Of a DNA stretch of 64,000 bases, positions 1 through 64,000 are shown piece after piece (position 1 is the first letter of the stretch; each line of letters starts with the position of its first letter). The stretch spans positions 806,001-870,000 of the forward strand of contig NZ_CP126741.1 in the NCBI RefSeq assembly GCF_030246905.1. Direction: 5' to 3'. The notes under the pieces are model-generated. The model saw only the letters and a list, made by a program, of their open reading frames with translations. It made no database searches and was not told the origin of the DNA. The position numbers and the translations under genes are program-made. The DNA is from Microbacterium sp. zg-Y818. Lineage in GTDB: Bacteria; Actinomycetota; Actinomycetes; Actinomycetales; Microbacteriaceae.

Positions 1-730
1 CAGCTTCGTGCTGACGATCTTCTCCATCGTCATCGTCATGAACGCCGTCAACTTCATCGACGGTCTCGACGGTCTGGTCGCCGGGGTCGCGCTCATCGCC
101 AACCTGGTCTTCTTCGCGTACGCGTACCTGCTCATGCGCGACATGGGTTCGGCGACCTACTTCACGATGGCGTCGTTCATCGCCGCCGTGCTCATCGGCG
201 CCTGCATCGGGTTCCTCCCGTTCAACTGGAACCCCGCGAAGATGTTCATGGGCGACTCCGGTGCCCTCATGATCGGGCTGCTGATGGCCTGCTCCGCCGT
301 ATCGATCACCGGCTCGCTCGACCCCGCTCTGCTGGGCGACCCCGACCAGTTCGGCCGCTCCCAGCTGCTGGGTGCGTTCATCCCGATCCTCCTCCCGATG
401 GTCGTCGTGCTGCTGCCGCTGCTCGATTTCGGCATGGCGGTGCTGCGGCGCATGCGCGCCGGCAAGTCCCCGTTCTCACCCGACCGCAAGCACCTGCACC
501 ACCGCATGCTCGACATGGGCCACTCCGACCGCGACGCCGTGCTGATCTTCTACGCCTGGACGGCGGTGGTCAGCCTCGCGGTGCTGCTGATGTACATCGG
601 TACGACGGCCGACTGGCCCGGGCAGTATCTGCCGGGCGTCGTCTTCGGTGCCATCGGCGCCATCGCCTGCCTCGTGGTCACCCTCACGCCCGCCCGACGC
701 GCCCGTCCCGCCCTTCAGGAGACCCGATGA
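1..730 (+). CDS. wecA: WecA/Rfe-type undecaprenyl-phosphate GlcNAc-1-phosphate transferase, 5' end missing
   Basis: Integral membrane enzyme that moves a HexNAc-1-phosphate from its UDP-sugar to undecaprenyl phosphate, the first lipid-linked step of wall glycan synthesis. The gene enters from the left edge in frame from base 2, so about 242 C-terminal residues are visible. Family hallmarks are NFIDGLDGLVAG, with the aspartates of the cytoplasmic catalytic loop, FNWNPAKMFMGDSGA, and the HLHHR loop after a hydrophobic stretch. The HLHHR loop and the position upstream of the atp operon, as in Mycobacterium tuberculosis (rfe-Rv1303-atpB), favour WecA over MraY. The stop overlaps the next start in ATGA. 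Confidence 0.9.
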   Translation, partial: SFVLTIFSIVIVMNAVNFIDGLDGLVAGVALIANLVFFAYAYLLMRDMGSATYFTMASFIAAVLIGACIGFLPFNWNPAKMFMGDSGALMIGLLMACSAVSITGSLDPALLGDPDQFGRSQLLGAFIPILLPMVVVLLPLLDFGMAVLRRMRAGKSPFSPDRKHLHHRMLDMGHSDRDAVLIFYAWTAVVSLAVLLMYIGTTADWPGQYLPGVVFGAIGAIACLVVTLTPARRARPALQETR

Positions 731-1215
731 CCCCGAACCCCGTGTCCAGTACCCCCGTCCTGCGCACCACCCTGCTGTGGTCGGCCGCCGTGACGGCGAT
801 CCTCGCCGTCATCGGTGCCGTGGCCGGCTACGCGGCCGGGGGAGTCGAAGGACTGTGGAGCGCCCTGGTGGGCGTCGGGCTGGCCTTCGCCTTCCTCGGC
901 ATCACCGGTGGGAGCATCCTCATCGCCAACCGGTGGTACGGCGACGCGCTGTATGTGCCGATCTTCTTCGGCATCGTTCTCGGCGGCTGGATCCTGAAGT
1001 TCGTCGTCTTCATCATCGTCCTGCTCGTGCTGCGCGGGCAGGCGTGGCTCAACCCCACCGTGTTCTTCGTCTCGCTCGTCGTCGGCATCATCGCGTCGCT
1101 CATCATCGACGTGATCGTGCTGATGCGCTCGCGCGTGCCGCACGCGAGCGATGTGACCCTCCCGACCGCCGAGGAAGTCGGTGAGGGGCCTGATGACGCC
1201 CCCGGGCGGCTCTGA
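727..1215 (+). CDS. AtpI-like small membrane protein of the atp operon
   Basis: 162-residue protein with four hydrophobic segments (about residues 15-37, 45-67, 76-100 and 108-131) and a polar acidic tail. It sits between wecA and atpB, where actinobacteria carry an ATP synthase I-like gene. In other bacteria AtpI helps assemble the c-ring or supply Mg2+. Sequence similarity to classical AtpI cannot be judged here, so the role is inferred from topology and position. The start ATG overlaps the wecA stop by 4 nt, so the two are translationally coupled. Confidence 0.75.
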   Translation: MTPNPVSSTPVLRTTLLWSAAVTAILAVIGAVAGYAAGGVEGLWSALVGVGLAFAFLGITGGSILIANRWYGDALYVPIFFGIVLGGWILKFVVFIIVLLVLRGQAWLNPTVFFVSLVVGIIASLIIDVIVLMRSRVPHASDVTLPTAEEVGEGPDDAPGRL

Positions 1216-1237
1216 GCGCCCCGGGAGTTTGATAGTG

Positions 1238-1243
1238 TTGACA
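1238..1243 (+). promoter_or_regulatory. Possible -35 box (TTGACA) upstream of atpB
   Basis: A perfect TTGACA lies in the 131-nt gap between the atpI-like gene and atpB, the only sizeable gap before the c subunit. No good TANNNT box is found 16-18 nt downstream (ATCACC at 1261). An overlapping TAGTGT at 1233-1238 could instead be a -10 box. A promoter here is plausible but not shown. Confidence 0.3.
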
Positions 1244-1346
1244 TGCGCCCGCCCCGCTCCATCACCCGGAGCATTTGTGGAGTGACGCTCATCGACCATC
1301 GTCGCACCGGTCCCGCACCGGCGCCCCGAAGCTGGAGCCCGCGCTG

Positions 1347-2150
1347 TTGATTCACGCTGCGACACTGATCGCCCCCACCGCCGACGAAGGCGGATTCCAC
1401 GGACCCTCGATTGACGAGTTCTTCCCCGAAGCCGTCTTCCAGTTCGGCGACCTCGTCATCAACCGGATCCACCTGATCCAGTTCATCGCGACCCTCGCGA
1501 TCGTGCTGATCTTCTGGCTCGGCACCCGACGCATGAAGGTCGTCCCCGGCCGCTTCCAGAGCATCGTCGAGATGGGGCTGGACTTCGTCCGGGTCAACAT
1601 CGCCGAAGACCTGCTCGGCAAGAAGGACGGCCAGCGGTTCCTGCCGATCCTCAGCACGATCTTCTTCATGGTGCTCTTCATGAACATCACGGGAATCATC
1701 CCGTTCATGAACATCGCCGGCACTGCGATCGTCGCCGTTCCGCTGCTGCTCGCGGTCGTCAGCTACGTCACCTTCATCTACGCCGGCATCAAGAAGAGCC
1801 CGAAGAACTTCTTCAAGAACGCGCTCTTCCCCACCGGTGTGCCGTGGCCGATCTACATCATCGTCACGCCCATCGAGCTGATCTCGACCTTCATCATCCG
1901 GCCGGTCACGCTGACCCTCCGACTTCTGATGAACATGATGGTCGGGCACCTGCTGCTGGTCCTCTTCTTCGCCGCGACGCAGTTCTTCCTGCTCGACCTC
2001 GGCGGCTGGTGGTCGGCGCTGGCTGCGGGCTCCCTCGCCTTCGGCTTCGTCTTCACACTCTTCGAAATCCTCGTGGCCGTCCTCCAGGCCTACGTCTTCG
2101 CTCTCCTCACCGCGGTCTACATCCAGCTCGCGGTCGCCGAAGAGCACTAA
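1347..2150 (+). CDS. atpB: F1Fo ATP synthase subunit a
   Basis: Membrane stator subunit that forms the proton half-channels against the c-ring. 267 residues from a proposed TTG start. The conserved helix LTLRLLMNMMVGH carries the essential arginine at about R192 (equivalent to E. coli R210), and the C-terminal helix LQAYVFALLTAVYI is typical. The start is uncertain. The frame is open from a GTG at 1275, but that adds about 24 residues of polar low-complexity sequence. The TTG at 1347 has a GGAG at 1334-1337, 9 nt upstream, and gives a normal N-terminus. CTG at 1344 is another option. First Fo gene of atpBEFHAGDC. Confidence 0.93.
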   Translation: MIHAATLIAPTADEGGFHGPSIDEFFPEAVFQFGDLVINRIHLIQFIATLAIVLIFWLGTRRMKVVPGRFQSIVEMGLDFVRVNIAEDLLGKKDGQRFLPILSTIFFMVLFMNITGIIPFMNIAGTAIVAVPLLLAVVSYVTFIYAGIKKSPKNFFKNALFPTGVPWPIYIIVTPIELISTFIIRPVTLTLRLLMNMMVGHLLLVLFFAATQFFLLDLGGWWSALAAGSLAFGFVFTLFEILVAVLQAYVFALLTAVYIQLAVAEEH

Positions 2151-2176
2151 GCGGGTCGGCTCACAGCCGCCCATAA

Positions 2177-2431
<255 letters not shown>

Positions 2432-2459
2432 TCGCCCCCTCCAGCCCTAAGGAGACAGG

Positions 2460-3011
2460 ATGCTGAACGCTCTTGTCGCGTACGCCGCGGAAGAGGGTGG
2501 CACGCCCAACCCGCTGATCCCCGCCTGGTACGACATCATCTGGTCGGCGGTCTGCTTCGTCATCATCCTGTTCGTCATGTGGAAGGTCGCCCTTCCCAAG
2601 ATGAAGACGCTGCTCGACGAGCGTGCCGCTTCGATCGAGGGCAACATCGCCAAGGCCGACGAGGCCCAGCGCAAGGCTGAGGCCGCCCTCGAGCAGTACA
2701 CCGCTCAGCTGGCCGAGGCCCGCAAGGAAGCCGGTGAGATCCGCGAGGCCGCCCGTGAGGACGGCAAGAAGATCGTCGCCGAGGCGAAGGATGCCGCTTC
2801 CTCCGAGGCAGCGCGCCTCACCGCTGCCGCTCACGCCCAGATCGAGGCCGAGCGTCAGACGGCGCTCGTCTCGCTGCGCAGCGAGGTGGGCGGGCTTGCC
2901 CTCGACCTCGCGGGCGGTGTGATCGGCGAGAGCCTGTCGGACGACGCGAAGGCTCAGGCCGTCGTGGATCGCTTCCTGGCCGAGCTCGAGTCGTCTGAGG
3001 CGTCCAAGTAA
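2460..3011 (+). CDS. atpF: F1Fo ATP synthase subunit b
   Basis: Peripheral stalk subunit of 183 residues. One N-terminal transmembrane helix (about residues 22-44, DIIWSAVCFVIILFVMW) is followed by a long, highly charged Ala/Glu/Lys coiled coil that dimerises and holds delta against alpha3beta3. AAGGAG at 2449-2454 fixes the ATG. The stop codon TAA overlaps the atpH ATG by one base, so b and delta are coupled but not fused. Mycobacteria instead have a b-delta fusion. Confidence 0.96.
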   Translation: MLNALVAYAAEEGGTPNPLIPAWYDIIWSAVCFVIILFVMWKVALPKMKTLLDERAASIEGNIAKADEAQRKAEAALEQYTAQLAEARKEAGEIREAAREDGKKIVAEAKDAASSEAARLTAAAHAQIEAERQTALVSLRSEVGGLALDLAGGVIGESLSDDAKAQAVVDRFLAELESSEASK

Positions 3012-3799
3012 TGGGCAGCGCGACCACTCAGGCCCGGGCGGCGACGACGGCCGCGCTCGCCGCGGCGTCGTCGGTCGACCTCGACGTCGCTCGCGAGCTG
3101 TTCGCCGCGGCGCGGACGCTGGGCGACTCGTCCCAGCTGAGCGGCGCGCTTGCCGACTCCTCTGCTGCGCCCGGCGCGCGGGCACAGGTGGTCTCGCACG
3201 TGTTCGGCACGTACGGATCCACCACGGTGTCCCTGCTCTCGGCCGCGGCGCAGCAGCGGTGGTCCTCGGCGTCGGACCTCGTCGACGGGATCGAGGAGCT
3301 CGGCATCCGTGCCGCCGCGATCGCGGAGCCCGGCTCCGACATCGAGGGTGAGCTGTTCGAGGTGGTGCGCACCATCGCCGCCAATCCCGAACTGGAACTG
3401 GCTCTGGGCAGCCGCCTCGGCGAGGCGTCGGCCAAGGGCACGCTTGTCGAGAGTCTGCTGCGCGGCCGTACCAGCGTGGCCACGACCCTCATCGTCTCGT
3501 CGGCTGTGCAGCAGCCGCGCGAGCGTCGTGTACGGCAGCTGATCGGCCGTGCGATGCGCCTGGTCGCGCAGCAGCGAGGACGGTCGGTGGCCACGGTCAT
3601 CGCCGCCAGGCCGCTGAGCGCCCCGCAGGCCGAGCGCCTCACCGCTGCGCTGTCGCAGCGGTACGGCACCGAGATCTCCCTCAACGTCGTCATCGACCCC
3701 TCGGTCGTCGGCGGAGTGCGGGTGGAGATCGCGGACGACGTCATCGACGCCAGCGTGTCGAGTCGTCTGCACGACCTGCGCCAAAAGCTGGCCGGTTAG
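3011..3799 (+). CDS. atpH: F1Fo ATP synthase subunit delta (OSCP), long form
   Basis: Links the b stalk to the top of the F1 head. At 262 residues it is much longer than the roughly 177 residues of E. coli delta; about 260-270 residues is usual in actinobacteria. The N-terminal helical domain is followed by a C-terminal part that ends in the family pattern SVVGGVRVEIADDVIDASVSSR. Starts one base inside the atpF stop. Confidence 0.95.
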   Translation: MGSATTQARAATTAALAAASSVDLDVARELFAAARTLGDSSQLSGALADSSAAPGARAQVVSHVFGTYGSTTVSLLSAAAQQRWSSASDLVDGIEELGIRAAAIAEPGSDIEGELFEVVRTIAANPELELALGSRLGEASAKGTLVESLLRGRTSVATTLIVSSAVQQPRERRVRQLIGRAMRLVAQQRGRSVATVIAARPLSAPQAERLTAALSQRYGTEISLNVVIDPSVVGGVRVEIADDVIDASVSSRLHDLRQKLAG

Positions 3800-3805
3800 A
3801 GCTTC

Positions 3806-3821
3806 CCGCTCAGCGGAGCGG
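3806..3821 (+). other. Small hairpin between atpH and atpA
   Basis: CCGCTC and GAGCGG pair around an AGCG tetraloop seven bases after the atpH stop, followed by AGATTTC. It lies inside the operon, so it more likely tunes mRNA stability or atpH/atpA stoichiometry than ends transcription. Confidence 0.4.
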
Positions 3822-3863
3822 AGATTTCGGGGCCGTGAGGTCCCATGAACACGAAGGAAGACC

Positions 3864-5504
3864 ATGGCAGAACTCTCCATCAGCCCCGACGTCATCCGTG
3901 ACGCGCTGAAGGACTTCGTCGCCGCATACGAGCCCTCCGGGGCCGCGGCGACCGAGGTCGGCACCGTCATCGACGCCGCAGACGGCATCGCCCACGTCGA
4001 GGGACTCCCCGGCGTGATGGCGAACGAGCTGGTCCGCTTCGCGGACGGCACCGCCGGCCTGGCGCTGAACCTCGACGAGCACGCGATCGGTGTCGTCGTC
4101 CTCGGCGACTTCTCCGGCGTCGAGGCGGGCCAGCAGGTCACCCGCACCGGCGAGGTCCTCTCGGTCCCCGTCGGCGACGGTTACCTCGGCCGCGTCGTCG
4201 ACCCGCTCGGCAACCCGATCGACGGCCTGGGCGCCGTGGCAGCCGATGGCCGTCGCGCGCTCGAGCTGCAGGCGCCCGGCGTCATGTCGCGCAAGAGCGT
4301 GCACGAGCCGATGCAGACGGGCATCAAGGCGATCGACGCCATGATCCCGGTCGGCCGCGGCCAGCGCCAGCTCATCATCGGCGACCGGCAGACCGGCAAG
4401 ACGGCCATCGCGATCGACACGATCATCAACCAGAAGGCCAACTGGGAGTCCGGCGACGTCAACAAGCAGGTGCGCTGCATCTACGTCGCCATCGGCCAGA
4501 AGGGCTCCACGATCGCCGGCGTCAAGGGCGCGCTCGAGGATGCCGGCGCCATGGAGTACACCACGATCGTGGCCGCTCCTGCGTCGGACCCCGCCGGCTT
4601 CAAGTACCTCGCCCCCTACACCGGCTCGGCGATCGGCCAGCACTGGATGTACGGCGGCAAGCACGTGCTGATCATCTTCGACGACCTGTCGAAGCAGGCT
4701 GAGGCCTACCGCGCCGTGTCGCTGCTGCTGCGCCGCCCGCCGGGCCGCGAGGCCTACCCGGGTGACGTCTTCTACCTGCACTCGCGTCTGCTCGAGCGTT
4801 GCGCGAAGCTCTCGGACGAGCTGGGCGCCGGCTCGATGACGGGTCTTCCCATCATCGAGACCAAGGCCAACGACGTGTCGGCGTACATCCCGACCAACGT
4901 GATCTCGATCACCGACGGCCAGATCTTCCTGCAGTCCGACCTCTTCAACGCCAACCAGCGTCCCGCGGTCGACGTCGGCATCTCGGTGTCGCGCGTCGGT
5001 GGCGACGCCCAGGTGAAGTCGATCAAGAAGGTCTCCGGAACGCTGAAGCTCGAGCTCGCGCAGTACCGCTCGCTCGAGGCGTTCGCCATGTTCGCCTCGG
5101 ACCTCGACGCCGCCTCGCGGCGCCAGCTGGCCCGCGGTGCGCGTCTGACCGAGCTGCTCAAGCAGCCGCAGTACTCGCCGTACCCGGTGGAGGAGCAGGT
5201 CGTCTCGATCTGGGCCGGCACCAACGGCAAGCTCGACACCATCGCGGTGGAGGACGTGCTGCGCTTCGAGCGCGAGCTGCTCGATTACCTCAAGCGCAAC
5301 ACGTCGATCCTCGACACGCTGCGCGAGACCAATGTCCTCGATGACGACACGGCGGCCCAGCTCGAGAAGCTGGTCGACGAGTTCGTGCTCGAGTTCCAGT
5401 CCGGCAAGGGCATGGCGATCAACAACCCGGGTCACGAGGAGTTCGCGGCAGCAGCCGCCGACGATGTGAACCAGGAAAAGATCGTCAAGGGCCGCCGGGG
5501 CTGA
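3864..5504 (+). CDS. atpA: F1Fo ATP synthase subunit alpha
   Basis: 546-residue non-catalytic nucleotide-binding subunit of the F1 head. It has the N-terminal beta-barrel, the P-loop GDRQTGKT at residues 173-180, and the conserved [34 protein letters not shown] and [12 protein letters not shown] blocks. The C-terminal helical domain extends past the typical end by a short Ala-rich segment ([12 protein letters not shown]). ATG with GAAGGA upstream at 3852-3857. Confidence 0.98.
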
Positions 5505-5524
5505 CGACTCAGTAGGGATAGCCA

Positions 5525-7892
<2,368 letters not shown>

Positions 7893-7893
7893 C

Positions 7894-8154
7894 ATGGCGA
7901 TCTCCGTCAGCCTCGTCTCCGCGGAGTCGGAGGTCTGGTCCGGTGAGGCGAGCCTCGTCGTGGCCAAGACCGTCGAGGGTGAGATCGGCTTCATGAGCGG
8001 TCACGAGCCCGTGCTCGCGATCCTCGCCGAAGGTCAGGTGCGCATCACCACCGAGGACGGCCGCAAGGTCGTCGCCGACGCGCGCGAAGGTTTCCTGTCG
8101 ATGGCGGGGGACGAACTGTCCATCGTGGCGGGACACGCCGCGCTGGTCTCCTGA
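7894..8154 (+). CDS. atpC: F1Fo ATP synthase subunit epsilon, short form
   Basis: 86-residue epsilon subunit made of the N-terminal beta-sandwich domain only (LVSAESEVWSGEA..., GEIGFMSGHEPVLAIL). The C-terminal pair of inhibitory helices found in E. coli epsilon (about 138 residues) is absent, so ATPase inhibition by epsilon is probably weak or different. A short epsilon is seen in other actinobacteria. Last gene of the operon. Confidence 0.95.
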   Translation: MAISVSLVSAESEVWSGEASLVVAKTVEGEIGFMSGHEPVLAILAEGQVRITTEDGRKVVADAREGFLSMAGDELSIVAGHAALVS

Positions 8155-8163
8155 CCGCTGACA

Positions 8164-8210
8164 ACGCACGAATGCACCGGATGAGCCTGCTCTTCGGTGC
8201 ATTCGTGCGT
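8164..8210 (+). terminator. Terminator of the atp operon
   Basis: A perfect 16-bp inverted repeat (8164-8179 with 8195-8210, arm ACGCACGAATGCACCG) around a 15-nt loop starts ten bases after the atpC stop. There is no U tract, as is common for actinobacterial terminators. It separates the operon from yaaA. Confidence 0.8.
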
Positions 8211-8233
8211 TCCGGGGTGGCAGGGCAGGCACG

Positions 8234-8989
8234 ATGCTGATCTTGCTGCCGCCCTCCGAGACGAAGCGCTCAGGTGGCGAGGGCGAGCCCCTGGATGCCA
8301 CCGGGCTCGCCTTGCCGCAGCTCGCGCCGCAGCGGGCCGCCGTGATCGATGCGCTGGTCGCGCTGTCCGGCGACGAGCAGGCCGCGATGAAAGCGCTGAA
8401 GCTCAGCGACCGTCAGCGCGGCGAGGTGGCGGTGAACGCTGCGCTGCGAACGGCTGCCACGATGCCGGCGGTGGACCGCTACACCGGGGTGCTGTTCGAC
8501 GCGCTCGGTGCGGCATCGCTCGATGAGTCCGCCCGCGGCTGGCTCGGCGCCCAGGCGATGATCCACTCGGCACCGTTCGGGCCGGTGTCGGCCCTCGACC
8601 TGATTCCGGCGTACCGGCTCGCCGCCGGTGCGCGCCTGCCCGGCCTCCCGGCGCTGCGGCGGTTCTGGGCAGAGCCGGTCGCGGCGGCGATCGCCGCCGC
8701 GGACCCCGCCTTCGTGCTTGATCTGCGCTCCGAGGCCTACGTCGCGCTGGGCCCGGTGCCGGCCACCGTCGACAGCGTCTACGTGCGGGTGGTCTCCGCG
8801 GGACCCGACGGCACGGTGCGGGCGCTCAACCACTTCAACAAGCGTGCGAAGGGCGAGCTCGTGCGCCTGCTCGCCGCCGACCGCCCCGTCATCAGGTCCT
8901 TGGCGACGCTGCGCGACTGGGCGGAGAGCGTCGGCCTTCAGACGCGCCTCGGCACCCCCGGTGAGATCGAGCTGTTCGCTAGCATGTGA
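8234..8989 (+). CDS. yaaA: YaaA family peroxide-stress protein
   Basis: 251 residues, the usual length for YaaA/DUF328. It opens with MLILLPPSETK and has the conserved LNHFNKRAKGELVR block near residues 200-213, the family's DNA-binding-like helix-hairpin region. In E. coli YaaA lowers free intracellular iron during H2O2 stress. It stands alone behind the atp terminator. Confidence 0.9.
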   Translation: MLILLPPSETKRSGGEGEPLDATGLALPQLAPQRAAVIDALVALSGDEQAAMKALKLSDRQRGEVAVNAALRTAATMPAVDRYTGVLFDALGAASLDESARGWLGAQAMIHSAPFGPVSALDLIPAYRLAAGARLPGLPALRRFWAEPVAAAIAAADPAFVLDLRSEAYVALGPVPATVDSVYVRVVSAGPDGTVRALNHFNKRAKGELVRLLAADRPVIRSLATLRDWAESVGLQTRLGTPGEIELFASM

Positions 8990-9052
8990 TCACGGTGTGC
9001 GCCCCGTCGACGTCGTGCGCACCATCATCGTCTGACTTCGGAGGCCGACACC

Positions 9053-9811
9053 ATGAGTCCTTACGACACCGACAGCGCCGCCGTCGCGGTGCTCGCCCTG
9101 CTCGGGATCGGCATCGGCCTGCTCCTCGCGGCCGGCGGGTACGTGCTGACGTCGCTGTTCATGATGAAGATCTTCGACAAAGCGGGCGTGCAGGGCCGCT
9201 GGCGCGCGTGGGTTCCGATCTACAACACGATGGTCTTCGTCAAGCTCGGTGATCTGAACCCCTGGTGGCTGCTCATCGCCTGGGGTGCCGGGATCCTCCT
9301 CGCCCCTGTGGGCGTCGGGTCGCTCTTCTTCTTCGCCGCCGGTGTCTACACGATCCTCGGCGCGTACCGCGTGGGACTGAAGCTGCAGAAGGAGCCCGTC
9401 TGGGTCGTGCTCTACATCTTCCTGTCGATCGTGTGGCTCGGCATCCTCGCGTTCGACCGCTCACGGTGGAGCCTCGCCGTTCCGCCGGCGCCCTGGGCGA
9501 ATTCGTTCCTGCGTGACACCACACGGTGGTCGGGCATCCCGGTGCAGGCCCCGGCCGTGGGGCAGTACCCCGCTGCCGGCTACGCCGCCTACCCGCCGCC
9601 GCCCGCCACGGGCGCCTACCCGCCCGCCTCGTACCCGCCCGCCGGCTACCAGCAGCCCGTGCCGCCCGCCGGCTATCAGCCGCCTGCTGCGCCCGCGGGC
9701 TATCAGCCGCCCGCGGCCACCCAGCCGCCGCCCTATGAGCCTCCGCAGCCGCCGACGGCCCCGCCTGACACCGAGCCGCCCGCGGCACCCGAGCCGCCCC
9801 GGCAGCCGTGA
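9053..9811 (+). CDS. DUF5684-like membrane protein with Pro/Tyr-rich tail
   Basis: 252 residues in two halves. Residues 10-140 hold about four membrane segments with the DUF5684-like pattern AWVPIYNTMVFVKLGDLNPWW. From about residue 165 the protein is a low-complexity tail of repeated PPAGYQ/PAGYQPP units, then a PPxPP run. Such tails are common on actinobacterial membrane proteins, but no function can be assigned. ATG preceded by CGGAGGCC. The stop overlaps the next start in GTGA. Confidence 0.7.
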   Translation: MSPYDTDSAAVAVLALLGIGIGLLLAAGGYVLTSLFMMKIFDKAGVQGRWRAWVPIYNTMVFVKLGDLNPWWLLIAWGAGILLAPVGVGSLFFFAAGVYTILGAYRVGLKLQKEPVWVVLYIFLSIVWLGILAFDRSRWSLAVPPAPWANSFLRDTTRWSGIPVQAPAVGQYPAAGYAAYPPPPATGAYPPASYPPAGYQQPVPPAGYQPPAAPAGYQPPAATQPPPYEPPQPPTAPPDTEPPAAPEPPRQP

Positions 9812-10794
9812 CCGGCCCGGCGCTGCGCCGCGTCGGCGCATCGGGACTGGTCGTCTCGGCCGCAGGCCTCGGCTGCAACAACTTCGGTCGCGCCGGCACT
9901 GTGACGGAGACCCTCGAGGGCACGCGTGCGGTGCTCGATGCCGCCATCGACGCGGGGATCACGTTCTTCGACACCGCGGACATGTACGGCAAGGAGCCGG
10001 GCCTGTCCGAGACGCTGATGGGGCAGGCACTGGGCGCGCGCCGCGACCAGGTGGTGCTCGCGACCAAGTTCGGGCACTCCGGCGCCGCCATGCCGGGACT
10101 TCCCACGGAGGCGAAGGGATCGCGGGCGTACATCCGGCGGGCGGTCGAAGGGTCGCTGAAGCGCCTGCGCACCGACTGGATCGACCTGTACCAGCTGCAC
10201 ACCCCGGACCCCGGCACGCCGATCGAGGAGACCCTCGATGCCCTGGGCGACCTCGTCCGCGAGGGCAAGGTGCGCTACATCGGCCACTCCAACCTCAGCG
10301 GATGGCAGATCGCCGAGGCCGATCTCGTCGCCCGCGCGCGGAACGACGTGCCGTTCGTGTCCGCCCAGAACCACTACAGCCTGCTCGCCCGGGCGGCCGA
10401 GCGCGAAGTGCTCCCCGCCGTGGAGCGCTTCGGGCTGGGTTTCCTGCCGTACTTTCCCCTCCACAACGGGCTGCTCACGGGTAAGTTCCGCCGCGACGAG
10501 GCCCCAGCCGACAGCCGCATCATGCGCCAGCGCCGGCACGTCTACGACGACGCGCCGTGGGATGCGCTCGAGGCCTACCGCGCCTTCTGCGACGAGCGCG
10601 GCATCAGCATGCTCGAAGCGACCTACGGCTGGCTGCTCTCGCGCCCCGGCCTGTCGAGCGTCATCGCCGGGGCGACCACCCCCGAGCAGGTGCGTGCCAA
10701 CGCTGCGGCTTCAGCATGGGTGCCGCTTTCCGAAGACCTCGAGGCCATCGACGCGATGTTCCCGCTGCCGGCCGACCCGGCCGCGCGCGTCTGA
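9808..10794 (+). CDS. Aldo/keto reductase
   Basis: 328-residue NADPH-dependent oxidoreductase with an AKR TIM barrel. The catalytic tetrad is visible: Asp and Tyr in FFDTADMYGK, Lys in VVLATKFGHSG, His in DLYQLHTPDP. The C-terminal cofactor segment SVIAGATTPEQVRANA is typical. The substrate cannot be deduced. GTG start overlaps the preceding stop (GTGA), so it is coupled to the membrane protein gene. Confidence 0.92.
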   Translation: MTGPALRRVGASGLVVSAAGLGCNNFGRAGTVTETLEGTRAVLDAAIDAGITFFDTADMYGKEPGLSETLMGQALGARRDQVVLATKFGHSGAAMPGLPTEAKGSRAYIRRAVEGSLKRLRTDWIDLYQLHTPDPGTPIEETLDALGDLVREGKVRYIGHSNLSGWQIAEADLVARARNDVPFVSAQNHYSLLARAAEREVLPAVERFGLGFLPYFPLHNGLLTGKFRRDEAPADSRIMRQRRHVYDDAPWDALEAYRAFCDERGISMLEATYGWLLSRPGLSSVIAGATTPEQVRANAAASAWVPLSEDLEAIDAMFPLPADPAARV

Positions 10795-10848
10795 GGGCGG
10801 TTCGCCCACAGCGCACGCGCGCGACTGGCTCGTCGCGGGGTGCAGGCG

Positions 10849-10854
10849 TAGCGT
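10849..10854 (+). promoter_or_regulatory. Putative -10 box for the ABC exporter pair
   Basis: TAGCGT in the 75-nt gap after the aldo/keto reductase gene. Transcription from about 10861 would give a short leader containing the GAAGGGGGG ribosome binding site at 10882-10890. Confidence 0.4.
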
Positions 10855-10893
10855 CTCAATCGGTGCGCCATGCCCGGCGCTGAAGGGGGGACC

Positions 10894-12627
10894 GTGCTCG
10901 GCAAGCTTCTGGCCCAGTACACGCGACCCATGTGGCCGCTCGTCGTCGCGGTCATCGTGTTCCAGCTCGCCCAGTCGGTGGCATCGCTGCTGCTGCCCAC
11001 GCTGAACGCCGACATCATCGATGAGGGCGTCGTGACCGGCGACATCGAGGTCATCTGGTCCCTCGGCGGGGTCATGCTGATCGTCAGCGCCGTGCAGATC
11101 GTCTGCGCCATCATCGCCGTCTGGTTCGGCTCGCGCCTCGCGACCTCCGTCGGCCGCGATCTGCGCGCCGACCTCTTCCACCGCGTGGTCGCGTTCTCGC
11201 AGCGCGAGGTCGGCCAGTTCGGCGCGCCCTCGCTCATCACCCGCAACACCAACGACGTGCAGCAGGTGCAGATGCTGGTGCAGGTGTCGGCGACCCTCAT
11301 GGTCTCGGCCCCCATGCTCGCCATCGGCGGCATCATCATGGCCATCCGTCAGGATGCCGGGCTGTCGTGGCTCATGGCCGTCTCGGTGCCGGCGCTTCTC
11401 ATCATCGTGGGTCTGATCGTCGTGCGGATGGTGCCCGCGTTCACGCTGATGCAGCGACGCATCGACCGCGTGAACCAGATCCTGCGCGAGCAGCTCACCG
11501 GCATCCGCGTCATCCGCGCCTTCGTGCGCGAGCGCGAGGAGCGCGCCCGCTTCTCCGGCGCCAGTGAAGACGTCATGGCGACGGCGCTGCGGGCCGGAAA
11601 CCTCATGGCGCTGATGTTCCCCGCCGTCATGCTCGTGATGAACCTCTCCAGCGTCGCGGTCATCTGGTTCGGCGCGGGCGAGGTGCAGAATTCCGGCGTC
11701 GAGATCGGCACGCTCTTCGCCTTCCTCAACTACATGATGCAGATCCTGATGGGCGTCATGATGGCGACGTTCATGTTCGTGATGATCCCGCGGGCGGCGG
11801 TCTGCGCCACGCGCATCGGAGAGGTGCTCGACACCGGGCCGTCGGTGGCTGCGCCCGCGGCGCCGGTTGTGCCTCCCGTGCCCGAGGGGCGGATCGAGTT
11901 CGACCACGTCGGCTTCGCCTATCCGGGTGCGCAGGAGCCGGTGCTGCACGATCTGACCTTCACCGTGCCGCCGGGAACCACGACCGCCGTGATCGGCTCC
12001 ACGGGGTCGGGCAAGACCACCCTCGTGGGACTCGTGCCGCGGCTTTTCGACGTGACCGCAGGTACGGTGCGGGTCGACGGGGTGGACGTGCGCGACATCG
12101 ATCCGGACGACCTGTGGCGGCGCATCGGCCTGGTGCCGCAGCGGGCGTTCCTCTTCTCGGGCACGGTCGCGTCGAACCTGCGCTACGGCAACGGCGAGGC
12201 CAGCGACCTGGAGCTCTGGGAGGCGCTGGACACTGCGCAGGCCCGTGACTTCGTCGAGGCGATGCCCGGGCAGCTCGAGGCGCCGATCGCGCAGGGTGGC
12301 ACGAACGTGTCGGGCGGTCAGCGGCAGCGTCTGGCGATCGCGCGGGCGCTGGTGAAGAACCCAGGCATCCAGATCTTCGACGACTCGTTCTCGGCGCTGG
12401 ACCTGCAGACCGACGCGGCCCTCCGGCGCGCGCTGGACACTCGGCTGCCGGGGACGACCCGGCTCGTCGTCGCCCAGCGGGTGTCGACCATTCAGGGAGC
12501 GGACCAGATCATCGTGCTCGAGCACGGCCGCATCGTCGGCATCGGGCGCCACGACGACCTGCGCAGGACCTGTCAGACGTATCGCGAGATCGTCGATTCC
12601 CAGCTGGCTGCGGAGGCGACGGCATGA
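10894..12627 (+). CDS. ABC exporter half-transporter with degenerate nucleotide site
   Basis: 577 residues from GTG 10894, chosen because GAAGGGGGG at 10882-10890 lies just upstream; ATG 10870 would add 8 residues. An N-terminal six-helix permease domain is followed by an ATPase domain with Walker A GSTGSGKT (368-375) and a canonical signature VSGGQRQ. The Walker B region reads IFDDSFSALD, so the catalytic glutamate is Asp (D497). The switch histidine is Gln (VVAQRVST, Q528). These are the marks of the non-catalytic partner in heterodimeric exporters such as TM287/288. Pairs with the next gene, which overlaps by 4 nt. Substrate unknown. Confidence 0.93.
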   Translation: MLGKLLAQYTRPMWPLVVAVIVFQLAQSVASLLLPTLNADIIDEGVVTGDIEVIWSLGGVMLIVSAVQIVCAIIAVWFGSRLATSVGRDLRADLFHRVVAFSQREVGQFGAPSLITRNTNDVQQVQMLVQVSATLMVSAPMLAIGGIIMAIRQDAGLSWLMAVSVPALLIIVGLIVVRMVPAFTLMQRRIDRVNQILREQLTGIRVIRAFVREREERARFSGASEDVMATALRAGNLMALMFPAVMLVMNLSSVAVIWFGAGEVQNSGVEIGTLFAFLNYMMQILMGVMMATFMFVMIPRAAVCATRIGEVLDTGPSVAAPAAPVVPPVPEGRIEFDHVGFAYPGAQEPVLHDLTFTVPPGTTTAVIGSTGSGKTTLVGLVPRLFDVTAGTVRVDGVDVRDIDPDDLWRRIGLVPQRAFLFSGTVASNLRYGNGEASDLELWEALDTAQARDFVEAMPGQLEAPIAQGGTNVSGGQRQRLAIARALVKNPGIQIFDDSFSALDLQTDAALRRALDTRLPGTTRLVVAQRVSTIQGADQIIVLEHGRIVGIGRHDDLRRTCQTYREIVDSQLAAEATA

Positions 12628-14579
12628 GCGGTCCGGGCCCGCGCGGACACGGCCCCGTAGGCGCTCCCGTGCAGAAGGCACAGAACTTCGGGCCGAGCGC
12701 GAAGCGTCTGGCATCCATGCTGCGCGTGGACATGCCGCAGTTGATCACCGTGCTGGTGCTCGGCGTGCTCAGCGTCGGACTGACGGTGACCGGTCCGAAG
12801 ATCCTCGGCGAGGGGACGAACGTCGTGTTCGCGGGGTTCATCTCGTTGCAGGCGCCCTCGGGCGTCACGAAGGCCGAGGTGGTCGAGGGCCTGCGCGCCC
12901 AGGGCGAGCAGGAGCAGGCCGACATGCTCTCGGCGATGGACTTCGTCCCCGGCGCCGGCATCGACTTCGAGCGGCTGCGGTGGATCCTCATGGCGGTGCT
13001 CGCGATCTATCTGCTCGCCGGCATCTTCGGCTGGCTGCAGGCCCGCATCCTCAACGGCGTCGTGCAGCGCTCGATGCACCGGCTGCGGATGCAGGTGGAG
13101 GAGAAGGTGCACCGCCTGCCGCTGTCGTACTTCGATCGGGTGCAGCGCGGCGAGCTGCTGAGCCGGGTCACCAACGACGTCGACAACATCGGGCAGACCT
13201 TGCAGCAGACCCTGTCGCAGGTGGTCGTGTCGCTGCTGACGGTCATCGGCGTGCTCATCATGATGTTCGTGATCTCGCCGATGCTCGCCCTCATCGCGCT
13301 GGTGACGATCCCGCTCACCGTGGTCGTGACGCTGCTCATCGCCCGGCGGTCGCAGAAGCTCTTCGTCGCGCAGTGGAAGACGACCGGAGTGCTCAACGCG
13401 CGCGTCGAGGAGACCTTCTCGGGTCACGCGATCGTGAAGGTCTTCGGACACCAGCGCGAGGTCGAGGAGGACTTCCGCCGCGAGAACGACGAGGTGTACC
13501 GGGCGACGTTCGGCGCCCAGTTCCTCTCGGGCATCATCATGCCGGCGATGATGTTCATCGGGAACCTCGTCTACGTCGGCATCGCCGTCGTCGGCGGTCT
13601 GCAGGTCGCGGGCGGACGCCTGTCGATCGGCGACGTGCAGGCGTTCATCCAGTACTCGCGGCAGTTCACCCAGCCGCTGAGCCAGCTGGGCTCGATGGCG
13701 AACCTGCTGCAGTCCGGAGTCGCCAGCGCCGAGCGCGTGTTCGAGCTTCTCGATGAAGAGGAGGAGACGCCCGACCCCGACCCCGCCCGCACCGTCGGCG
13801 AAGACGCGAGCGACCTGGACTTCGAAGACGTCTCGTTCCGATACACGCCGGACAAGCCGCTCATCGACGGACTCGACCTCACTGCACGACCCGGCAGTAC
13901 GGTCGCCATCGTCGGGCCCACCGGGGCGGGCAAGACGACGCTCGTGAACCTCATCATGCGGTTCTACGACATCGACTCCGGGCGCATCACCCTGGACGGG
14001 CTCGACATCAGGCAGATGACCCGCGCCGACCTGCGCTCGCGCACCGGCATGGTGTTGCAGGACACGTGGCTGTTCTCCGGCACGATCCGCGAGAACATCC
14101 TCTACGGGCGTCCGGATGCCACAGAGCAGGAGATGGTGGATGCCGCCTCCGCGGCGTACGTCGACCGCTTCGTGCACGCACTGCCCGACGGGTACGACAC
14201 CGTGCTCGACGACGAGGCATCCAACCTCAGCGTGGGGGAGCGCCAGCTGGTGACGATCGCCCGGGCGTTCCTCTCCGACCCCCGGCTGCTGATCCTCGAC
14301 GAGGCGACCTCGTCGGTGGACACCCGCACCGAGCTGCTGATCCAGCGGGCCATGTCGAGGCTGCGCCAGGACCGCACCTCGTTCGTCATCGCCCACCGGC
14401 TCTCGACCATCCGTGACGCCGACCTGATCCTGGTCATGGAGCACGGTTCCATCGTCGAGCAGGGCACGCACGACGACCTGCTGCAGGAGAAGGGGGCGTA
14501 CTGGCGGCTGTACAACGCCCAGTTCCAGGCTCCCGCCGATCCAGACACGACCGAAAGCGATGCCGCAACCGTCCACTAG
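12624..14579 (+). CDS. ABC exporter half-transporter, catalytic partner
   Basis: 651 residues. The permease domain contains a long extracytoplasmic insertion between helices 1 and 2 (about residues 60-120). The ATPase domain has Walker A GPTGAGKT (431-438), Walker B LLILDEATSSVD with the catalytic Glu present (E560), and switch His present (IAHRLST, H591). The signature is altered to LSVGERQ (535-541). A changed signature in the subunit with intact Walker B is exactly what completes the degenerate site opposite D497 of its partner. ATGA overlap with the upstream gene. Confidence 0.93.
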   Translation: MSGPGPRGHGPVGAPVQKAQNFGPSAKRLASMLRVDMPQLITVLVLGVLSVGLTVTGPKILGEGTNVVFAGFISLQAPSGVTKAEVVEGLRAQGEQEQADMLSAMDFVPGAGIDFERLRWILMAVLAIYLLAGIFGWLQARILNGVVQRSMHRLRMQVEEKVHRLPLSYFDRVQRGELLSRVTNDVDNIGQTLQQTLSQVVVSLLTVIGVLIMMFVISPMLALIALVTIPLTVVVTLLIARRSQKLFVAQWKTTGVLNARVEETFSGHAIVKVFGHQREVEEDFRRENDEVYRATFGAQFLSGIIMPAMMFIGNLVYVGIAVVGGLQVAGGRLSIGDVQAFIQYSRQFTQPLSQLGSMANLLQSGVASAERVFELLDEEEETPDPDPARTVGEDASDLDFEDVSFRYTPDKPLIDGLDLTARPGSTVAIVGPTGAGKTTLVNLIMRFYDIDSGRITLDGLDIRQMTRADLRSRTGMVLQDTWLFSGTIRENILYGRPDATEQEMVDAASAAYVDRFVHALPDGYDTVLDDEASNLSVGERQLVTIARAFLSDPRLLILDEATSSVDTRTELLIQRAMSRLRQDRTSFVIAHRLSTIRDADLILVMEHGSIVEQGTHDDLLQEKGAYWRLYNAQFQAPADPDTTESDAATVH

Positions 14580-14582
14580 GAT
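14577..14582 (+). promoter_or_regulatory. Putative -10 box upstream of the PP2C gene
   Basis: TAGGAT covers the stop codon of the ABC gene. A transcript from about 14590 would include GGAG at 14603-14606, 6 nt before the ATG at 14613. Confidence 0.35.
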
Positions 14583-14612
14583 GTGAAAACGCGTTCCGCA
14601 GCGGAGCGCTCC

Positions 14613-15548
<936 letters not shown>

Positions 15549-15597
15549 GCCCGGACCTCTCCCTTCAGAGGGCTGGTGCCCGCGCCGCGGGCGGGTG

Positions 15598-18399
15598 ATG
15601 CGGTGTGCTGGACGCGTGATCCCCCCTGCCGCCGGTGCGCCCTGGCCGGCTGACCTCCGAGCCGAGCCGCTGGTGCTGCCCACGTCGGTCGAACCGACGC
15701 CGCGCCCCGCCCTGCCGTTCGCGTCGGCCCTGCTGCCGATGGCGGCATCGGTGGTGCTGTGGCAGGTGACGGGGTCGATCATGTCCCTGTGGTTCGCCGC
15801 GCTCGGACCCCTGCTGGCCGGCGGTGCGGCCCTCGACGGGTTTCGCGCGGCCCGCAGGGATCGTCGTCGGGCACGGCGGCAGCACCGCGGTGCCCACGCG
15901 CGCGCGCTCGAGGAGGTCACGCGACGCCACGCGGTCGAGCGCGATCGCCTGCACCGCCGGCATCCCGACGTCGCCGGCTTCGCCGTGCGGCCCGACGAGA
16001 TCTGGCGGGTCGTGCCGGGCCGTGCCGGCCATCTGCGCATCGGGGTGGGAGAGGCGTTCAGCGGGGTGCAGGTGACCGGCGGCGATGCCACGGGCGATGA
16101 CGCCGCGCTGCGGGAGCAGGCCGCCCGGCTGGCCGATGCGCCGCTCACGGTCCCTGCCGCCGACGGCGTGGCGGTGATCGGTCCGCCGGTGGTGGCCGCC
16201 GCCGTCGCGCGAGGCCTCGTCGCGCAGCTGTGCCTGAGCTCAGCGCCCGGTGACGTGAGACTGGTCGGACCGCCGGCGGTGGACGGCGGCTGGACGGCCG
16301 ACATGCCGCACCGGCGGGCGGTCACCGGCACCGCGGTGCAGCTCTGCCCGCGCGGTGACCGGGTCGAGCGGGGCGTGGACGCGCCCATCGCGGTGGTGGG
16401 GCCCGGCTCGCCGCCGCCGCCGCGCTGCGCTGCGGTGCTGACGCTCACCGGCCTGGCCACCGCCCGTCTGGACCACGCGGGCATCACGCGCGAGGTGGCC
16501 GTCGAGGCCCTCGGCCGCGAGCAGGCGGCGGCGATCGCCGCCGCGCTCGCCGCCCGCGCGGGCGACGTCGCCGGCGGATTGACCGCGCACGCGGGCGACC
16601 TCGCGGGCCTGCTGCCATCGGCACCGCGCGCGGCGCCCGGCACGCTGCCGGCGGTCATCGGGCGCGACGGCGGGGAGGAGGTGGTCGTCGACCTCGTCGT
16701 CGACGGTCCGCACGCGGTCGTCACGGGGGTCACCGGCGCCGGCAAGAGCGAGCTGCTGACGACCTGGATCGTGGCGCTGTGCGCAACCCACACCACCGCA
16801 CAGGTGGCCTTCCTCCTCGCGGACTTCAAGGGAGGGCGGGCCTTTGACCGCCTGGCCGGGCTGCCGCACGTCACGGGGGTGCTGACCGACCTCGACGAGG
16901 CGGCCGCCCACCGCGCGATCCAGAGCCTGCGTGCGGAGCTGCGTCACCGCGAACGGGCGCTTGCCGCCGTCGATGCCCGAGACATCGGCGAAGCCGGCGA
17001 CCGCCTGCCGAGGCTGGTCATCGTCATCGACGAATATGCGGCGCTCGTGGGCACCCAGCCCGAGCTGCACGAGCTGTTCGCCGACATCGCCGCGCGCGGG
17101 CGGGCGCTGGGCATGCACCTGATCCTCGCCGGGCAGCGCGCCGGCGGGGTGTTCCGCGACGCGCTGCTGGCGAACTGTCCGCTGCGGATCAGCCTGCGGG
17201 TGACCGACGCCGGGGATTCGCGCCTGGTGATCGGCACAGACGACGCGGCGACGCTGCCGGGGGACCCCGGGGCGCGGGGCCTCGCCCTGGTGCGTCGCGC
17301 GGCCGACCGGGTGGCCCGCAGCGCGCAGGTGGCCGTATGCAGCGATGCGACACTCGCGGCGCTGGCCGCAGCCGAGGCGGGGCCGCCGCCCCGGCGACCG
17401 TGGCTGCCGGAACTGCCGGAGCAGGTGCCGCTCGAGTCGCTGGCGGTGAAGGGACGCCCCGGTGCGATCGTGCTGGGCCTTGCGGACGAACCGCACCGGC
17501 AACGGCAGCGGCCGGTGGTGCTCGCGCCCGAGGACCGGGGACTGTTCGTCATCGGAGGCCCCGGGTCGGGCAAGACCGGCCTGCTGCGTCTGGCTGCGGC
17601 GCAGCACGACCCCGCCCACACGCTGGTGGTGCCCCGCGACCCCGAGGGGGCGTGGGATGCCGTGGCCTGCTTCGATGATCTGCCGCCGCGCACGCTGGTG
17701 CTGCTGGATGACCTCGACGCGCTGCCGGTCTCGTTCGGTCCGGATCACCAGGCTCACCTGACGGAGCAGGTGGAAGCACTCGCCCGCGACGGGGCCCGAC
17801 GTGGCATCCGCCTGGTCGTCACGACGCAGCGGCTCACCGGCGTCGCCGCCCGGGTGGCGGCGCTGCTGCCGCACCGGGCGATCCTGGCGCTGCCCACCCG
17901 GGCGGACCATGCCGCCGCCGGCGGCGAGGCGGCCGCGCATCGCCGGGACCTGCCCCCAGGACGCGGCACGCTCGACGACGTCGCGGTCCAGTTCGCGCTC
18001 GTCGACGCGGCGCTGCGACCGAGGGATGCCGACGTCCCGCTGTACCGGCCGCAGGGACTGACCGGCTTCGTCGCCCCTTCGTCGTCGTCCGCTGCGCGTG
18101 CGGTGCGCGCAGGCTGGTCCGCCGACGGAATCGACGTCGTCGCGCTGGGGGAGCACGCGCCGACCGCGGCGGGTGGGGTGCCCCTGGTGCTGTGGGGTGA
18201 GCCCGAGACGTGGTTGCGCGAGTGGCGCGCACTGCAGGAGGTGCGGGCGACCGGTGCGCTCGTGGTCGACGCCGCCTGCGCGGGCGAGGTGCGGGCCGTG
18301 ACGTCATCGCGGGTGCTGCCGCCGTACGCATCGCCCGGGCGCGCGAGGGCGTGGGTATGGGACGCCGAGAGCGCGGCCCGGCGGGTGCGGCTGCAGTGA
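15598..18399 (+). CDS. Membrane FtsK/SpoIIIE-type ATPase, EccC-like
   Basis: About 933 residues. Two N-terminal membrane segments (around residues 40-80) are followed by an Arg-rich stretch and two FtsK/SpoIIIE ATPase domains. The first has P-loop GVTGAGKSELL and Walker B LVIVIDEYAALV, with FLLADFKGGRAFD between them. The second has GGPGSGKTGLL and LVLLDDLDAL and looks more divergent. Two membrane spans plus tandem ATPase modules resemble the EccC/EssC motors of type VII secretion, not a chromosome-segregation FtsK, because no gamma DNA-binding domain is seen. No WXG100, EccB, EccD or mycosin gene is nearby. The start is uncertain: ATG 15598 or GTG 15595. Confidence 0.8.
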   Translation: MRCAGRVIPPAAGAPWPADLRAEPLVLPTSVEPTPRPALPFASALLPMAASVVLWQVTGSIMSLWFAALGPLLAGGAALDGFRAARRDRRRARRQHRGAHARALEEVTRRHAVERDRLHRRHPDVAGFAVRPDEIWRVVPGRAGHLRIGVGEAFSGVQVTGGDATGDDAALREQAARLADAPLTVPAADGVAVIGPPVVAAAVARGLVAQLCLSSAPGDVRLVGPPAVDGGWTADMPHRRAVTGTAVQLCPRGDRVERGVDAPIAVVGPGSPPPPRCAAVLTLTGLATARLDHAGITREVAVEALGREQAAAIAAALAARAGDVAGGLTAHAGDLAGLLPSAPRAAPGTLPAVIGRDGGEEVVVDLVVDGPHAVVTGVTGAGKSELLTTWIVALCATHTTAQVAFLLADFKGGRAFDRLAGLPHVTGVLTDLDEAAAHRAIQSLRAELRHRERALAAVDARDIGEAGDRLPRLVIVIDEYAALVGTQPELHELFADIAARGRALGMHLILAGQRAGGVFRDALLANCPLRISLRVTDAGDSRLVIGTDDAATLPGDPGARGLALVRRAADRVARSAQVAVCSDATLAALAAAEAGPPPRRPWLPELPEQVPLESLAVKGRPGAIVLGLADEPHRQRQRPVVLAPEDRGLFVIGGPGSGKTGLLRLAAAQHDPAHTLVVPRDPEGAWDAVACFDDLPPRTLVLLDDLDALPVSFGPDHQAHLTEQVEALARDGARRGIRLVVTTQRLTGVAARVAALLPHRAILALPTRADHAAAGGEAAAHRRDLPPGRGTLDDVAVQFALVDAALRPRDADVPLYRPQGLTGFVAPSSSSAARAVRAGWSADGIDVVALGEHAPTAAGGVPLVLWGEPETWLREWRALQEVRATGALVVDAACAGEVRAVTSSRVLPPYASPGRARAWVWDAESAARRVRLQ

Positions 18400-18414
18400 G
18401 CCCCCGGTCGCGGC

Positions 18415-18441
18415 GCCCCCTCGCTCAACGACCGAGGGGGC
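18415..18441. terminator. Bidirectional terminator between convergent genes
   Basis: GCCCCCTCG (18415-18423) pairs with CGAGGGGGC (18433-18441) around a 9-nt loop, between the stop of the EccC-like gene and the stop of ald. The right arm ends on the last base of the ald stop codon. Confidence 0.7.
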
Positions 18442-19556
18442 TACGCCACCGCGTCGGCGAGCGAGCCCAGCGGCATCCCGTGTGCCGTCGCGACGCCCGC
18501 GTTCACGACCGCGCCGGCGTGGGTGTTCAGGCCCGCTGCCAGCGCAGGGTCGGTGCGCAGCGCCTCGCGCCAGCCGTGCGCGACGATGCGACGGATGTAG
18601 GGGAGCGTGGCGTTGGTGAGGGCCGACGTCGAGGTGTTCGGGACGGCGCCGGGCATGTTCGCGACGCAGTAGAAGACGCTGCCGTGCACCGTGAACGTGG
18701 GGTCGGCGTGCGTCGTCGGGTGGCTGTCCTCGAAGCATCCGCCCTGATCGACGGCGATGTCCACGAGTACCGAGCCCGGTCGCATCCGCGCAACCATCGC
18801 ATTCGTCACGAGCTTGGGGGCCTTGGCGCCCGGAATGAGCACGGAGCCGATCACCATGTCGGATGCCACGACTGCGGCATCCAGGTCGAGCGGATTCGAC
18901 GCAGCGGTCTTGACCCGTCCCTGGAAGTGATCGTCGAGGAACCGCAGCCGCTGCACGTTCGTGTCGAAGATGGTGACGTCCGCACCCATCCCCGCCGCGA
19001 GGAGCGCCGCGTTCGCCCCGGCCACCCCGCCGCCGATGATCGTCACCCGCGCGGGCCGTGTCCCCGGCACGCCGGACATGAGAAGACCCAGCCCGCCGGC
19101 CGAGCGCATGAGCGTGGACGACCCGACCATCGGCGCGAGGCGGCCGGCCACCTCGCTCATGGGTGCGAGCAGCGGCAGTCCGCCGCCGGGCAGCTGCACC
19201 GTCTCGTACGCGATCGCCGTGATCCGGTCGGCGATCAGCCGCTCCGTGAGCGAGCGGTCGGCGGCCAGGTGCAGATAGGTGAACACCACGAGGTCGTCGC
19301 GGAAGTAGACGTACTCGCTCGGCACCGGCTCTTTCACCTTCAGCAGCAGCTCGGCGCGCGCCCACACCTCGGCGGGGTCGTCCAGCAGCGTCGCGCCGGC
19401 GGATGCGTACTCCGCGTCGGTCATCGACGATCCCTCGCCGGCACCGCGCTGCACGAACACCTCGTGCCCGGAGGAGGTGAGGTCGTGCACCCCGGCAGGG
19501 GTCAGGGCGACGCGGTATTCGTTGTTCTTCACTTCGGTCGGTACGCAGATCCTCAT
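18441..19556 (-). CDS. ald: Alanine dehydrogenase
   Basis: 371-residue NAD+-dependent enzyme interconverting L-alanine and pyruvate plus ammonia. Typical sequence: MRICVPTEVKNNEYRVALTP with the substrate arginine, LLLKVKEP with the catalytic lysine, FTYLHLAAD with the catalytic histidine, and the Rossmann motif TIIGGGVAGANAA. AAGGAG precedes the ATG. Directly downstream of the asparaginase gene on the same strand (37-nt gap), suggesting a small amino-acid nitrogen operon. Confidence 0.96.
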   Translation of the reverse strand: MRICVPTEVKNNEYRVALTPAGVHDLTSSGHEVFVQRGAGEGSSMTDAEYASAGATLLDDPAEVWARAELLLKVKEPVPSEYVYFRDDLVVFTYLHLAADRSLTERLIADRITAIAYETVQLPGGGLPLLAPMSEVAGRLAPMVGSSTLMRSAGGLGLLMSGVPGTRPARVTIIGGGVAGANAALLAAGMGADVTIFDTNVQRLRFLDDHFQGRVKTAASNPLDLDAAVVASDMVIGSVLIPGAKAPKLVTNAMVARMRPGSVLVDIAVDQGGCFEDSHPTTHADPTFTVHGSVFYCVANMPGAVPNTSTSALTNATLPYIRRIVAHGWREALRTDPALAAGLNTHAGAVVNAGVATAHGMPLGSLADAVA

Positions 19557-19593
19557 CGATCGCTCCTTTTCCGCGCCCGTCGTGGGGACGCCG

Positions 19594-20583
19594 TCACACG
19601 GTCGGGCGGATCGCTCCGACGTCTTTGCCGCCGCCCTGGATGGTCAGCGGAAGAGATCCCAGCACCTGGGCGACCTGCGCCGCCGGCAGGGCGCCTGCCC
19701 GGACGAGCAGCGTGAGGGCGACGACGGTGGCCGCCCGGCCGTTGCCGTCGAGCGTCTTCAGCGCCACCGTGGTGCCGTCGGGAGCGGTCATGACGAGCAC
19801 GCCCTCCGCGCCGGTCTTGGCGAACACGCCGAGCTTCTCGATGACCACGGTGTCGGGGCGCCCGGGGCCGTCGATCGTCCACGGGTTGTCCTTGACCGCG
19901 CGCACGAGCGCCGCCGCGTGGCGGTGAAGCGCGAACGGGGAGCGCTCGGACGACGTGGCGATGCGCTGGATGCCGCGGGCGAGCGCCGTGAGGCTCATGC
20001 CGTAGACCGGTGCGCCGCAGCCGTCGACGGCGGAGATCGAGAGCTTGGTGCCGGTCAGACGCTCGGCCACCTCGCGGATGTGCATCTGCAGGGGGTGGTT
20101 GAGGTCGAGATACGTGGCGGCATCCCAGCCGTTGACCGTGCACGCGAGCAGCATGGCGGCGTGCTTGCCCGAGCAGTTCATGCGGATGCGGGAGGGGGCG
20201 CCGAGTTCGCGGACGATCTCGTCGCGCGTCGCCGTGTCGCCTGGCCACGCCGGCGGGCAGCCGAGGTCGTCCTCGCTCTTGCCCGCCAGGTGCAGGATGC
20301 TGCGCACCACGTCGACGTGACGGTCGGTGCCGGAGTGGCTGGCGGTGGCCAGGCCCAGGCACTCGCCGTCGAGGTCGGCGCCGGCGGTCAGGCAGCCCAG
20401 TGCCTGCAGCGGCTTGAGGGTGGAGCGGGGAAGCACGGGGGAATCGATGTCACCCAGCGCGGTGCGCACCGAGCCGTCGGGGGAGAGCACGACGGCGCTC
20501 CCGGTGTGACGGGACTCGATGAAGCCACTGCGTTCGACGACAGCGAGCTCCACGGCATCCTGGGCGGAGAACGTCTGCGGCAC
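19594..20583 (-). CDS. Asparaginase, Rhizobium etli (ReAV) type
   Basis: 329 residues of the Asparaginase_II family, unrelated to E. coli AnsA/AnsB. The predicted active site is complete: Ser-x-x-Lys in RSTLKP (S54, K57), NCSGKH (C137, K140) and DGCGAP (C189), matching the Ser/Lys and Zn-binding Cys/Lys/Cys set described for the R. etli enzyme. Hydrolyses asparagine to aspartate and ammonia in the cytosol. GTG start lies 6 nt after a TAGGCT -10 box, so it is likely leaderless. Cotranscribed with ald. Confidence 0.9.
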   Translation of the reverse strand: MPQTFSAQDAVELAVVERSGFIESRHTGSAVVLSPDGSVRTALGDIDSPVLPRSTLKPLQALGCLTAGADLDGECLGLATASHSGTDRHVDVVRSILHLAGKSEDDLGCPPAWPGDTATRDEIVRELGAPSRIRMNCSGKHAAMLLACTVNGWDAATYLDLNHPLQMHIREVAERLTGTKLSISAVDGCGAPVYGMSLTALARGIQRIATSSERSPFALHRHAAALVRAVKDNPWTIDGPGRPDTVVIEKLGVFAKTGAEGVLVMTAPDGTTVALKTLDGNGRAATVVALTLLVRAGALPAAQVAQVLGSLPLTIQGGGKDVGAIRPTV

Positions 20584-20589
20584 GCAGCA

Positions 20590-20595
20590 AGCCTA
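20590..20595 (-). promoter_or_regulatory. Leaderless promoter -10 box for the asparaginase gene
   Basis: TAGGCT on the minus strand, 6 nt before the GTG start, so transcription should begin at or next to the start codon. Confidence 0.6.
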
Positions 20596-20622
20596 CCGGC
20601 GGGGCGGCGGGGACCCGCGTGG

Positions 20623-20628
20623 CAGACT
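20623..20628 (+). promoter_or_regulatory. Possible -10 box for the osmC-like gene
   Basis: CAGACT, a one-base deviation from TANNNT, 6 nt before the ATG. It is divergent from the asparaginase promoter, leaving under 30 bp between the two boxes. Confidence 0.4.
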
Positions 20629-20634
20629 GGCCGA

Positions 20635-21105
20635 ATGTTGGGCGAGCACAGTTACGTCGTGCGCACGGAGTGGACAGGCGACCGCGGCACGGGCACCAGT
20701 GGGTACCGCGATTACGACCGCTCCGTCGCGATCGAGATCGACGGCAAGCCGGCGCTGGCCGCCTCGGCCGACCGGCCGTTCCGCGGCGACCCGGCGAAGT
20801 GGAACCCCGAAGACCTGCTGGTGGCGGCGCTGTCGGAGTGCCACCTGCTGTCGTATCTGCACGCGTGCGTGCGAGCCGGGGTCGTGGTCACCTCCTACCG
20901 GGACGAGGCGCGGGGCGTGCTCGTGCTGGACGGTCGTGGCGGGGGAGCGTTCCGCGAGGTCGTGCTGCGCCCGCAGGTCACCGTGGCGGACCCGTCGATG
21001 GTCGAGGCCGCGCTCGCCGCCCACGCGCAGGCCCACGAGTGGTGCTTCATCGCGAACTCGGTGAACTTCCCCGTGCGCCACGACCCCGTCGTCACCGCCG
21101 AGTGA
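20635..21105 (+). CDS. OsmC/Ohr-family peroxiredoxin-like protein
   Basis: 156 residues with the OsmC fold. The two conserved redox cysteines are in ALSECHLLSYLHAC (SxCH) and HEWCFIANSVNFPV. The SxCH form and C-terminal half match the YhfA/OsmC-like subgroup rather than Ohr. Likely a thiol-dependent hydroperoxide reductase. The open frame runs far upstream, but only the ATG at 20635 gives a normal N-terminus (MLGEHSYVVRTEWTG) and it sits right after a promoter-like box. Confidence 0.88.
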   Translation: MLGEHSYVVRTEWTGDRGTGTSGYRDYDRSVAIEIDGKPALAASADRPFRGDPAKWNPEDLLVAALSECHLLSYLHACVRAGVVVTSYRDEARGVLVLDGRGGGAFREVVLRPQVTVADPSMVEAALAAHAQAHEWCFIANSVNFPVRHDPVVTAE

Positions 21106-21120
21106 GCATTCGACGAGCGG

Positions 21121-21897
21121 TCAGCGACGCTCGTGCGGCAGAACCTGCTTGATGCGCTCGACCGGGTTCTGCGCGGGCGTCTCGTTGTACGCGTTCGCGA
21201 GTTCCTGGCCCGACAGGGCGTGGATGGCCGACATGATCTCGTCCGTCGCCAGGCGCCGGGCACGGCCCGAGGATGCCGGCCCGTGGTGGGACAGATCGAT
21301 CGGCTCCCCGAAGCGCACGGTCACGCGGGGGCGCAACCGCGGGAACTTCGCGCCGACCGGCATCGCGTCGTTCGTGCCGACGAGGCCGACGGGAACGACC
21401 GGCGCCCCGGTCTGCAGCGCCAGGAACGCCACGCCGGTGCGCCCCTTGTACAGCCGCCCGTCCAGGGACCGCGTGCCTTCGGGGTACAGGGCGGTCGCCC
21501 ACCCCGCCTCGAGCATGCGCTTCTGCTGGTCGAGGGCATCGAGCGCCGCCTGGCCCGCCCCGCGCTGCACGGGGAAGGCGCCGACCGCATAGAAGAACTC
21601 GCGGGCGAACCACCCCTTGAGTCCCTTGCCCTCGAAGTAGCTCGCCTTGGCGAGGAAGCGGACGGCGCGCGGCGACGCCATGGGGATCACGAACGAGTCG
21701 ATGAACGACAAGTGGTTGCTCGCGAGGATCACCGGACCCTTGCGCGGTACGTTCTTTCGCCCCTCGATGCGCGGCCAGTAGAACAGGCGCGCCAGCGGGG
21801 CGATGATCCAGCGTCCGACGACGTAGGTGAGCCCGACTCCGGGGACCAGAGAGGTCTCGCTCGTCTGCTTGGGGGATGCAGGGGGCTGGGCAGTCAC
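21121..21897 (-). CDS. plsC: 1-acyl-sn-glycerol-3-phosphate acyltransferase
   Basis: 258 residues from GTG 21897. Peripheral or single-span membrane enzyme acylating lysophosphatidic acid in phospholipid synthesis. NHLSFID (NHxSxxD catalytic motif) and YPEGTRS (acceptor site) are present, with an N-terminal amphipathic/hydrophobic segment. The frame is open to 21960, but GTG 21897 lies 6 nt after a TACCCT box and gives MTAQPPAS. Convergent with the osmC-like gene, 15 nt apart. Confidence 0.9.
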   Translation of the reverse strand: MTAQPPASPKQTSETSLVPGVGLTYVVGRWIIAPLARLFYWPRIEGRKNVPRKGPVILASNHLSFIDSFVIPMASPRAVRFLAKASYFEGKGLKGWFAREFFYAVGAFPVQRGAGQAALDALDQQKRMLEAGWATALYPEGTRSLDGRLYKGRTGVAFLALQTGAPVVPVGLVGTNDAMPVGAKFPRLRPRVTVRFGEPIDLSHHGPASSGRARRLATDEIMSAIHALSGQELANAYNETPAQNPVERIKQVLPHERR

Positions 21898-21903
21898 CCG
21901 TCG

Positions 21904-21909
21904 AGGGTA
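21904..21909 (-). promoter_or_regulatory. Leaderless promoter -10 box for plsC
   Basis: TACCCT on the minus strand, 6 nt upstream of GTG 21897. It decides between two possible plsC starts. Confidence 0.55.
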
Positions 21910-22019
21910 CTCCCGTTCGCATGCGCGCTCGGGCATGCGGCGCGGGAGGCTCCCAGCCACGACAAAGGAGAGTGAGGGAGGATGGCCTGGTCCCCCTTTC
22001 TCTCTCCGTGAGGATCCCC

Positions 22020-22967
22020 GTGCGCTTCCGCCCCCTAGCCGCTCTGTCCGTCGCCGCCGTTTCGGTGGTCCTCCTTTCGGGATGCACGGGGTCGGCGGAT
22101 CCCGCCGAGACTGAGGGCGCGGATTCGTCCGCGCTGTGCGACGCGCGGCTCGACGCCGGTGCCGCGTCCGACGCCGTCGAGGCCGAGGGGCCCGTTGGCG
22201 AGCCGCCCACCGTCAGCTTCTCCGCCCCGCTGGAGATCGAGCAGATCGAGACGTCGGTGCTCGTCGAGGGTGACGGCGACCGGGTCACGGAGGGCGACTA
22301 CGTCAACGTCGCCTTCGTAGGACTGGATGCCGAGACCGCCACCGAGATCGGTGCGATCGGCTATGTCGAGGGGGAGATGGCCGCCCAGCAGATCGGCGCA
22401 CAGACGGGGATCGGGCAGTTCCTCGGCTGCGCCACGGTCGGCACGCGCGTGGCGGTCGCCCTTCCCGCAGACGATGCCACCGGCACCGCAGCCCAGGTGT
22501 ACGTCATGGACCTGCTCGAGATCGTCCCCAGCGCCGCGTGGGGCGAGGAGCAGGAGCCGGTCGAGGGCATGCCCACGGTCGAACTCGATGAGACCGGCGC
22601 GCCCACGGTGACGCTTCCCGAGGGCGACGCGCCGACCGAGTATCAGCTCGCCGTGCTCAAGGAGGGTGACGGTGACACCGTGGCCGAGGGCGACAACGTC
22701 CAGCTGCAGTACCAGGGCGTGTCGTGGAACACCGGCGAGGTGTTCGACCAGAGCTGGGGCAGGGGCCCCACCGCCTTCCCCACGACCGCGGTCGTGAAGG
22801 GCTTCGGCGACGCGCTGGTCGGCCAGAAGGTCGGCTCACAGGTCATCGCGGTGCTTCCGCCGGCCGTCGCGTACGGCGAGGGCGAGATCAACGAGCAGGA
22901 CCTCGTCGGTCAGACCCTGGTCTTCGTCATCGACATCCTCGACATCGAGCCCGCGGCGACCCAGTGA
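22020..22967 (+). CDS. Lipoprotein with two FKBP-type peptidyl-prolyl isomerase domains
   Basis: About 315 residues. A signal peptide ends in the lipobox LLSGC, so it is a membrane-anchored extracytoplasmic protein. Two FKBP folds follow. The first (about residues 55-165) lacks the usual aromatic catalytic set and looks degenerate. The second (about 200-310) has [44 protein letters not shown] and YGEGE, like active FKBPs. Probably a folding helper for secreted proteins. Start: GTG 22020 has GAGGA six bases upstream; GTG 22008 is an alternative. Confidence 0.88.
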
Positions 22968-22970
22968 TCG

Positions 22971-22976
22971 TAGGCT
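22971..22976 (+). promoter_or_regulatory. Leaderless promoter -10 box for dxr
   Basis: TAGGCT, 7 nt before the dxr GTG and immediately after the stop of the FKBP gene. Confidence 0.6.
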
Positions 22977-22983
22977 GAGGCGC

Positions 22984-24075
22984 GTGCGACGCGTTCTGAT
23001 CCTCGGCTCCACCGGTTCCATCGGCAGTCAGGCCCTCGACGTCATCCGCGCCCATCCGGGCCGGTTCGAGGTCGTGGGCCTGTCGGCCGGTTCGCAGCGC
23101 GACGCGCTGGCAGGCCAGGCGGAGGAGTTCCGCGTCGAGCACACGGCGCTGGGGGCGGTCGAGGCCGAGCAGCTGGTGCGCGACGTCGAAGCCGACGTGG
23201 TACTCAACGGCATCACGGGCTCGGTGGGGCTCGGCCCGACCATCGCCGCGCTCGAAGCCGGGCGCACCCTGGCCCTGGCCAACAAGGAGTCGCTCATCGT
23301 CGGCGGCGACCTCGTCACCGCGCTCGCCGCCCCCGGCCAGATCGTGCCGGTGGACTCGGAGCACTCCGCCATCGCCCAGGCGCTGCGCTCGGGGGAGCCC
23401 GGCGAGGTGCGCCGGCTCGTGCTCACCGCCTCGGGCGGGCCGTTCCGCGGCCGTACCCGCGACGAGCTGGCATCCGTCACCCCCGCCGAGGCCCTCGCGC
23501 ACCCCACGTGGGACATGGGGCGAGTGGTCACCACGAACTCCGCGACGCTCGTCAACAAGGGCCTCGAGGTCATCGAGGCCCACCTGCTGTTCGGCGTCGA
23601 CTACGCCGACATCGATGTCGTGGTGCACCCGCAGTCGATCGTGCACTCGATGGTGGAGTTCGTCGACGGCTCGACGATCGCCCAGGCGTCACCGCCGGAC
23701 ATGCGCCTGCCGATCTCGCTGGGCCTGGACTGGCCGCACCGGGTGTCGGGCGTCGGACGCCCGCTGGATTGGACCACAGCGACCTCGTGGACGTTCGAGC
23801 CGCTGGATGAGCGCGCCTTCCCCGCCGTGGCGCTCGCCAAGCAGGTCGGCCGTATCGGCGGAACGTATCCCGCCGTGTTCAACGCCGCGAACGAGCAGGC
23901 CGTCGACGCGTTCCACGAGGGTCGGCTCGGCTTCACGGACATCGTCGACACGGTGCGCGCCGTCGTCGACCGGCATGAGGCGCCGTCAGCTCTCTCGCGC
24001 GAGAGTCTCGCCGAGGCAGAGGAATGGGCGCGGCGCACCGCCGACGCCCTGATCGCCGGGGGTCAGAAGGTCTGA
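22984..24075 (+). CDS. dxr: 1-deoxy-D-xylulose 5-phosphate reductoisomerase
   Basis: 363 residues, NADPH-dependent second step of the MEP isoprenoid pathway. NADPH motif GSTGSIG at residues 8-14, [12 protein letters not shown], metal and substrate site [10 protein letters not shown], the flexible loop [11 protein letters not shown] and HPTWDMG are all present. ispG, a later enzyme of the same pathway, lies 11.8 kb downstream. The 3' end overlaps the convergent pflA by 13 nt. Confidence 0.97.
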
Positions 24076-24875
24076 AGACCCCGCGCGCGGAAGCGATCGC
24101 GCACGCTCTCGGCGTGGTCCGCCTCGGGCGGCTGCACGTCGGCCAGGGCGTAGTCGATGCCCAGGCGCTCCCACTTCGACGTGCCCATCTGGTGGAACGG
24201 CAGCACCTCGACGCGCGCGACGTTCGGCCAGCGCTCGACGATGTCAGCCACGGCCTCCACGTTCTCGGGGGCGTCGGTCAGACCCGGAACGAGGACGAAC
24301 CGGATCCACACCGGCACGCCCTTGGCCGCCAGGCGGTCGCCGAAGTCGATGGTGGGCTGCAGCTCGCGGCCGGTCACCTCGCGGTACGTGTCCGGCAGGC
24401 CCGACTTCACGTCCAGCAGCACCATGCCGAGGTCGTCCAGCAGGGCGTCGGAGGCGTTGCGTCCGAGGTTGCCCGAGGTGTCGAGGGCGACATGGATGCC
24501 GAGCTCCTTCGCCTCGCGGGCCAGTCGCGTCACGAACGCCGGCTGCTGCAGGGGCTCGCCACCCGAGATGGTGAGCCCGCCGCCGGTGGCCTTGAACACC
24601 GGCAGGTACCGGCGCAAGCGCGCCAGCACATCGTCGACCTCGGTGGGGATGCCGTCGCGCTGCTGCCACGTGTCGGGGTTGTGGCAGTACTGGCAGCGCA
24701 GCGGGCATCCGGCGAGGAAGAGGGTCATCCTGGTGCCGGGACCGTCCACGGAAGTGACGAGCTCCCAGGAGTGCACGCTCGCGACGCGACCCGCCCGAAC
24801 AGCTTCGAGGTGGGCGTGACGTCCGTCGGAGTCAGGGCGTGCGGCATCGGGCGCCGGCACCAGGATGGCAGACAC
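24063..24875 (-). CDS. pflA: Pyruvate formate-lyase activating enzyme
   Basis: 270-residue radical SAM enzyme that installs the glycyl radical on PflB. The [4Fe-4S] motif CxxxCxxC is C57-C61-C64 in [30 protein letters not shown] and LDTSGN are the SAM-contacting motifs. It carries about 30 extra N-terminal residues. Five bases separate it from the upstream pflB, so the two form an operon. Confidence 0.96.
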
Positions 24876-24880
24876 GGGAG

Positions 24881-27154
24881 TCAGATTCCCGTGTGGAACG
24901 TGCGGCTGATGACGTCGAGCTGCTGCTCGCGCGTCAGTCGCACGAAGTTGACCGCGTATCCGGAGACACGGATGGTCAGCTGCGGATAGTTCTCCGGGTG
25001 CTCCATGGCATCCTCCAGCGTCTCGCGCGTGAGCACGTTGACGTTGAGGTGGTAGCCGCCCGAGACCATCTGGGCGTCGAGGAGGCCCACGAGGTTGTGC
25101 ACCCGCTCCTCTTCGGTCCGGCCGAGGCCGGCCGGGACCACCGTGGTGGTGAGCGAGATGCCGTCCTGCGCCTGCTCGAAGGGGAGTTTCGCGACCGAGA
25201 GGGCCGCCGCCAGCATGCCGTGGGTGTCGCGTCCGTTCATCGGGTTGGCACCAGGGGCGAAGGGCTGACCGGCGCGGCGTCCGTCGGGGGTGTTGCCCGT
25301 CTTCTTGCCGTAGACGACGTTCGAGGTGATCGTCAGCACCGACTGGGTGTGCACCGCGTTGCGGTAGGTGGGGTGGCGGCGCAGCATCTCCATGAACTCG
25401 CTCACGAGGTCACGGGCGATGTCGTCGACGCGGTCGTCGTCGTTGCCGAAGGTGGGGTAGTCGCCCTCGACCTCGTAGTCCACGACCAGGCCGGTCTCGT
25501 CGCGCACGGGGCGGACGGTGGCGTACTTGATCGCCGACAGCGAGTCTGCGGCCACCGACAGGCCGGCGATGCCGCAGGCCATGGTGCGCATGACCTCGAG
25601 GTCGTGCAGCGCCATCTCGAGCCGCTCGTAGGCGTACTTGTCGTGCATGTAGTGGATGCAGTTGAGCGCGTCGACGTAGGTCTCGGCGAGCCACTCCATC
25701 GTCGTGCGGAACTTCTCGCGCACGTCGTCGTACTCCAGCACGTCACCGGTCACCGCAGGCAGCAGGGGCGTGATCTGCTTGCCGCTGACCTCGTCGCGTC
25801 CGCCGTTGATGGCGTACAGCAGCGTCTTGGCGAGGTTGACCCGAGCACCGAAGAACTGCATCTGCTTGCCGACGGCCATGGGCGACACGCAGCAGGCGAT
25901 GGCTGCGTCGTCGCCGCAGAGGGCGCGGATGTGGGCGTCGGACTCGTACTGGATCGACGAGGTGTCGATGGAGACCTTCGCGCAGAACTCCTTGAAGCCC
26001 TCGGGCAGGTCGTCGCTCCACAGCACCGTCAGGTTCGGCTCGGGGGCGGGGCCTAGGTTGTAGAGGGTCTGCAGGAAGCGGAACGCGGTCTTGGTGACGA
26101 GTGTGCGCCCGTCCTCGCCGATGCCGCCGATGGACTCGGTCACCCACGTGGGGTCGCCGGAGAACAGCGCGTCGTACTCGGGGGTGCGCAGGAACCGCAC
26201 GATGCGCAGCTTGATGACGAGGTCGTCGACGAGCTCCTGCACGTCCTGCTCGGTGAGGATGCCGCGGGCGAGGTCCCGCTCGATGTAGATGTCGAGGAAG
26301 GCGGTGTTGCGCCCGAAGCTCATCGCGGCGCCGTTCTGCTCCTTCACCGCGCCGAGGTACGCGAAGTACAGCCACTGGAGCGCCTCGCGCGCCGTGGCGG
26401 CCGGGCGGGTGATGTCGTAGCCGTAGGAGGCGGCCATCTCGGCGAGCTCCTGCAGGGCGCGGATCTGCTCGGCGTTCTCTTCACGCTGGCGGATGATCTC
26501 CTCGGAGGAGAAGTGCATGTCGAGCTCTGCGCGCTCGGTCTTCTTGCCTGCGATGAGCGCGTCGGTGCCGTACAGCGCCACGCGGCGATAGTCGCCGATG
26601 ATGCGGCCGCGGCCGTAGGCGTCGGGCAGCCCGGTGATGATGTGGCTGCTGCGTGCGCGGCGGACGGCCGGCGGGTAGACGTCGAACACGCCGTCGTTGT
26701 GCGTCTTGCGGTAGCTGGTGAAGATCTTCTCCAGCACGGGGTCGATCTCGTAGCCGTAGGTCTCCAGTGCACCCTTGACCATGCGCCATCCGCCGTACGG
26801 CATGATCGCGCGCTTGAGGGGCGCGTCGGTCTGCAGGCCGACGATCAGCTCGTCATCCTCGGCGATGTAGCCGGGGGCGTGGGCGGTGATGCTGGCGGGC
26901 GTGTGGTTGTCGACGTCGTAGACGCCGCGCTCGCGCTCTTCGGGGAACATCCCCATGAGGGTCTGCCACACCCGCTCGGTGCGCTCGGTCGCGCCCGTGA
27001 GGAACGCGGCGTCACCGGTGTAGGGGGTGTAGTTCGCCTGGATGAACCCGCGGACGTCGATGCCGTCCTGCCAGGGGCCGGGAGTGAATCCTTCCCAGGC
27101 CTCGGGCATGGCGTCTGCGCCGGAAAGCTGCGTGGGGGGAGTGACCGTGGTCAT
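24881..27154 (-). CDS. pflB: Formate C-acetyltransferase (pyruvate formate-lyase)
   Basis: 757-residue glycyl radical enzyme converting pyruvate and CoA to acetyl-CoA and formate without oxygen. The adjacent catalytic cysteines are C421-C422 in [18 protein letters not shown], and the radical glycine is G732 in RVSGYAV. Full length for the family (E. coli 760). In an organism with a complete ATP synthase it indicates a fermentative option under oxygen limitation. ATG preceded by GAGGAAACG. The upstream region carries duplicated palindromes. Confidence 0.97.
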
Positions 27155-27220
27155 CGTTTCCTCAATCCTCTGCGAATGATCGCCATACGGGTCTCGTCGG
27201 GACCCTGGAGGCGTATCCCC

Positions 27221-27226
27221 AGACTA
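27221..27226 (-). promoter_or_regulatory. Possible pflB promoter -10 box
   Basis: TAGTCT on the minus strand with TTCCGT 17 bp upstream. The 17-bp spacer is largely filled by the palindrome at 27231-27243. If real, a regulator bound there would sit between -35 and -10. Confidence 0.3.
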
Positions 27227-27230
27227 CTCC

Positions 27231-27314
27231 GTGGTCTGACCACACGGAACCGAGCATGCACGCGACGCACAAGAAACCCCGCGCCGAACGTCCGTCAGAT
27301 GTGGCGTGACCACA
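27231..27314. promoter_or_regulatory. Pair of near-identical palindromes upstream of pflB
   Basis: GTGGTCTGACCACA (27231-27244) and GTGGCGTGACCACA (27301-27314) are identical at 12 of 14 positions and each is a dyad of GTGG and CCAC. Their centres are 70 bp apart. They lie 77-160 nt upstream of the pflB start in a gene-free stretch (27155-27377). Likely operators of a redox- or carbon-responsive regulator. The arms resemble Crp/Fnr-family half-sites but match neither consensus. Confidence 0.55.
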
Positions 27315-27343
27315 AAGAGTGACGATGCGCGGCCGTTGCAGCT

Positions 27344-27359
27344 CGCGCCGAGGGGCGCG
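27344..27359 (-). terminator. Possible terminator after the murE-like gene
   Basis: CGCGCC and GGCGCG pair around GAGG just downstream of the murE-like stop on the minus strand. No U tract follows. Confidence 0.4.
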
Positions 27360-27377
27360 GAGGGCTCGCGAACGGGG

Positions 27378-28997
27378 TCAGTCGGAATACGGGACGGGCC
27401 AGCTGGGCTCGGGCACCGGCCACCCCGCGTCGCGGAGGGCGCGGCGGGCGAGTTCGCGCGCCGAGTAGGGTGTGCGCTGTCCGCGGATGTCGCGGTAGTC
27501 CTGGTGGCCGGGGCCGGCCCACAGAATGGCATCCCCCTCGCCGACGAGCTTCACGGCCTCGACGATGGCGCGCTCGGGCGGCGAGTACTCGTGGATCTCG
27601 GCGTCGGGCCGAGCCAGGCGCGCGCCCTCGATGAGGGTCGCCCGGATCGAGTCGGGGTCCTCGAAGCGCGGGTGGTGGTCGGTGATGACGAGGATGTCGC
27701 TGCCGAGCACGGCGGTGCGTCCCATGTCATGGCGCTTGGTGGCATCCCGGTCGCCGTCGGCGCCGAAGAGCATGAGCACCTTGCCGGGGGTGACGCGCCG
27801 CACGGCGGCGAGCGTCTTCTCGAACGCGTCGGGGGAGTGACCGAAGTCGACGTAGACGGCGGGTCCGCGTTCCCCGGAGACCCGCTGGGTGCGGCCGGGG
27901 AGATGGGCGCGGATGCCGCCATCGCGCTCGAGCGCGGCGGCGATGGTGTCCCACGCGTAGCCCCCCTCGAGCATCATCACGATCGCGAGGGCTGCGTTGG
28001 CGGCCATGTGTCGACCGATGACGGGGACCGTGGTCTGCAGCGAGCGACCCCCGGGGCCGGTGAGGCGGAACTCGGTGCCCTCCTGGCGCTCGTCGACGAT
28101 CTCGACGATCCAGTCCGCGCCCGCCGCGACCGCGGGGTCGGCGGCGATGTCGGGGGTGCCGACGGTGGTGCAGGGCACCTCGCATCGTGCGACGACCTCG
28201 GCGCCGGCCGCCGAATCGAGGGAGACGACCGCCCGGCGCGCGCGGTCGGCGCGGAAGAGCGGCAGCTTCGCCTCGAAGTACTCGCGCATGTCGGCGTAGT
28301 CATCGAGGTGGTCGTGGCTGAGGTTCGTGAACGCCGCGACGTCGAACATGATGCCGTCCACGCGGTGACGCGACAGCGCCTGCGCCGACACCTCGACGGC
28401 GACGGCCTCGACGCCGCGCTCGCGCATGAGGGCGAGGAGCGCGTGGAACTCGGATGCCTCGGGGGTCGTCAGCCGCGACACGATCACCTGACCGGCGATG
28501 TGACGTTCCGCCGTCGACGACAGGCCGGTCACGGCGCCCACCTGCTCGAGGATCCCCTCCAGCAGGTGCGACACGCTCGTCTTGCCGTTGGTGCCGGTCG
28601 TGGCGAACAGCAGGGGCAGGTCGTCGCCGGAGCCGGTGCCGTACACCCAGGCCGACAGGTCGCCGAGCATCGCACGCGGGTCGTCGACGACGACGATCGG
28701 CAGCCCGGCGTCGGCGGCGATATCGGCCCCGGCCGCGTCGGTGACGATCGCGACGGCGCCCTTCTCGGCAGCTGCGCGGGCGAACTCCGCACCGTGGCGG
28801 GCCGCGCCGCGGATGGCCACGAACGCCTCGCCGGGTCGGAGGTCGGCGGTGGCGAGTGTGATGCCCGACAGGCTTACTCCGGCGACGTCGCCGCGGACGT
28901 CGATGCCGAAGCGGCGGGCGAGTTCGTCGAGCGCGCGCACCGGCGGGTGCTCGGGGCGCAGGACGGGCGGGAGATTGGTGGGGGCATCGGTGGGCAT
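27378..28997 (-). CDS. MurE-like Mur ligase
   Basis: 539 residues with the three Mur ligase domains. ATP loop TTGTNGKTS (133-141), TNLSHDHLDDY, the carbamylated-lysine region YFEAKLPLF (K244), and FGADGDRDATKR support MurE, which adds the third residue of the peptidoglycan stem peptide. The specificity motif, DNPR in diaminopimelate enzymes, reads DHHPR here (440-444), so the substrate may differ. It is not in a division-and-wall cluster but between pfl and gad genes. GAGGATGGG precedes the ATG. It could be the only MurE or a second, specialised one; the window cannot tell. Confidence 0.8.
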   Translation of the reverse strand: MPTDAPTNLPPVLRPEHPPVRALDELARRFGIDVRGDVAGVSLSGITLATADLRPGEAFVAIRGAARHGAEFARAAAEKGAVAIVTDAAGADIAADAGLPIVVVDDPRAMLGDLSAWVYGTGSGDDLPLLFATTGTNGKTSVSHLLEGILEQVGAVTGLSSTAERHIAGQVIVSRLTTPEASEFHALLALMRERGVEAVAVEVSAQALSRHRVDGIMFDVAAFTNLSHDHLDDYADMREYFEAKLPLFRADRARRAVVSLDSAAGAEVVARCEVPCTTVGTPDIAADPAVAAGADWIVEIVDERQEGTEFRLTGPGGRSLQTTVPVIGRHMAANAALAIVMMLEGGYAWDTIAAALERDGGIRAHLPGRTQRVSGERGPAVYVDFGHSPDAFEKTLAAVRRVTPGKVLMLFGADGDRDATKRHDMGRTAVLGSDILVITDHHPRFEDPDSIRATLIEGARLARPDAEIHEYSPPERAIVEAVKLVGEGDAILWAGPGHQDYRDIRGQRTPYSARELARRALRDAGWPVPEPSWPVPYSD

Positions 28998-29048
28998 GGC
29001 GTTCCCATCCTCTCATCCGGCATGGCCGACACCTCCACCCTGCACGCA

Positions 29049-29088
29049 GATCTGCGGTCGCAGCACCGATGCGCCACGACCGCAGATC
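29049..29088 (-). terminator. Terminator of the gadB-gadC operon
   Basis: Perfect 12-bp inverted repeat GATCTGCGGTCG / CGACCGCAGATC (29049-29060 with 29077-29088), 10 nt after the permease stop on the minus strand and before the murE-like gene. Confidence 0.65.
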
Positions 29089-29098
29089 ACTGCCGAGC

Positions 29099-30694
29099 TC
29101 AGGTGGATGGAGGCGGGGCTCCGTCCGACCGGGGCGCCGCGCCTGTCGAGGGCGGGGGCGCGGAGCCGGCGGCCGGAGACGCGGTCGCGCCCGCAGCCGC
29201 AGCCTCATCCTCGTCATGCGTGCCGTGCAGGGCCTTCTCCGCCGGGCTCCGCCGGTCCCATGCGGGCTTGCGCAGCGCGTAGAAGAGCAAGGGAGGTCCG
29301 CCGAGCACGACGATGACGAGGCCCACGATCCACGGATACGCCGCGACCGGGAACGCGGTGAACCCGTCAGGCGGGACGAAAGCCAGCACGAACGCCGTGA
29401 GGCAGGCGAGGAAGCCGACCCCGGCGACGAGGTTCATCGCCGGTACCCGGTAGGCGCGCTTCACGTTCGGTTCCTTGCGGCGCAGGATGATCGCCGCCGC
29501 GAACATCAGCATGTACATGATCAGGTACAGCGCAGCCGCCATGTCGATGAGCGCGACGAACGCCGCACTCACGTTCGGCACGATCACGAAGATCGCCGCC
29601 AGGACCGTCACGATGGTGCCCTGCAGCATGAGGATGCCGGACTGCACGCCCGCCTTGTTCCGCTTCTGCAGGGCGGGCGGCAGCAGCCCGGTCTCGGCCG
29701 CGGCGAGCAGGCCCTTCGACGGACCGGCGATCCAGGTGATCACCGAGGCCAGGGCGCCGGCGGCGATGAGCGCCGACACCACTGCCGTCGCCCACCCCAG
29801 ATCCCATCTGTCGAAGTAGGCCTGGAACGCGAGCATGATGCCGTTCGTGAGCCCGAGGTCTTTTTCCGGCACGGCGATCGAGATCGCAAGCGTCGGCAGG
29901 ATGAACACGAGCAGGATGAGGATCGACGCCAGCAGCACCGACCGCGGATACCCGCGCCCCGGGTCCTTCATCTGGTTCACGTGGACCGCGTTGACCTCCA
30001 TGCCCGCGTAGGCGAGCACGTTCGACACGATGAGCACGATCGAGGCGATGCCGGTGAACGGCGGGATGACGGCCGAGGGATCCAGCGAGGTCTCGCTCTT
30101 CTCGCCGGTGCCCAGCCAGATGAACCCGAACACGATGAGCAGCACCGCCGGCAGCAGGGTGCCGAGGATGCCGCCCCACGATCCGAGCTTGGCGAACAGG
30201 TTGCCGCCGCGCAGGGTGATCAGCGTGGACCCCCAGTAGAGCGCCAGGATGATGATCGCGGTGTACAGCCCGGAGTTCGACAGTGAGGGATCGAGGAACA
30301 CGAATGCCAGAGCGGCCGCGATGAACGCGATCTGCGTCGGATACCACACCACGTTCTGGATCCACTGCAGCCAGACCGCGGTGAAGCCCCACCGGTTCCC
30401 CATAGCCTCCCGCACCCAGACGTAGACGCCGCCTTTCCATCCCGTCGCCAGTTCTGCGGCGACCAGCGCCGTGGGGATGAGGAAGAAGATGGCCGGGATG
30501 ATGTAGAGCGTGATGCTGCCGAGGCCGTACACCGCCATGGCGGGCAGCGAGCGCAGACTCGCGACCACCACGAGGGTCAGCATCGCGAGCTGGCCGACTC
30601 CGAGGAAGGCGGTGACGGCCTTGTGGGAGGTGAGCGGATGGTTGGATGCCGCCTTCGCGGCATCCGTCGCCTGGTTCGATGCGTTGGTCGACAT
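29099..30694 (-). CDS. gadC: APC-family amino acid antiporter, GadC-like
   Basis: 531 residues with about 12 membrane helices of the APC fold. The region WIQNVVWYPTQIAFIAAALA and the position right after gadB identify it as the glutamate/GABA antiporter of the acid-resistance pair. The cytoplasmic tail (from about residue 475) is rich in Ala, Pro, Ser and acidic residues and does not look like the C-plug of E. coli GadC, so pH gating may differ. Ten bases separate it from gadB, with AAGGGG overlapping the gadB stop as ribosome binding site. Confidence 0.88.
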   Translation of the reverse strand: MSTNASNQATDAAKAASNHPLTSHKAVTAFLGVGQLAMLTLVVVASLRSLPAMAVYGLGSITLYIIPAIFFLIPTALVAAELATGWKGGVYVWVREAMGNRWGFTAVWLQWIQNVVWYPTQIAFIAAALAFVFLDPSLSNSGLYTAIIILALYWGSTLITLRGGNLFAKLGSWGGILGTLLPAVLLIVFGFIWLGTGEKSETSLDPSAVIPPFTGIASIVLIVSNVLAYAGMEVNAVHVNQMKDPGRGYPRSVLLASILILLVFILPTLAISIAVPEKDLGLTNGIMLAFQAYFDRWDLGWATAVVSALIAAGALASVITWIAGPSKGLLAAAETGLLPPALQKRNKAGVQSGILMLQGTIVTVLAAIFVIVPNVSAAFVALIDMAAALYLIMYMLMFAAAIILRRKEPNVKRAYRVPAMNLVAGVGFLACLTAFVLAFVPPDGFTAFPVAAYPWIVGLVIVVLGGPPLLFYALRKPAWDRRSPAEKALHGTHDEDEAAAAGATASPAAGSAPPPSTGAAPRSDGAPPPST

Positions 30695-30704
30695 GACTGG
30701 CCCC

Positions 30705-32084
30705 TTAGTGGTGGAACGCGGGGTGCTGGCCCTCGACCGGCATGGCCGACTCGAGGGCGTCGAGATACGCGGTCTCGGTCTCGATGTCGCCGAGCAGCTC
30801 GGCGGCGAGATCCATGCTCAGGCCGTTGCGCACCACGATGCGCTGCACGGTGAGATCGGCGAGATCATCCGGCATGGGATACGCCGGAACGAGCCAGCCC
30901 TTCATGCGCAGACGGTCCTGCAGGTGGTAGAGGTTCCAGTTCTTGGTGTGCCCCTCCTTGAGGTACCACGCGAACACCGGGATGTCACTGCCGTCGTTCC
31001 AGAGTTCGAACGCGTCGATCTTCGCGATGCCGGCCGACAGGTACTTCGCGACGTCCTGCGAGGCCTGCTGCACGGCGCGGTATCCCTCGAATCCGAGCCT
31101 GAGGAACATGTAGTACTGCAGCAGCACCTGTGCGCCGGGTCGTGAGAAGTTCAGCGCGAATGTCGGCATCTCCCCGCCCAGGTAGCTCACCTTGAAGACG
31201 AGGTCCTCGGGCAGCCACTGCGTGTCGCGCCAGACGACCCATCCCAGACCGGGATAGACCAGGCCGTACTTGTGGCCGGACGTGCTGATGGAGTGCACCC
31301 GCTCGAGGCGGAAGTCCCACACCAGATCGGGCTGCAGGAACGGGGCGATCATGGCGCCGGAGGCGCCGTCGACGTGGATGGGGATGTCGAGACCGGTCTT
31401 GGACTGGATCTCGTCCAAGGCCTGGGCGATCTTCGCCACCGGCTCGTACATGCCGGTGTAGGTGACGCCCATGATCGCGACGACCCCGATCGTGTTCTCA
31501 TCGACGTACTTCTCCAGGTCGTACCCGTCGAGCGTCTTGTGCTCGAGGCTGATGGGGACGAAGCGTGGCTCGACGTCGAAGTAGTTGCAGAACTTCTCCC
31601 AGCACACCTGCACCGCGGACGACATCACGAGATTCGGCTTGGAGGTGTCCTTGCCCGCGGCACGACGCGACTGCTGCCAGCGCCGTTTGAAGGCGAGTCC
31701 GCCGAGCATGCAGGCCTCGGACGAGCCGATGGTGGAGGTGCCGATGCTCCGCGAAGCGTCCGGCGCGTTCCACAGATTCGCCAGCATGTGCCAGCAGTTG
31801 TCCTCGATGGCGGCGGTCTGGGGGTATTCGTCCTTGTCGATCATGTTCTTGTCGAAGGACGCCTCGTACACCTGCTTGGCGTCGTCGTCCATCCAGGTGC
31901 CCACGAAGGTCGCCAGGTTCAGCCGGGAGTTGCCGTCGAGCATCGTCTCGTCGTCGACGATCTGCTTGGCGGTGTCGGGCAGCGACTCCTGCTGCGGGAT
32001 GACGTGCCTGGCGGAGACGGATGCCTCGCCGGGTCGTGCAAATCGGGGGGTGAGTTCCTCGTCCCCGGTGTTCGCTGTGCTCAT
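30705..32084 (-). CDS. gadB: Glutamate decarboxylase
   Basis: 459-residue PLP enzyme converting glutamate to GABA with consumption of a proton. PLP lysine K272 in SISTSGHKYG, and D239 in IHVDGASGAMIAP pairs with the cofactor ring. The chain ends in HPAFHH. In E. coli GadB the penultimate His465 plugs the active site at neutral pH, so the terminal histidines here may do the same. The frame is open to 32144, but ATG 32084 is preceded by GGGAGCGG and gives a standard N-terminus. First gene of gadB-gadC. Confidence 0.95.
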   Translation of the reverse strand: MSTANTGDEELTPRFARPGEASVSARHVIPQQESLPDTAKQIVDDETMLDGNSRLNLATFVGTWMDDDAKQVYEASFDKNMIDKDEYPQTAAIEDNCWHMLANLWNAPDASRSIGTSTIGSSEACMLGGLAFKRRWQQSRRAAGKDTSKPNLVMSSAVQVCWEKFCNYFDVEPRFVPISLEHKTLDGYDLEKYVDENTIGVVAIMGVTYTGMYEPVAKIAQALDEIQSKTGLDIPIHVDGASGAMIAPFLQPDLVWDFRLERVHSISTSGHKYGLVYPGLGWVVWRDTQWLPEDLVFKVSYLGGEMPTFALNFSRPGAQVLLQYYMFLRLGFEGYRAVQQASQDVAKYLSAGIAKIDAFELWNDGSDIPVFAWYLKEGHTKNWNLYHLQDRLRMKGWLVPAYPMPDDLADLTVQRIVVRNGLSMDLAAELLGDIETETAYLDALESAMPVEGQHPAFHH

Positions 32085-32374
32085 CAGCCGCTCCCATCCT
32101 CGATGTCCGGCGCCCGCGGTGTGCGGGCCGCGAATGCGAAACACGAGCTGCGGTGCAGTTCGGTGCGCATCTGGGGGGGGACGTTACGCCGCGGGTCGCG
32201 GTCGGACAAGAGGCCTCGTGGTGGGCGGCTGTCGCTGTCGTATCGAGGACGTGCAGGGCGCCGACGGGCGTGCAGGGGAGCGGCCAGGGACAAGGGGGCG
32301 CCGGCGATGACGCCGGCGGTCAGGGATCAGCGTGCGGTGCAGACGCGCCACGGCGAATTCAAAGGCGGTCGCGG
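32085..32374. other. Divergent intergenic region between gadB and rseP
   Basis: About 290 nt with no credible gene. It holds the gadB ribosome binding site, an eight-G run near 32172-32179, and near 32300 two copies of the self-complementary octamer CGCCGGCG separated by ATGA, which could form a hairpin. No clear gadB promoter box was found. Confidence 0.5.
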
Positions 32375-32380
32375 TAGCGT
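32375..32380 (+). promoter_or_regulatory. Leaderless promoter -10 box for rseP
   Basis: TAGCGT, 8 nt before the rseP GTG start. Confidence 0.55.
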
Positions 32381-32388
32381 GACCCGCT

Positions 32389-33693
32389 GTGACCGTCATC
32401 GCCTTCGTCATCGGAGTGCTCGTCCTCGTCGTGGGACTGGCCCTCTCGATCGCGCTCCACGAGCTCGGGCATCTGCTGCCCGCGAAGAAGTTCGGCGTGC
32501 ACGTCGGCCAGTACATGATCGGCTTCGGCCCCACCCTGTGGTCCCGCCGGCGCGGCGAGACCGAGTACGGGTTCAAGGCGATCCCGGCGGGCGGATACAT
32601 CTCGATGTCGGGCATGTACCCGCCGTCTCCCACGGCGGCTGAGCGGGGCGGCCGTGCCGGTGGCGGGTTCTTCGCCACCATGGTGCAGGACGCCCGCGCG
32701 GCCAACGCCGAGACGATGACCGACGTCGCCGAGGACCGGCTGTTCTACCGGCTTCCCGTCTACAAGCGCATCATCATCATGCTGGGCGGTCCGCTGATGA
32801 ACCTGCTGCTGGCCGTCGTGCTGTTCACGATCATGCTCAGCGGCATCGGCGTGCAGACGGCCACGACGACGATCGCCGGCGTCAGCGAGTGCCTCGTGTC
32901 GGGTGCGTCCGCGCAGTCCGAGTGCACCGCGGACGATCCGGCCGCGCCCGCGGCGGCCGCCGGCATCCGCCCCGGCGACGTGCTCGTCTCCGTCGACGGC
33001 GTGCCGGTGGAGACCTTCGCCGAGGCGTCGCAGATCATCCAGGACTCGCCCGGCGAGACCCTCCCCGTCGTGATCGAACGGGACGGCGAGACCCGCACAC
33101 TGCAGGTGACGCCGGCGCTCACCGAGCGGGAGATCGTCGACGCCGACGGGCAGGTGACCACCGCCGAGGTCGGCATGGTGGGCATGACCGCCCGCTCGGA
33201 GTACGTGCCCCAGCCGATCTGGGCCGGCGCCGAGATGACCGTCGACAGCGTTCAGCGCGTCGCCGGGGTCATCGTGCAGCTGCCGGTGCGGATCTACGAC
33301 ACCGCGGTGACGTTGTTCACCGGCGCCGAGCGCGACCCCGACGGGCCGCTTTCGGTGGTCGGTGCCGGACGCCTCGCCGGCGAGGTCGCCGCGATCGACG
33401 CGCCGGTGCTCAACCGCGTATCGGGCCTGCTGGGGCTGCTGGCGTCGCTGAACCTCGCCCTGTTCGTGTTCAACCTCATCCCGCTGCTGCCGCTGGACGG
33501 CGGGCACGTCGCGGTGGCCATGTGGGACGGACTGAAGCGGCTCGTCGCGAAGGTCTTCCGCCGGCCGCCGCCGCGGCCCGTCGACGCCGCGCGCCTCGTG
33601 CCCGCGACGTTCGCGGTGGTCGTGCTGATGATCGGGATGGGCGGCATCCTGATCCTCGCCGACGTGTTCAACCCGATTTCCTTCTTCGGCTGA
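32389..33693 (+). CDS. rseP: Site-2 intramembrane metalloprotease, RseP/Rip1 type
   Basis: 434 residues. Zinc motif HELGH at residues 24-28 in the first helix and the second metal-ligand motif PLDGGH with D370 in a C-terminal helix. A PDZ domain lies between (about residues 165-260, GIRPGDVLVSVDGVPVE). It cleaves membrane-embedded anti-sigma factors and similar substrates. It usually neighbours dxr and ispG; here dxr is 8.3 kb upstream, on the far side of the pfl-gad block. Confidence 0.95.
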   Translation: MTVIAFVIGVLVLVVGLALSIALHELGHLLPAKKFGVHVGQYMIGFGPTLWSRRRGETEYGFKAIPAGGYISMSGMYPPSPTAAERGGRAGGGFFATMVQDARAANAETMTDVAEDRLFYRLPVYKRIIIMLGGPLMNLLLAVVLFTIMLSGIGVQTATTTIAGVSECLVSGASAQSECTADDPAAPAAAAGIRPGDVLVSVDGVPVETFAEASQIIQDSPGETLPVVIERDGETRTLQVTPALTEREIVDADGQVTTAEVGMVGMTARSEYVPQPIWAGAEMTVDSVQRVAGVIVQLPVRIYDTAVTLFTGAERDPDGPLSVVGAGRLAGEVAAIDAPVLNRVSGLLGLLASLNLALFVFNLIPLLPLDGGHVAVAMWDGLKRLVAKVFRRPPPRPVDAARLVPATFAVVVLMIGMGGILILADVFNPISFFG

Positions 33694-33719
33694 CCCGAGT
33701 CGGGAGTCGGGCGCCGTCC

Positions 33720-35660
33720 TCAGGCCAGCGCGGTCGCGACCAGACGCTCGAGCGTGCGCATGCCGTCGCGCGAGAGGATCGACTCCAGGTGGCCCTGCAC
33801 CGAGGCGAACCCGGGTCCGCGCAGCGCGTAGACGTCGCCGGATGCCGCATCGGCAGCCACCTCGGCCGCCCCGACCGCCGCCGTGCCGGGAGCGACGCGG
33901 GCGGTGAAGGTGTTGTAGAAGCCGATCGACGCCGGCTCACCGAACACGTCCACCGTCTTCTGCAGCCCTTGGTGCGGCGCGTCGAGGGGTGCCAGGCCGA
34001 TGCCCAGGGTGTCGGCGAGGATCTGGTGGCTGAGGCACACCGCCAGCAGCGGCCGGCCGTCACGCAGGCGTCCGCGCACGACCTCGCGCATCCGCCGCAG
34101 GCGGGGGCTGTCCGGGTCTCGGGGGTCGCCGGGACCGGGGCCGGCCACGACGAGGTCGGCGGCATCCAGGGCGGCATCCGACGCGTCGGACCACGGCACG
34201 ATCGAGACGTCGAGACCCAGGTGGCGCAGCTGGTGGGCGAGCATCGTGGTGAAGCGGTCCTCGGCGTCGACGACCACCGCGGTGCGACCGGCGAACGGGC
34301 CGGGTTCGGCGTCATCGCCCTGCGGGTTCAGCCAGAATTCCGCCAGCCGGGCGTTGCGCGAAGCGAGCAGCTCGTCGATGTGCGGGTCGTCCGCGAGGGA
34401 TCGGGGGGCGGATGCCGGGGCGTCGGTGTCCGGCTTGCCGACCGAAGCGGCGGCTGCGGCCGCGGCCTCGGCCGCGGCGTCGCGGGGGATGGCACCGATC
34501 GCGCCGAGCACGCCGGCCGCCTTGCCGTGGGTCTCTCCCACTTCGCCGTCGGGGTCGGAATGGCGCACGAGCGTCGCGCCCACCGGCACCCGCAGCCGCC
34601 CGTCTTCGAGGTAGGCGGTGCGGATGAGGATGGGGGCGTCGAGGTCGTGCGTGATGGCGTCGTCATCCTCCGTCGCGGAGTCCGTCGCTTCGCGCGGGGT
34701 GAACAGCGCGGCCACGCCCGAGTAGTACCCGCGCGGTGCGGTCTCGTGCCGCGCGATGACGGTGCACGCGTTCTGCATGGGCGATCCGGTGACCGTGGGA
34801 GCGAACATCGTCTCGCGCAGGATGTCGCGGGGGTCGAGCCGACTGCGTCCGCGCAGCACGTACTCGGTGTGCGTCAGACGCGACATCTCCTTCAGGCGGG
34901 GCCCGGTGATGCGCCCGCCGTCGGAGCACACCGCGCTCATCATCTTCAGCTCCTCGTCGACGACCATGAAGAGTTCTTCGGTCTCCTTGGTCGAGGCGAG
35001 GAACGCGCTGAGCGTCTCGGCGGTGGCGCCGCCGGCGGGGTGGCGGAACGTGCCGGAGATGGGGTTCATGGTCACCACGCCGCCCTGCGCGCTCACGTGC
35101 CCCTCGGGGGTCGCACCGACGGCGACATGGCCGGGGGTGACCACGGCGAACGTCCAGTACGCGCCCCGCTCGTGCTCGAGCAGCGCCCGGAACCACGTGA
35201 GTGCGGCCGTGCGGGGGTCGACATTCACCTCGGCGGTGAAGTCGCGGCGGATGACGAAGTTCGCGCCTTCGCCGCGGCCGATCTCGTCGGCGATGACACG
35301 GCGAACGATGTCGGCGTAGGTGTCGTCGGCGATGTCGAACCCGGCGTCGGCCAGGGCGACGGGGGCGGTGGGCAGCTCGGACAGCGCCTGTGCCCGCGGC
35401 ACCGAGGTGTGCCGGTCGACGATCAGGCAGCGCAGCGGAGCCCCGTCGTCGTGACAGGCGAAGCCGCGCTCGCGCACCTGACGGAACGGCACCATCGCGA
35501 GCACTTCGCGGGGCGCGCCTGAGGCGTCCGTCAGCGGGATGTCGGCGAGCAGCTCGACGTCGACGACCTCGCCGGAGAGGATCTCCACGGTGTCGGCGTC
35601 GCGGGCGATGAGGGCGAACGCGGGCAGGGCGGCCAGCGTGGCGGTGAGGGACGCGGTCAT
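33720..35660 (-). CDS. trpEG: Fused anthranilate synthase, TrpE-TrpG
   Basis: 646 residues from ATG 35660. The N-terminal two thirds are a chorismate-using TrpE domain (ISGTFRHPAGG, ERGAYWTFAV, GSPMQNACTVI, YYSGVAALF). A Pro/Ala linker (about 430-455) leads to a class I glutamine amidotransferase with catalytic C542 in AVCLSHQ and H624/E626 in VQGHLES. The same architecture occurs in phenazine PhzE. A Trp-Trp leader peptide and attenuator directly upstream point to tryptophan supply. No other trp or phz gene is adjacent. The open frame continues to 35795 but runs antisense-like through the leader. Confidence 0.9.
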   Translation of the reverse strand: MTASLTATLAALPAFALIARDADTVEILSGEVVDVELLADIPLTDASGAPREVLAMVPFRQVRERGFACHDDGAPLRCLIVDRHTSVPRAQALSELPTAPVALADAGFDIADDTYADIVRRVIADEIGRGEGANFVIRRDFTAEVNVDPRTAALTWFRALLEHERGAYWTFAVVTPGHVAVGATPEGHVSAQGGVVTMNPISGTFRHPAGGATAETLSAFLASTKETEELFMVVDEELKMMSAVCSDGGRITGPRLKEMSRLTHTEYVLRGRSRLDPRDILRETMFAPTVTGSPMQNACTVIARHETAPRGYYSGVAALFTPREATDSATEDDDAITHDLDAPILIRTAYLEDGRLRVPVGATLVRHSDPDGEVGETHGKAAGVLGAIGAIPRDAAAEAAAAAAASVGKPDTDAPASAPRSLADDPHIDELLASRNARLAEFWLNPQGDDAEPGPFAGRTAVVVDAEDRFTTMLAHQLRHLGLDVSIVPWSDASDAALDAADLVVAGPGPGDPRDPDSPRLRRMREVVRGRLRDGRPLLAVCLSHQILADTLGIGLAPLDAPHQGLQKTVDVFGEPASIGFYNTFTARVAPGTAAVGAAEVAADAASGDVYALRGPGFASVQGHLESILSRDGMRTLERLVATALA

Positions 35661-35700
35661 GGTCGGTCTTTCGTCATGGGAGCGGCCACCCCAAATGAAA

Positions 35701-35721
35701 AGACCGCCCCGCGGGCGGTCT
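35701..35721 (-). terminator. trp attenuator terminator hairpin
   Basis: On the minus strand a 9-bp stem, AGACCGCCC pairing with GGGCGGTCT around a 3-nt loop, is followed by TTTT with the last base of the stem. It lies between the leader peptide stop and the trpEG start, where an attenuator terminator belongs. Confidence 0.85.
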
Positions 35722-35742
35722 GTCGTCACACGAACCCACCGC

Positions 35743-35778
35743 CTATGCGGTGAGCCACCAGGTGAGGTTCGCGGACAT
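35743..35778 (-). CDS. trpL: trp leader peptide with tandem Trp codons
   Basis: Eleven codons reading MSANLTWWLTA then TAG, with two consecutive TGG codons at residues 7-8. Just after them CACCGC and GCGGTG can pair as the 1:2 (pause) hairpin, followed by the terminator hairpin at 35701-35721. Slow translation at the Trp codons when charged tRNA-Trp is scarce would favour the antiterminated form. Too short for gene finders but the arrangement is classical. Confidence 0.85.
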   Translation of the reverse strand: MSANLTWWLTA

Positions 35779-35842
35779 GGGGCCGAAACTACCACACGGC
35801 CGCCCGCGAGTGCCGTTCGGCCTCTCTCCAGGTCGCCCGGCG

Positions 35843-35848
35843 TAGGGT
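35843..35848 (+). promoter_or_regulatory. Leaderless promoter -10 box for ispG
   Basis: TAGGGT, 6 nt before the ispG GTG start. Confidence 0.55.
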
Positions 35849-35854
35849 GGAAGC

Positions 35855-37006
35855 GTGCCAGCAGTCAACCTCGGGATGCCGCGTGTGCCGGAGCTTCTCG
35901 CTCCGCGCCGCAAGAGCCGTCAGATCCGCGTCGGGAAGGTCCTCGTCGGTGGGGACGCGCCCGTGAGCGTGCAGTCGATGACGACCACCAAGACGACAGA
36001 CATCAACGCGACGCTCCAGCAGATCGCCGAGCTCACGGCATCGGGCTGCGAGATCGTCCGCGTGGCGGTGCCCAGCCAGGATGACGCCGATGTGCTGCAC
36101 ATCATCGCGAAGAAGAGCCAGATCCCGGTCATCGCCGACATCCACTTCCAGCCGAAGTACGTGTTCCAGGCGATCGACGCCGGGTGCGCGGCGGTGCGGG
36201 TGAACCCCGGCAACATCCGGCAGTTCGACGACAAGGTCGGCGAGATCGCCAAGGCGGCGAAGGATGCCGGCGTCTCGCTGCGCATCGGCGTCAATGCCGG
36301 TTCGCTTGACCGTCGTCTTCTCGAGAAGTACGGCAAGGCCACCCCGGAGGCTCTCATGGAGAGCGCCGTGTGGGAGGCGAGCCTGTTCGAGGAGCACGAC
36401 TTCCACGACTTCAAGATCTCCGTCAAGCACAACGACCCCGTGATCATGGTCAAGGCTTATCGGCTGCTGGCCGAGCGCGGTGACTGGCCGCTGCACCTCG
36501 GCGTGACCGAGGCGGGGCCGGCCTTCCAGGGCACGATCAAGAGCGCCACCGCCTTCGGCATTCTGCTGTCCGAGGGGATCGGCGACACCATCCGCGTCTC
36601 GCTGTCGGCGCCTCCCGCCGAAGAGGTCAAGGTCGGGCACCAGATCCTGCAGTCGCTGAACCTGCGCGAGCGCAAGCTCGAGATCGTGTCGTGCCCCTCG
36701 TGCGGCCGAGCTCAGGTCGACGTCTACACGCTCGCCGACAACGTCACCGAGGGCCTGAAGGACATGACCGTGCCGCTGCGCGTGGCGGTCATGGGCTGCG
36801 TCGTCAACGGCCCGGGCGAGGCCCGCGAGGCTGACCTCGGCGTGGCATCCGGTAACGGCAAGGGCCAGATCTTCGTCAAGGGCGAGGTCATCAAGACCGT
36901 GCCCGAGGCCGACATCGTGCAGACCCTCATCGAAGAGGCGAACCGCCTCGCCGCCGAGATGGGGCCGGCCGCACCGCTCGGCACCGCGCAGGTGGTCACC
37001 GCCTGA
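35855..37006 (+). CDS. ispG: 4-hydroxy-3-methylbut-2-enyl-diphosphate synthase
   Basis: 383 residues. [4Fe-4S] reductase of the MEP pathway making HMBPP. Cluster ligands C280 and C283 (CPSCGR) and C315 ([10 protein letters not shown], the following Glu being the fourth ligand). The TIM-barrel part has [11 protein letters not shown] and ADIHFQPKY. Divergent from the trpEG leader, with its own promoter box. Functionally linked to dxr. Confidence 0.97.
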
Positions 37007-37028
37007 GAACGGCCCGTCATCCCCTTCG

Positions 37029-37658
37029 TCAGTGCAGGGCGCCGCCGGGCGCCGCCACGTCGGCGGGAGTGGCCAGCGCCGTCCGCACGGTGATGAGCAG
37101 CGCCTGCGCGATTTTCTCCAGCGGCAAGGAGGGCTCACCCTCGCCGTCCGCCCACGGTACGTGCACGAAGCCGGCTCGCATCCCGGGCCGCCGTGCCGCT
37201 TCATGCAGGGCCACGAACATGGCGTGGTTGCAGACGAACGTGCCGGCGGAGTGGGATACCTCGACGGGGATGCCGGCGGCCGCCACCGCGTGAGCGATGG
37301 CCTTCACCGGCAGGGTCGAGAAGTACGCGGCGGGCGCCCCGGGGATGCTCGGTTCGTCGACCGGCTGCGCGCCGTCGTTGTCGGGGATCCGCGCGTCGAT
37401 GAGGTTCACGGCGATGCGCTCGATTCCGACGGCACTGCGGCCGCCAGCCAGCCCCGACGCGATGACGAGGTCGGGGGAGTGCGTCGCGATGAGCTCCCGC
37501 AGCCGCGATGCGGCGCCTGCGAAGGTCACCGGGAGCACGTCGGTCACGAGCTTCTCCGGGCCCTCCCAGAGATCGGCGGCCAGATGCACCGCCTCCGCGC
37601 TGGGGTTGACGGCGGCATCGGCGAAGGGCTCGAACCCGGTCAGCAGCACGGTGGACAC
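37029..37658 (-). CDS. pcp: Pyrrolidone-carboxylate peptidase
   Basis: 209-residue cytosolic cysteine peptidase that removes N-terminal pyroglutamate. VLLTGFEPFADAAVNPS, catalytic Glu in GIERIAVNLID, Cys in SAGTFVCNHAMF and His in AGFVHVPWA. Start: GTG 37658 is 6 nt after a TACGCT -10 box, so leaderless translation is likely; GTG 37679 and GTG 37649 are the alternatives. Confidence 0.92.
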   Translation of the reverse strand: MSTVLLTGFEPFADAAVNPSAEAVHLAADLWEGPEKLVTDVLPVTFAGAASRLRELIATHSPDLVIASGLAGGRSAVGIERIAVNLIDARIPDNDGAQPVDEPSIPGAPAAYFSTLPVKAIAHAVAAAGIPVEVSHSAGTFVCNHAMFVALHEAARRPGMRAGFVHVPWADGEGEPSLPLEKIAQALLITVRTALATPADVAAPGGALH

Positions 37659-37664
37659 GCCTCC

Positions 37665-37670
37665 AGCGTA
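37665..37670 (-). promoter_or_regulatory. Leaderless promoter -10 box for pcp
   Basis: TACGCT on the minus strand. The 6-nt spacer GGAGGC to GTG 37658 also looks like a Shine-Dalgarno sequence for GTG 37649. Confidence 0.5.
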
Positions 37671-37771
37671 GGTGAGCACCGCGGGTCGTCACGGCGCAGG
37701 ACGCATGCCGTGCGCGCGATGGCGTGAACCGATCGTTGCGCGTTTCGCTGAACCGCTGCGGCCGTCCCCGG

Positions 37772-37820
37772 AACAGGAAGTCTCCGCGGCACAGGACGTT
37801 CCGCGCCGGATCTTCCTGTT
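37772..37820 (-). terminator. Inverted repeat behind the polysaccharide operon
   Basis: AACAGGAAG (37772-37780) pairs with CTTCCTGTT (37812-37820) around a 31-nt GC-rich interior that can itself fold. It lies downstream of the last gene of the polysaccharide operon on the minus strand, so a terminator is the simplest reading. The rest of the gap 37671-37877 shows no gene. Confidence 0.45.
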
Positions 37821-37877
37821 GCGGTGAGTTCGCCTGTCTCCGGGAGACGGCGGAGCAGTGCGCGGCGGCGTACGGCC

Positions 37878-38903
37878 TCAGGCCGGCCGGGCGCCGACGC
37901 GCTCGCGCGAGAACCACGCCGGGGCGACGTAGAGCAGCCGCAGCACCGGAACCCGCGCGGCCCCGGCGGCGATCACGAGGCTCAGCGGGATCACGACCGC
38001 CGTCATCAGGATCGGCATCACGGGACGCAGCGCCGCGAGCGCAGGGGTATCCGCGAACGGCATCAGGATGCTGGTGAACGTCGACAGCAACAGGATGTGC
38101 GTGACGTACACCTGCAGCGTGCGCTGCCCCAGGTGCTCGAGCGGCCTCGACAGCGCCGTGCCGACGAGGTTGCGCGCCAGGCACATGCCGAACGCGACGG
38201 CGAGCAGTCCCACCGGGATCGCAGTGACGGCATCCATCAACCAGCCCGTCGCGCCGCGCAGCACGATGGATGCCGCGAACAGCAGAAGCAGCGCCGCGGT
38301 GGCAGCCCACCGGCGGCGGTGGACGGCGTGGATGATCGACTGTCGAAAGTGCAGCCCGATGAGGAAGAAGACGAAGTACTTCGCGATGCCGTCGTATGCG
38401 ACGTTGTGAAACGTCACGCCGCCGTACATGACGGTCGCCGCGAGGCCGGCGACACCGAGGGCGACCCAGCGGTTCACCCGGCTGTCCAGCGCCTTGGCGG
38501 CGATGAGGAACAGCGCCAGCGCGAACAGGAACCACAGCCCGTTGGACGGGCGCACCACGGAAAGGACGAAGTCCGTCCAGCTGGACTGGTTGAGGTCGAT
38601 CGGCTCCGGCACCACCTGGTAGTAGGCGAAGCGCAGCACCGTCCACACCAGGAACACCCACACCAGCACCGCCAGCCGGGTGCGCCACAGCTGCGGCCAC
38701 GAGCGCCGCACCGCCCCGACGGCGAGCATGCCCGCGACGAGGAAGAACAGGGGCATGCGCAGCAGGGCGAACACCAGGTTCAGCGGCTCCCACCACGGCG
38801 AGGCGAGGCCGGTGGGCACCGTGAACATGCCGGCGTGGAAGAGCACCACCAGGACGATCGCGATGCCGCGGGCGCCGTCGAGCCAGGTCACGCGACCGCT
38901 CAC
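37878..38903 (-). CDS. Acyltransferase-3 family membrane protein
   Basis: 341 residues and about ten membrane helices of the OafA/Acyltransferase_3 family. It starts with the characteristic RVTWLDGARGIAIVLVVLFHAG, whose His is thought to be catalytic, and has the MPLFFLVAGM block. Such proteins transfer acetyl or other acyl groups to surface glycans. Last gene of the ten-gene operon; its start overlaps the GH16 stop in ATGA. Confidence 0.85.
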   Translation of the reverse strand: MSGRVTWLDGARGIAIVLVVLFHAGMFTVPTGLASPWWEPLNLVFALLRMPLFFLVAGMLAVGAVRRSWPQLWRTRLAVLVWVFLVWTVLRFAYYQVVPEPIDLNQSSWTDFVLSVVRPSNGLWFLFALALFLIAAKALDSRVNRWVALGVAGLAATVMYGGVTFHNVAYDGIAKYFVFFLIGLHFRQSIIHAVHRRRWAATAALLLLFAASIVLRGATGWLMDAVTAIPVGLLAVAFGMCLARNLVGTALSRPLEHLGQRTLQVYVTHILLLSTFTSILMPFADTPALAALRPVMPILMTAVVIPLSLVIAAGAARVPVLRLLYVAPAWFSRERVGARPA

Positions 38904-39799
38904 GGGACGATCTCCTCGGTCTGGTCCGCGGGCGTGTATGCCATCCAGTCGATGACCATCCTGTTCACCTCGGGGGTCGTGGCATCCGGGTCACCGGGCC
39001 AATCACCGCCGACGGCGAGGCTGAACAGCACATGCATCGGCTCGTCGAAGACCCAGCGACCGGTCAGTGGCACGTCCCACTCCTCGACGTCCATCACGAC
39101 CTGGTCGTCGATCGCGAGGATGATGCGGCCGGGGCGCTTCTCGACCGTGTAGACGTGGAAGTCGTCGGCGAGAGGAGCCGGCTGGTCGACGCCCTCGTTG
39201 AGGGCCCAGTGCTTCGTCCAGCCGATCGGCCCGTGCAGGTGGTGACGACTGCGGGAGGTGTCGTTGGGCGTCTCGATGATGTCGACCTCGCCGGCGTTGG
39301 GCCAGCCCACCCGGTCGATGTTGTCGCCGAGCAGCCAGAATGCCGGCAGCAGGCCCTGGGCTTCGGGCAGCTTCACCCGCGCCGAGAGCTGCCCGAAGGT
39401 GAACGACCACTTCTTGTGACTCGTGATACGCCCGGAGGTGGGCGTGCTGCCGTCGGCGGGCACGGTCGCCGTGATGACGAGGTTGCCTTCGCCATCCAGT
39501 GCGACGGCGTCTTCGGTGTACTCCTGGATTTCGTTGTTGCCCCACCCGCCGCCGCCGGTCTGGATGTTCCAGAAGGCGGGGTTGGGCTTGCTGCCGGCCG
39601 GCCCGTCGAAGTCGTCGAAGAGCGGTTCGCTGTCGCCGTAGCGCGGCGTGAGGAACGAGAACCCGGTGAACCACCAGAGCCCGCCGACCACCAGGACGAT
39701 CACGAGGATCGCCGAGGGGATGCCGAGGGTGAGCCACCTGCGGCGGCGGGTGCGGCGCGGCGCGGCGCTGGGAGCGGGCGCGGTGTCGGTGACGGTCAC
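38900..39799 (-). CDS. Membrane-anchored GH16 glycoside hydrolase
   Basis: 299 residues. An Arg-rich N-terminus and one membrane helix (about residues 22-45) place a GH16 domain outside the cell. The catalytic motif is AGEVDIIETPN, matching the family's ExDxxE with both glutamates present. WNIQTGGGGWGNNEIQEYT and HKKWSFTFGQLSARVKLP match beta-1,3-glucanase/laminarinase-like members. In this operon it more likely trims, releases or transglycosylates the operon's own polymer than digests food. Overlaps both neighbours by 4 nt. Confidence 0.87.
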   Translation of the reverse strand: MTVTDTAPAPSAAPRRTRRRRWLTLGIPSAILVIVLVVGGLWWFTGFSFLTPRYGDSEPLFDDFDGPAGSKPNPAFWNIQTGGGGWGNNEIQEYTEDAVALDGEGNLVITATVPADGSTPTSGRITSHKKWSFTFGQLSARVKLPEAQGLLPAFWLLGDNIDRVGWPNAGEVDIIETPNDTSRSRHHLHGPIGWTKHWALNEGVDQPAPLADDFHVYTVEKRPGRIILAIDDQVVMDVEEWDVPLTGRWVFDEPMHVLFSLAVGGDWPGDPDATTPEVNRMVIDWMAYTPADQTEEIVP

Positions 39800-41040
39800 G
39801 GCAGCAGTCCTTTCGGGTCACGGCGCAGCAACTCGGTCGCGGCGGTGATGGTGTCGCGGTCGTACAGCGAGCCGTCGAAGCTGACAGATATGTGCAGGCG
39901 CCGTCTGAGCACGGCCGTGAGGGCGGTGATGCCGTTGCGCCCTGCAGGATCGACCGATACCCGAACGACGCCTTCGCCCGTCCAGGGGAGAGGCTCGAGC
40001 GCGCGGAGAAAGCCCATGTCGCTGACGATCGGCTTCGCAGCCGCCGGGACCTGAGAGGGGCCGGACCGCTGCCAGCCGCGGGTGAGCAACCCGGCGGCGA
40101 GGGCCGCGAGGGGTCTTCCGACGTGCAGGTCGCGGGTGAAGCGTGCTCCGGCGGCATCCAGCCCTGGCGTGAGGTCGACCGGATGCCCGACGACGAAGTT
40201 CGCCAGTGTCGACCGCCCCGACGGCAGGTAGCGGCGCAGGTCCACCAGCAGCGAGCCCTCGTCCATGACCGGCACGCCCACCCGGTCAAGCGCCTCCCGG
40301 AGCGCGAACATCATCGCCAGGGTCGGGGGGACCCTGCCCCGGCTCCAGGCCGCCAGCTCCCGGTAGGTCTGGGCCTCCATCGTGCCGGTGACGAGGTCCA
40401 GCGACCTGCGCTGCGCATCGACGGTCGGTCCGGCGTACGGGGTGCGGCGCTGTGCCATGCGGTCACGGACGACCGCTCCCGCCCGGCCGGGGTGCCGCAG
40501 GAACGTCGCGGCCAGTGCCGAAGGCAGCGGGTCGACGTCCGGGCCCGAAGTGAAGACGCCCGGTGCTTTCCGTCCGGTGAGCGCTCCCGCTGTCAGCATG
40601 ACGCTCAGAAAGCCGTCGCCCAGGCGGTGGTCGATGCACAGCGATGCGCGGTCCTCGCCGAGGAAGACGGTGAAGGGCAGGTCGGCGGCGGCGGCATCGC
40701 GCAGCTTCGGCAAGCCCGCGTCTCCGGTGAGCTCCACGGGCAACGGACGCACGATCCGCTCGGCCTGGGCGTCGAGGGCGTCGGGGTCGTACCGCCAGCG
40801 AGGGCCGTCGAAGGTCCTTCCGGCGCGGGCGGCGGCACCAAGCCGCAGCAGGTCGCGGACGGCGGCGACGACCGTCTCGCGTTCGGGCACATCGAGGGGG
40901 GCGAGTTCGACGCTGATGCGCACCCCGTCCGACAGCAGGTCCCTGCCCTGCACCCGCCCCGATGTCTCGACCCGACGTGCCGCGCGGCGCGGCGTGCGCT
41001 CCGGCACCGCGCCGGCCTCCTCGTCACGTGCGACGACCAT
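39796..41040 (-). CDS. Condensation-fold acyltransferase-like protein (HxxxDG)
   Basis: 414 residues from ATG 41040; the open frame to 41112 overlaps the upstream gene. Soluble, no signal peptide. CIDHRLGDGFL near residue 145 fits the HxxxDG catalytic motif of CoA-dependent acyltransferases, NRPS condensation domains and PapA/WS-DGAT enzymes. Later LLVDLRRYLPSGRSTLANFVVG resembles the second structural block of that fold. No carrier-protein gene is nearby. I infer a cytosolic acylation of a sugar or lipid-linked intermediate, but the substrate is unknown. Coupled to GH16 by a 4-nt overlap. Confidence 0.6.
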   Translation of the reverse strand: MVVARDEEAGAVPERTPRRAARRVETSGRVQGRDLLSDGVRISVELAPLDVPERETVVAAVRDLLRLGAAARAGRTFDGPRWRYDPDALDAQAERIVRPLPVELTGDAGLPKLRDAAAADLPFTVFLGEDRASLCIDHRLGDGFLSVMLTAGALTGRKAPGVFTSGPDVDPLPSALAATFLRHPGRAGAVVRDRMAQRRTPYAGPTVDAQRRSLDLVTGTMEAQTYRELAAWSRGRVPPTLAMMFALREALDRVGVPVMDEGSLLVDLRRYLPSGRSTLANFVVGHPVDLTPGLDAAGARFTRDLHVGRPLAALAAGLLTRGWQRSGPSQVPAAAKPIVSDMGFLRALEPLPWTGEGVVRVSVDPAGRNGITALTAVLRRRLHISVSFDGSLYDRDTITAATELLRRDPKGLLP

Positions 41041-41042
41041 TC

Positions 41043-42026
41043 TCAGACCATCTCCAGGGCCGTCTGCAGATCGGGGGCGAACTGCAGCGGCAGTTCGAGG
41101 TCCGCCAGCCACGTCGCGGCGTAGCTCGTGAGCTTGCCGTTGGCGTTGTCGATCGCGATGACCCGCCGGCCCATCTGCAGCCCGATCAGCATGGCGTGGA
41201 GGCGATCGGTGACGATCGTCTCACCGGGGGCGAGGAGGGCAACGCCCGTGGCCAGGCGCGTGGCGGCATCGGCGAACCAGCGGTCGGTGGTGCGGTTCAT
41301 CCCGCGGGTCACGGCACCTTCGATGACGGTGCGGCGCGCGCGGCGGCGGAGGCGATCGGCGAAGGTCATCGCCGGCCAGTCCACGGCTTCGGCCCCGGTG
41401 CCCGGCGGCAGAGCGCTCTCATCGTCTCGGCGCAGCAGCTGGACCACCGGGCGCGTCGGGGCGGCGGCGTGAAGTCGCCCCAGCATGTGCACGCTGTCCG
41501 GCGCCAGCGTCACATCGGCGACGAGGTCGCGCACCGCCGCGAGCGAGGCGGTGTCGCGCACCGCCAGGCGCAGCTGCGGCCGCGATGCCATGCGGCTGGC
41601 GAACTGCGTGCGGTCCGATGCCGAGGCGAAGTGCACCGACTGCGGCTCCTGGATCAGCAGCGTCTCGTCGCGCAGTCGCTCGGCCAGGCGGTAGCGGTGC
41701 TCGCTGTGCTGGGGGTAGAGCCCGCCGAAGTTGCCGCCGCCTTGGATGACCACGGTCGTGTGCGAGTCGTAGACCTTCGGCGAGATCGTGCGCCAGGAGT
41801 AGGTCGCCTCCACCTGGATGCCGGCACGGCGCCAGAACTCCGCCTGACCGAGCGCGATCACCGAGTCGCCGATGTTCTCGTAGTCGGGAAAGTCGGTCAG
41901 CACCAGCGACTCCACGCCGCGGTGCAGCTGCGTGAGCGCGTCGAAGGAGCGACGCTGCATCTCGTCGATGAAGTGCCCGGCGGTGTGCGGGCGGGGTTCA
42001 CGGGTGTTCTCGGTGGGCAGGGTCAC
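41043..42026 (-). CDS. Polysaccharide pyruvyl transferase
   Basis: 327 residues of the PS_pyruv_trans family, which adds ketal-linked pyruvate from phosphoenolpyruvate to a sugar. Recognised by LTDFPDYENIGDSVIALGQ, the glycine-rich VVIQGGGNFGGLYPQHSEHR, and the C-terminal VTDRLHAMLIGLQMGRRVIA and IDNANGKLTS. GTG 42026 overlaps the flippase stop (GTGA) and has GGAGG 7 nt upstream. Pyruvylation makes a polymer acidic and can create binding sites for SLH-type proteins. Confidence 0.9.
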   Translation of the reverse strand: MTLPTENTREPRPHTAGHFIDEMQRRSFDALTQLHRGVESLVLTDFPDYENIGDSVIALGQAEFWRRAGIQVEATYSWRTISPKVYDSHTTVVIQGGGNFGGLYPQHSEHRYRLAERLRDETLLIQEPQSVHFASASDRTQFASRMASRPQLRLAVRDTASLAAVRDLVADVTLAPDSVHMLGRLHAAAPTRPVVQLLRRDDESALPPGTGAEAVDWPAMTFADRLRRRARRTVIEGAVTRGMNRTTDRWFADAATRLATGVALLAPGETIVTDRLHAMLIGLQMGRRVIAIDNANGKLTSYAATWLADLELPLQFAPDLQTALEMV

Positions 42027-43591
42027 GGGGAGTCCTCCAGGACGTGGCCGGTGCGGGACCGGATGGGAAGAGCCGACCTCAGCCGGGCGCGCGAGGTCTT
42101 GTCGAAAGCGAGGAAGTAGTAGAGCGCGAGCGCTGCCGCGACCCAGACGCCCGCGAGGGCCACGATGAGCGGGAGCGGGGGGCCGGTCAGGCTCGCCGCG
42201 TACAGCAGAGCCGCCAGGGGGGCGACGGTCGCGAACGGCAGCACCAGGCAGCGCACGGCGAAGTCCCGCAGCGGAATGTGCAGGCGCCGCAGTGCGATCG
42301 CGATGTACACGGGTTCGAGGAACAGGATCGGAAGGGCGAGCCCGAGGGCGATACCGGGGAGCCCGAGGGATCCGCCCAGCGCTGTGGCCAGGAGCGTCCC
42401 CGAGACGGCCCAGATCGTGTGCAGCACGGCATAGCCGCGCAGAGACCCCTGCGCGGTGAGGATGGGAACCGCCAGCAGGTGATTGTTGTTCGCGAACATC
42501 GACAGCACCAGGATCTGCGCGACCAGCGCGGCGCCTGGCCCGGCATCGCCGAGCCAGACGTTCATGATCTGCGGCATGAAGATCACGATCGGCACGAGCA
42601 CGAGGGTCATCAGCATGTTCGCCAGGCTCGTGCCGCGCAGGTACATCTGCCCGATCGGGGCCCCTTCGGCACCGCCGTGGCGCATCGAGGCGGTCGGGAG
42701 CAGGGCGACGGCGAGTGAGCCGGTCACCTCCTTCACCAGCAGGTAGATGCGCTGGCCGGCGGCATACACCGCGGTGAAGCCGATGGGGAGGAGGAGCGCG
42801 GTCAGGATGCCGCCCACCTGCATGATCACCACGCTGGCGATCCCGAGCACCATGAGCTGCGAGCTCACACGGAAGAGCTCCCGGAAGACGTCCCAGCGGA
42901 AGTCGGCGAACCGCGCGGTGACCTCCGGAGCCCGGCGGCGCCGCACCACGTAGGTGGCGATGCCGAAGCCCAGGATGCCGAGCACGTCGACGACCGCGAC
43001 CGCCACGATGCCGAGGTCGGCCCAGCACACGATCACGGTGAAGACGACGCGGAACGCGGCGAGCCCGATGAGCAGGTAGTTCACTTCGGCGAGGCGGCCG
43101 ATGCCCGCGAGGATCTGCCGGTTCGCGGAGAACACCAACAGGAGGAAGACATTGCCGATGCCCAGGATCGCCAGCGCCCACGCCGTGGACCCGAGCTCGT
43201 CGCTGAAGTCCGCGTTCGGCACCGTCAGGGCGAAGGCCACCGCGGTCGCGGTCGCCAGGACGAGGGCGGCGGCGATGTAGAACACGTTGCTGGCCGAGGC
43301 GACGCTGCGCATGCGGGCGACGTCGCCCGAGGGCCGCGCGACGCCGATGAAGCGCGTCGTGGCATCCCCGATCCCCAGATCCTGCTGGAACAGCGCACCG
43401 AGGGCGACGGTGAGCATGTACAGCCCGTACGACTCGGCACCGAAAGCCCCCAGCACCACGGGGAGCAACACCACGTACGCGATCATCGAGGAAAAGCGCG
43501 CGAGGTAGGTCGTGATGACCGCCCCGGTGATGCCTCCCCTCGGCGCGGCCGACGCCCTGTGACGCCGCGTCGTCTCGGTTGCGCTGCCCAT
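42023..43591 (-). CDS. Polysaccharide flippase, Wzx/MATE-like (first)
   Basis: 522 residues and 12-14 predicted membrane helices of the MOP/Wzx superfamily (VITTYLARFSSMIAYVVLLPVVLGAFGAESYGLYML at the N-terminus). It would move an undecaprenyl-linked repeat unit across the membrane. One base separates it from the upstream membrane protein gene. The operon contains a second, unrelated-looking flippase. Confidence 0.82.
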   Translation of the reverse strand: MGSATETTRRHRASAAPRGGITGAVITTYLARFSSMIAYVVLLPVVLGAFGAESYGLYMLTVALGALFQQDLGIGDATTRFIGVARPSGDVARMRSVASASNVFYIAAALVLATATAVAFALTVPNADFSDELGSTAWALAILGIGNVFLLLVFSANRQILAGIGRLAEVNYLLIGLAAFRVVFTVIVCWADLGIVAVAVVDVLGILGFGIATYVVRRRRAPEVTARFADFRWDVFRELFRVSSQLMVLGIASVVIMQVGGILTALLLPIGFTAVYAAGQRIYLLVKEVTGSLAVALLPTASMRHGGAEGAPIGQMYLRGTSLANMLMTLVLVPIVIFMPQIMNVWLGDAGPGAALVAQILVLSMFANNNHLLAVPILTAQGSLRGYAVLHTIWAVSGTLLATALGGSLGLPGIALGLALPILFLEPVYIAIALRRLHIPLRDFAVRCLVLPFATVAPLAALLYAASLTGPPLPLIVALAGVWVAAALALYYFLAFDKTSRARLRSALPIRSRTGHVLEDSP

Positions 43592-43592
43592 C

Positions 43593-45365
43593 TCAGCCCT
43601 GCGGGGTGACGCCGAGGTTCAGGCGGTACACGAGCGTCTCGTCGGACTCGTGGGCGAGCTCCCAGCGGGGGTCGTCCTCGAGGATGTTCTCGAACCGTCC
43701 CAGCGCGCCGTCGGGGAGGGTGCCGTAGTAGGTGCTGTAATCGCGCATCTGCTGCGTGATGACCACGAGGGCCGGTCGCTGCTCCCAGACGAGGCTGTCG
43801 GTGAGGCGGGTGACGCGGCGCGGGTCGGCGAACTGCTCGTTCTCCCACCCTGGCCACGACGTCAGCCACATGTCGATGCCGGAGTCGAACTGCTGGTTGG
43901 CCTGCACGAAGTCCACGTACTCCGCGACGAGGCGACCGGGGGCGCCCGGTGCGACGCCGATGGTGAGGGTGGCGGGATCCTCGTTCTGCAGGATGTCGGT
44001 GGTCAGGCGCACCGATTCGGGGGTGACCAGGTTCGCGAACCACCCGCCGTAGTAGGCCTGCATCGACAGCAGGCCGGCGATCGACGCGATGACGGCGGCG
44101 CCCGCCTGCGCGGTGCGGCGGGCGCGGGCGGCCTCTCCGCGCAGCATGCGGGTCAGGCCCGGCGCGAGGATCAGCATGCAGCCGGGGATGGAATACAGGA
44201 ACACCCGGAAGAGTGCTTCGCCGCCGTAGCCCTGGGCTACCAGGATCAGACCGGGGGAGAAGGCGACGACCGCCGGCACGAGCGTGTCGCGCCACTGGTC
44301 GCGGCGGCGCACCAGGCGCACCACGGTGACGATGCCGGCCGACACCCACAGCAGCAGGGTCACCGCTCGCGCGGACCATGAGCTGACCACCTGTCCCAGG
44401 CTCGGGTTTCCCAGGGTCTCGTTGCGTGCCGAGGGGGTCAGGATGTTGCTGAGGAAGTCGAAGTTCAGCAGGCGCCCGAACTGGCTGAGCACGTTCAGGT
44501 GCAGCAGCATGTAGCCGATCGCGATCGCCGCGAAGACGAGGAAGATGTACTTCGGCTTCACCCGCCCGAGCAGGGTCAGCACGAACAACGCGGCGAGCAG
44601 CCAGTACGGCGTCAGCTGGTGGGTGACCACGATGGCCGCGAAGATCGGCACAGCCACCCAGGCCGCGGCCTTCGTCGTGCCCGATGCGAGCAGGAGGGCC
44701 ATCACCACGATGGCGAGGGCGAAGCCGATCGCCTGCGGGGAGAGGTAATCCTGCGCGACCCAGTTGGCGGTGTGGGCGCCGAACGCCGCGACCAGGGCCG
44801 TGGGCGTGCCCATGCCGTAGGTGCGGGCGAGGAAGAACACCGCGGCGGTCACCGCCAGCTGGGAGCCGACGGTGAACCACTGCGCGACGGCGATCGTCTC
44901 GACGCCGGTGACGGTGTTCAGCCACGCGATGAAGGAGAAGGCCCCTGGCCAGTTGTGGTAGATGTCCACGTCCACGTCGACCACGCCGAAACGCTGGATG
45001 TAGTCCGTGGGGCCGAAGTGCTTGTACGTCCACGAATAGAGGGGGGCATCGGTGGAGACGGCGGTGGGCAGCCGCATCATGAGGACGGTCGACACCAGCG
45101 CGGCGCCGGCCGTGCGGTGAGTGCGCAGCGCGATGGCGAGGCAGAACGCGACCGTTGCCAGGACGATCGACACCGGGAAGAGCGGTCCAGAGGCGGCGAG
45201 CAGCCCGAAGAGGTTCCACGGTGCGTCGCGAAGGCCGGGCAGCGCCACCGCCCAGCAGGTGGCGGCGGCGACCAGGACGATCGCAGGGACCAGCCACGGG
45301 CGAAAAGCGCTCGACGGCTCGACGGGCGGTGCCGACGCGTGCGTGCGGGGTGCGGTGAGGGTCAT
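43593..45365 (-). CDS. Polytopic membrane protein of the polysaccharide operon, polymerase-like
   Basis: 590 residues. About 12 membrane helices cover residues 22-440, with a loop containing YNHWPGAF-like aromatic residues after helix 3 (DVDIYHNWPGAFSFIAW). A soluble C-terminal part of about 150 residues follows and probably faces outside. No Wzy or GT-C signature could be named with confidence. Between a GT2 gene and a flippase gene, polymerase or lipid-dependent glycosyltransferase are the best guesses. ATG 45365 has GGAGG upstream and overlaps the GT2 stop by 4 nt. Confidence 0.6.
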   Translation of the reverse strand: MTLTAPRTHASAPPVEPSSAFRPWLVPAIVLVAAATCWAVALPGLRDAPWNLFGLLAASGPLFPVSIVLATVAFCLAIALRTHRTAGAALVSTVLMMRLPTAVSTDAPLYSWTYKHFGPTDYIQRFGVVDVDVDIYHNWPGAFSFIAWLNTVTGVETIAVAQWFTVGSQLAVTAAVFFLARTYGMGTPTALVAAFGAHTANWVAQDYLSPQAIGFALAIVVMALLLASGTTKAAAWVAVPIFAAIVVTHQLTPYWLLAALFVLTLLGRVKPKYIFLVFAAIAIGYMLLHLNVLSQFGRLLNFDFLSNILTPSARNETLGNPSLGQVVSSWSARAVTLLLWVSAGIVTVVRLVRRRDQWRDTLVPAVVAFSPGLILVAQGYGGEALFRVFLYSIPGCMLILAPGLTRMLRGEAARARRTAQAGAAVIASIAGLLSMQAYYGGWFANLVTPESVRLTTDILQNEDPATLTIGVAPGAPGRLVAEYVDFVQANQQFDSGIDMWLTSWPGWENEQFADPRRVTRLTDSLVWEQRPALVVITQQMRDYSTYYGTLPDGALGRFENILEDDPRWELAHESDETLVYRLNLGVTPQG

Positions 45366-46966
45366 GCCGTCCTCCTGATGCCGAAGGTGACTGCGGCGCC
45401 CAGGCAGGTGGCCCCCGCCAGGATGAACAGCCACGCCACGGGGTTCCATAGCTGCGCGTACACGACGGCCGTGGTCAGCAGCAGCATCGTCGAGACCCCG
45501 ATGGCCGGGACGACGATGGGCGCGAAGTGGGGTGGGAGCACCACCCAGGCGCGCACCAGCGCGCCGGGACCGAGCAGGATGAACACCGCGACGAACAGCA
45601 GCGACAGCCCGGTCGGCAGCGGAAGCAGCGCCAGCAGACCGCTGAACCCGCCCACTGCCGCCAGCCCCGACCAGCAGCGACGTTCCATCGCCGGCCCGCG
45701 CGAGGCGGGACCCGCGAGGGTGCCGGCGTCACGCTGGGTGCGACGCTCCGCGAAGTAGGCGGCAGGGCCGCCGACGATGCTCCGCAGCTCCACGCGGCCT
45801 ACCTTCTTCGCCGCGACCGAGAGGGTCGACGAGGCGGGGGAGTCGTCCACGGTCGACATGGGCTTGTGCAGCAGACGCGCCAGCGCGCGGGGCGAGCGGG
45901 CCACCGCAGCTCCCAGCATGCGCGGGTCGAGTGCGACCGTGGTCGCCCAGGCGCCGAATCCGCGGCCGTAGCCCACGGCCTGGGCGGTCAGGGCGGCCAG
46001 GTCGTCCCGGTGGCGGTGCCACACCAGTGCCGCGGGCTCCACCGCGATCGCCTGGCCGTCATAGAGAACGCGCAGGAACATGTCGAGGTCCTCACCGCCC
46101 TGAGTGCGGGTGCCGGCACCCAGGGCGGTGTCGAAGCCGCCGAGCTCCAGCATGTGCGCCCGACGGACGGCGAAGTTCGCGCCCGTGCCGAACTCGCCCA
46201 CGCAGAAGGGGAACATGGGCAGATCCGACGGTGGGTCGTCCAGGCGGAACACTCGCGCGGCGGTGAGCTTGGACCAGCTGACGCGGGCGTCGAAGTACGC
46301 CTGCACCTCGTTGCGCAGCTCGCCGGTCGGCACCACGCCCGTCACACAGGCGACGTCGGGACCGCGTGAGAATCCGGCGGCGATCGCCCACAGCCACTGC
46401 GTGTCGACGCTGACGTCGTCGTCGGTGAACGCGACGATCGCCGACTGCGCGGCGCGGAGCCCGGCGTTGCGGGCATGGGAGAGCCCGGCGGCATCCTCGC
46501 GCACGTAGCGGAAGTCCGGGAACTGCGACGCCAGCAGATCGCGGGTCTCGCCGGTCGCGGGCGCGTTGTCGACCACGACCACTTCGTACGAGGGGTACTC
46601 CAGCGCCCGGATGGCCTCGAGGGACTCCCGCAGCATGTCGGCGCGGTCACGGGTGCAGACGACCACCGTGATGGGGGTCGGCTCCGGGCGGGATGCCGCA
46701 GGGACCGAGGGCAGTGCAGCGATCGCCTCCTGCAGGGCGTGCGGGTCGAGCGTGCCCTCCGCGACGGGGAGGGTGACGTAGCCGCGCACCGATCCGCGGT
46801 CGCGCACCAGCAGGCGGGCCCGGTCGAACGATCCGCCGGACTCGAGTACGACGGCGTCCGGCGACGCGGCGACGTCGTCGGCCTCGACGAGGCCGACCCA
46901 GATCGCGTCTCGTCGGTCGACGTCGCCGCGCAGGGGCATGGCGAGGGGGAGAGTCAGTGCCGTCAT
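45362..46966 (-). CDS. GT2 glycosyltransferase with N-terminal extra domain and C-terminal membrane helices
   Basis: 534 residues. The first 95 or so residues form an unrecognised domain. A GT-A glycosyltransferase follows (ITVVVCTRDRADMLRESLEAI, VVVVDNAP, GLSHARNAGLRAA, AFTDDDVSVD with the metal-binding aspartates, GGEDLDMFLRVL). Three C-terminal helices (about 430-530) anchor it to the membrane. Nucleotide-sugar and acceptor unknown. ATGA overlap with the second flippase. Confidence 0.85.
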   Translation of the reverse strand: MTALTLPLAMPLRGDVDRRDAIWVGLVEADDVAASPDAVVLESGGSFDRARLLVRDRGSVRGYVTLPVAEGTLDPHALQEAIAALPSVPAASRPEPTPITVVVCTRDRADMLRESLEAIRALEYPSYEVVVVDNAPATGETRDLLASQFPDFRYVREDAAGLSHARNAGLRAAQSAIVAFTDDDVSVDTQWLWAIAAGFSRGPDVACVTGVVPTGELRNEVQAYFDARVSWSKLTAARVFRLDDPPSDLPMFPFCVGEFGTGANFAVRRAHMLELGGFDTALGAGTRTQGGEDLDMFLRVLYDGQAIAVEPAALVWHRHRDDLAALTAQAVGYGRGFGAWATTVALDPRMLGAAVARSPRALARLLHKPMSTVDDSPASSTLSVAAKKVGRVELRSIVGGPAAYFAERRTQRDAGTLAGPASRGPAMERRCWSGLAAVGGFSGLLALLPLPTGLSLLFVAVFILLGPGALVRAWVVLPPHFAPIVVPAIGVSTMLLLTTAVVYAQLWNPVAWLFILAGATCLGAAVTFGIRRTA

Positions 46967-48297
46967 GCGGCAACACCTTTCGGGTCGAGGGCGTATGCGG
47001 GCGCGAGGCCGCGCACACGACGGAGTCCGACCGCGCCCACGGCTGCCAGGGCGCACGCGCCGCAGACCATGGCCAGCGCTGCGCCGAGGGCCCCGTACGA
47101 GGGGACCAGCAGCAGCACGACGGTGAACAGGATCAAGACGTAGAGCAGGTTGCTCCACAGCACCGGCCGCACCCGGTGCCGCGCGCGGGAGAGCGCGGAC
47201 CAGATGTCGTAGCCGGGACGAATGAGGCTCGCCAGCGCCAGGGCGCCGACAACGGCCATGCCGTACAGCGGTGGGTACGCCTTGCCGGCGATGAGGAACA
47301 GCAGAGGTGTGGCGACGGTCGCGCACACTCCCAACGCGCCCACCACGAAGAAGACCGAGCGCGAGTACGACCGGGCGAGCACCGCGCTGGGGTCGAAGTC
47401 GGCCGCGGCGCTCTTGGCCAGCGCCGTCGCGACGGCGACGCCCACGAGGTCCAGCGCGACGCTGAACTGATAGGCGATGGCGAACACCGCGCCCTCTTCG
47501 GGGGAGGCCAGGGCCGTGACGACGAACGACAGCGACAGTCCCGCGCAAAGGACCACTCCGACAGCCATGGCGTTCTGCGCGGTGAAGAGGCCGAACGCCC
47601 GGGCGACCCCGGCGTTCCAGGTGTGCGTGCTCGGCCGCCGCGCCTGCTCCCGTCGCAGGGCGCGCGGCACCAGCACGAGGGCGCCGACGGCGACCGCGCA
47701 GACAGCGGGCACGATCGTGGCCGTCACGAGCGGATGCGCCGGGCCGACCGCCCCGAAGGCGAGCACCGCCAACAGGGCGAGCTTCAGCAGGTTCGCCGAG
47801 CCATTGAGCAGGAGGGTGCTGCGGGCGTCGGCGGCGCCGGCCAGCGCCTGGGTCAGCACGTTGAACAGAGCCCACACCACGGTGCACAGGGTGACCACGG
47901 CCACCGTGACCACGACCGGCGGATCCGGACGCAGCACCATGGCCACCAGCCCTCCCGCCACGAGTCCGGTCGCCGCGCCGAGCCCCGCCGTCACGGCATA
48001 GGCGCGCCCCAGCAGCGACCAGGCTGCCGGGCCGCCCAGCGGGAGCATGACGACCAGCGCGCTTCCCGGGCCGTTGGACGCCAGCGCGGCCGCGGCCATG
48101 ATGACCGCCAGTGCCGAGGCCTCCAGGCCCAGCTGGGCCTGCGGGATCCACAGTGCCGCCAGCATCCAGAAGACGAACCCGGACACCGAGGTCACGGCGT
48201 ACCCCGCCGACAGCCAGAGCGAGTCGCGCGTGATGCGTCGACCCACCGAGGTGCCGGCGCCGGGGGCGTCGGGGTGCCGGCGCCGTACCCCCGTCAC
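46963..48297 (-). CDS. Second flippase-like membrane protein
   Basis: 444 residues from GTG 48297, which overlaps the upstream GT2 stop in GTGA. About 12 helices with the MOP-type pattern (RDSLWLSAGYAVTSVSGFVFWMLAALWIP, LIRPGYDIWSALSRARHRVRPVLWSN). It shares topology but little obvious sequence with the other flippase of the operon. Two flippases could serve two lipid-linked substrates, or one could act in another role. Confidence 0.78.
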   Translation of the reverse strand: MTGVRRRHPDAPGAGTSVGRRITRDSLWLSAGYAVTSVSGFVFWMLAALWIPQAQLGLEASALAVIMAAAALASNGPGSALVVMLPLGGPAAWSLLGRAYAVTAGLGAATGLVAGGLVAMVLRPDPPVVVTVAVVTLCTVVWALFNVLTQALAGAADARSTLLLNGSANLLKLALLAVLAFGAVGPAHPLVTATIVPAVCAVAVGALVLVPRALRREQARRPSTHTWNAGVARAFGLFTAQNAMAVGVVLCAGLSLSFVVTALASPEEGAVFAIAYQFSVALDLVGVAVATALAKSAAADFDPSAVLARSYSRSVFFVVGALGVCATVATPLLFLIAGKAYPPLYGMAVVGALALASLIRPGYDIWSALSRARHRVRPVLWSNLLYVLILFTVVLLLVPSYGALGAALAMVCGACALAAVGAVGLRRVRGLAPAYALDPKGVAA

Positions 48298-49238
48298 GCG
48301 GGCGTCCGCCCTGTCAGCGAGCGGCGCGGGCTGCCGGCCCGAACGGGGGCGACGCTCCCGCGCAGGTAACCCGCGCCGGCGAGAAGCAGTGAGAGCACGA
48401 TGGCGGCGGCTGCAGGCACGCCCTGCGGCCCGCGGCGCAGTTCCCGCCAGAGGGCGGCGGGGAGCACGCGCGAGGCATAGGCGGACTCGGCCGAGAGCGC
48501 GTCCTGGCGCCCGACGGTACGCGCGATCCCCGCTTTGGAGATCCCTTCGCACCAGCTGCGGTGGGCGACGTATGCCATTCGCGTCCGGTCGGCGCTGACG
48601 TGATGGCGCACGCGCGCGGACGGCTCGTACCGCACGATGTGGGCCGGGTCGACCTGGCGCAGCTTGATGCACACCTCGGTCTCCTCGCAGCCGATGGGCA
48701 GCTTGCCCACGCGGCCGGTGTCGGTGTTGAAGCCGCCGACGGCGAGCAGCGGGTCGCGGCGGAAGGCCATCGAGCAGCCCATGACGTTGCGCACCGGGCC
48801 GGGTCGTGTGGGAAGTCCGCGATAGCTGCACCCGACGATCCAGAGCAGCTCCTCGGGGAGCACCGCCGGAGCGTCGCCCGGCCACAGCGGCACCGCGCTG
48901 CCGCCGACGGCGACGACCGACGGCTCTGCGAATCCGTCGACGAGGGTGCGCAGCCATCCGGGCTCGGCGACCGCATCGTCGTCGAGGAACGCGACGATGT
49001 CGCCGCGGGCCACCTGCAGGGCGGTGTTGCGCGCGGCGGAGAGTCCCTGCGCGCCGGCGTTGGCCAGCACGTGCGACTCAGGCCACCGGGCCTGGGCGCG
49101 ACGCAGCAGCTCGTCGTTGTGATCGATGACGAGGATCGTCTCGTCTGCGATCGCCTGGTCCGTTACCGAGGCCATGGCCAAAGCCAGCTGATCCCAGCGA
49201 TCGAGCGTGTACGCGCAGATCACCACACTGACCGACAT
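48294..49238 (-). CDS. GT2 family glycosyltransferase
   Basis: 314 residues. VSVVICAYTLDRWDQLALAMASV, GLSAARNTALQVARGDIVAFLDDDAVAEPGWL (DDD metal site) and the acceptor-side block MGCSMAFRRDPLLAVGGF, then IGCEETEVCIKLRQ. A short hydrophobic segment near the C-terminus (about 275-295) may attach it to the membrane. The ATG shares one base with the stop of the upstream GT2. Confidence 0.87.
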   Translation of the reverse strand: MSVSVVICAYTLDRWDQLALAMASVTDQAIADETILVIDHNDELLRRAQARWPESHVLANAGAQGLSAARNTALQVARGDIVAFLDDDAVAEPGWLRTLVDGFAEPSVVAVGGSAVPLWPGDAPAVLPEELLWIVGCSYRGLPTRPGPVRNVMGCSMAFRRDPLLAVGGFNTDTGRVGKLPIGCEETEVCIKLRQVDPAHIVRYEPSARVRHHVSADRTRMAYVAHRSWCEGISKAGIARTVGRQDALSAESAYASRVLPAALWRELRRGPQGVPAAAAIVLSLLLAGAGYLRGSVAPVRAGSPRRSLTGRTPA

Positions 49239-50056
49239 CACCGGCCGATCGACTCCGCGCGCTCGGCGGGCGCCGTGGGGGCGGGCGAAGCCGGGGAGCC
49301 GGCTGTGCGGGCACCGCGCTTGCGACCCCAGCGCCTCATCCGCTCGTCGAGCACGGTGCGCAGCACCCGCAGCCCATCGGTGACGGCGTTGAGGTTGCTC
49401 TCGCCGTGGATGCGGGGAAGCTCGACGCTCGGAACCTCGACCACGTGCAGACGGTTCTCGGCCATGCGGCAGGTCAGCAGGGTCTCGATCTCGAAGCCGT
49501 CGCCCCAGACCATCTGGCCCTCGGCACCCGGGATGTGCGCTGCGGGAAGCTCCAAGGCGGGGAGGATGCGGCGCCAGAAGGCGTTGTAGCCGTAGCAGAG
49601 GTCGGAGTGGCGGGTGCCGAGCAGGATGTTGGTCAGCAGGTTGAGGCCCCGGTTGCCGAGGTTGCGGTGGAACGTGATGTCCTCGCTCGCGCCGCCGGCC
49701 ATGTAACGACTTCCCTTGCTGACGTCGGCACCCTGCACGAGCGCGTCGACGAAGCGCGGGATCTCGTCGGGGTCGGCGGAGCCGTCGGCGTCGAACATGA
49801 CGATGATGTCCCCGGTCGCGTGCTCGAAACCGCACACCAGCGCGTTGCCCTTGCCCTTGCGGGTCTGGGTGATGACGTCGACGCCCGGTCGCACGCGGCG
49901 GGCGACGTCGGCGGTGCCGTCCACCGAGTGACCGTCCACGACGATGATCTCGTGCACGTCGGGAAGAAGGGGCAGCACGATCTCGAGGTTCTTGGCCTCG
50001 TTCCGGGCGGGGACGATGATCGATATGCGGGGTGCGGAGTGCACGGGGATGGTCAC
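49238..50056 (-). CDS. GT2 glycosyltransferase, polyprenol-phosphate mannose/glucose synthase-like
   Basis: 272 residues, first gene of the operon. RISIIVPARNEAKNLEIVLP, IIVVDGHSVDGTADVA, GKGNALVCGFEHATGDIIVMFDADGSADPDE and GSRYMAGGA follow the DPM1/DPG synthase pattern, but no C-terminal membrane domain is present. It may make a polyprenyl-phosphate sugar for the membrane transferase of this operon. GTG start with AAGGTGA 6 nt upstream. The C-terminal 25 residues are Ala/Pro-rich. Confidence 0.85.
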   Translation of the reverse strand: MTIPVHSAPRISIIVPARNEAKNLEIVLPLLPDVHEIIVVDGHSVDGTADVARRVRPGVDVITQTRKGKGNALVCGFEHATGDIIVMFDADGSADPDEIPRFVDALVQGADVSKGSRYMAGGASEDITFHRNLGNRGLNLLTNILLGTRHSDLCYGYNAFWRRILPALELPAAHIPGAEGQMVWGDGFEIETLLTCRMAENRLHVVEVPSVELPRIHGESNLNAVTDGLRVLRTVLDERMRRWGRKRGARTAGSPASPAPTAPAERAESIGR

Positions 50057-50252
50057 AGGGAGTCACCTTTTTCGTCGGGGGGCGCGATGGGTTTCCGAGG
50101 GTCGGCGATGCCACGAAATCGGGCGGGCGCATGCACGGCGGCGCGCCTTCGCACCCAGGGGGTCGTGTCCTCTTGGTGGAGGCCCGGCCAGGGAACCTGA
50201 TGCTCCGATGTCGATGGTCTGAGCGTTCCGGCCGGGTGTTACATCCCTGTGA

Positions 50253-50258
50253 ACGCTA
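50253..50258 (-). promoter_or_regulatory. Candidate promoter -10 box of the polysaccharide operon
   Basis: TAGCGT on the minus strand, with CAATTG 17 bp upstream as a weak -35. Transcription would start near 50246, about 190 nt before the first gene. The three operator-like dyads would then centre near -54, -96 and -138, positions typical for activators. Confidence 0.35.
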
Positions 50259-50291
50259 CCGACGGGGCCGGTTACCAATTGGCCGAAACGT

Positions 50292-50309
50292 GTCCCCTCT
50301 TCGGAGGAC
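50292..50309. promoter_or_regulatory. 18-bp dyad operator, copy 1
   Basis: GTCCCCTCTTCGGAGGAC, a GTCC-N10-GGAC dyad. 15 of 18 bases match the other two copies. Starts exactly 42 bp before copy 2. Confidence 0.75.
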
Positions 50310-50333
50310 ATCGGCGGAATTCCGCGGTTTTTC

Positions 50334-50351
50334 GTCCACCGAATGGGGGAC
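50334..50351. promoter_or_regulatory. 18-bp dyad operator, copy 2
   Basis: GTCCACCGAATGGGGGAC, the exact reverse complement of copy 3. Starts 42 bp after copy 1 and 42 bp before copy 3. Confidence 0.8.
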
Positions 50352-50375
50352 AGCGGGGCGTCGTCGGCGCGTGAC

Positions 50376-50393
50376 GTCCCCCATTCGGTGGAC
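50376..50393. promoter_or_regulatory. 18-bp dyad operator, copy 3
   Basis: GTCCCCCATTCGGTGGAC. With copy 2 it forms a perfect 18-bp inverted repeat around 24 nt, which could also be read as a hairpin. The matching copy 1 at the same spacing argues for protein-binding sites. Confidence 0.8.
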
Positions 50394-50498
50394 AAACGAC
50401 ATTTGCGGTCCACAATGGAGTGAGCGGCTGTCTGGGAGGACAGGGAACCCCGGATGACCGAGCCCGGGGAGTCCCGTCGGCCGAGGGAGGGACGAGAC

Positions 50499-50669
50499 AT
50501 GAGAAAGACCCCGAAGAAGACCGAACCGCAGTCGAACATGTGCGCGTGCGGGCACGTTCGCGAGGCGCACGAGCACTACCGCCCGGGCACGGAATGCTCC
50601 CTGTGCGACGTACGCGCCTGCTCTGCGTTCACCGCCGTCACGGTCACCGAGTACACGCGCACACGCTGA
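50499..50669 (+). CDS. Small Cys/His-rich protein, zinc-ribbon-like
   Basis: 56 residues from ATG 50499 with GAGGGAGGGA upstream; an in-frame ATG at 50454 would add 15 residues. The pattern C-x-C-G-H, H-E-H-Y-R-P-G-T, C-x2-C, C looks like a compact metal-binding motif that occurs in small actinobacterial proteins or as a tail on larger ones. No function known. It is divergent from the polysaccharide operon and shares its 440-nt upstream region. Confidence 0.65.
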   Translation: MRKTPKKTEPQSNMCACGHVREAHEHYRPGTECSLCDVRACSAFTAVTVTEYTRTR

Positions 50670-50674
50670 CCCGC

Positions 50675-50693
50675 GGCCGTGGCAGCCACGGCC
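50675..50693 (+). terminator. Terminator hairpin after the small Cys/His gene
   Basis: GGCCGTGGC and GCCACGGCC pair five bases after the stop codon. No U tract. It insulates proS. Confidence 0.6.
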
Positions 50694-50708
50694 GGGCCGC
50701 GGCATCCG

Positions 50709-50714
50709 TAGACT
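50709..50714 (+). promoter_or_regulatory. Leaderless promoter -10 box for proS
   Basis: TAGACT, 8 nt before the proS GTG start. Confidence 0.6.
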
Positions 50715-50722
50715 GAATCCTC

Positions 50723-52477
50723 GTGGTCACCCGTCTGTCGCACTTCTTCCTCCGTACCCTCCGTGAAGACCCCGCCGATGCGGAGGTCACGAGCCACCGG
50801 CTGCTCGTCCGCGCCGGCTACATCCGCCGCCAGGCGCCCGGCGTGTTCGCCTGGCTGCCACTGGGGCTGCGCGTCAAGGGCAAGATCGAGCAGATCGTGC
50901 GCGAGGAGATGGCCGCCGCCGGCGCCTACGAGGTGCACTTCCCAGCGTTGCTGCCGCGCGAGCCCTATGAGGCCACCGGCCGGTGGGAGGAGTACGGCGA
51001 CGCTCTGTTCCGACTGCAGGACCGCAAGGGAGCCGATTACCTGCTCGCGCCGACGCACGAAGAGGTCTTCACGCTGCTCGTGAAGGACCTCTACTCGTCG
51101 TACAAGGACCTGCCGCTGTCGATCTACCAGATCCAGGACAAGTACCGCGACGAGGCGCGTCCCCGGGCGGGCCTGCTGCGCGGCCGTGAGTTCACGATGA
51201 AGGACGCGTACTCGTTCGACTACACCGACGCCGGACTCGACGCCTCATACCAGGCGCAGCGCGACGCGTACGAGCGCATCTTCCAGCGCCTCGGACTGGA
51301 GTACGTCATCGTCCAGGCGGATGCCGGTGCGATGGGCGGATCGCGCTCCGAGGAGTTCCTGCACCCCACCCCGGTGGGGGAGGACACGTTCGTCCGCTCC
51401 GCCGGCGGCTACGCCGCCAACGTCGAGGCGTTCACCACGGTCGTCCCGGACCCGATCCCGTTCGACGGACTACCCGCCCCGGTGATCTTCGACTCCCCGA
51501 ACACCCCGACGATCGAGACGCTCGTGGCGCACTGCAACGCCCACCTCGACGGCCAGTACACCGCGGCCGACACGCTGAAGAACGTCGTGCTCGCCCTCAC
51601 CCACCTCGACGGCACGCGCGAGCTGGTCGTCGTCGGACTGCCGGGCGACCGCGACATCGACGACAAGCGCGTCGAAGTGGCCTTCGCCCCCGCCGCTGTG
51701 GAGCCGGCGACCGAGGCGGACTTCGCCGCGAACCCCCTGCTGGTGAAGGGCTACATCGGCCCGTGGTCCGAGAAGGGACCGATCCTCGGCGAGGAGTCGG
51801 CCACCGGCATCCGCTATTTCCTCGACCCCCGCGTGGTCGACGGCACGGCGTGGATCACCGGCGCCAACATCGATCAGAAGCACGTCGCCCGCCTCGTTGC
51901 GGGGCGCGACTTCACCGCCGACGCGTTCGTCGAGGTCGCCACCGTGCGCGCGGGGGATCCCGCCCCCGACGGCTCGGGTCCTGTCGAGCTCGCGCGCGGC
52001 ATGGAGATCGGCCATGTCTTCCAGCTCGGCCGCAAGTACGCCGAGGCGCTGGGGCTGAAGGTGCTCGACGAGAACGGTAAGCTCGTCACCGTCACGATGG
52101 GCTCCTACGGCATCGGCATCACCCGCATCCTCGCGATCATCGCCGAGCTCAACAACGACGACAAGGGCCTCATCTGGCCGGCATCCGTCGCGCCGTTCGA
52201 CGTGCATGTCGTGGCGACGGGGCGGGACGCCGCCGCGTTCGAGCTCGCCGAGAAACTGTCGGCCGACCTCGAGGATGCCGGGTTCGACGTGCTCTACGAC
52301 GACCGCCCCAAGGTCTCGCCCGGCGTCAAGTTCGGCGACGCCGAACTCGTCGGCGTGCCGCACATCGTCATCGTCGGCCGGGGCGCCGCCGAAGGCCAGG
52401 TGGAGTTGTGGGATCGCCGCACCGGTGAGCGCGAGGTCGTCGCCGCGGCCGACGCGGTCGCGCGGCTGCGCGGCTGA
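50723..52477 (+). CDS. proS: Prolyl-tRNA synthetase, bacterial type with editing domain
   Basis: 584 residues. Class II motif 1 region [19 protein letters not shown], motif 2 [26 protein letters not shown] and motif 3 [12 protein letters not shown]. The INS editing domain that removes mis-charged Ala-tRNA-Pro fills about residues 225-400, as in E. coli-type ProRS. The C-terminal anticodon-binding domain has FDVHVVATG and [22 protein letters not shown]. Confidence 0.97.
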
Positions 52478-52498
52478 CGTTCGCTGCCCGCGCGCCGG

Positions 52499-53332
52499 TC
52501 AGAGGGTGGCGTAGCGGGCGCGGAACAGGCAGAAGACCCCGTACGCGATGAACCCGGCTCCGACCGCGGCGACCAGCGCGGGCCCGAACATCATCGCCAG
52601 CAGCGCCTGCAGAGCGCCGTCGAGTCCGCCCGCGGTCGAGGGATCGATCGTGACGGCTGATGCCAGCAGCAGGATGCCGACGATCACCAGCGCGATGCCT
52701 TTGGCGATGAACCCGACGACGCCGAGCAGGACGACGGCGTGCCCGAGCGGCGTGTCGGGGATGTCCAGCTTGCTGTGGAAGCTGCGCATCACCCCCATCA
52801 CGATGAACGAGATGCCGCCGATGGCGACGCCGAGTCCGACCAGGCTGAGCAGGATCGACCCGCCCGCGACGGTGAGCACGCCCTCGCTGGCCCGCTCGGC
52901 GGCCTCTTCCGCGTTCGGCCGTGCGCCCAGCGCTACGGCGGCCGCGATGAAGCCGATGGCCGAGAACGTCGCCGCCTGACCCCACTCCGCCGCCCGCACC
53001 CCCCACTTCTTCGCGGCGCCCTTGACGTCGCCCTGCGGGTCGCGGACAAGCACGCCCGCGGCGAGGTGCCAGGTGCCCAGTGCCCAGAGGGCCACGGCGA
53101 GCACCCAGAGCGCGGCGAATCCGAGAGGGGCGTCGGCGATCGCCTTCAGCGCGCCGGTCTGGTCGCTTTCGCCCGTGCCGCCGAAGGCCACGCCCAGGGC
53201 GATCGACCCGATGAGACCGTGGACGACGCCGTTCGCGACGTATCCGGCTCTCGCGCCCAACCGGGCAGCCGGGTGGTAGGCGACCTCACGGGCGACCTCA
53301 CGGCTGGCGCGCGGTGAGACGGTTTCTGGCAC
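52499..53332 (-). CDS. DUF1206 membrane protein
   Basis: 277 residues from GTG 53332 (open frame to 53338). Three repeats of a helix pair, as in DUF1206: ARLGARAGYVANGVVHGLIGSIAL, AEWGQAATFSAIGFIAAAVALG and HAVVLLGVVGFIAKGIALVIVG, each followed by another helix. Function unknown for the family. The TAGGCT box lies 6 nt before GTG 53332, which favours that start. Convergent with proS. Confidence 0.87.
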   Translation of the reverse strand: MPETVSPRASREVAREVAYHPAARLGARAGYVANGVVHGLIGSIALGVAFGGTGESDQTGALKAIADAPLGFAALWVLAVALWALGTWHLAAGVLVRDPQGDVKGAAKKWGVRAAEWGQAATFSAIGFIAAAVALGARPNAEEAAERASEGVLTVAGGSILLSLVGLGVAIGGISFIVMGVMRSFHSKLDIPDTPLGHAVVLLGVVGFIAKGIALVIVGILLLASAVTIDPSTAGGLDGALQALLAMMFGPALVAAVGAGFIAYGVFCLFRARYATL

Positions 53333-53338
53333 GGCCAC

Positions 53339-53344
53339 AGCCTA
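53339..53344 (-). promoter_or_regulatory. Leaderless promoter -10 box for the DUF1206 gene
   Basis: TAGGCT on the minus strand. It directly abuts GTG 53338 and is 6 nt from GTG 53332, so the latter is the better start. Confidence 0.5.
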
Positions 53345-53375
53345 GGGGCGCAGGGTTCACGGAGGTGACCGCGAG

Positions 53376-53381
53376 TACGCT
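53376..53381 (+). promoter_or_regulatory. Leaderless promoter -10 box for the membrane-lipase gene
   Basis: TACGCT, 6 nt before GTG 53388. Confidence 0.5.
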
Positions 53382-53387
53382 TCCTGG

Positions 53388-55244
53388 GTGACAAAGCCAG
53401 CTGTGGGACTGCGCGCGGGATTGGCGGCTCTCCCGCGGCTGCTGGTGCGCGCTCCGGCGCCGGCTCTGCTCGCGATGGGCCTCGTCGTGGTCGGGCTCGC
53501 TCTTCTCATCGTCTTCCGACCGCTGACCTCGCTGCTGCTGCTGACGGTCTACATCGGTGCGAGCGCCGTGGTCGCGGGGGTGGTCGAGATGATCGCGCCC
53601 CGCCATCGCCACCGGTGGAACCGGGCGGTCGGCATCGCCTGGATCGTCGGGGGGATCGCACTGGCCGTCTGGTTCGGCGGCAGGCTGGACCTTCTCCCCA
53701 CCGCCCTGGCGGTGCTGCTGATCCTCGCGGGCGTGGCGTCTCTCGGTGACGCCGTCAGTCGCGGCGGTGTCAGCCGGCGGGTGCTCGACGTCGCGTGGGG
53801 CGGGGCCCAGATCGTCTTCGGCGTGCTGGCGCTGACCTGGCCCGACGTCAGCGTGCTGGTCGTGGCGGTGCTCTTCGGTGTGCGCACGATGGTGTTCGGC
53901 GTGACGCTGGTCGTGCGAGGCGTGCGCGGCATCCTCGCCGACGGGCAGCGTGTCGACCCGTCGCGGACGCGTCTGCGCAGCCGCCGCAGTCGGGCGTGGG
54001 TCGCGGTGGGGCGCTTTGCCGTAGCGGCGCTGTTGGTGGCCGCGGCGGCGGGCGGATCCTGGCTGAACGGCTGGCTCGCCGATGGCGCGCCCGTCGTCGA
54101 CGCCTTCTACGATCCGCCCGCTGACCTGCCCGAGGGACACGGCCGGCTCATCCGATCGGGCGACTACCTCGGAGCGGCGCCGCCGGGAGCCACCGTGCAG
54201 CGCATCCTCTACACGACCCGCTCGTCGCTCGGTGACCCGGCGGTGGCCAGCGGTTTCGTGATCGTCCCCGACGAACCGGCGGACGGTCCCCGCCCCGTGG
54301 TGATCTGGAACCACGGCACCACGGGGGTCGCGCGCGGCTGCGCCCCCAGTCTCGCCGACGGCACCGCCACGCACTGGGCCATCCCCGACGTCAACCGGGC
54401 CATCGCCAACGGTTGGGTGGTGGTCGCGCCGGACTACACCGGGCAGGGCGCGCCCGGCGACTTCCCCTATCTCATCGGCCGCGGCGAGGCCCGCTCGGCG
54501 CTTGACGCGGTGCTGGCCGCCGGTGAGCTGGAGGACCTCGTGCTGTCCCCGCGCACCGTTGTCTGGGGTCACTCGCAGGGCGGGCATGCGGCGCTGTGGA
54601 CCACCCAGATCGCCCCTGACTACACCCCGGGGGTCGATGTGCGGGGCACGGCGCTCCTGGCACCCGCCGCGGATCCGCTGGCGCTCGCCGAGGAGCTCGC
54701 GTCGGGTGAGGCCAACGCGCTGCTGACGGTGATGGTGTCGTGGGTGCTCGTGCCCTATGCGGAGACGTATGCCGACGTGCACCTCGAGGACTACGTCGCC
54801 CAGGGCGCGCGGCAGGTGATCCGAGAGATGGCGCAGCGGTGCCTGAGCGAACCCGGCGTCGTGGTCTCGGCGCTCACCGCGCTGGGACTGTCCGAGAATG
54901 AGCCGGTATCGCTGCCGGACCTGACGACAGGGGCGCTCGGGGAGCGCCTGGCCGAGAACGTGCCCGAAGGACCGTGGCAGAGCCCGATCTTCGTCGGCTG
55001 GGGTGCGCAGGACGAAGTGCTTCCGACCGTGCTGCAGCGCAGCCTGGTCTCCCGGCTGTGCGCCGAGGGCGAGCGGGTCTTCACCTGGGTCGTCCCCGAC
55101 GGCGGCCACCAGGACATCCTCCAGCCGCGCTCCACGATGCTCCCGCTGCTGCTGCGGTGGAGCGAGACCGTCCTGGGCGCCGAAACCGACACCGTGAGCG
55201 GTGCCGCGCGCGCCGACCGCGTGCTGGACTCCTGTCCGCAGTGA
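53388..55244 (+). CDS. Fusion of an HdeD/DUF308-like membrane domain and a secretory-lipase-type hydrolase
   Basis: 618 residues. Residues 20-185 form about six helices in three pairs, resembling the HdeD/DUF308 family of acid-stress membrane proteins. After an Arg-rich linker and another helix (about 205-225) comes an alpha/beta hydrolase of the secretory lipase type: VVIWNHGTTGVARGC for the oxyanion region, nucleophile S396 in VWGHSQGGHAAL, an Asp near GWGAQDEVLP and the His in VPDGGHQDI. The hydrolase should face outside. Substrate unknown, an ester or lipid. Confidence 0.78.
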   Translation: MTKPAVGLRAGLAALPRLLVRAPAPALLAMGLVVVGLALLIVFRPLTSLLLLTVYIGASAVVAGVVEMIAPRHRHRWNRAVGIAWIVGGIALAVWFGGRLDLLPTALAVLLILAGVASLGDAVSRGGVSRRVLDVAWGGAQIVFGVLALTWPDVSVLVVAVLFGVRTMVFGVTLVVRGVRGILADGQRVDPSRTRLRSRRSRAWVAVGRFAVAALLVAAAAGGSWLNGWLADGAPVVDAFYDPPADLPEGHGRLIRSGDYLGAAPPGATVQRILYTTRSSLGDPAVASGFVIVPDEPADGPRPVVIWNHGTTGVARGCAPSLADGTATHWAIPDVNRAIANGWVVVAPDYTGQGAPGDFPYLIGRGEARSALDAVLAAGELEDLVLSPRTVVWGHSQGGHAALWTTQIAPDYTPGVDVRGTALLAPAADPLALAEELASGEANALLTVMVSWVLVPYAETYADVHLEDYVAQGARQVIREMAQRCLSEPGVVVSALTALGLSENEPVSLPDLTTGALGERLAENVPEGPWQSPIFVGWGAQDEVLPTVLQRSLVSRLCAEGERVFTWVVPDGGHQDILQPRSTMLPLLLRWSETVLGAETDTVSGAARADRVLDSCPQ

Positions 55245-55282
55245 GGCCGACGCGTTCTCAGGCCCCGCCATGCGGCATCCGG

Positions 55283-55288
55283 TAACGT
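55283..55288 (+). promoter_or_regulatory. Putative nusA promoter -10 box
   Basis: TAACGT in the gap before nusA. It is 7 nt upstream of an in-frame ATG at 55296, so a leaderless longer NusA is possible beside the GTG at 55347. Confidence 0.5.
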
Positions 55289-55346
55289 ATGGGGGATGCG
55301 GTCGCGCCGTTCGCGCGCCGTGAAAGAGCTGAATAGGGAGAACACC

Positions 55347-56336
55347 GTGGACATCGATCTCGGACTGTTGAAGACGATCGAGCGCGAGAAGGAGATCCCC
55401 TTCGATGAGCTCGTGCGCATCATCGAGCAGGCCATCCTCACCGCCTACGGCAAGCACATCTCACCCACCGGCGAGGTTCCCGCGGGCACCCGCGTGGAGC
55501 TCGACCGCAAGTCCGGCCACGTCGCGATCTTCGTGCCGATGCTCGACGAAGAGGGAGCGGTGATCGGCGAGGAGGAGACCACTCCCGAGGACTTCGGTCG
55601 CATCGGGGCGTTCGCCGCCAAGCAGGTCATCAGCCAGCGGCTGCGCGACATCGCCGACGACGCCGTGCTGGGGGAATTCCGCGGCCGTGAAGGCGACATC
55701 GTCGCCGGCGTCGTGCAGCAGGGCCCGAACCCCCGCATGGTGCACGTGGACCTCGGCACCGTCGAGGCGATCCTCCCGCCCGAGGAGCAGGTGCCCGGCG
55801 AGTCCTACGCCCACGGGTCGCGGCTGCGGGTCTACGTGACGAGCGTCGCGAAGGGCCTCAAGGGACCGCAGATCACCGTGTCGCGCACGCACCCCGGACT
55901 CGTGCGCAAGCTCTTCGCGCTCGAGGTGCCCGAGATCGCGTCGGGTCTCGTCGAGATCGTCTCGCTCGCGCGTGAAGCCGGCCACCGCAGCAAGGTCGCC
56001 GTCATGGCCACCGACCCCTCGATCAACGCCAAGGGCGCCTGCATCGGAGAACTCGGTCGCCGCGTGCGCGCCGTCACCGAGGAACTCGGCGGCGAGAAGA
56101 TCGACATCGTCGACTACAACCCGGAGCTCGCCGCGTTCGTGGCCAACGCACTGTCGCCGGCCAAGGTGACGTCGAGCTTCATCCTCGACGCGTCCACGAA
56201 GGCCGTGCGGGCGCTCGTGCCCGATTACCAGCTCTCGCTGGCCATCGGCAAGGAGGGTCAGAACGCCCGACTCGCCGCGAAGCTCACCGGCGCGAAGATC
56301 GACATCCAGCCCGACAGCATCCTGGAGGAGAGCTGA
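55347..56336 (+). CDS. nusA: Transcription termination/antitermination factor NusA
   Basis: 329 residues from GTG 55347, which has AGGGAG 6 nt upstream and gives the standard MDIDLGLLKTIEREKEIPFDE. An N-terminal RNA polymerase-binding domain, an S1 domain (GEFRGREGDIVAGVVQQ) and two KH domains ending in LSLAIGKEGQNARLAAKLTGAKIDI. It lacks the C-terminal acidic repeats of E. coli NusA, as in other actinobacteria. ATG 55296 would add 17 residues. rimP, the usual upstream partner, is absent here. Confidence 0.95.
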   Translation: MDIDLGLLKTIEREKEIPFDELVRIIEQAILTAYGKHISPTGEVPAGTRVELDRKSGHVAIFVPMLDEEGAVIGEEETTPEDFGRIGAFAAKQVISQRLRDIADDAVLGEFRGREGDIVAGVVQQGPNPRMVHVDLGTVEAILPPEEQVPGESYAHGSRLRVYVTSVAKGLKGPQITVSRTHPGLVRKLFALEVPEIASGLVEIVSLAREAGHRSKVAVMATDPSINAKGACIGELGRRVRAVTEELGGEKIDIVDYNPELAAFVANALSPAKVTSSFILDASTKAVRALVPDYQLSLAIGKEGQNARLAAKLTGAKIDIQPDSILEES

Positions 56337-56390
56337 TCCGTCCGGCGCGGCGGGGGCGTGGCATCCGCTCTGAGGCGCGGAGGGGGTAGG

Positions 56391-56642
56391 ATGGATTCCG
56401 TTCGAACGTGCGTGGGATGCCGCGCGCGTGCCCTCCGGACCACGCTCACCCGAGTCGTGGCTGTTGATCTGCAGGTCGTCGTCGACGAGCGCGGATCGAT
56501 GCCGGGGCGGGGCGCGTGGGTGCATCCGACGAGCGAGTGTGTGGACGCCGCCATCCGGCGCCGTGCCTTCGGGCGAGCATTGCGCGTGTCAGGTTCGCTT
56601 GACACGCAGACCCTTCAGAACCACTTCCAGCGAAACGGCTGA
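56391..56642 (+). CDS. ylxR: YlxR family RNA-binding protein
   Basis: 83 residues of DUF448. It starts with the signature VRTCVGCRARA, then VVDERGSMPGRGAWVHPTSEC and a basic RRRAFGRAL stretch. In other bacteria it sits between nusA and infB and binds RNA or the RNase P subunit. The three AACGGCT copies at its 3' end (56634-56669) are short direct repeats. Confidence 0.92.
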   Translation: MDSVRTCVGCRARALRTTLTRVVAVDLQVVVDERGSMPGRGAWVHPTSECVDAAIRRRAFGRALRVSGSLDTQTLQNHFQRNG

Positions 56643-56703
56643 ACGGCTATGGACTCAAAGTGAACGGCTCGAAATGAGACCCGTCCGCAACTAGTGGTCT
56701 GCT

Positions 56704-56730
56704 CCTGTCTGGGGCAGACCTTCAGACAGG
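56704..56730 (+). promoter_or_regulatory. Two competing hairpins over the infB ribosome binding site
   Basis: CCTGTCTG (56704-56711) pairs with CAGACAGG (56723-56730), whose end overlaps the infB Shine-Dalgarno AGGAG at 56728-56732. The same left arm can instead form a small hairpin GTCTG-GGG-CAGAC (56707-56719) that leaves the Shine-Dalgarno free. The two folds exclude each other, which looks like a translational switch for IF2. Confidence 0.6.
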
Positions 56731-56736
56731 AGAATT

Positions 56737-59565
56737 GTGGCAAAACCACGCGTGCACGAGATCGCTTCCGAACTCGGCGTCGACAGCAAGGTCGCACTTG
56801 CGAAGCTGAAGGAGCTCGGCGAGTTCGTCAAGAGCCCTTCCTCGACCATCGAGCCCCCCGTGGCTCGCAAGCTCCGTCAGGCCCTGCAGGCCGACGGCGC
56901 ACAGCCCGCTCCCAGCGCTCCCGCCCAGGGTGCGCCCGCGCGTCCCGCAGGCCGTCCGGGCCCCGCCCGCCCTGCGGCTCCGAGCGCTCCGGCCCCGGCT
57001 CCCGCTCCCGCGGCTCCGGCCGCTGCGGCAGCCGCTCCGGCGGCTCCCGCTCCCGGCCCGGCTGCCCCGACACCCGCTCCCGCCGCTCCGGCTGCGCCCG
57101 CGGCTGCCGAGAAGCCCGCTGAGGCGGCTCCCGCCGCATCGGCACCGTCGTCCGCGACGCCCGGCGCGCCCAAGCCCGCCGGCGGCGCCCCCGCCCCGGG
57201 TGCTCCCGCCGCGGGTGCTCCCGCCCCGGGTGCTCCGCGCCCCGGTGGCGCACCGCGGCCCGGCAACAACCCGTTCTCCTCCTCGCAGGGCATGGGCCAG
57301 CGTCCCGCCGGTCCCCGTCCGGGCAACAACCCGTTCGCGTCGGCTCAGGGCATGGGGCAGCGCCCCACGCCCGGCAACATCCCGCGTCCCCAGGCACCGC
57401 GCCCCGGCGCGCCGCGTCCGGGCGCACCCCGTCCCGGCGGCGCAGGTCGTCCCGGTGGTGGCGGTCGTCCCGGCGCCCCGTTCCAGCAGCGTCCCGGCGG
57501 CCCCGGTCGTCCCGGCGGCGCAGCCGGCGGCTTCCAGCGTCCCGGCGGTCCGCCCGCCGGTGGTTTCGCCGGTCGTCCCGCCGGTGGCGGTGGCCGTGGT
57601 CGTGGACCCGGCGGTGGCACCGCAGGTGCCTTCGGCAAGGGCGGCGGCAAGTCGAAGCAGCGCAAGTCGCGGCGGGCGAAGCGGCAGGAATTCGAGATGC
57701 GGTCGGCGCCTGTCGTCGGCGGCGTCAACGTCTCGCGCGGTAACGGCGAGATCATCCGCATGCGCCGCGGCGCATCGATCGCGGACTTCGCCGACAAGAT
57801 CGAGGCCATCACCGGTTACACGGTGCAGCCCGGCACGCTGGTGACGATCCTGTTCAACCTCGGCGAGATGGCAACGGCCACCGAGTCGCTGGACGAGGCG
57901 ACCTTCGAGGTGCTCGGCGAGGAGCTGGGCTACAAGATCCAGATGGTCTCGCCCGAGGACGAGGACAAGGAGCTCCTGGAGGGCTTCGGTCTCGACCTCG
58001 ATGCAGAGCTCGAAGCCGAGAGCGAAGACGACCTCGAGATCCGTCCGCCGGTCGTGACCGTCATGGGTCACGTCGACCACGGTAAGACGCGACTGCTCGA
58101 TGCGATCCGTCAGACCAACGTGGTCGCCGGCGAGGCCGGTGGCATCACGCAGCACATCGGTGCATACCAGGTCTGGACCGAGCACGAGGGCATCGAGCGA
58201 GCGATCACGTTCATCGACACCCCCGGTCACGAGGCGTTCACCGCCATGCGCGCCCGTGGTGCGCAGGTCACCGACCTCGCGATCCTCGTGGTCGCCGCCG
58301 ACGACGGCATCATGCCCCAGACGGTCGAGGCCCTCAACCACGCGCAGGCGGCGAACGTGCCGATCGTGGTGGCCGTGAACAAGGTCGACAAGCCCGACGC
58401 CAACCCGGCCAAGGTGCGCCAGCAGCTCACCGAATACGGCCTCGTCGCCGAGGAGTACGGCGGCGACGTCATGTTCGTCGACGTCTCCGCTCGCCAGGGC
58501 ACCAACATCCAGGAACTGCTGGATGCCGTCCTGCTGACCGCCGACGCCGGGCTCGACCTCACGGCGAACCCGAACAAGGCCGCCCGTGGTGTCGCGATCG
58601 AGGCCAAGCTCGACAAGGGCCGCGGTTCGGTTGCCACCGTGCTCATCCAGTCCGGAACGCTGCGCGTCGGCGACGCGATCGTCGCAGGCACCGCCTACGG
58701 CCGCGTGCGTGCCATGTCCGACGAGAACGGCGACCCGGTCGAAGAGGCCTACCCCTCCCGCCCCGTGCAGGTGCAGGGCCTCAACTCCGTGCCCCGCGCC
58801 GGTGACACGTTCATCGTCACCGAAGAGGACCGCCTCGCCCGTCAGATCGCTGAGAAGCGTGAAGCCGCTGAGCGCAACGCCCAGCTGGCCAAGGCCCGCA
58901 AGCGCATCTCGCTCGAGGACTTCACCCGCGCTCTGCAGGAGGGCAAGGTCGAGTCGCTCAACCTCATCATCAAGGGTGACGTCTCCGGTGCCGTCGAGGC
59001 GCTGGAGGAGTCGCTGCTGAAGATCGAGGTCGACGACTCGGTGCAGCTGCGGATCATCCACCGCGGTGTGGGTGCCGTGACGGAGTCCGACGTGAACCTC
59101 GCCACGATCGACAACGCGATCGTGATCGGGTTCAACGTGCGCCCCGACGCCAAGGCACGCGAGCGTGCTCAGCGTGAGGGTGTGGACATCCGGTTCTACT
59201 CGGTCATCTACAACGCGATCGACGATGTCGAGCAGTCGCTCAAGGGCCTGCTCAAGCCGGAGTACGAGGAGATCCAGTCGGGCGTCGCGGAGATCCGCGA
59301 GGTGTTCCGCTCCTCCAAGTTCGGCAACATCGCCGGTGTCATCGTGCGCTCGGGGACGATCACCCGAAACGCCAAGGCACGCGTCATCCGCGACGGCGTG
59401 GTCGTCGCCGACGGCCTGGCGATCGAGTCGCTGCGCCGCTTCAAGGACGACGTCACCGAGGTGCGTACGGACTACGAGGCCGGTATCGGCCTCGGCAAGT
59501 TCAACGACATCCAGATCGGCGACGAGATCGAAACCACCGAGATGGTCGAGAAGCCGCGAGGCTGA
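56737..59565 (+). CDS. infB: Translation initiation factor IF-2
   Basis: 942-residue GTPase that loads initiator tRNA on the ribosome. An IF2_N helix domain at the start ([19 protein letters not shown]) is followed by about 300 residues of Pro/Ala- then Gly/Arg-rich low complexity, and a second IF2_N-type domain. The GTPase has GHVDHGKT at 444-451, DTPGHEAF and [10 protein letters not shown]. Domains II-IV complete the protein. GTG start with AGGAG. Confidence 0.98.
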
Positions 59566-59571
59566 TCACCT

Positions 59572-59601
59572 GGCGGGGGGTGCCACACGGCGCCCCCCGC
59601 C
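59572..59601 (+). terminator. Strong hairpin between infB and rbfA
   Basis: A 13-bp stem with one wobble pair (59572-59584 with 59589-59601) closes an ACAC tetraloop and is followed by TTCCACCTTTTC. It begins six bases after the infB stop. It reads as a rho-independent terminator or partial attenuator that lowers rbfA relative to infB. Confidence 0.75.
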
Positions 59602-59627
59602 TTCCACCTTTTCAGGGAGACACAACC

Positions 59628-60062
59628 ATGTCGTCAGAGCGTCAGGCCAGAATGGCCGACCGCATCCGCGTGCTGATCGCCGAGCGCCTCGAGAAGGGGC
59701 TGCGCGACCCGCGACTGGGGTTCACCACCATCACCGATGTCAAGGTGACGGGCGACCTGCAGCACGCGTCGGTGTTCTACACGGTGCTGGGCACCGAGAA
59801 GGAGCGCGCCGACACCGCTGAGGCGCTGAAGGCCGCCACCGGCCTGCTGCGCAGCGAGGTCGGGCGCAAGCTCAGCGTGCGGCTCACCCCCACCCTCGAG
59901 TTCATTCCGGACGCGATCCCCGAGAACGCCGGGCACATCGAGGACCTGCTGCGCGAGGCGCGCGAGCGCGACGCGGCCGTGGCCGGTCTCGCCACCGGCG
60001 CCACCTACGCCGGCGAGCCCGACCCGTACGTGAAGCCGCGCGACCTCGAAGACGCCGAGTGA
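59628..60062 (+). CDS. rbfA: Ribosome-binding factor A
   Basis: 144 residues, KH-like 30S maturation factor. RQARMADRIRVLIAERLEKGLRDPRLGFTTITDVKVTGDLQHASVFYTVLG is the family core, and LTPTLEFIPDAIPENAGHIEDLL the end. Start ATG 59628 with AGGGAGA upstream. The last codons and stop lie inside the first copy of a tandem 20-bp repeat. Confidence 0.95.
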   Translation: MSSERQARMADRIRVLIAERLEKGLRDPRLGFTTITDVKVTGDLQHASVFYTVLGTEKERADTAEALKAATGLLRSEVGRKLSVRLTPTLEFIPDAIPENAGHIEDLLREARERDAAVAGLATGATYAGEPDPYVKPRDLEDAE

Positions 60063-60135
60063 GTATTCGCGGTCGCGAGTGAGTATTCGCGACGCCGAGT
60101 GAGTACTCGGCCTCGCGAGTGACTACTCGCTGCGG
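60056..60135. repeat. Four tandem 20-bp dyad repeats at the rbfA 3' end
   Basis: Units start at 60056, 60076, 60096 and 60116, each beginning CGAGTGA and containing CGAGT-N4-ACTCG or ATTCG. Each can form a 5-bp mini-hairpin, two of them with one G-U pair. Only the 5-nt end of each unit varies freely. The first unit overlaps the rbfA stop codon. No spacers, so this is not a CRISPR array. Confidence 0.85.
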
Positions 60136-60216
60136 CGCCTACGTCGTGCCCGGGCCGCACCCGCAACCTCGGCACCGTCGGACCGCGTGCACGACGTCGC
60201 CGATCCGTCCCGCCCC

Positions 60217-60232
60217 GCCTGCTTTCGCAGGC
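60217..60232. terminator. Small hairpin between rbfA and mutY
   Basis: GCCTGC-TTTC-GCAGGC, a perfect 6-bp stem in the gene-free stretch between the convergent rbfA and mutY. A possible terminator for either. Confidence 0.4.
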
Positions 60233-60301
60233 ACCACGGGCCCCGGCCGCTCGAATTCCCGACGTTGCGCACGGTGGCACCGCCGTTGACGCTGCCACGG
60301 C

Positions 60302-61168
60302 TCAGCGCGGCAGCGCCAGCCTGCCCTCGGATGCCTCGACCAGCCCGTCCGCGATCAGCGAGTCGATCGCGCGGTCGCGCTGGCGGGGGTCCGGCCAGTC
60401 GGCGATGACCGCCTCCGCCGGCACCGCGTGGGCCGCGGCCTCCCGCAGCACCCGCAGCACCGCCCCGCGCGCCTGCCGGTCGCTGCCCTCGTACCGGGCC
60501 TGCCGTCGCCGGTTGTCACCGGTGTCGGGGTACCCGGCTGCCCGCCACGCACACAGGTGCGCGAGCGGGCACGCCTCGCACCGCGGCGCGCGTGCCGTGC
60601 ACACCACCGCTCCGAGTTCCATCGTCGCCGCGTTGACGACCGCCGCGCCCGCGTCGTCGGCGGGAAGCACCGCCGCCATCGCCGCGAGGTCGCGTCGCGC
60701 CGGCGCCCCCGGCTGCGACCGGCCGTCGACTGCCCGGGCCAGCACGCGCCGGGTGTTGGTGTCGACGACCGGATGCCGCTGTCCGTAGGCGAACACCGCC
60801 ACGGCGCGGGCGGTGTAATCGCCGATCCCGGTGAGCGCGAGAAGCGCGTCGACGTCCGCCGGCACGACGCCCCCGTGCAGGTCGCGGATCTCCACGGCCG
60901 CGCGGTGCAGCCACAGCGCGCGCCGCGGGTACCCCAGGTTCGCCCACTGCCGCACCGCCTCGGCGGGCGGGGCGGCTGCCAGCGCTGCGGGATCGGGCCA
61001 GCGCTCCAGCCACGCCTCGAGGTGGGGGATCACCCGCGCCACCGGCGTCTGCTGCAGCATGAACTCGCTCACCAGCACACCCCACGCGCCGAACTCCGGA
61101 TGCCGCCACGGCAGGTCCCGCGCGTTCTCCCGGTACCACGCGATGAGCGGAGCGGCGAGGTCGGGCAC
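60302..61168 (-). CDS. mutY: A/G-specific adenine glycosylase
   Basis: 288 residues. Removes adenine opposite 8-oxoguanine. Catalytic Glu in SEFMLQQTPV, helix-hairpin-helix ALTGIGDYTARAV with catalytic Asp in VVDTNTRRV, and the [4Fe-4S] loop CTARAPRCEACPLAHLC. It lacks the C-terminal Nudix-like 8-oxoG recognition domain of E. coli MutY (350 residues). A short winged-helix-like tail (PRQRDRAIDSLIADGLVEAS) takes its place. GTG start 6 nt after a TAGGCT box. Confidence 0.93.
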   Translation of the reverse strand: MPDLAAPLIAWYRENARDLPWRHPEFGAWGVLVSEFMLQQTPVARVIPHLEAWLERWPDPAALAAAPPAEAVRQWANLGYPRRALWLHRAAVEIRDLHGGVVPADVDALLALTGIGDYTARAVAVFAYGQRHPVVDTNTRRVLARAVDGRSQPGAPARRDLAAMAAVLPADDAGAAVVNAATMELGAVVCTARAPRCEACPLAHLCAWRAAGYPDTGDNRRRQARYEGSDRQARGAVLRVLREAAAHAVPAEAVIADWPDPRQRDRAIDSLIADGLVEASEGRLALPR

Positions 61169-61174
61169 CGCAAA

Positions 61175-61180
61175 AGCCTA
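61175..61180 (-). promoter_or_regulatory. Leaderless promoter -10 box for mutY
   Basis: TAGGCT on the minus strand, 6 nt before GTG 61168. Confidence 0.55.
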
Positions 61181-61219
61181 CGGCCGCTCGTTCCGCGGGG
61201 TGCGCCGTCGCCACCGAAG

Positions 61220-61225
61220 TAAGCT
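61220..61225 (+). promoter_or_regulatory. Promoter -10 box for the uridine kinase gene
   Basis: TAAGCT, 6 nt before ATG 61232; the spacer GGAGGG is also a Shine-Dalgarno sequence, though it would be lost in a leaderless transcript. Confidence 0.45.
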
Positions 61226-61231
61226 GGAGGG

Positions 61232-61888
61232 ATGCCCGAGACCACCGCCCCCGACCTCTGGCGGAGCCTGCGCGACGACGTGAGCCAGCATCATCGCCGG
61301 GGCCGGATCCTGCTCGCCGTCGACGGGTTCGACGGGGCGGGCAAGACCCGATTCGCCGACGGCTTCGCGACCGTGTTCGACGACGTTCCCGTCTTCCGCG
61401 CGTCGGTCGACGGCTTCCACCGTCCGCGTGCGCAGCGCTATGCCCGCGGCCGCACGTCGCCGGAGGGGTTCTACCTCGACTCCTACGATTACGCCGCCTT
61501 CCGCCGGGAGCTCATCGAGCCGTTCCGCGCCGGCGAGCCCTTCCGCACCGCGGTGTGGGACGTCGCCGCCGACGCCTCCGTCGACGTCGCTCCGCAGGTC
61601 GCTGGCCCCGACGCGGTGCTGCTGGTCGACGGCATCTTCCTGCACCGACCCGAGCTGCGCGGCCTCTGGCACTGGTCGGTGTGGCTCGACGTCCCGGTCG
61701 ACGTCGCCTTCGCCCGCCTCGCCGAGCGCGACGGGGCCGACCCCGACCACACCGCGGCCTCCAACGCGCGGTACCGGCAAGGTCAGGAGCTGTACCTGCG
61801 CGACGCCGACCCCCGCCGCGCCGCGTCGGCGATCGTCGACAACACCGACTTCCGGCGTCCTGCCCGCGTCTTCCGGGACTTCTGCTGA
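61232..61888 (+). CDS. Uridine kinase-like P-loop kinase
   Basis: 218 residues of the NTP-kinase fold. P-loop AVDGFDGAGKT (about residues 29-39), SVDGFHRPRAQRY in the substrate region, LLVDGIFLHRPELRGLW and the lid segment RDGADPDHTAASNARYRQGQ. Similar proteins are annotated as uridine kinase or phosphoribulokinase-like; nucleoside salvage is likely but not certain. The stop shares a base with the truB ATG. Confidence 0.8.
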   Translation: MPETTAPDLWRSLRDDVSQHHRRGRILLAVDGFDGAGKTRFADGFATVFDDVPVFRASVDGFHRPRAQRYARGRTSPEGFYLDSYDYAAFRRELIEPFRAGEPFRTAVWDVAADASVDVAPQVAGPDAVLLVDGIFLHRPELRGLWHWSVWLDVPVDVAFARLAERDGADPDHTAASNARYRQGQELYLRDADPRRAASAIVDNTDFRRPARVFRDFC

Positions 61889-62772
61889 TGGGCGGCATCC
61901 TGCTCGTGGACAAGCCCGGCGGCATCACGAGTCACGACGTCGTCGCCCGCGCCCGCCGTGCCCTGGGGACGCGCAAGATCGGCCACGCCGGAACCCTCGA
62001 CCCGATGGCGACGGGCCTGCTGGTGCTCGGCGTCGACAGCGCGACGCGGCTGCTCACTTACCTCGTCGGGCTCGACAAGACCTACGAGGCGACCATCCGG
62101 CTGGGCGTGGGCACCGACTCCGATGACGCCGACGGCACCGTGACGACGACGGCGGATGCCGAGGCAGTGGCGGCCGTCGACGACGAGCGGCTCGCCGCCG
62201 GCATCGCCGACCTCACCGGGGCGATCTCGCAGGTGCCCAGCAGCGTCTCCGCGATCAAGGTCAACGGCCGGCGGGCGTATGACCTCGCCCGCGCGGGCGA
62301 AGATGTGCAGCTGAACGCGCGCGCGGTCACCGTCTCGCGCTTCGCGGTGCGCGAGCGCCGTCACGGCGCCGGCGTCATCGACCTCGACGTCGTGGTCGAC
62401 TGCTCCAGCGGCACCTACATCCGTGCGCTGGCGCGCGACCTCGGCGCCGCGCTCGGAGTCGGGGGACACCTCACGGCGCTGCGGCGCACGCGCATCGGCC
62501 CGTTCGATGTCGCCGACGCGGTCGGTGTCGACGACATCTCCGCCGAGGCGCTCCTGCCGCAGGCGCAGGTCGCCGCGAGCGTGCTCGGCTCGTTCCCCGT
62601 CAGCGCGGACGAAGCCCGCGACCTGCGACACGGCAAGCGCCTGACCGGCGCCGCGACCCGGCTCACCACCGAGCGCGCGGCGGCGATCGATCCCGAGGGT
62701 CGGCTGGTGGGGATCGTCGAGCGCCGCGGCGACGACGTCAAGAGCGCCATGAACGTCTCGGAGGAGAACTGA
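61888..62772 (+). CDS. truB: tRNA pseudouridine-55 synthase
   Basis: 294 residues. Makes pseudouridine 55 in the T-arm of tRNA. Catalytic Asp in KIGHAGTLDPMATGLL, TKxY-type block LDKTYEATIRLG, VPSSVSAIKVNGRRAYDLARAG and CSSGTYIRALARDLG. Overlaps both the uridine kinase stop and the next start by one base. Confidence 0.96.
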   Translation: MGGILLVDKPGGITSHDVVARARRALGTRKIGHAGTLDPMATGLLVLGVDSATRLLTYLVGLDKTYEATIRLGVGTDSDDADGTVTTTADAEAVAAVDDERLAAGIADLTGAISQVPSSVSAIKVNGRRAYDLARAGEDVQLNARAVTVSRFAVRERRHGAGVIDLDVVVDCSSGTYIRALARDLGAALGVGGHLTALRRTRIGPFDVADAVGVDDISAEALLPQAQVAASVLGSFPVSADEARDLRHGKRLTGAATRLTTERAAAIDPEGRLVGIVERRGDDVKSAMNVSEEN

Positions 62773-63140
62773 TGATCCTGTGGTTCGCCGTCGTCCAGGT
62801 GGCCGTCGCCGTCGTGGCCGGCCTGCTCTGCGTGGTGCTCGGCCTCGCCGGGCGCCGCCCGAGCGACCTCACGGTCGGCTCGCTGGCGCTGGTCGAGCTG
62901 CTCTTGGTGGCACAGGTCGTGGTCGGCATCGCCGCGCCGCTGACAGGAAACCCGCCGTCGGGGAGCTTGCTCGAATTCTGGGTCTACCTCGTCTCGGCCG
63001 TGCTGCTGCCCCCGGCCGCCGTGCTGTGGGCGCTCCTCGAGCGCAGCCGCTGGAGCACCGTCATCATGGGAATCGCCGCACTGTCGGTGGCTGTCATGGT
63101 CTGGCGCATGCAGGTCATCTGGACGGTGCAGGGCGCATGA
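62772..63140 (+). CDS. Small four-helix membrane protein
   Basis: 122 residues with four predicted membrane helices (about 3-26, 34-55, 67-88, 93-115). No family recognised. The ATG overlaps the truB stop by one base, so it belongs to the truB-ribF transcription unit. Confidence 0.7.
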   Translation: MILWFAVVQVAVAVVAGLLCVVLGLAGRRPSDLTVGSLALVELLLVAQVVVGIAAPLTGNPPSGSLLEFWVYLVSAVLLPPAAVLWALLERSRWSTVIMGIAALSVAVMVWRMQVIWTVQGA

Positions 63141-63162
63141 GCCGGCTCCTTCCCGCGGCCCC

Positions 63163-63168
63163 TACACT
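63163..63168 (+). promoter_or_regulatory. Putative internal -10 box before the ribF-proximal membrane gene
   Basis: TACACT, 10 nt before ATG 63179, with GGAG between. A possible extra promoter inside the truB-ribF unit. Confidence 0.4.
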
Positions 63169-63178
63169 GGAGCGCGAC

Positions 63179-63622
63179 ATGTCCTCCCGCCCGCGTATGA
63201 CCGGCATCGGCCGTGTGCTCGTGATCGTCTACGCGGTCATGGCGCTCGCTGCCACCGGCCGCTCCTTCGTGCAGATCGTCGAGCGCTTCGACGAGGCACC
63301 GCTGGCCTACTCGCTGTCGGCCGCGGCCGCGGTGGTGTACATCCTCGCCACGCTCGCGCTGGTGTTCGCCGGATCCCGGGCCTGGTACGTCGTCGCCTGG
63401 GTGGCGATCTGCTTCGAGCTGACCGGCGTCATCGTCGTCGGGTCGCTGACCTTCCTCCTCCCTGAGCAGTTCGACCACCAGACGGTCTGGCAATGGTTCG
63501 GGGCGGGGTACCTCTTCATTCCGCTCGCGCTGCCGGTGCTGGGCCTGTGGTGGCTCGTCACGCACCGCCCCGGCCGCGTCGTGGAATCCGCTGTCGAACC
63601 GGTCGAGAGGTCCTCCTGGTGA
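63179..63622 (+). CDS. Small membrane protein upstream of ribF
   Basis: 147 residues from ATG 63179, chosen because GGAG lies 6 nt upstream; ATG 63137 overlaps the previous stop (ATGA) and would add 14 residues. Four membrane helices (IGRVLVIVYAVMALAATG, LSAAAAVVYILATLALVFAG, VVAWVAICFELTGVIVVG, LFIPLALPVLGLWWLV). No known function. Confidence 0.75.
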   Translation: MSSRPRMTGIGRVLVIVYAVMALAATGRSFVQIVERFDEAPLAYSLSAAAAVVYILATLALVFAGSRAWYVVAWVAICFELTGVIVVGSLTFLLPEQFDHQTVWQWFGAGYLFIPLALPVLGLWWLVTHRPGRVVESAVEPVERSSW

Positions 63623-64000
63623 TCACGTTCCGCGATCCCGCCGAGATCCCCGCCGGCTTCGGCCCGTCGGTGGTCGTCATCGGCAAGTTCGACGGCGTGC
63701 ACGCCGGCCACCGCGCCGGCATCGACCGTGCCCGGGTGGAGGCGGCGTCCGAGCGCGCCCGCGTCGTGGCGGTGACCTTCGACCGCAATCCGCTGAGCGT
63801 GCTGCGACCCGAGATCTGTCCCGAAGACCTGGTCAGCGTCGATCAGAAGCTCGCCCTGCTGGCGGACACCGGGGTGGATGCCACCCTCGTGCTGCGCTTC
63901 GACCGCGCCCTGGCAGACCTCGCCCCGGAAGAGTTCGTGCGTCGGGTGCTGGTGGATGCGGTGGGTGCGGTGACGGTGTTCGTCGGCAGCGACTTCCGCT
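63619..64000 (+). CDS. ribF: Bifunctional riboflavin kinase/FAD synthetase, 3' end missing
   Basis: The first 127 codons are present. The FAD synthetase domain has VVIGKFDGVHAGHRAG (nucleotidyltransferase HxGH motif), VTFDRNPLSVLRP and VGAVTVFVGSDFR. The riboflavin kinase half lies beyond the window. GTG start overlaps the upstream stop (GTGA). truB-ribF proximity is common in bacteria. Confidence 0.94.
   Translation, partial: MITFRDPAEIPAGFGPSVVVIGKFDGVHAGHRAGIDRARVEAASERARVVAVTFDRNPLSVLRPEICPEDLVSVDQKLALLADTGVDATLVLRFDRALADLAPEEFVRRVLVDAVGAVTVFVGSDFR

Follow-up and report, generated by a model that had tools for sequence, protein, structure and literature searches.

How is a surface glycan started, and how does it leave the cell, if the operon thought to make it lacks the usual initiating enzyme? 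This question is raised by ten genes of Microbacterium sp. zg-Y818, which lie within the window analysed here, a stretch of 64,000 nucleotides. An earlier note had predicted a pyruvylated, acylated polymer that is processed outside the cell, and the present analysis is consistent with such a product. Gene content, gene order, co-occurrence, predicted folds and conserved motifs are computed. The genes appear to represent a conserved set, found in some soil actinobacteria, that builds, decorates, exports and trims a surface sugar chain. Probably, this chain is started on a lipid in the archaeal manner and not in the usual bacterial one. The unusual part is likely the machinery for initiation and transfer, which the earlier note did not identify. 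In a literature search covering titles and the starts of abstracts, with subscription papers mostly outside its scope, nothing was found on this locus. EPS clusters are known from Clavibacter. The features are as follows.

A: 49238..50056, minus strand, GT2 enzyme of the polyprenyl-phosphate sugar synthase group (AglJ/DPM-like), proposed initiator; PF00535, 98.5 bits
B: 48294..49241, minus strand, AglG-like GT2 enzyme, proposed to add the second sugar; NF041394 (AglG), 217 bits
C: 46963..48297, minus strand, flippase-like membrane protein with 11 hydrophobic segments, core member
D: 45362..46966, minus strand, GT2 enzyme with a C-terminal membrane domain of three segments, proposed to add the third sugar; PF00535, 81 bits
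E: 43593..45365, minus strand, membrane enzyme of predicted GT-C fold, proposed polymerase or oligosaccharide transferase
F: 42023..43591, minus strand, putative second flippase (Wzx-like), accessory; NF041503 (WZX_like), 40 bits
G: 41043..42026, minus strand, polysaccharide pyruvyl transferase; PF04230, 53.6 bits (cut-off 25.3)
H: 39796..41040, minus strand, protein of predicted condensation/PapA/BAHD fold, proposed cytoplasmic acyltransferase
I: 38900..39799, minus strand, membrane-anchored GH16 enzyme, beta-1,3-glucanase-like; PF00722, 56 bits
J: 37878..38903, minus strand, acyltransferase-3 membrane protein, accessory; PF01757, 102 bits
Small protein: 50499..50669, plus strand, divergent, 56 aa, Cys/His-rich (CxCGHx4HxHYR...CxxC...C), proposed module member from conservation and co-occurrence
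Possible operator: 50291..50310, minus strand, TGTCCTCCGAAGAGGGGACA, near-palindrome between the divergent genes, conserved across intergenic regions

Gene content and conservation of the operon

The ten tightly coupled minus-strand genes reported in the earlier note were confirmed at 37878-50056. Seven of the nine junctions are 4-nt overlaps (ATGA/GTGA), and the remaining two are gaps of 1 nt (E-F) and 2 nt (G-H). Pfam assigns A, B and D to GT2, G to the pyruvyl transferases, I to GH16 and J to acyltransferase-3, so that these labels of the earlier note stand. C, E and H match no Pfam or NCBIfam family above cut-off.

G scores above the PF04230 cut-off, and its nearest solved structure is Pyruvyl transferase 1 (5ax7, 76 bits). 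For H, neither a PDB match by sequence nor a Pfam match was obtained, and it is placed by its condensation/PapA fold together with the HxxxD pair. Of the HxxxDG motif named earlier, H137 and D141 are invariant in 25 sequences, whereas the final G varies. Fold and HxxxD pair are shared with PapA, wax-ester synthase and BAHD acyltransferases, from which H differs by the missing Pfam match and its location in a glycan operon. Since the top structural row for H is titled dehydratase, the fold does not settle an acyl transfer activity, and H is a proposed acyltransferase. Five of the 12 loci have a J orthologue that adjoins the GH16 gene or lies one gene beyond, with inverted orientation in L022, and a hexapeptide-type gene follows the GH16 gene in 9 of 12, being absent in the window.

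The GH16 enzyme I has one N-terminal hydrophobic segment, and its nearest solved structures are beta-1,3-glucanases (178 bits). All 21 rows, including that of the duplicate locus L038, show the active-site motif GExDxxE. A glucanase-type GH16 with an intact motif suggests a polymer as substrate. The glycanase ExoK is a GH16 enzyme. In six mycobacterial loci, flippase and GH16 are found within one ORF, and with this natural fusion the part played by GH16 in export can be tested directly.

Besides the window, 11 further distinct Microbacterium loci keep the gene order A-I. L038 is a duplicate of L019, with 100 percent identity along 18,001 nt, and was counted once; for the other pairs of full loci, the best segment identity never exceeds 94 percent. 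This conserved order indicates a clustering beyond chance and rules out a random cluster. The genes for the HxxxDG protein, GH16 and pyruvyl transferase occur together in all 12 full loci, which supports the one-pathway claim of the earlier note and the co-occurrence it had proposed as a check. Within the genus, H is present in at least 8 of 149 genomes (best 12 of 20 candidates scored), and all eight are among the nine carriers of E, again in favor of one pathway. The probability of this overlap by chance is 1.8e-12 under independence of the genomes, which does not hold; in the carrier G292, the module lies away from proS, which eases the concern about kinship.

Beyond these full loci, the core of A, B, C, D, E and GH16 recurs in an actinobacterial MAG (L024) and, in rearranged form, in the six mycobacterial loci. 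A, B, C, D, E and I are kept in the reduced loci L024, L046 and L047, the latter two also with H. In all three, a single flippase was detected and A is retained, so that the simplest view has A, B, D and E working on the same lipid-linked chain.

Several loci deviate from this organization. In L050, L051, L053 and L054, no clear I is present. The cluster of L043 (genome G268) is divergent and consists of A, B, two D genes and E, while H, I and the small protein are missing. L048, L049 and L052 gave matches to D and E only, apart from a 40-bit GH16 match in L048. In L045, an acyltransferase-3 gene and other ORFs occupy 2 kb between H and I.

Initiation, export and transfer of the chain

The earlier note had reported neither an initiating phosphoglycosyl transferase (PGT) nor a chain-length regulator. 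For the latter, no homologue of the genome's Wzz protein was detected in the window and 29 loci. For the former, tblastn with the three genomic PF02397 (Bac_transf) PGTs gave no match in the window and 29 loci, whereas the same queries recover one another elsewhere in this genome. The absence of this type of PGT need not mean that no initiator is present, since A is a member of the polyprenyl-phosphate glycosyltransferase (DPM) group and is predicted to transfer sugar to polyprenyl phosphate. This makes A the best initiator candidate within the locus.

The nearest solved structure to A is the dolichol monophosphate mannose synthase 5mlz (79 bits, with the DAD motif aligned). In the window, L024 and L025, A is nearest to AglJ and B to AglG, which are haloarchaeal families, with scores far under cut-off. 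Against AglJ (TIGR04182, cut-off 325), the best NCBIfam match of A, 108, 113 and 153 bits were obtained in the window, L024 and L025, respectively; against AglG (NF041394, cut-off 440), B reached 217, 165 and 227 bits. In this genome B stands alone for the AglG profile, the next best place scoring 52.8 bits, and its sugar is perhaps a uronic acid. The best NCBIfam match of D is MftF (130 bits, cut-off 280), and in L005 and L024 its C-terminal domain is encoded by an ORF of its own, 118-123 aa long.

The two flippases of the earlier note can be kept with qualification. The WZX_like match of F lies far below the cut-off of 300 and is its sole NCBIfam or Pfam match; F was found only in full Microbacterium loci. 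C is called a flippase from its hydrophobic segments and from profile similarity. When the profile of C is built with the mycobacterial rows left out, it hits the flippase part of the fused flippase-GH16 ORF in all six mycobacterial loci (55-68 bits), and this part itself resembles PF01943 weakly (18.7 bits, cut-off 28.2).

For E, which had been labeled polymerase-like, the structure prediction suggested earlier was run. It yielded a GT-C fold whose best solved matches are oligosaccharyltransferase (OST) subunits, overlapping with other GT-C enzymes, and E is therefore better named a predicted GT-C enzyme. Neither Pfam nor NCBIfam assigns it to a family, and a sequence search of the PDB gave no match. 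An assignment as Wzy homologue was rejected on these grounds and because the folds listed are other GT-C enzymes; since VIA-align merely re-ranks Foldseek hits, the lack of Wzy among the structural matches listed is no proof. A true OST was rejected as well, as the OST hallmark motif WWDxG is missing: WWD occurs in 1 of 83 E homologues, there as WWDRL. Relatives of E among the matches listed are named hypothetical protein or, in two rows, RgtA/B/C-like glycosyltransferase; in both large protein searches, the best 8000 candidates by shared words were scored.

Proposed pathway and its alternatives

We infer function, substrate, carrier, linkage and product as follows, and consider the chances about even that the locus is one module for a modified surface glycan, built archaeal-like on a polyprenyl monophosphate. 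A would transfer the first sugar onto the carrier, and B and D would extend the chain. In the cytoplasm, the chain would receive a pyruvate ketal through G and an acyl group through H. The lipid-linked chain would be flipped by C (and F) and then polymerised by E or transferred to an outer acceptor. At the membrane exit, the anchored I would trim or transglycosylate it, and J, or the hexapeptide acyltransferase in other strains, may add a further acyl group. If true, bacteria would have a further way of assembling glycans, one that needs no phosphoglycosyl transferase for its start and in which a GT-C enzyme replaces Wzy, and the E family would gain a function, along with a sequence of steps open to testing. 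A wider version, that a pathway widespread in actinobacteria builds a glycan on polyprenyl monophosphate in the manner of haloarchaea, with the OST-architecture GT-C transferring en bloc to an outer acceptor and the flippase-coupled GH16 attaching or remodelling the glycan as a transglycosylase, is rather doubtful.

ArnC and ArnT are a pair of Und-P-sugar synthase and GT-C enzyme, and the locus likewise combines a DPM-type GT2 with a GT-C enzyme. Here, the additional GT2 enzymes B and D, and the reduced loci in which one flippase was detected, indicate that the donor is an oligosaccharide and not a single sugar. A related possibility, to which we give clearly less than even weight, is ordinary diphosphate-linked, Wzx-dependent assembly, initiated in trans by a PGT or WecA-like enzyme encoded elsewhere in the genome; A would then make an Und-P-sugar that the GT-C enzyme attaches as a side branch, with the second flippase serving this donor. 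Against this, L024, L046 and L047 have one flippase and one GT-C enzyme while keeping A, which leaves no separate polymerase in the locus, E matches no Pfam or NCBIfam family, and the PGTs at 270 and 454 kb sit close to Wzz proteins of their own clusters.

The monophosphate reading is closest to the haloarchaeal Agl N-glycosylation of Haloferax and Haloarcula, with its pair of AglJ-like and AglG-like GT2 enzymes and a GT-C enzyme of AglB-like fold. A precedent for a DPM-like enzyme serving exopolysaccharide is AepG, which makes DolP-GlcA (PMC9943897). In contrast to both, the host is a bacterium, A and B score far under the family cut-offs, the OST motif is missing from E, and the locus also contains GH16, pyruvyl and acyl transferases. 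Protein glycosylation by an equivalent route, with E as oligosaccharyltransferase, would fit A, B, the flippase and the E model, which is closest to STT3/AglB. It is nevertheless unlikely, given the near absence of WWD, the missing Pfam match of E and the glucanase-type GH16, whose intact motif suggests a polymer substrate.

The statement that the combination cannot be matched to a described pathway had overlooked succinoglycan. There, pyruvyl (ExoV), acetyl (ExoZ) and succinyl (ExoH) groups are added before the chain is exported in a Wzx-dependent manner and polymerised by ExoQ (PMC6801904), and the glycanase ExoK is part of the system (PMC5748678). The exo cluster of Sinorhizobium shares pyruvyl transferase, acyltransferases and glycanase with the present locus, and its flippase and polymerase have putative counterparts here. 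This same modification set would allow a functional copy by convergence, with nothing unusual in its mechanism. Such a copy is very improbable, since searches of the window and 29 loci revealed neither a PF02397-type PGT nor a Wzz homologue, the place of ExoQ is taken by a GT-C enzyme whose architecture is OST-like, and H is a PapA-fold protein.

Divergent small protein and intergenic elements

The earlier gene list had left out the conserved divergent gene on the plus strand. Eight Cys/His residues of its product are invariant across 11 aligned sequences, and it occurs in at least 8 of the 149 genus genomes, the same eight that carry H (best 44 of 61 candidates scored). At 12 empty sites, no credible match to it was obtained. 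The protein would be a dedicated partner of the module, perhaps with a regulatory role.

Ten intergenic regions were compared, with L021 and L023 outside the set. A 21-nt inverted repeat at 50331-50396 was rejected as a general operator, as its long arms are present only in the region of the window, L038 and L042. Therefore, only the shorter near-palindrome at 50291-50310 is proposed as a possible operator; eight of the ten regions contain it with no more than one mismatch, and there are 7 mismatches in L045 and 6 in L022.

Layout and conservation of the operon

The locus and the elements divergent from it are as follows:

37878..50056 (-): operon of ten genes; A, B and D, GT2 enzymes; C and F, flippase-like; E, GT-C-fold membrane enzyme; G, pyruvyl transferase; H, condensation/PapA-fold protein; I, anchored GH16 enzyme; J, acyltransferase-3
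50291-50310 (-): near-palindrome TGTCCTCCGAAGAGGGGACA between A and the 56-aa gene; 8 of the 10 loci compared carry it with no more than one mismatch
50499-50669 (+): gene of a 56-aa Cys/His protein

The genome (3.23 Mb, single contig) carries all ten genes at the coordinates proposed in the earlier note, and the tight junctions were confirmed as seven 4-nt overlaps and gaps of 1 nt (E-F) and 2 nt (G-H). The proposed gene set held in domain scans for A, B, D (GT2), G, I and J, whereas C, E and H reached no family above cut-off; F gave a weak Wzx-like match, scores below cut-off indicating kinship only. In distant relatives, a small gene of its own encodes the C-terminal membrane domain of D (L024:9486-9857, without a Pfam match, and L005:3294-3650).

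Ranked by E, the nearest named loci belong to Microbacterium species. The gene-neighbourhood check revealed the A-I order in 12 distinct loci including the window, namely five named Microbacterium records (L019-L023) and six further loci of the genus (L039-L042, L044, L045); L038 (from G174, same genus) duplicates L019 (M. pullorum contig) and was excluded. E is present in at least 9 and H in at least 8 of 149 genus genomes, all H genomes carrying E, counts that are drawn from related genomes. The ninth E carrier, G268, has a cluster that is divergent and reads A, B, D, D, E (L043), and the second flippase F was detected in full loci only. A contig of 25,962 nt with this operon is listed under Planococcus sp. 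APC 4015 (P0017; compare L044, G278:C31), a name which is probably wrong for it.

The divergent region and the chromosomal site

The earlier ten-gene list overlooked the 56-aa protein, encoded between A and proS, which is tied to the module in the genus panel. Among the matches listed, it occurs in at least 8 of 149 genus genomes, the same eight as H, and it is present in G292 too, though there the module sits elsewhere. Residues C15, C17, H19, H24, H26, C33, C36 and C41 are invariant in 11 aligned sequences, including the reduced loci L024, L046 and L047. No Pfam match was obtained, and a permissive tblastn found nothing credible at the 12 empty sites (best E value 0.41) or among the mycobacterial loci. 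The protein may bind zinc and have a regulatory role. A 21-nt inverted repeat with one mismatch (50331-50396) lies in the same intergenic region and was found in the closest relatives only.

The operon adjoins proS in 7 of 8 genus genomes with the full operon; in the eighth, G292, proS lies on a different contig. In 12 of 140 E-less genomes, hand-picked and mostly close proS relatives, no operon gene was detected at proS-ispG, and the two genes lie 0.8 to 8.3 kb apart; the five carriers measured have 13.6 to 17.0 kb between them. The module would therefore most simply have been gained or lost as a block.

Reduced and mycobacterial loci

Three reduced loci retain A, B, C, D, E, H and I: L024, from an actinobacterial MAG, L046 and L047. 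L046 also has G after I. Six mycobacterial loci (L025-L030) show the order A, an extra GT2, B, D, C and I in a single ORF, and E. Pfam was run on one of these, L025, where the C-I ORF (7438-9549) scores 43 bits for GH16 and 18.7 bits, under cut-off, for Polysacc_synt, and the extra gene is GT2. The family profiles were built from the compared loci themselves; single-sequence tblastn had already detected A, B, D, E and I in the mycobacterial loci, and the C profile was built without any mycobacterial row. E-like proteins, several of them distant, were found in 10 of 150 genomes of the family sample, and mycobacterial E as query found 8 of 248 order-wide. In L025, Pfam shows that E is followed by genes for a C-methyltransferase, a PIG-L deacetylase and an epimerase.

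Chain initiation and relation to known systems

The claim that the operon lacks a PGT initiator and a chain-length regulator was supported: neither the genome's three PF02397 PGTs, which match one another at 40-47 percent identity, nor the Wzz protein encoded there (PF02706 at 32 bits against a cut-off of 25.5) matched in the window or in 29 loci. Within the locus, A alone looks able to load the carrier. A PGT or PF00953 protein encoded elsewhere could instead act in trans as initiator, and the genome does encode PGTs and two PF00953 proteins. One flippase was detected in each of the reduced loci, alongside one GT-C enzyme, which favours a single lipid-linked chain.

The earlier note could not match the combination to a described pathway. 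A precedent exists in succinoglycan, which according to PMC6801904 and PMC5748678 shares the modification set of the operon; its machinery is unlike that of the operon. The archaeal DPM-like enzyme AepG, thought to make a donor, can feed an exopolysaccharide, according to PMC9943897. Since defining features that were tested proved lacking or gave no clear result, the locus is kept out of the Wzx/Wzy, OST, AglJ and AglG families and filed as a putative new variant of lipid-linked glycan assembly.

A PF00953 (WecA/MraY-type) gene spans the left end of the window (1-730, +; match G000:C1:805819-806304). Another cluster of the same genome, L086 (G000:C1:444000-463900), carries a pyruvyl transferase, a PGT and a Wzz protein of its own.
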